From an uncultured Prevotellaceae bacterium (lineage in GTDB: Bacteria; Bacteroidota; Bacteroidia; Bacteroidales; Bacteroidaceae), in NCBI GenBank assembly GCA_902775075.1, contig CACYKX010000064.1:1-14526 (forward strand): a stretch of 14,526 nucleotides of DNA, read 5' to 3'. The notes under the pieces were generated by a model. That model made no database searches. It had not been told where the DNA came from and was given only the letters and a program-made list of their open reading frames with translations. Position 1 is the first letter of the stretch, and the number at the start of each line of letters is the position of its first letter. This document shows, piece after piece, positions 1 through 14,526 of this stretch. The position numbers and the translations under genes are program-made.

Positions 1-1275
1 AAAATCACCAACATGATGATTTCCCTTATTGATAACGACAGCTTTATTCTGTTCTGTACGTCCCATGAGTTGCTCACGACTGCGCTTACTGAATCGTTCA
101 ATAAGGATGACGAATTCTTTACCCTCATCTTTCTTATTCTGTTCAGCACTTATCTCTGTCTGTAGTTTGATAAGTTCATTGAGTCGACGAATCTTCTCAT
201 CCTCTGATACATTATCAGGCAGATGCTTAGCAGCATAGGTGCCAGGGCGCTCGCTATATTTGAACATAAAGGCACTATCATAGCCTACCTCACGAACCAA
301 CGACAAGGTCTCCTGGAAATCTTCTTCGGTCTCGTCATGATAACCTACAAAGATATCGGTGGTAATACCACAACCTGGAATGATTCGACGAATAGCCTCT
401 ACCTTACTTAGATAGTCTTCGCGCGTATATTTACGATTCATCAACTTCAACACCTTGTTACTTCCACTCTGTGCAGGGAAATGGATGTGGTTACAGAGGT
501 TTGGCTCATCAGCAATGGCTTGCAGGATGTCTTCACTCATATCCTCTGGATTAGAGGTAGTAAAGCGCACACGCATATCAGGGACAGCCTCAGCAACAAT
601 ACGGAGAAGTTCTGCAAATGATGTTCCATTCTCTGGACGCTTACCATTCGGCAACAATCCGTAAGAGTTTACATTCTGACCTAACAAGGTTACTTCCTTG
701 AATCCTTTATCGTGCAAATCGCGTACCTCAGCAAGAATACTCTCAACATCACGACTACGCTCACGACCACGAGTATAAGGTACGATGCAATAGTGGCAGA
801 AGTTGTTGCAACCACGCATGATGCTTACAAAACCGCTCACACGATTGCCACCAATACGCTGAGGAATGATATTGCGATAAGTCTCAGTGGTAGATAGTTG
901 CACATTCTCTGCGTTATGTCCCATCTCACACTGGGCAATCATATCAGGAAGGTTCAAATAAGAATCCGGTCCACATACCAGATTGGCATGATGGTTATTG
1001 ATCAAATCGTCTTTAACACGCTCGGCCATACACCCCAGCACACCCAAGATCAACTGGCGACCCTTCTTCTGTTCTGCATGAAGGGTATCAAGACGATGAT
1101 AAATTTTATTCTCTGCATTTTCTCGTATACTGCAAGTGTTCAAGAATACAGCATCAGCCTCATCTTCATTCTCGCAAACTTCATAATCGGCCATCTTCAT
1201 CACTGAAGCTACGACCTCACTATCAGCAACATTCATCTGACAGCCATAAGTCTCTATATATAATTTCTTACTCAT
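1..1275 (-). CDS. miaB: tRNA-2-methylthio-N6-dimethylallyladenosine synthase MiaB, 3' end cut off by the window
   Basis: This radical-SAM methylthiotransferase adds a methylthio group to i6A37 of tRNAs that read UNN codons. I translated the minus strand by hand: the reading frame is open from ATG at 1275 to the window edge (425 codons), so only the last few tens of residues are likely missing. The N-terminal UPF0004 domain has its three cluster cysteines at C12 (ETYGCQMN), C48 (NTCSIRENA) and C82 (GCMAER). The radical-SAM CxxxCxxC motif is at C156, C160 and C163 (RGCNNFCHYC). Further on are LLGQNVNSYG and an FPAQSGSN segment typical of the family. An ATG 8 bases upstream is out of frame and stops at once, which supports this start. 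The downstream TRAM domain is only partly inside the window. GCNNFC and GQNVNSY favour MiaB over MtaB or RimO. It lies 82 bp downstream of the PAP2 gene but has its own promoter. Confidence 0.96.
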   Translation of the reverse strand, partial: MSKKLYIETYGCQMNVADSEVVASVMKMADYEVCENEDEADAVFLNTCSIRENAENKIYHRLDTLHAEQKKGRQLILGVLGCMAERVKDDLINNHHANLVCGPDSYLNLPDMIAQCEMGHNAENVQLSTTETYRNIIPQRIGGNRVSGFVSIMRGCNNFCHYCIVPYTRGRERSRDVESILAEVRDLHDKGFKEVTLLGQNVNSYGLLPNGKRPENGTSFAELLRIVAEAVPDMRVRFTTSNPEDMSEDILQAIADEPNLCNHIHFPAQSGSNKVLKLMNRKYTREDYLSKVEAIRRIIPGCGITTDIFVGYHDETEEDFQETLSLVREVGYDSAFMFKYSERPGTYAAKHLPDNVSEDEKIRRLNELIKLQTEISAEQNKKDEGKEFVILIERFSKRSREQLMGRTEQNKAVVINKGNHHVGDF

Positions 1276-1297
1276 ATGTTCATAAACATTTTAGGGT

Positions 1298-1330
1298 GCA
1301 AAGTTACTGAAAATAAATGATTTACACAAA
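1298..1330 (-). promoter_or_regulatory. miaB promoter (Bacteroidetes type)
   Basis: Read on the minus strand, TAACTTTGC (1306-1298) matches the -7 consensus TAnnTTTG, and TTTGTG (1330-1325) sits at the -33 position with 18 bp between the two blocks. Transcription would start near 1292, giving a leader of about 17 nt before the ATG at 1275. The promoter lies between the PAP2 stop and miaB, so miaB can be transcribed independently of the upstream pair. Confidence 0.65.
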
Positions 1331-1357
1331 TTACCCCCTATTTTTCCAACTTTTGGA

Positions 1358-2314
1358 TTAGTGTTTTAGTGGTTTAGACACCAACAGAAGTGCATAATAG
1401 ATAATAAACGCACTAATAAGACCTGCAATAGCATCTACGGCATAATGTGCCTGAATGTAGACCGTAGCCATACAGAGGAATACATAGAAAGGCAATAAGA
1501 CATAGACGAGTCGGCGATTCTTACTATGCAAAGCCAAAAGCATACATATTGTGCTCACACCGACATGTGAACTTGGAAAAGCTGCCGTAGGACGTTCTCC
1601 CGCATTCTTTGCATCCTCCACCAACTGATAGAAGAATCCGTCCTGATAACCCGGTGACACAAGACAGTCTTGGGTATGACTGAAATAGTCACCAAGTGAC
1701 GGGAATATACCATGCGCAATATCATTCACTCCTACTGCATCGTAATAGAATGTAGGACCTGCTACCGGGAAGAAGATAAATATCACATAATATATAAAGA
1801 AAGAAGCGAGGATGATAAACGAACAACGCTCAAACTCCTGATAACGACAAAAGAAGTAGAACAATGCCACTACTGCTATCATCGGATAATACATCACATA
1901 TCCCATATCCATGAGCTCACTTATTATCGCCCAATGGAAATTCTTGGCAAATACCAGTGCTGGTTGGAATCCAAAAAGGCTCTGTTCCCACCCCGCCACA
2001 ATATGGTCTAGATTAGGGAACATACGATTTATCTCATAAGTATCCGGATACCACCATGCCAGTAACCCCATTTGTACACCCACACGTACCAACAACGTAA
2101 ACCTACAAGGGAGCATACGATACACGCCCCATACCGCAACTGTCATGAAGAGCACTCTCAATCGTCCCCAAAGCATAGCCTGAGGATTTTCAATACGTGT
2201 ATAAGTAAAGGCCATGATGGCCAAAGTAAAGAACAGATATGCCAGTACCACCCACTCTAGGGCTAACAATCCTTTCTTAGGATTCTTGGTAATTTTGAAA
2301 ATATCTTTCAACAT
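1358..2314 (-). CDS. PAP2-family multispanning membrane protein, resembling inositol phosphorylceramide synthase
   Basis: A 318-residue integral membrane protein with several hydrophobic segments (about residues 19-37, 55-68, 139-157, 165-184, 251-262, 268-286 and 295-312). The active-site signature of the PAP2/lipid phosphatase superfamily is visible: ERPTAAFPSSH with H250, then YIQAHYAVDAIAG with H290 and D294. The FFPVAGPTFYY segment (about 181-191) together with FPSSH and HYxxD recalls the Aur1/IPC-synthase branch (PAP2_3) rather than a simple PSGH-type undecaprenyl phosphatase. Such enzymes hydrolyse or transfer phospho head groups on lipids at the membrane. It starts 17 bp after the SDR stop codon on the same strand, so the two are almost certainly cotranscribed. 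Bacteroidales make sphingolipids, which makes a phosphosphingolipid or inositol-lipid role plausible, but the substrate cannot be read from the sequence. Confidence 0.85.
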   Translation of the reverse strand: MLKDIFKITKNPKKGLLALEWVVLAYLFFTLAIMAFTYTRIENPQAMLWGRLRVLFMTVAVWGVYRMLPCRFTLLVRVGVQMGLLAWWYPDTYEINRMFPNLDHIVAGWEQSLFGFQPALVFAKNFHWAIISELMDMGYVMYYPMIAVVALFYFFCRYQEFERCSFIILASFFIYYVIFIFFPVAGPTFYYDAVGVNDIAHGIFPSLGDYFSHTQDCLVSPGYQDGFFYQLVEDAKNAGERPTAAFPSSHVGVSTICMLLALHSKNRRLVYVLLPFYVFLCMATVYIQAHYAVDAIAGLISAFIIYYALLLVSKPLKH

Positions 2315-2331
2315 GCTTTTTATCTATATAA

Positions 2332-3327
2332 TTACAACCAATGATTCTCCTTATACCATTCCATAGACAGATGTACACCTTGCTCCAAGTCATATTGAGG
2401 ATGATATCCGAGTTCATCTACAGCCGGTTCTATATCGCACCGCCAGTTACGTTGTTTCAATATATTATATTTATCATTGTTCAGAGCCGAAATCTTACCT
2501 GTCATTCTACCAATATACTCACCGAAGAAGGTAACCACACGAAGTACCCATACCGGTGCCTTGATGCGAATCCACCAAGGGCATCCAAGTTCTTCGTGTA
2601 TCAAATTACTGAAAGTCTCACTCTGGTATACCTCACCATCGCTCAAGAAATACTTACGCCCATCCTTACCATGGTCTAGTGCTAGGAATACAGCCTGTAC
2701 CACATCCTGAACATACACGAAGGTGATATCCTGGCGTTTGAAACCCACCGAGAAATCTGTATGTTGCTTAATACTCTTCGCCATCAAGAAGTAATCACGC
2801 TCGCGAGGGCCATAGACACCTGTCGGACGAAGCACAATATACGGGAAATTGTTTCCAATAGAATCCAAGAACTTCTCGGCAGCCAGTTTACTCTTACCAT
2901 AAGCCGTATTCGGACGAGGAATATCCCCCTCCGTAATCTCTTGATAAGGTTGCTTTTCCTTGATAGCGCCAAAGATACTCAGAGAACTTAAATAGACAAA
3001 TCTTTTGATTGGAATTTTAAGTTTCAGAATTGCATGAACAAGGTTCTTTGTACCTTCTGTGTTCACACGGAAGAAATCTTCATGATGCAGGCATTTTGTA
3101 ACACCAGCAGCATGAACAATATAATCAAAATCGTGACCCTCCAATTCTTTCAACAGGTCGGTTTCTGATGAGAGATTGAGTTCAATAAAATGTATGCGCT
3201 TATCCTGCAAGTACTTACGAGAGCTAGACTTACGTACCGCTGCCCAGGTCTCCATACCTTGTCGTAAAGCCTCTTCTACGATATAGCTACCGATAAAGCC
3301 GGATGCGCCTGTAATTAGAATTTTCAT
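2332..3327 (-). CDS. NAD(P)-dependent epimerase/dehydratase (extended SDR)
   Basis: A 331-residue extended short-chain dehydrogenase/reductase with an N-terminal Rossmann motif GASGFIG (residues 7-13), HAAGVTK after beta-strand 4, catalytic YLSSLS (about 112-117) and YxxxK at Y143/K147 (AYGKSK), then LRPTGVYGPRERD. The frame is open to 3360, but I chose the ATG at 3327: the Rossmann strand MKILITG begins there, and a -7 promoter box (3357-3349) lies inside the longer version, so those codons would not be transcribed. Substrate is unknown. Relatives act on nucleotide sugars, sterols or, in some bacteria, 3-oxo-ceramides. Pairing with the PAP2 membrane protein 17 bp downstream suggests lipid metabolism. 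Confidence is high for the fold and low for the reaction. Confidence 0.88.
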   Translation of the reverse strand: MKILITGASGFIGSYIVEEALRQGMETWAAVRKSSSRKYLQDKRIHFIELNLSSETDLLKELEGHDFDYIVHAAGVTKCLHHEDFFRVNTEGTKNLVHAILKLKIPIKRFVYLSSLSIFGAIKEKQPYQEITEGDIPRPNTAYGKSKLAAEKFLDSIGNNFPYIVLRPTGVYGPRERDYFLMAKSIKQHTDFSVGFKRQDITFVYVQDVVQAVFLALDHGKDGRKYFLSDGEVYQSETFSNLIHEELGCPWWIRIKAPVWVLRVVTFFGEYIGRMTGKISALNNDKYNILKQRNWRCDIEPAVDELGYHPQYDLEQGVHLSMEWYKENHWL

Positions 3328-3346
3328 TAAAAATAATATAATTCGC

Positions 3347-3377
3347 TTGCAAAGATACAAATATTTTTGTTACTTTG
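3347..3377 (+). promoter_or_regulatory. rnr promoter, overlapping the divergent SDR promoter
   Basis: TTACTTTGC at 3370-3378 is a close variant of the TAnnTTTG -7 box, with TTGC at 3347-3350 at the -33 distance. Start would be near 3383, about 20 nt before the chosen ATG. The -33 block lies on top of the opposing promoter's -7 box, so the two promoters share the same roughly 30 bp. Confidence 0.5.
3349..3357 (-). promoter_or_regulatory. -7 box for the SDR-PAP2 pair
   Basis: The minus strand reads TATCTTTGC, an exact TAnnTTTG. Transcription would begin near 3343, about 16 nt before the ATG at 3327. I see no clear TTTG at -33; that position (about 3378-3381) falls next to the -7 box of the opposite rnr promoter. 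Confidence 0.6.
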
Positions 3378-3404
3378 CCCATAAAATATAAAAAACACAT
3401 ATCT

Positions 3405-5612
3405 ATGGGAAAAGGAAAGAAAGGTGGAAAACGAATGTCGAAGAAACTGTTGAGTGAGAAATTGGAAAATTTCTTCGCATCTCAACCTGGCAAAGTTTTC
3501 TCATTTAAAGAGATATTCAAAGCACTCAAGCTAAACACTCATCCCCTGAAGATGCTTGCCATTGACACCATGGAAGAAATGGCATGGGATGATTTTCTGA
3601 AAAGAGTCAGCGATAACAGTTATCAACTTAACCAGTCTGGTCAGGTACAGAAAGGAACATTTGTTCGTAAGGCGAATGGTAAGAACTCTGTGATTCCTGA
3701 GGGCAGCGACCAACCGATCTTTGTTTCTGAACGTAACTCTATGGGAGCTCTCAGCGGAGATAAGGTAGAATTCACCTTTCTTGCGCGCCGTCGCAATCAT
3801 ATTCGTGAAGCGCAAGTCAACCAAGTACTCCAGCGTGCCAAAGACACTTTTGTCGGTCGCCTGAAGGTAGATAAGGAACTAGCTTATCTGGTAACCCAAG
3901 GTGATACCTTTGCTCACAACATTATCATTCCTAGACGCAAGCTGAAAGGAGGAAAAATGGATGATAAGGCTATCGTGAAGGTCATAGAATGGCCTGACGG
4001 TGAGGTAAAGAGTCCTATCGGTGAGGTTGTGGACATTTTAGGACAAACCGGTGACAACGATGTAGAGATGAACACCATTCTCGCTCAGTATGGTCTACCT
4101 TACAAATATCCAAAGGCTGTAGAGGATGCAGCCAACAAGATTACAGGAGAGATTACCGAACAAGACCTGAAGGAACGTGAAGACTTCCGCGATACATGGA
4201 CTTGTACCATCGACCCGAAGGATGCTAAAGACTTTGATGATGCTTTATCGTTCAAGAAGTTAGATAATGGACTCTATCAGGTAGGTGTTCACATTGCTGA
4301 CGTCAGTCATTATGTGAAAGAAGGCGACATCATCGACCGTGAGGCTCAAAAGCGTGCCACAAGTATCTATCTTGTCGACCGCACCATTCCTATGCTCCCA
4401 GAGCATCTTTGCAACTTTGTATGTAGTCTTCGCCCTAACGAGGAGAAGCTGGCCTTCAGCGTCATCTTCGACTTGAACGAAAACGGTGATGTCAAGAAAT
4501 ATAGAATCGTGCATTGTGTCATCAAGAGCGATCGCCGATATGCTTATGAAGAGGTACAACAGATTCTAGAAGACAATGGTGTGATTGACGGCACCGGCGA
4601 ACCTGCTCCTGCAGCTCCTAAGGAAGGATACAAGGGAGACTATGCCGACAACCTGATTATGCTCGACCGTCTGGCCAAGAAGCTACGTGCCAAGAGATTC
4701 AAAGATGGTTCTGTGAAGTTTGACTCTGAAGAGTTGCACTTTGAAGTTGATGAGAAAGGAAAGCCAATACGCTGTTTCTTCAAACGGTCAAAGGATGCCA
4801 ACAAACTTGTTGAGGAGTTTATGCTTCTTGCCAACAGAACCGTTGCCGAGGATGTTGGTAAGGTGAAGAAAGGTAAAAAGGCTAAGACCCTGCCTTATCG
4901 TATTCACGACAATCCAGACCCTCAGAAGTTGGAAACATTGCGCCAGTTCATCGTGAAGTTCGGTTACAAACTGAAGAGCACCAGTACTATGGGAGCGACG
5001 GCTCGCGCTCTGAACAAACTGATGGACGACTGCGAGGAAAAGCCAGAGCAGAAGATGATCCAAACAGTTGCCCTTAGAGCGATGATGAAGGCGAAATATA
5101 GTGTTCACAACATCGGTCACTTCGGTTTGGCCTTCGAATACTACACCCATTTTACCTCTCCTATCCGAAGATATCCGGATACGATGGTTCATCGTTTGAT
5201 CACCCGTTATCAGCAAGGTGGAAGAAGTGCCAACGAAAAATATTACGAGAAACTTTGCGAACATAGCAGTGACATGGAGTTAATAGCCCAGAGTGCCGAA
5301 CGCGACTCTATAAAATATAAGATGGTAGAGTTTATGGGCGACAAGATAGGCAACGAATATCCTGCTCACATCAGTGGTATCACCAGTTTCGGTATCTATG
5401 CCGAGATTGACGAGAATCATTGTGAAGGTATGATTCCTATGCGTGACCTTGACGACGACTATTATGAGTTCGATGAGCGCAACTTCTGTCTTGTAGGACG
5501 CCGTCACCATCACAAATATCAGCTAGGCGACGCCATCCAGATTAAGGTTGCTAAAGCCAATCTGGAGAAGAAACAACTTGATTTCACAATCACCGAAAAG
5601 AAGAAACGATAA
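3405..5612 (+). CDS. rnr: Ribonuclease R (RNase II/RNB family 3'-5' exoribonuclease)
   Basis: A 735-residue processive exoribonuclease that degrades structured RNA in the cytoplasm. Domain order is typical: a basic N-terminus, a winged-helix region (about residues 14-75, LSEKLENFF to YQLNQ), cold-shock/OB domains (about 80-230), the RNB catalytic domain, and a C-terminal S1 domain (about 650-730, beginning near PAHISGITSFGIYAEI). The metal-binding motif IDPKDAKDFDDA supplies D270, D276, D278 and D279, matching the four catalytic aspartates of the family. The FTSPIRRYPD segment near the end of RNB is also characteristic. The frame extends to a TTG at 3375, but that codon sits inside the promoter -7 box, so I use the ATG at 3405; the ATG at 3435 is another possibility. 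The long lysine-rich tail of enterobacterial RNase R is reduced to TEKKKR. Confidence 0.95.
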   Translation: MGKGKKGGKRMSKKLLSEKLENFFASQPGKVFSFKEIFKALKLNTHPLKMLAIDTMEEMAWDDFLKRVSDNSYQLNQSGQVQKGTFVRKANGKNSVIPEGSDQPIFVSERNSMGALSGDKVEFTFLARRRNHIREAQVNQVLQRAKDTFVGRLKVDKELAYLVTQGDTFAHNIIIPRRKLKGGKMDDKAIVKVIEWPDGEVKSPIGEVVDILGQTGDNDVEMNTILAQYGLPYKYPKAVEDAANKITGEITEQDLKEREDFRDTWTCTIDPKDAKDFDDALSFKKLDNGLYQVGVHIADVSHYVKEGDIIDREAQKRATSIYLVDRTIPMLPEHLCNFVCSLRPNEEKLAFSVIFDLNENGDVKKYRIVHCVIKSDRRYAYEEVQQILEDNGVIDGTGEPAPAAPKEGYKGDYADNLIMLDRLAKKLRAKRFKDGSVKFDSEELHFEVDEKGKPIRCFFKRSKDANKLVEEFMLLANRTVAEDVGKVKKGKKAKTLPYRIHDNPDPQKLETLRQFIVKFGYKLKSTSTMGATARALNKLMDDCEEKPEQKMIQTVALRAMMKAKYSVHNIGHFGLAFEYYTHFTSPIRRYPDTMVHRLITRYQQGGRSANEKYYEKLCEHSSDMELIAQSAERDSIKYKMVEFMGDKIGNEYPAHISGITSFGIYAEIDENHCEGMIPMRDLDDDYYEFDERNFCLVGRRHHHKYQLGDAIQIKVAKANLEKKQLDFTITEKKKR

Positions 5613-5639
5613 CTCATCTCGGCGGAAGATTCATATAAG

Positions 5640-5680
5640 TCCCATGAAGTCTATATATACAAAAAATAGATTTCATGGGA
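5640..5680 (+). terminator. Long hairpin after rnr, possible terminator or 3'-end stabiliser
   Basis: Two 15-nt arms (5640-5654 and 5666-5680) pair along their whole length with a single G-U wobble (5649 with 5671), around an 11-nt A-rich loop. It begins 28 nt after the rnr stop. It is followed by TTCATGTTTG rather than a clean U tract, so intrinsic termination is uncertain. The stem is strong enough to act as a barrier to 3' exonucleases or as a Rho-independent terminator of low efficiency. Confidence 0.5.
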
Positions 5681-5771
5681 TTCATGTTTGTAGATATCTC
5701 TATGAGAGAATTCTAATCACTACTTATAATAATTTAATACGATATACAAATAAGAATAAAGAAAAAAGCAC

Positions 5772-5779
5772 TACCTTTG
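5772..5779 (+). promoter_or_regulatory. -7 box upstream of the chromate transporter pair
   Basis: TACCTTTG is an exact match to TAnnTTTG. Transcription would start near 5785, leaving a leader of about 50 nt before the ATG at 5834. No obvious -33 TTTG; the upstream DNA is very AT-rich. Confidence 0.55.
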
Positions 5780-5833
5780 TCGCGAAATAAGAATGAGGTA
5801 AAAGACATTGATAACGAAACAAAACAAAGAAAT

Positions 5834-6382
5834 ATGTTATTAAAATTCTTCTTAACCTGTAATAAGATTGGAGCTTTCACCCTAGGAGGAGGATACGCAA
5901 TGATTCCAATCATGGAACAGGAATTCGTAGACAAGAACCATTGGATGGAACGCCAAGAATTCATGGACATCATGGTAGTGGCACAAACCACCCCAGGTAT
6001 ATTTTCAATAGATATGGCCAGCCATATCGGATATAAGATGAAAGGCGTCTGGGGCGGTATCGTCGGTGCTATTGGCATAGCCTTACCTTCTATCATCATG
6101 ATTTTGCTCATTGCCATGTTCTTCCACACTTTCAAGGATAACATTTATGTCACCAAGTTTTTTCGCGGAGCACGTCCTGCAGTAGTGGCTCTCATCGCAG
6201 CACCATGTTTCAAGATGGCCAAGACAGCCAACATCAACCGATACAACTGTTGGATTCCCATCGTCTGCTGTCTGTTGATAGCAGCCATGGGCGTATCACC
6301 AATATGGATTATCATCGCAGCCGGAATATCAGGATTTCTCTATGGCAAATACAAGAGACAGAAAAACAGTATAAAAGACTAA
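5834..6382 (+). CDS. CHR-family (chromate-type) transporter, first half-size subunit
   Basis: A 182-residue hydrophobic membrane protein of the short CHR (ChrA-like) family. The conserved N-terminal motif is GAFTLGGGYAMIP (GGGYAM at 18-23) followed by QTTPG at 51-55, then several hydrophobic stretches (about 68-100, 115-130 and 145-168). Long ChrA proteins are tandem duplications; short ones usually occur as pairs encoded side by side, as here with the next gene 12 bp away. The frame can be extended to a TTG at 5777, but that codon is part of the -7 promoter box, so the ATG at 5834 is preferred. Many family members have never been shown to move chromate, so the substrate is open. Confidence 0.88.
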   Translation: MLLKFFLTCNKIGAFTLGGGYAMIPIMEQEFVDKNHWMERQEFMDIMVVAQTTPGIFSIDMASHIGYKMKGVWGGIVGAIGIALPSIIMILLIAMFFHTFKDNIYVTKFFRGARPAVVALIAAPCFKMAKTANINRYNCWIPIVCCLLIAAMGVSPIWIIIAAGISGFLYGKYKRQKNSIKD

Positions 6383-6394
6383 AAAGCAAGACAG

Positions 6395-6967
6395 ATGTTA
6401 TTCGTAAAAATATTTTGGATATTCTCACAGATCGGCATATTCAACTTTGGTGGTGGTTATGCCATGATCTCCCTTATCTACAACGATGTAGTAGTAAAGA
6501 ACCATTGGCTCACAAGTTCCGAGTTTACCGATATCGTAGCCATCAGTCAGTCCACCCCAGGCCCTATCGGTATCAACGCGGCCACCTATACAGGCTATGT
6601 GGCCGTAGTAAATGCAGGATTCCCTCACTGGGCAGGTATTATAAGTGCTGTTATCGCCTCACTCGCCATTATATGGCTGCCCTTTATCTTGATGATATGT
6701 ATCAGTCATTATCTGTTGAATCATAAAGACTCCCCGATCGTGAAGGATATCTTTGCAGCCCTTCGTCCTGCCATCATCGGACTGATTGCCGCTGCTGCCA
6801 TCATGCTGATGAACAAAGATAACTTTGGCTCACCTCAGGAGGATATGTTCTCCTTCGCCATCAGCATCGCACTCTTTGCCGCAGCCTTCGTTGCCACAAG
6901 ATTCTACAAGGCCAACCCTATCCTTGTACTTGCCCTCTGTGGCATCGTCGGTCTTATCGTCTATTAA
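6395..6967 (+). CDS. CHR-family (chromate-type) transporter, second half-size subunit
   Basis: A 190-residue partner of the preceding gene, beginning 12 bp after its stop codon, so the two are cotranscribed and probably form a heteromer. It repeats the family plan: GIFNFGGGYAMIS (GGGYAM at 19-24), VVVKNHW, and SQSTPGPIGINAATYTGY (about 51-68), which is closer to the canonical PGP motif than the first subunit's TTPGIFS. Hydrophobic segments follow at about residues 70-110, 123-140 and 150-190. The difference in the PGP motif suggests the subunits are not interchangeable. Confidence 0.88.
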   Translation: MLFVKIFWIFSQIGIFNFGGGYAMISLIYNDVVVKNHWLTSSEFTDIVAISQSTPGPIGINAATYTGYVAVVNAGFPHWAGIISAVIASLAIIWLPFILMICISHYLLNHKDSPIVKDIFAALRPAIIGLIAAAAIMLMNKDNFGSPQEDMFSFAISIALFAAAFVATRFYKANPILVLALCGIVGLIVY

Positions 6968-7001
6968 CGGCATTCTACTACAAAGGAATGTAAAACCATA
7001 T

Positions 7002-7039
7002 TAATTTTGCAGCAATAACGAAATAAATCACTACTTTTG
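7002..7039 (+). promoter_or_regulatory. Two tandem -7 boxes upstream of trhA, exactly 30 bp apart
   Basis: TAATTTTG (7002-7009) and TACTTTTG (7032-7039) both match TAnnTTTG exactly, and each is followed by CAGCA. The upstream box also supplies a TTTG 22 bp before the downstream one, close to the -33 distance. The downstream promoter would start near 7045, about 20 nt before the trhA ATG; the upstream one would start near 7015. Confidence 0.55.
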
Positions 7040-7064
7040 CAGCAGTAAATCTACAAATAGATGT

Positions 7065-7721
7065 ATGAAACTAAAGATATTTTTCTCGCATAAAGAAGAG
7101 CTATGGAACTCATGGAGCCATGCCGGTGGAATTGTACTGGGCATCATTGTCGGTACCATCTTCCTATATTACTGTTTCACCAACAGCAATGGATGGGCAA
7201 CGGCTGGTGTCATCCTATATCTCTTCGGTATGCTCATGTCATACATCGCCTCAACGATCTATCATGCAGTATCAGCATGGAGCAAATGGAAAGAACGACT
7301 GCGCAAATGGGATCATGCAGCGATCTACTGGCATATCGCCGGAAGCTATTCACCCATCACCTTGATAGCCTTGCGCGATGAAGGCTATTGGGGATGGGCA
7401 TTATTCATATTCGTATGGGTGTGCGCCATTGCCGGCACCATCTCCAGTTTCTATAAACTGAAAGGGCACAGCAATCTGGAAACACTAACCTTCGTCGGTA
7501 TGGGTCTGTGCGTGCTCACCGCATTGAAACCACTCCTCGACGCACTTACCACAGCAGCCTTTATCTGGATTGTAGCCGAAGGCGTATGCTATATCACGGG
7601 AGCATTATTCTATAGTCTCCGCAAACGCAAATACATGCATACCGTATTCCATTTCTTTGTTTTGGCAGGAAGCATCTGCCATATCATCGCTGTTTGGGAC
7701 ATTCTGATGCAATATATCTAA
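7065..7721 (+). CDS. trhA: TrhA/hemolysin III-like (PAQR superfamily) membrane protein
   Basis: A 218-residue seven-helix membrane protein of the YqfA/TrhA (hemolysin III) family. Family marks are visible: NSWSHAGG near the N-terminus (H19), SxxxH in STIYH (S63, H67), DHAAIYWHIAGSYSP with D83, and HxxxH in MHTVFHFFVLAGSICH (H192, H196). In PAQR proteins these Ser/His/Asp residues form the intramembrane metal site. The bacterial members are linked to membrane energetics and fluidity homeostasis; the haemolysin name comes from an early assay and does not imply a toxin. An ATG four bases upstream is out of frame and short. It has its own tandem promoters, so it is probably monocistronic. Confidence 0.9.
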   Translation: MKLKIFFSHKEELWNSWSHAGGIVLGIIVGTIFLYYCFTNSNGWATAGVILYLFGMLMSYIASTIYHAVSAWSKWKERLRKWDHAAIYWHIAGSYSPITLIALRDEGYWGWALFIFVWVCAIAGTISSFYKLKGHSNLETLTFVGMGLCVLTALKPLLDALTTAAFIWIVAEGVCYITGALFYSLRKRKYMHTVFHFFVLAGSICHIIAVWDILMQYI

Positions 7722-7730
7722 AAAAGTATA

Positions 7731-7790
7731 CCAAATTATCCCAAACTGAATTATTTTTTACCAAAACGAGAACAATTTTCATTTTTCTCG
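7731..7790 (+). promoter_or_regulatory. Candidate operator: phased CCAAA direct repeats plus a small inverted repeat
   Basis: Three copies of CCAAA start at 7731, 7741 and 7761, each preceded by an AT-rich tetramer (TATA, TATC, TTTA). Spacings of 10 and 20 bp put all copies on the same face of the helix, as expected for AraC-family binding sites. A 6-bp inverted repeat (CGAGAA at 7767-7772 and TTCTCG at 7785-7790) follows. The cluster ends just upstream of the regulator's probable promoter, so it could mediate autoregulation of the regulator-pdxS-pdxT unit. Function is inferred. Confidence 0.4.
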
Positions 7791-7801
7791 ATATTATTTC
7801 C

Positions 7802-7809
7802 TTATTTTG
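7802..7809 (+). promoter_or_regulatory. Probable -7 box of the regulator-pdxST unit
   Basis: TTATTTTGC is a one-base variant of TAnnTTTG, of the same type as the rnr box. It lies only 8 nt before the ATG at 7818, so an mRNA starting from it would have almost no leader. There is no clear -33 TTTG. Confidence 0.35.
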
Positions 7810-7817
7810 CAGTCGTG

Positions 7818-8768
7818 ATGGAAAATAAGAAGGTGATATTGACGATAACCGGTTCCGATAGCACAGGCGAATCAGGTATACAGGCCGATGTGAAAACCAT
7901 ATCGGAACTTGGTGGCAATGCTCTATCGGTGATCACCTCTATCACCATTCAGAACACACTGGGCATTCAAGAGTTCTACGACCTACCGGCAGATGTCATC
8001 GCAGGACAGATAGACGCCATCATGAATGATGTGGCACCAGAAGTGGTAAAGATTGGTATGATTCGCAACCAAAAGGTGCTCGACGTACTCTGCAGAGCTA
8101 TTCTGAAATATCATCCGGCCCAAGTGATCTATCACCCCGTGATATTCTCAGCACGAGGCGAGCAACTTATGAATGAGGATATTCTCACTCTCGTCGGCCG
8201 ACAGTTGTTCCCGTTGTGCGACTGGATTATCATCAAAAGAAAAGATATCGGGTATTTCCATCCCGACGATCAAAGGCATCTGCTTGTCATTGATGAAACA
8301 TTGCCTGTGATGCACGGACAAACCAATGCCTTTGCCTCGGCACTGGCCGCCTATCGCTGTCAAGGTGTCGAACTCCATGAGGCGATAAAGAAAGCCCACG
8401 AATATGTTGTGCAGAAAGCGCTCAGACACAACAATCTACAAGGGCGAAGCAGTGAGCTATATAATGCCTTCATCAACCTCATGCACAAGCATTACCAAAA
8501 GCATAGCGACGTACAGTTCTATGCCGACATGCTGAATGTAAGCAGCAGATACTTGGCTCAGGTGACGCGCCGTGTGTCGGAACAATCCCCTAAGGCTATC
8601 ATCGACGACTATCTGATCAAGAACATCAAGCGACAGCTGCTTACCACACAGAACAACGTGCAACAAATCGCATACGCACTGGGATTCTCTTCTCAGGCTC
8701 ACATGACAAGATATTTTAGAAAACTTACAGGATTAACCCCGAGTAAATTCCGGAAACAAAAGGATTGA
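7818..8768 (+). CDS. ThiD-like pseudokinase fused to an AraC-type HTH domain; probable vitamin B6 regulator
   Basis: A 316-residue two-domain protein. Residues about 6-205 resemble ThiD/pyridoxine kinase: TITGSDSTGESGIQADVKT (11-26 region), SITIQNTLG with Q45 in the position of the ThiD substrate-contacting residue, and VVKIGMI with M81. The ATP side is degraded. About 40 residues are missing between the strand ending DWIIIKRKD and the C-terminal helix compared with ThiD, the TPNxxE segment is replaced by IKRKD, and the anion-hole motif HGTGC reads HGQTN (166-170). Residues about 214-311 are an AraC-type double HTH, with YADMLNVSSRYLAQVTRR as the first and IAYALGFSSQAHMTRYFRKLTGLTPSKFR as the second. 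The ATG at 7818 is preferred over a GTG at 7815; no later start would keep beta-strand 1. pdxS begins 45 bp downstream. I infer a transcription factor that senses a B6 or pyrimidine ligand with a catalytically dead kinase pocket. A functional kinase cannot be fully excluded. Confidence 0.88.
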   Translation: MENKKVILTITGSDSTGESGIQADVKTISELGGNALSVITSITIQNTLGIQEFYDLPADVIAGQIDAIMNDVAPEVVKIGMIRNQKVLDVLCRAILKYHPAQVIYHPVIFSARGEQLMNEDILTLVGRQLFPLCDWIIIKRKDIGYFHPDDQRHLLVIDETLPVMHGQTNAFASALAAYRCQGVELHEAIKKAHEYVVQKALRHNNLQGRSSELYNAFINLMHKHYQKHSDVQFYADMLNVSSRYLAQVTRRVSEQSPKAIIDDYLIKNIKRQLLTTQNNVQQIAYALGFSSQAHMTRYFRKLTGLTPSKFRKQKD

Positions 8769-8813
8769 TCAGTATCAAAGAATTACCTTATTTTAAAGAA
8801 GAAAGATTTTATT

Positions 8814-9689
8814 ATGTCAGAAAACAGACAGACTTTGAACCGCAATTTGGCTCAGATGCTGAAGGGCGGTGTGATTATGGACGTAACCACTCCAGAACAG
8901 GCTCGTATCGCAGAAGAATCAGGTGCCTGTGCAGTAATGGCACTAGAACGCATCCCTGCCGACATTCGTGCAGCAGGTGGCGTATCGCGCATGAGCGACC
9001 CCAAGATGATCAAGGGAATACAAGAGGCTGTAAGTATTCCGGTAATGGCTAAATGCCGCATCGGTCACTTCGCAGAAGCTCAGATTCTGCAAGCCATCGA
9101 GATAGACTATATCGACGAGAGCGAGGTTCTCTCACCAGCAGATGATGTATATCACATCGACAAGACAAAATTTGAAGTACCATTCGTATGTGGTGCCAAG
9201 AACCTGAGTGAGGCTCTCCGCCGAATCGCTGAGGGGGCCACGATGATTCGTACCAAGGGCGAGCCGGGCACAGGCGATGTCGTACAGGCCGTGAAGCACA
9301 TGAGGATGATGCAGAGTCAGATTCGCGACATCGTAAGCAAGAGTGAAGACGAGCTCTACGAAGCTGCCAAACAGTTGCAGGCGCCTTACGACTTGGTGAA
9401 ATATGTTCACGACCATGGCAAACTACCGGTAGTCAACTTTGCAGCCGGTGGTGTAGCAACCCCTGCCGACGCAGCGCTGATGATGCAGTTGGGTGCAGAA
9501 GGTGTCTTCGTGGGCAGCGGTATCTTCAAGAGCGGCAACCCACGCAAGCGTGCCACAGCCATCGTACAGGCTGTAACCAACTACAACGACCCTAAGATAC
9601 TAGCCGAGATCAGTGAAGACTTAGGTGAGGCCATGGTGGGCATCAACGAGCAAGAGATAGAACTACTGATGGCTGAACGTGGTAAATAA
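8814..9689 (+). CDS. pdxS: Pyridoxal 5'-phosphate synthase, PdxS lyase subunit
   Basis: A 291-residue (beta/alpha)8 enzyme that makes PLP from ribose 5-phosphate, glyceraldehyde 3-phosphate and the ammonia delivered by PdxT. The sequence is highly conserved: [13 protein letters not shown] with D23, [22 protein letters not shown] with K80 (Schiff-base lysine), EVLSPADD, and [11 protein letters not shown] with K148 (the swinging lysine), then [32 protein letters not shown] with the phosphate-binding glycines. Length is normal. An A/G-rich stretch (AAAGAAGAAAG, about 8795-8805) precedes the ATG. It follows the ThiD-AraC gene by 45 bp with no recognisable promoter in the gap, and pdxT starts 11 bp after it, so all three genes are probably one transcript. 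Confidence 0.98.
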
Positions 9690-9700
9690 TATCGTAGAAG

Positions 9701-10273
9701 ATGATGAGAATAGCGGTATTAGCTTTACAAGGTGCCTTTGCTGAGCATCGCAAGATGCTCTGCAACTTGGGCATAGACAGTTTTGAAATCAGACAACGAT
9801 CTGATTGGGATGAGCATAAAGACGGACTCATCATCCCGGGCGGTGAGAGTACGACGCAACTGAAACTGCTGAAGGATTTGGAACTGTTGAAGCCCATACA
9901 GGAAGATATCCGGAAAGGACTTCCTGTGTTTGGAACCTGTGCGGGATTGATTCTGCTGGCGAAAGATGTAGAGGGTGAGGATTTTGAAAGGATCTCAACC
10001 ATGGACATCCACGTGAAGAGGAATGCCTACGGCAGACAGATGGGTAGCTTCTATACCGAAGACAACTTCCGAGAAATAGGAAAGGTGCCCATGACTTTCA
10101 TCAGAGCACCTTATATCATGAGAGGAGAACCTCATGTCGACATCCTTGCCGAAACAGGCGGACATATCGTCGCTGCGCAACAGGGAAACCAACTGGTCAC
10201 TTCATTCCATCCGGAACTGAATGATGACCCGAGAATTCACCAATACTTCATCAATATGATCACAAAACAGTAA
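9701..10273 (+). CDS. pdxT: Pyridoxal 5'-phosphate synthase, PdxT glutaminase subunit
   Basis: A 190-residue class I glutamine amidotransferase that hydrolyses glutamine and channels ammonia to PdxS in the 12+12 PLP synthase complex. Seen: VLALQGAFAEH at the N-terminus, IIPGGEST (oxyanion region, 44-51), nucleophile C80 in FGTCAGLILLA, and the H170/E172 pair in SFHPEL, completing the triad. It starts with ATGATG at 9701; either codon could be used. The last 14 bp, including the stop, overlap the end of the convergent GH3 gene, leaving no room for a separate terminator. Confidence 0.97.
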   Translation: MMRIAVLALQGAFAEHRKMLCNLGIDSFEIRQRSDWDEHKDGLIIPGGESTTQLKLLKDLELLKPIQEDIRKGLPVFGTCAGLILLAKDVEGEDFERISTMDIHVKRNAYGRQMGSFYTEDNFREIGKVPMTFIRAPYIMRGEPHVDILAETGGHIVAAQQGNQLVTSFHPELNDDPRIHQYFINMITKQ

Positions 10274-12524
10274 TCGTAGACTTCCTGAGATTCCGATCAT
10301 CACTGTCAGGGCCCACCATCACCTCTATTTCTCCTGGGTCGATGACATGATTCAAATCGGCATCGTAATATTTCAGGAGTTCCGGTGTAATCTCGAAACT
10401 TACTTGAGTGCTTTCGCCTGCCTTCAGATGAATACGGCGGAAGCCTTTAAGTTCTTTGACAGGACGAGCCACACGGGCTGCTGGGTCGTGAGTGTACATC
10501 TGTACGATCTCATCACCATCGCGACTGCCCGTGTTGGTCACGGTAACAGTAGCCGTGAGCCTACCGTCACGCCCGAGGGTTTTACCGCTCAAGGTGATGT
10601 CACTATAAGAGAAGGTGGTGTAAGACAGGCCATAACCGAAAGGATAGAGAGGGTCATTTCTTACATCGATATAGTTGCTCTGGAATTTCTGATATTCCTT
10701 GACACGCGGCGCAACAGGGCGACCGGTATTCAGATGATTGTAATACAAAGGAATCTGTCCCAGCGACTGAGGGAATGTCGTCGTCAACTTGCCCGATGGC
10801 ATCTGGTCGCCGAAGAGAACATCACTGATGGCATCACCAGCCTCACTGCCGGCAAACCATACATTCATGATGGCAGGAACATGCTCACTCTCCCACTTCA
10901 TGATGGTAGGGCGACCCGAGAAGTTCAACAACACCAACGGTTTGCCCAAAGCTACAAGTTTCTGAAGCAGTTGCATCTGTACATCCGGTAAAGCAAGGTC
11001 AGAGCGACTAGAACTCTCACCGCTCATCTCTGCCATCTCACCCATAGCACACACGATAACATCAGCGCGCTGAGCCAACTGCAAAGCCTCCTTCTGAGCC
11101 TCCGCATCATTCACACGGGGTATCGGGCGACCGAAAGTAGCCCCTTTCTGAGTGGTCTCATCAGCATATATATTACAACCCTGTGCATATTCCACGACAG
11201 CCTTACCCTTCACCGCACGTTGCATAGCCTCTTTCAGAGTACTGTATTTCTCCGGAATATCACCGGTAGACCAGCAGCCCACCATATTACTACGATTGTC
11301 ACCAAGAGGGCCGATCAAGGCAATCTTGCCCTTCTTCTGCAAAGGAAGGATATGATCATCATTCTTCAACAAGACGAAAGTCTCTGCAGCCAACTGACGT
11401 GCAGCAGCACGATTCTCGGCAGTATAAAGATCTTTCTGCAGACGCTTCTTATCAATGAAACGATATGGGTCTTTGAACAAACCCAACTTATATTTTGCTT
11501 CGAGAACCTTACGGCATGCACGGTCGATATCAGCCTGAGAGACGGTGCCGGACTTCAAGCATTTCTCCAAATTCTCTATGAACGCATTGCTGCACATATC
11601 CATATCAGTACCAGCCTTCAGAGCGAGCGCAGAACAAGTCATCTGGTCGCCCAGTCCATGACTCGTCATCTCCTTGATAGAACCATAGTCGGTCACCACA
11701 AAGCCATCATATTTCCACTGGTTGCGCAGCACATCCGTGACAAGCCACTTATTGGCAGTGGCAGGGATACCGTCTACGAGATTGAAGCTCGTCATAAAAG
11801 AGCCGGCTCCAGCCTCGGCAGCAGCCTTATAACCTGCGAAATACTGATTATACATACGCACCTTACTCATGTCCACGGTATTATAGTCGCGACCGGCCTC
11901 AATAGCGCCATAAAGCGCATAATGCTTCACACACGCCATCACGTTCTCCTTACCATAATTACCCTGCAAGCCTTTCACCATAGCCTGAGCGATACAAGCG
12001 CCGAGGAACGGATCTTCGCCATTGCCCTCGGCAATACGTCCCCAACGAGGATCTAGGGCAATATCCACCATCGGACTGTATGCCCAGTTGATTCCTAAGG
12101 CCGTAGCCTCCTTGGCAGCGATGCGGGCACTGTTCTCGATAGCAGCGATATCCCAGCTACATGATAATGCCAAAGGAATAGGAAAGACGGTTTGATAACC
12201 GTGGATGACATCCTGACCGAAGATCAGAGGAATACCAAGACGACTCTTCTTGACAGCGACCTCCTGCAAGGCACGAATCTTGTCGAGCCCCTTGACATTG
12301 AGCACCGCACCAAGTTCGCCTTTAGCCGTAAGTTCGCCCAAAGGACTTTTCATGACAGCTCCCGTAGTGATGTCGTTACCAGGAAGCAAATTCAACTGTC
12401 CTATTTTCTCTTGCAAGGTCATCTTCTGCATCAGTTTGTCGATATACTGGTTCATATCCGACTGCGCAAAGATACCTGTACACACGGCTATAAAAACCGA
12501 AGTTAATAACAAGCGTTTTTTCAT
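10260..12524 (-). CDS. bglX: Glycoside hydrolase family 3 beta-glucosidase (BglX type), secreted or periplasmic
   Basis: A 754-residue exported GH3 enzyme that releases glucose (or a related sugar) from beta-linked oligosaccharide ends. The N-terminus MKKRLLLTSVFIAVCTGIFA-QSD is a Sec signal peptide, probably cut after A20; there is no lipobox cysteine at the cleavage site. The (beta/alpha)8 domain (about 25-370) contains GQDVIHGY, CVKHYALYGA (the KHF-like motif) and GFVVTDYGSI, with nucleophile D279. The alpha/beta sandwich domain carries MGEMAEMSGESSSR, where E503 is the likely acid/base. A C-terminal fibronectin III-like domain follows (about 650-754, VTVTNTGSRDGDEIVQMY). Length equals that of E. 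coli BglX. No SusC/SusD genes or other polysaccharide-utilisation genes adjoin it, so it appears to stand alone. The specific linkage cannot be read from sequence. Confidence 0.95.
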   Translation of the reverse strand: MKKRLLLTSVFIAVCTGIFAQSDMNQYIDKLMQKMTLQEKIGQLNLLPGNDITTGAVMKSPLGELTAKGELGAVLNVKGLDKIRALQEVAVKKSRLGIPLIFGQDVIHGYQTVFPIPLALSCSWDIAAIENSARIAAKEATALGINWAYSPMVDIALDPRWGRIAEGNGEDPFLGACIAQAMVKGLQGNYGKENVMACVKHYALYGAIEAGRDYNTVDMSKVRMYNQYFAGYKAAAEAGAGSFMTSFNLVDGIPATANKWLVTDVLRNQWKYDGFVVTDYGSIKEMTSHGLGDQMTCSALALKAGTDMDMCSNAFIENLEKCLKSGTVSQADIDRACRKVLEAKYKLGLFKDPYRFIDKKRLQKDLYTAENRAAARQLAAETFVLLKNDDHILPLQKKGKIALIGPLGDNRSNMVGCWSTGDIPEKYSTLKEAMQRAVKGKAVVEYAQGCNIYADETTQKGATFGRPIPRVNDAEAQKEALQLAQRADVIVCAMGEMAEMSGESSSRSDLALPDVQMQLLQKLVALGKPLVLLNFSGRPTIMKWESEHVPAIMNVWFAGSEAGDAISDVLFGDQMPSGKLTTTFPQSLGQIPLYYNHLNTGRPVAPRVKEYQKFQSNYIDVRNDPLYPFGYGLSYTTFSYSDITLSGKTLGRDGRLTATVTVTNTGSRDGDEIVQMYTHDPAARVARPVKELKGFRRIHLKAGESTQVSFEITPELLKYYDADLNHVIDPGEIEVMVGPDSDDRNLRKSTITVL

Positions 12525-12548
12525 AAGAATTTTGTATCTAATCTTTCA

Positions 12549-12556
12549 CAAAGATA
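12549..12556 (-). promoter_or_regulatory. -7 box of bglX
   Basis: The minus strand reads TATCTTTG, an exact TAnnTTTG. The start would be near 12543, giving a leader of about 19 nt to the ATG at 12524. A -33 TTTG is not evident. Confidence 0.6.
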
Positions 12557-12610
12557 CGGTTTTTCTTTTGAATATCACTAAAATGTCACACAGAAAATGC
12601 AATTTTTATC

Positions 12611-12622
12611 TTCTTGCAAGAA
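12611..12622. promoter_or_regulatory. 12-bp perfect palindrome in the bglX/orphan intergenic region
   Basis: TTCTTGCAAGAA is a perfect inverted repeat with no spacer. It lies 27 bp upstream of the -7 box of the right-hand gene (12650) and 54 bp upstream of the bglX -7 box on the other strand, a reasonable place for a dimeric repressor or activator site. Function is inferred; no cognate regulator is identifiable in the window. Confidence 0.3.
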
Positions 12623-12649
12623 ATATATACGACTCAACGATATTTTTAC

Positions 12650-12657
12650 TACCTTTG
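12650..12657 (+). promoter_or_regulatory. -7 box of the unrecognised 380-residue gene
   Basis: TACCTTTG matches TAnnTTTG exactly. Transcription would start near 12663, about 85 nt before the ATG at 12748. The leader contains a 14-codon ATG-initiated frame (12687-12731). Confidence 0.55.
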
Positions 12658-12747
12658 TGAGACTATTTTAGATATCGCTCTCGAAAATGAACGAGGATAA
12701 CCATCTTTTTGTGGAAAAAATTGTTTCTTAAAGATATTAGAATAAAT

Positions 12748-13890
12748 ATGAAATATCACTCTATTGTTGAACAATCGGAGGAAGGTCTTACTCTCATTTG
12801 CAAAAAAGCTGAGGAGTTTGAAAGAGATAGTATTTTGCCTGCTATTCAGGATAAAAGATTCAACGAGTATGATATCGAACAACTCATTATCGATGTGGAA
12901 GAATATCATGCCAAACTGAAACGGGAAATTCTGTCTGTAAACAATTTTGCTAGAACTTTCAATAGCCAATATGCTACAGATAACAATCTTTGCTTTGAAA
13001 CCGCTGAACGGTTGTTTCGCAAAATTAGGAGTACGCTTTGTGGCACAAAGAAAATCTATCGCAAGTTTTGCCTTCGGGTCAACAGGAAAACTCCTAAGGA
13101 TGCTTCTATCTTCTCTCATTCCGCTATCGCTTGCGGCAACTATAGTTTTGACTTGTATGGCGAGGATTCTTATCCGGAATGTGTCAAAAAACTTTGTGAC
13201 GAAATGGAGGCTTTCTTCGAGGATTTGATCATGATCATTCGATTCTGCCAGAGGGTCATCCGTGAGGAGGAAATGATAAGAAACAATCCGACGGAACTGA
13301 AACAAATCTATATCGATGATTGTAATCATACGAGACGGCAACAGGAGATGTATATCCGTATGTTGAGGGAAGATAAGAACTGTGAACCTACCAAAGACCC
13401 TATGGATTTCAATGGTTCCGAAAATCTTTCTTTTCAGAATTTCCTCAAGTCGGCTTTCCATAAATATAATAGAAATCAGTTTGTGCTCCACGTCGTAAGC
13501 GATGAACTGAAAAAGGGAAGAATGCATGGACTAGACCGTGAGGAATCGATGTTATGGGCTGATAATCACGACATTGTGCCTAAGGTAAGAATCGTGCTGG
13601 AGCATTTCGACGAACTCGACCCTCAGGGAAGCATGGACAGGAACAGAGGCGTGAGAAAGATAAACAGCAAGGTGATGGTGCGACTCATGAAATGGTGCGG
13701 ACTGGAGAATAGTGGCCATGAGAAGAATTTCATCGAGGGATATTTTGTAGAGCACTATCATGGGATGTATCTTCCTGTAAAAATGCCTGCCGTGAATACG
13801 GCCAAGAGGAATCTTACTGTCCATGGTGACCCTGAATATGAACATTTTGAGAGTTTGGTGAATGAGCTATTGAGGAAATATCATAATTAG
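12748..13890 (+). CDS. Hypothetical protein of unrecognised family, soluble, 380 residues
   Basis: I do not recognise this family. It is a hydrophilic, charged, mostly helical protein without signal peptide or membrane segments. The N-terminal half (about 1-200) is rich in Glu/Lys heptad-like stretches (SEEGLTLICKKAEEFERDS, VEEYHAKLKREI, DEMEAFFEDLIMIIRFCQRVIREEEM) that suggest long helices or coiled coil. A linker (about 215-240, CEPTKDPMDFNGSENLSF) leads to a C-terminal part with a compact basic region (MDRNRGVRKINSKVMVRLMKW, about 297-317) and an H-rich stretch FVEHYHGMYLP. Several cysteines are spread out, but no metal-binding pairs are obvious. The frame extends to a TTG at 12709, but the ATG at 12748 is the first normal start. 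It has its own exact -7 box and is followed by a good terminator, so it is probably monocistronic. No function is proposed. Confidence 0.75.
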   Translation: MKYHSIVEQSEEGLTLICKKAEEFERDSILPAIQDKRFNEYDIEQLIIDVEEYHAKLKREILSVNNFARTFNSQYATDNNLCFETAERLFRKIRSTLCGTKKIYRKFCLRVNRKTPKDASIFSHSAIACGNYSFDLYGEDSYPECVKKLCDEMEAFFEDLIMIIRFCQRVIREEEMIRNNPTELKQIYIDDCNHTRRQQEMYIRMLREDKNCEPTKDPMDFNGSENLSFQNFLKSAFHKYNRNQFVLHVVSDELKKGRMHGLDREESMLWADNHDIVPKVRIVLEHFDELDPQGSMDRNRGVRKINSKVMVRLMKWCGLENSGHEKNFIEGYFVEHYHGMYLPVKMPAVNTAKRNLTVHGDPEYEHFESLVNELLRKYHN

Positions 13891-13952
13891 GTTCTGCATG
13901 GTTCTTAGTGTACAGAAAATTGAATTTCTTTCCTGTTTCTCTTCTTTATTTT

Positions 13953-13986
13953 GAATTGACAAGGATATTGCCAATTCATTTTTTTT
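13953..13986 (+). terminator. Intrinsic terminator after the unrecognised gene
   Basis: The 10-nt arms GAATTGACAA (13953-13962) and TTGCCAATTC (13968-13977) pair with one A-C mismatch around a GGATA loop. They are followed by A and then eight T residues (13979-13986). The stop codon is 63 nt upstream. Confidence 0.75.
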
Positions 13987-14095
13987 GTTTCAATAGATGG
14001 TGGGGCGATTCAATTGGTAAGAAATTCCCTATATTGTAATGTATAATAGGTGTTCCGATATATTATCTGTGGAATTTCCGAATCATACTGTGATT

Positions 14096-14140
14096 TATCT
14101 TTGAACTCTTTGGCTATTACAATATTTTTTAATACATTTG
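14096..14140 (+). promoter_or_regulatory. Promoter region of the DNA methyltransferase gene, near-consensus
   Basis: TTTG at 14109-14112, a 20-bp spacer and TACATTTG at 14133-14140 match the Bacteroidetes -33/-7 consensus in sequence and spacing. An additional exact -7 box, TATCTTTG at 14096-14103, lies just upstream and may be a second start. The main start near 14146 leaves a leader of about 75 nt. Confidence 0.65.
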
Positions 14141-14220
14141 CTTCCAAAAATAATTCAGGTACACGGAATCGTATAAAACTTGTCCTTGCTAAAAAAGAAG
14201 AAAAAATAATTTATTTCACT

Positions 14221-14526
14221 ATGGCAAAAGTAAAACCTTTTATCAAGTGGGTTGGTGGTAAAACCCAACTCATTGAACAACTGGATGCACAGCTTCCCGC
14301 TGACTTTGGTAATTGGAAGAATGCAACATATATAGAACCCTTTGTGGGTGGCGGAGCAATGCTCTTCTATATGCTTCAGCGCTATCCTAATATCCAACAT
14401 GCTATAATCAATGACATAAACCTAGATTTGACAATATGTTATCAGACGGTTAAGAATAATCCAGAACAACTCATTGATTCATTGCATGATATTGAAAATG
14501 CCTATTTAGCACTCCAAACCGAAGAA
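14221..14526 (+). CDS. D12-class adenine-N6 DNA methyltransferase (Dam/DpnIIA-like), 3' end cut off
   Basis: The first 102 codons of a DNA adenine methyltransferase, running off the right edge. FIKWVGGKTQL (7-17) is motif X, and EPFVGGGAM (39-47) is motif I, the AdoMet-binding FxGxG loop. IINDIN (63-68) is motif II. This order (X, I, II at the N-terminus) is that of the D12/alpha group, whose members methylate adenine, often in GATC. The catalytic DPPY motif and the target-recognition domain lie beyond the window. Such genes in Bacteroidales are usually part of type II restriction-modification systems or are solitary or phage-borne; the next gene would decide. The ATG is preceded by an A-rich stretch and an upstream in-frame stop. 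Confidence 0.92.
   Translation, partial: MAKVKPFIKWVGGKTQLIEQLDAQLPADFGNWKNATYIEPFVGGGAMLFYMLQRYPNIQHAIINDINLDLTICYQTVKNNPEQLIDSLHDIENAYLALQTEE

Follow-up and report, generated by a model that had tools for sequence, protein, structure and literature searches.

In Prevotella-type bacteria of the gut and rumen, the genes for vitamin B6 synthesis are very probably switched by a protein that joins a ThiD-derived pseudokinase to an AraC-type helix-turn-helix (HTH) domain. Its constituent parts are of known kinds. The window, that is, the whole stretch of 14,526 nucleotides analysed here (an uncultured Prevotellaceae bacterium, contig CACYKX010000064.1), carries the gene for this fusion, the PLP synthase genes pdxS and pdxT and a candidate operator, arranged as follows:

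7736..7753, + strand: putative half-site R1 of the operator, lying 21 bp before R2, 10/18 bases identical to R2
7747..7774, + strand: predicted operator, 28-bp motif, score 19.0, the best in the whole window (next 6.9)
7757..7774, + strand: putative operator half-site R2, ending 31 nt before the -7 TTTG
7802..7812, + strand: -7-type promoter element TTATTTTGCAG, TTTG at 7806-7809, an imperfect TAnnTTTG match
7818..8768, + strand: fusion gene, ThiD-derived pseudokinase plus AraC-type HTH, 316 aa
7818..8438, + strand: kinase-derived sensor domain, residues 1-207
7851..7889, + strand: kept substrate-side motif GSDSTGESGIQAD, residues 12-24 (G12, D14, Q22 and D24 in 87/87 fusions)
7950..7952, + strand: codon of Q45, the ThiD substrate-side Gln (Q in 84/87 fusions)
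8058..8060, + strand: codon of M81 (M in 51 and L in 36 of the 87 fusions)
8313..8327, + strand: degenerate GTGC motif HGQTN, residues 166-170, Asn in place of the catalytic Cys (HG in 87/87, Cys170 in 0/87)
8520..8759, + strand: AraC-type double HTH, residues 235-314 (PF12833, PF00165)
8814..9689, + strand: pdxS, lyase subunit of PLP synthase, predicted to be target and operon partner of the fusion (PdxS 512.7 bits, cut-off 395)
9701..10273, + strand: pdxT, PLP synthase glutaminase subunit (PdxT 224 bits, cut-off 105.55)

The fusion ORF opens with an ATG at 7818 (a GTG at 7815 is an alternative start), ends with a TGA stop at 8766-8768 and is separated from the pdxS start at 8814 by 45 bp. 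The protein matches the Pfam family Phos_pyr_kin in two stretches (E 4.3e-42, best at residues 14-137), PF12833 (HTH_18) at residues 235-314 (E 5.2e-23, 81.6 bits against a cut-off of 33.6) and PF00165 (HTH_AraC, E 2.4e-11), and thus has the C-terminal double HTH above the Pfam cut-off that characterizes the AraC/XylS family. The ORF coordinates and domains bear out the original prediction: a ThiD-like domain is joined to an AraC double HTH, and the gene lies 45 bp ahead of pdxS-pdxT. Relatives of the fusion comprise 2261 proteins at E<=0.001, and the 120 listed, 51-99% identical, all have both domain types; with a family that extends across the genus, the architecture is more than a product of chance. 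Elsewhere in the window, two half-size chromate transporter-family (PF02417) genes lie side by side (5777-6382 and 6395-6967, +), a large ORF that by eye has the look of a secreted glycoside hydrolase (10260-12524, -) converges on pdxT with a 14-bp overlap, and a 393-aa ORF (12709-13890, +) matches nothing in Pfam or NCBIfam at E<=0.001. The region 7700-10300 has no near match in the plasmid collection, which rules out a plasmid origin, and a known riboswitch at the locus is ruled out, the whole window being free of Rfam matches that reach the gathering threshold.

The sensor half was compared with working enzymes in an alignment of 87 fusions and seven standalone ThiDs of the same genus, a few of the rows being nearly identical. 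At the position of the ThiD catalytic Cys, the fusions have N (61), G (17), S (8) or A (1) and never Cys; the fusion of G556 has a Cys one place earlier. All seven aligned ThiDs, out of 18 standalone ones, carry HGTGC, and a pattern check covering the 18 finds it in 17, the first pattern match in the eighteenth being another stretch. On the substrate side, G12, D14, Q22, D24 and G80 are invariant in the 87 fusions, as is the HG of the motif, with K78 in 86/87 and Q45 in 84/87. The pocket residues that had been described as kept, GSDSTGESGIQAD at 12-24, Q45 and M81, are indeed all present in the window protein, and the reported change of GTGC to GQTN is found there as HGQTN (166-170). Between residue 138 and this motif, the window protein has 24 aa versus 54-76 aa in the seven standalone ThiDs (68-69 in five), so that about 44 residues are missing, close to the 40 or so first estimated, and the complete nucleotide-binding lobe of a ThiD is lacking. 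Across the fusions, this stretch measures 65-72 aa in 22/87 and 4-39 aa in 65/87. A FastTree phylogeny groups the 87 fusions into a single clade apart from ThiD (support 0.93), with the full-length lobe as root state, and parsimony places two changes, of which the second falls on weakly supported nodes. Hence the catalytic residue was lost before the lobe, and the lobe itself at least once, perhaps twice.

By profile, the sensor is nearer to ThiD (138.6 bits) than to ThiD2/PdxK (64.6 bits) and, as predicted, has the ThiD-like fold and substrate-side residues, its model matching the HMP-bound structure 1jxi. The loss of the catalytic Cys in 87/87 fusions nevertheless rules out a working ThiD and upholds the earlier suggestion of a retired kinase: judged by its residues, the window enzyme has almost certainly given up catalysis. 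It is exceedingly improbable that it is instead a working HMP or pyridoxal kinase that carries an HTH by chance, that is, a trigger enzyme. Such a reading can draw on the full-length nucleotide lobe of 22/87 relatives and on the sources that name these fusions (P0003-P0006, P0009, P0094 and others), which call them hydroxymethylpyrimidine/phosphomethylpyrimidine kinase despite the loss of the Cys in all 87 related fusions, but the window protein itself has a lobe cut to 24 aa and scores 138.6 bits with the ThiD profile TIGR00097, below the NCBIfam cut-off of 204.95. A sub-type represented by the fusions of L181, L185 and L188 reads HG-R/H-CNE at the motif, with Cys one place before that of ThiD, and has no pdxS on the available stretch.

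The distribution of the fusion is tied to that of pdxS. Two samples were surveyed, of 200 genomes from the genus and 201 from the family (G001, G419 and G541 being common to both); these genomes are related, and the counts are therefore not independent events. PdxS (PF01680) is encoded in 92/200 genus genomes. A search with the window protein (E<=1e-40) found the fusion in 70/200, all 70 with pdxS; 68/70 have it upstream of a pdxS that shares its contig and strand, at a distance of no more than about 700 bp in 64/68, and the median gap between the two matches is 66 bp (Fisher p 9e-35, with kinship ignored and genomes treated as independent). The 22 other pdxS genomes of the genus include 17 with a more diverged fusion and five without. 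When these 200 genomes were searched by profile, 109 matched, 87 with fusions and 22 with ThiD-length proteins only, pdxS being present in 0/22; the fusion is thus found in 87/92 pdxS genomes of the genus versus 0/108 others. The family sample gives, among the matches listed, 33/40 versus 0/161, spread over five genera, a count that a weakly scoring split fusion may escape. Such a tie to pdxS is what the original prediction expected, and all of its parts that were open to testing by sequence analysis stood up. At the level of the phylum (395 genomes), G001 alone gave a full-length match at 1e-25. Of 80 loci from named records, 21 contain the fusion, with pdxS on the available stretch in 17 but not in four (L181, L185, L188 and L195, the last from Palleniella muris); Hoylesella marshii DSM 16973 and Xylanibacter ruminicola D31d are among the strains that carry the fusion. 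In G520, pdxS is on a contig other than that of the fusion. There are two pdxS genes in G785 (L274, L275), each directly preceded by a fusion gene of its own. Twelve pdxS genomes get by without the fusion (G488, G504, G532, G542 and G563 in the genus; G352, G616, G641, G729, G742, G756 and G784 in the family), which counts against the explanation put forward below.

A conserved candidate operator, which the original prediction did not contain, can be added to this association. An EM search of 80 non-redundant 220-bp upstreams of fusion genes yielded the 28-bp motif tgaagTTTt.tTTgTCAaaA..gGAACa. Behind the site, a TTTG[CTA] box follows at 31-32 nt in 57 of the 60 upstream rows that score >=9 (the window and G001 being counted separately) and at 33 nt in one; in the remaining two, the tails were clipped by the chosen start, and recomputation gave 31 nt. 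The -7 consensus of the phylum is given as TAnnTTTG in a passage of PMC7366714; a sigma-70 consensus promoter was rejected, with 5 matches against 5.2 expected. The wider consensus of the predicted operator is a direct repeat, TTTGTACAAA plus TTTGTCAAAA: in 47 sequences, the downstream 18-mer and the segment 21 bp upstream of it have an identity of 0.469, more than at any other of the 26 offsets, where composition would give about 0.27. The pattern TTTRTCANNANNSGAAC, which is too strict for G001's own site, has few other matches in 40 genomes and points to no obvious shared second target.

Genomes in which the two genes are not in simple tandem show with which of them the candidate operator travels. 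The test set consists of 21 pdxS genes of fusion genomes (15 of the genus and six of the family, namely five chosen genomes and G757) in which pdxS is separated from the fusion, divergent, convergent or parted from it by another gene. These pdxS upstreams are independent of motif training, since only fusion-gene upstreams were used for the latter, the exception being the shared region of G580. Site plus box were scored within 450 bp against 300 shuffles (95% level -6.6, 99% level -0.1, maximum 2.5) and against 384 genomic 450-mers from the named-record loci, many of them not Bacteroidota (99% level -2.1, maximum 6.6). All 21 pdxS upstreams exceed the 95% level and 17/21 the 99% level (G455, G580, G649 and G740 lie under it), 12/21 surpass every shuffle and 10/21 every genomic piece, the top scores being 17.5 (G771), 16.2 (G512), 15.4 (G757), 14.7 (G588 and G493) and 14.5 (G754). 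G512 has the site at pdxS even though its fusion is ~500 kb away. The fusion's own upstream passes in only two of the 15 genus test genomes (G493 and G580, where the genes are divergent) and scores -18.0 in G771. Judged by these scores, the candidate operator sits with the pdxS promoter and mostly not at the promoter of a separated fusion. In L155 (G440), an ORF that looks ATPase-like by eye (2648-3952) lies between the fusion and pdxS, and pdxS has an operator of its own, scoring 9.4.

Among 12 pdxS genes of fusion-less genomes, none scored above -0.1 and one above -6.6 (G641, -3.6); if no box is required, pdxS of the fusion-less G616 scores 4.0, close to a 95% level of 3.9. On the opposite strands of the tested regions, there was one high score, 9.9, equal to that of the divergent fusion promoter of G580, followed by -3.3. 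For the other 72 genus fusions, with automatic choice of start codons, the fusion's upstream passes in 57 and, after start-codon correction, in two more (G398 and G497); six pass directly upstream of pdxS instead and a further two (G407 and G508) upstream of pdxS; the total of 67/72 reflects two looks per genome, the pdxS upstream being scored where that of the fusion failed. The five failures are G411, where the fusion adjoins pdxS with no site-plus-box, and G416, G466, G506 and G553, which are under the 99% level at both genes. Of the adjacent family cases, both fusions of G785 pass upstream of the fusion (15.4 and 8.1) and not at pdxS, G780 likewise (19.5), in G614, G639 and G695 it is the pdxS upstream that passes (0.9-2.1), and G768 fails (-3.0); the fusion upstreams of L260 and L261 are outside the scored set.

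Taken together, the co-occurrence of fusion and pdxS and the presence of the predicted operator at pdxS strongly support regulation of pdxS by the fusion, as originally claimed: the operator tracks the pdxS promoter, and the fusion tracks pdxS. On these comparative grounds, it is highly probable that the fusion regulates pdxS directly. That the operator belongs to some other regulator, with the fusion just accompanying the pdxST operon, is very improbable; other AraC-type proteins do occur in these genomes (e.g. in G581), but the predicted site is found with the fusion, even when the latter is far from pdxS, and not in the 12 fusion-less pdxS genomes, and direct repeats 21 bp apart suit an AraC-type dimer.

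The kinship of the sensor to ThiD raises the question of thiamine. Homologues mostly beside thiamin genes, which the original prediction had named as counter-evidence, are not what we found, since the fusion partners pdxS (87/92 vs 0/108 genomes). A PF08543 search of 34 genomes identified six with the fusion and no standalone ThiD (G001, G513, G411, G456, G471 and G517); in a ThiC test of 12 genomes, the same six are without ThiC and the other six have both ThiC and ThiD, the ThiD of G527 being in two pieces. The window's nearest genome has neither ThiC nor standalone ThiD, which speaks against a thiamine role. More broadly, 57/87 fusion genomes have no second, ThiD-type match at 1e-35, some of these genomes being incomplete and the best 10 candidates per genome having been scored in most. 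Of 18 standalone thiD upstreams scored for site and box, 17 are under the 99% level and one, at 4.2, is above it (-0.1). These results rule out a thiamine regulator. They also make it rather improbable that the fusion, as a regulator of pdxS, senses a thiamin precursor (HMP, HMP-P or HMP-PP) in a cross-talk from B1 to B6, an idea favoured by the nearness of the sensor to ThiD, by Gln45 in 84/87 fusions and by the match of the model to HMP-bound 1jxi. HMP-type ligands are still compatible with the sequence, given the closer ThiD profile and the kept Gln45. Nonetheless, the ligand is probably a B6 vitamer.

In the mechanism that we propose, the sensor would be a ThiD-type vitamin kinase that is without the catalytic residue and retains the ring-binding pocket, and the output an AraC-type double HTH, the protein binding as a dimer to the pair of direct repeats with their 21-bp spacing, of which the downstream one is placed next to -33 in the promoter serving pdxS. 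The fusion would activate pdxST and, in most genomes, itself as the first gene of the operon, until B6, most likely PLP or else pyridoxal or pyridoxine, fills the old substrate pocket and activation stops, providing feedback on PLP synthesis. Activation is suggested by the location of the downstream repeat just upstream of -33, at an almost constant distance from the -7 box. This is where activators of the AraC type sit next to the polymerase, as established for AraC. The fusion is therefore likely to be an activator; a B6 regulator that represses pdxS is unlikely, for, although the sign of regulation is not readable from sequence, the predicted site is clear of the -7 box and the start site, with the downstream repeat ending 31-32 nt before the -7 TTTG. 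The most probable ligand is PLP, since it is the product of the regulated enzyme and since, according to the title of entry 4ywr, a ThiD homologue was crystallised with it. It is possible, if somewhat short of an even chance, that the pseudokinase senses PLP itself in the old pocket, with the phosphate toward the disarmed HG-x-x-N loop, so that ATP is no longer needed, and that the lobe was deleted once or more after catalysis had been lost. As a whole, the explanation of a dedicated pdxS-pdxT regulator with a pseudokinase B6 sensor and an activation ended by B6 seems to us reasonably likely.

Several known systems resemble parts of this one. With ThiD (TIGR00097, PF08543), the fusion shares the fold and the substrate-side residues, whereas it is without the catalytic Cys and most of the nucleotide lobe, has gained an HTH and is partnered with pdxS. 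The I1-I2 site of AraC consists of direct repeats 21 bp apart, the downstream one beside the upstream element of the promoter. The predicted operator has the same repeat spacing and promoter-side placement, whereas the AraC sensor is an unrelated sugar-binding fold and the promoter type differs. ThiR is reportedly an archaeal thiamine phosphate synthase domain that serves as a thiamine regulator; it likewise reuses a vitamin enzyme domain for regulation, but in archaea, with another enzyme domain and thiamine genes. For a sensor made from a retired kinase, the nearest precedent is BzdR, in which, as stated in PMC3602430, a shikimate kinase-like domain is the effector-binding domain of a transcription regulator. 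BzdR differs in its N-terminal XRE HTH, its effector benzoyl-CoA, its role in benzoate catabolism and its kinase fold, and the window protein lacks the XRE HTH and shikimate kinase-like domain that define the BzdR subfamily.

The PLP regulators described in PMC5320631, PdxR included, are of the MocR type, a fusion of a GntR HTH with an aminotransferase fold, and in the cases given there, the apo form activates pdxST and PLP opposes this. Relative to that account, the system presented here is alike in its probable control of pdxST, strongly supported by genome comparison, and in a sensor derived from a PLP-related enzyme fold, and it differs in combining a ThiD (ribokinase) fold with an AraC HTH and in its operator. 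The window protein is not a MocR-type PdxR, as it shows only Phos_pyr_kin, HTH_18 and HTH_AraC. The B6-gene passages of PMC9997740 and PMC6593275 name PdxR as regulator, and the term AraC occurs in the main text of neither. No described ThiD-AraC regulator was found in the literature searched, which comprised open-licence papers.

If our reading is correct, part of the Bacteroidota would own a B6 regulator that is unrelated to PdxR and has an operator sharp enough for bench testing. The label of HMP/HMP-P kinase hides this regulatory role, and genomes without ThiC or ThiD may consequently appear capable of salvaging thiamine precursors. The graded relatives of the fusion make the transition from enzyme to sensor directly testable and, should the pseudokinase indeed sense PLP, these living relatives would preserve the steps that led from a full-length dead kinase to a minimal vitamin sensor.
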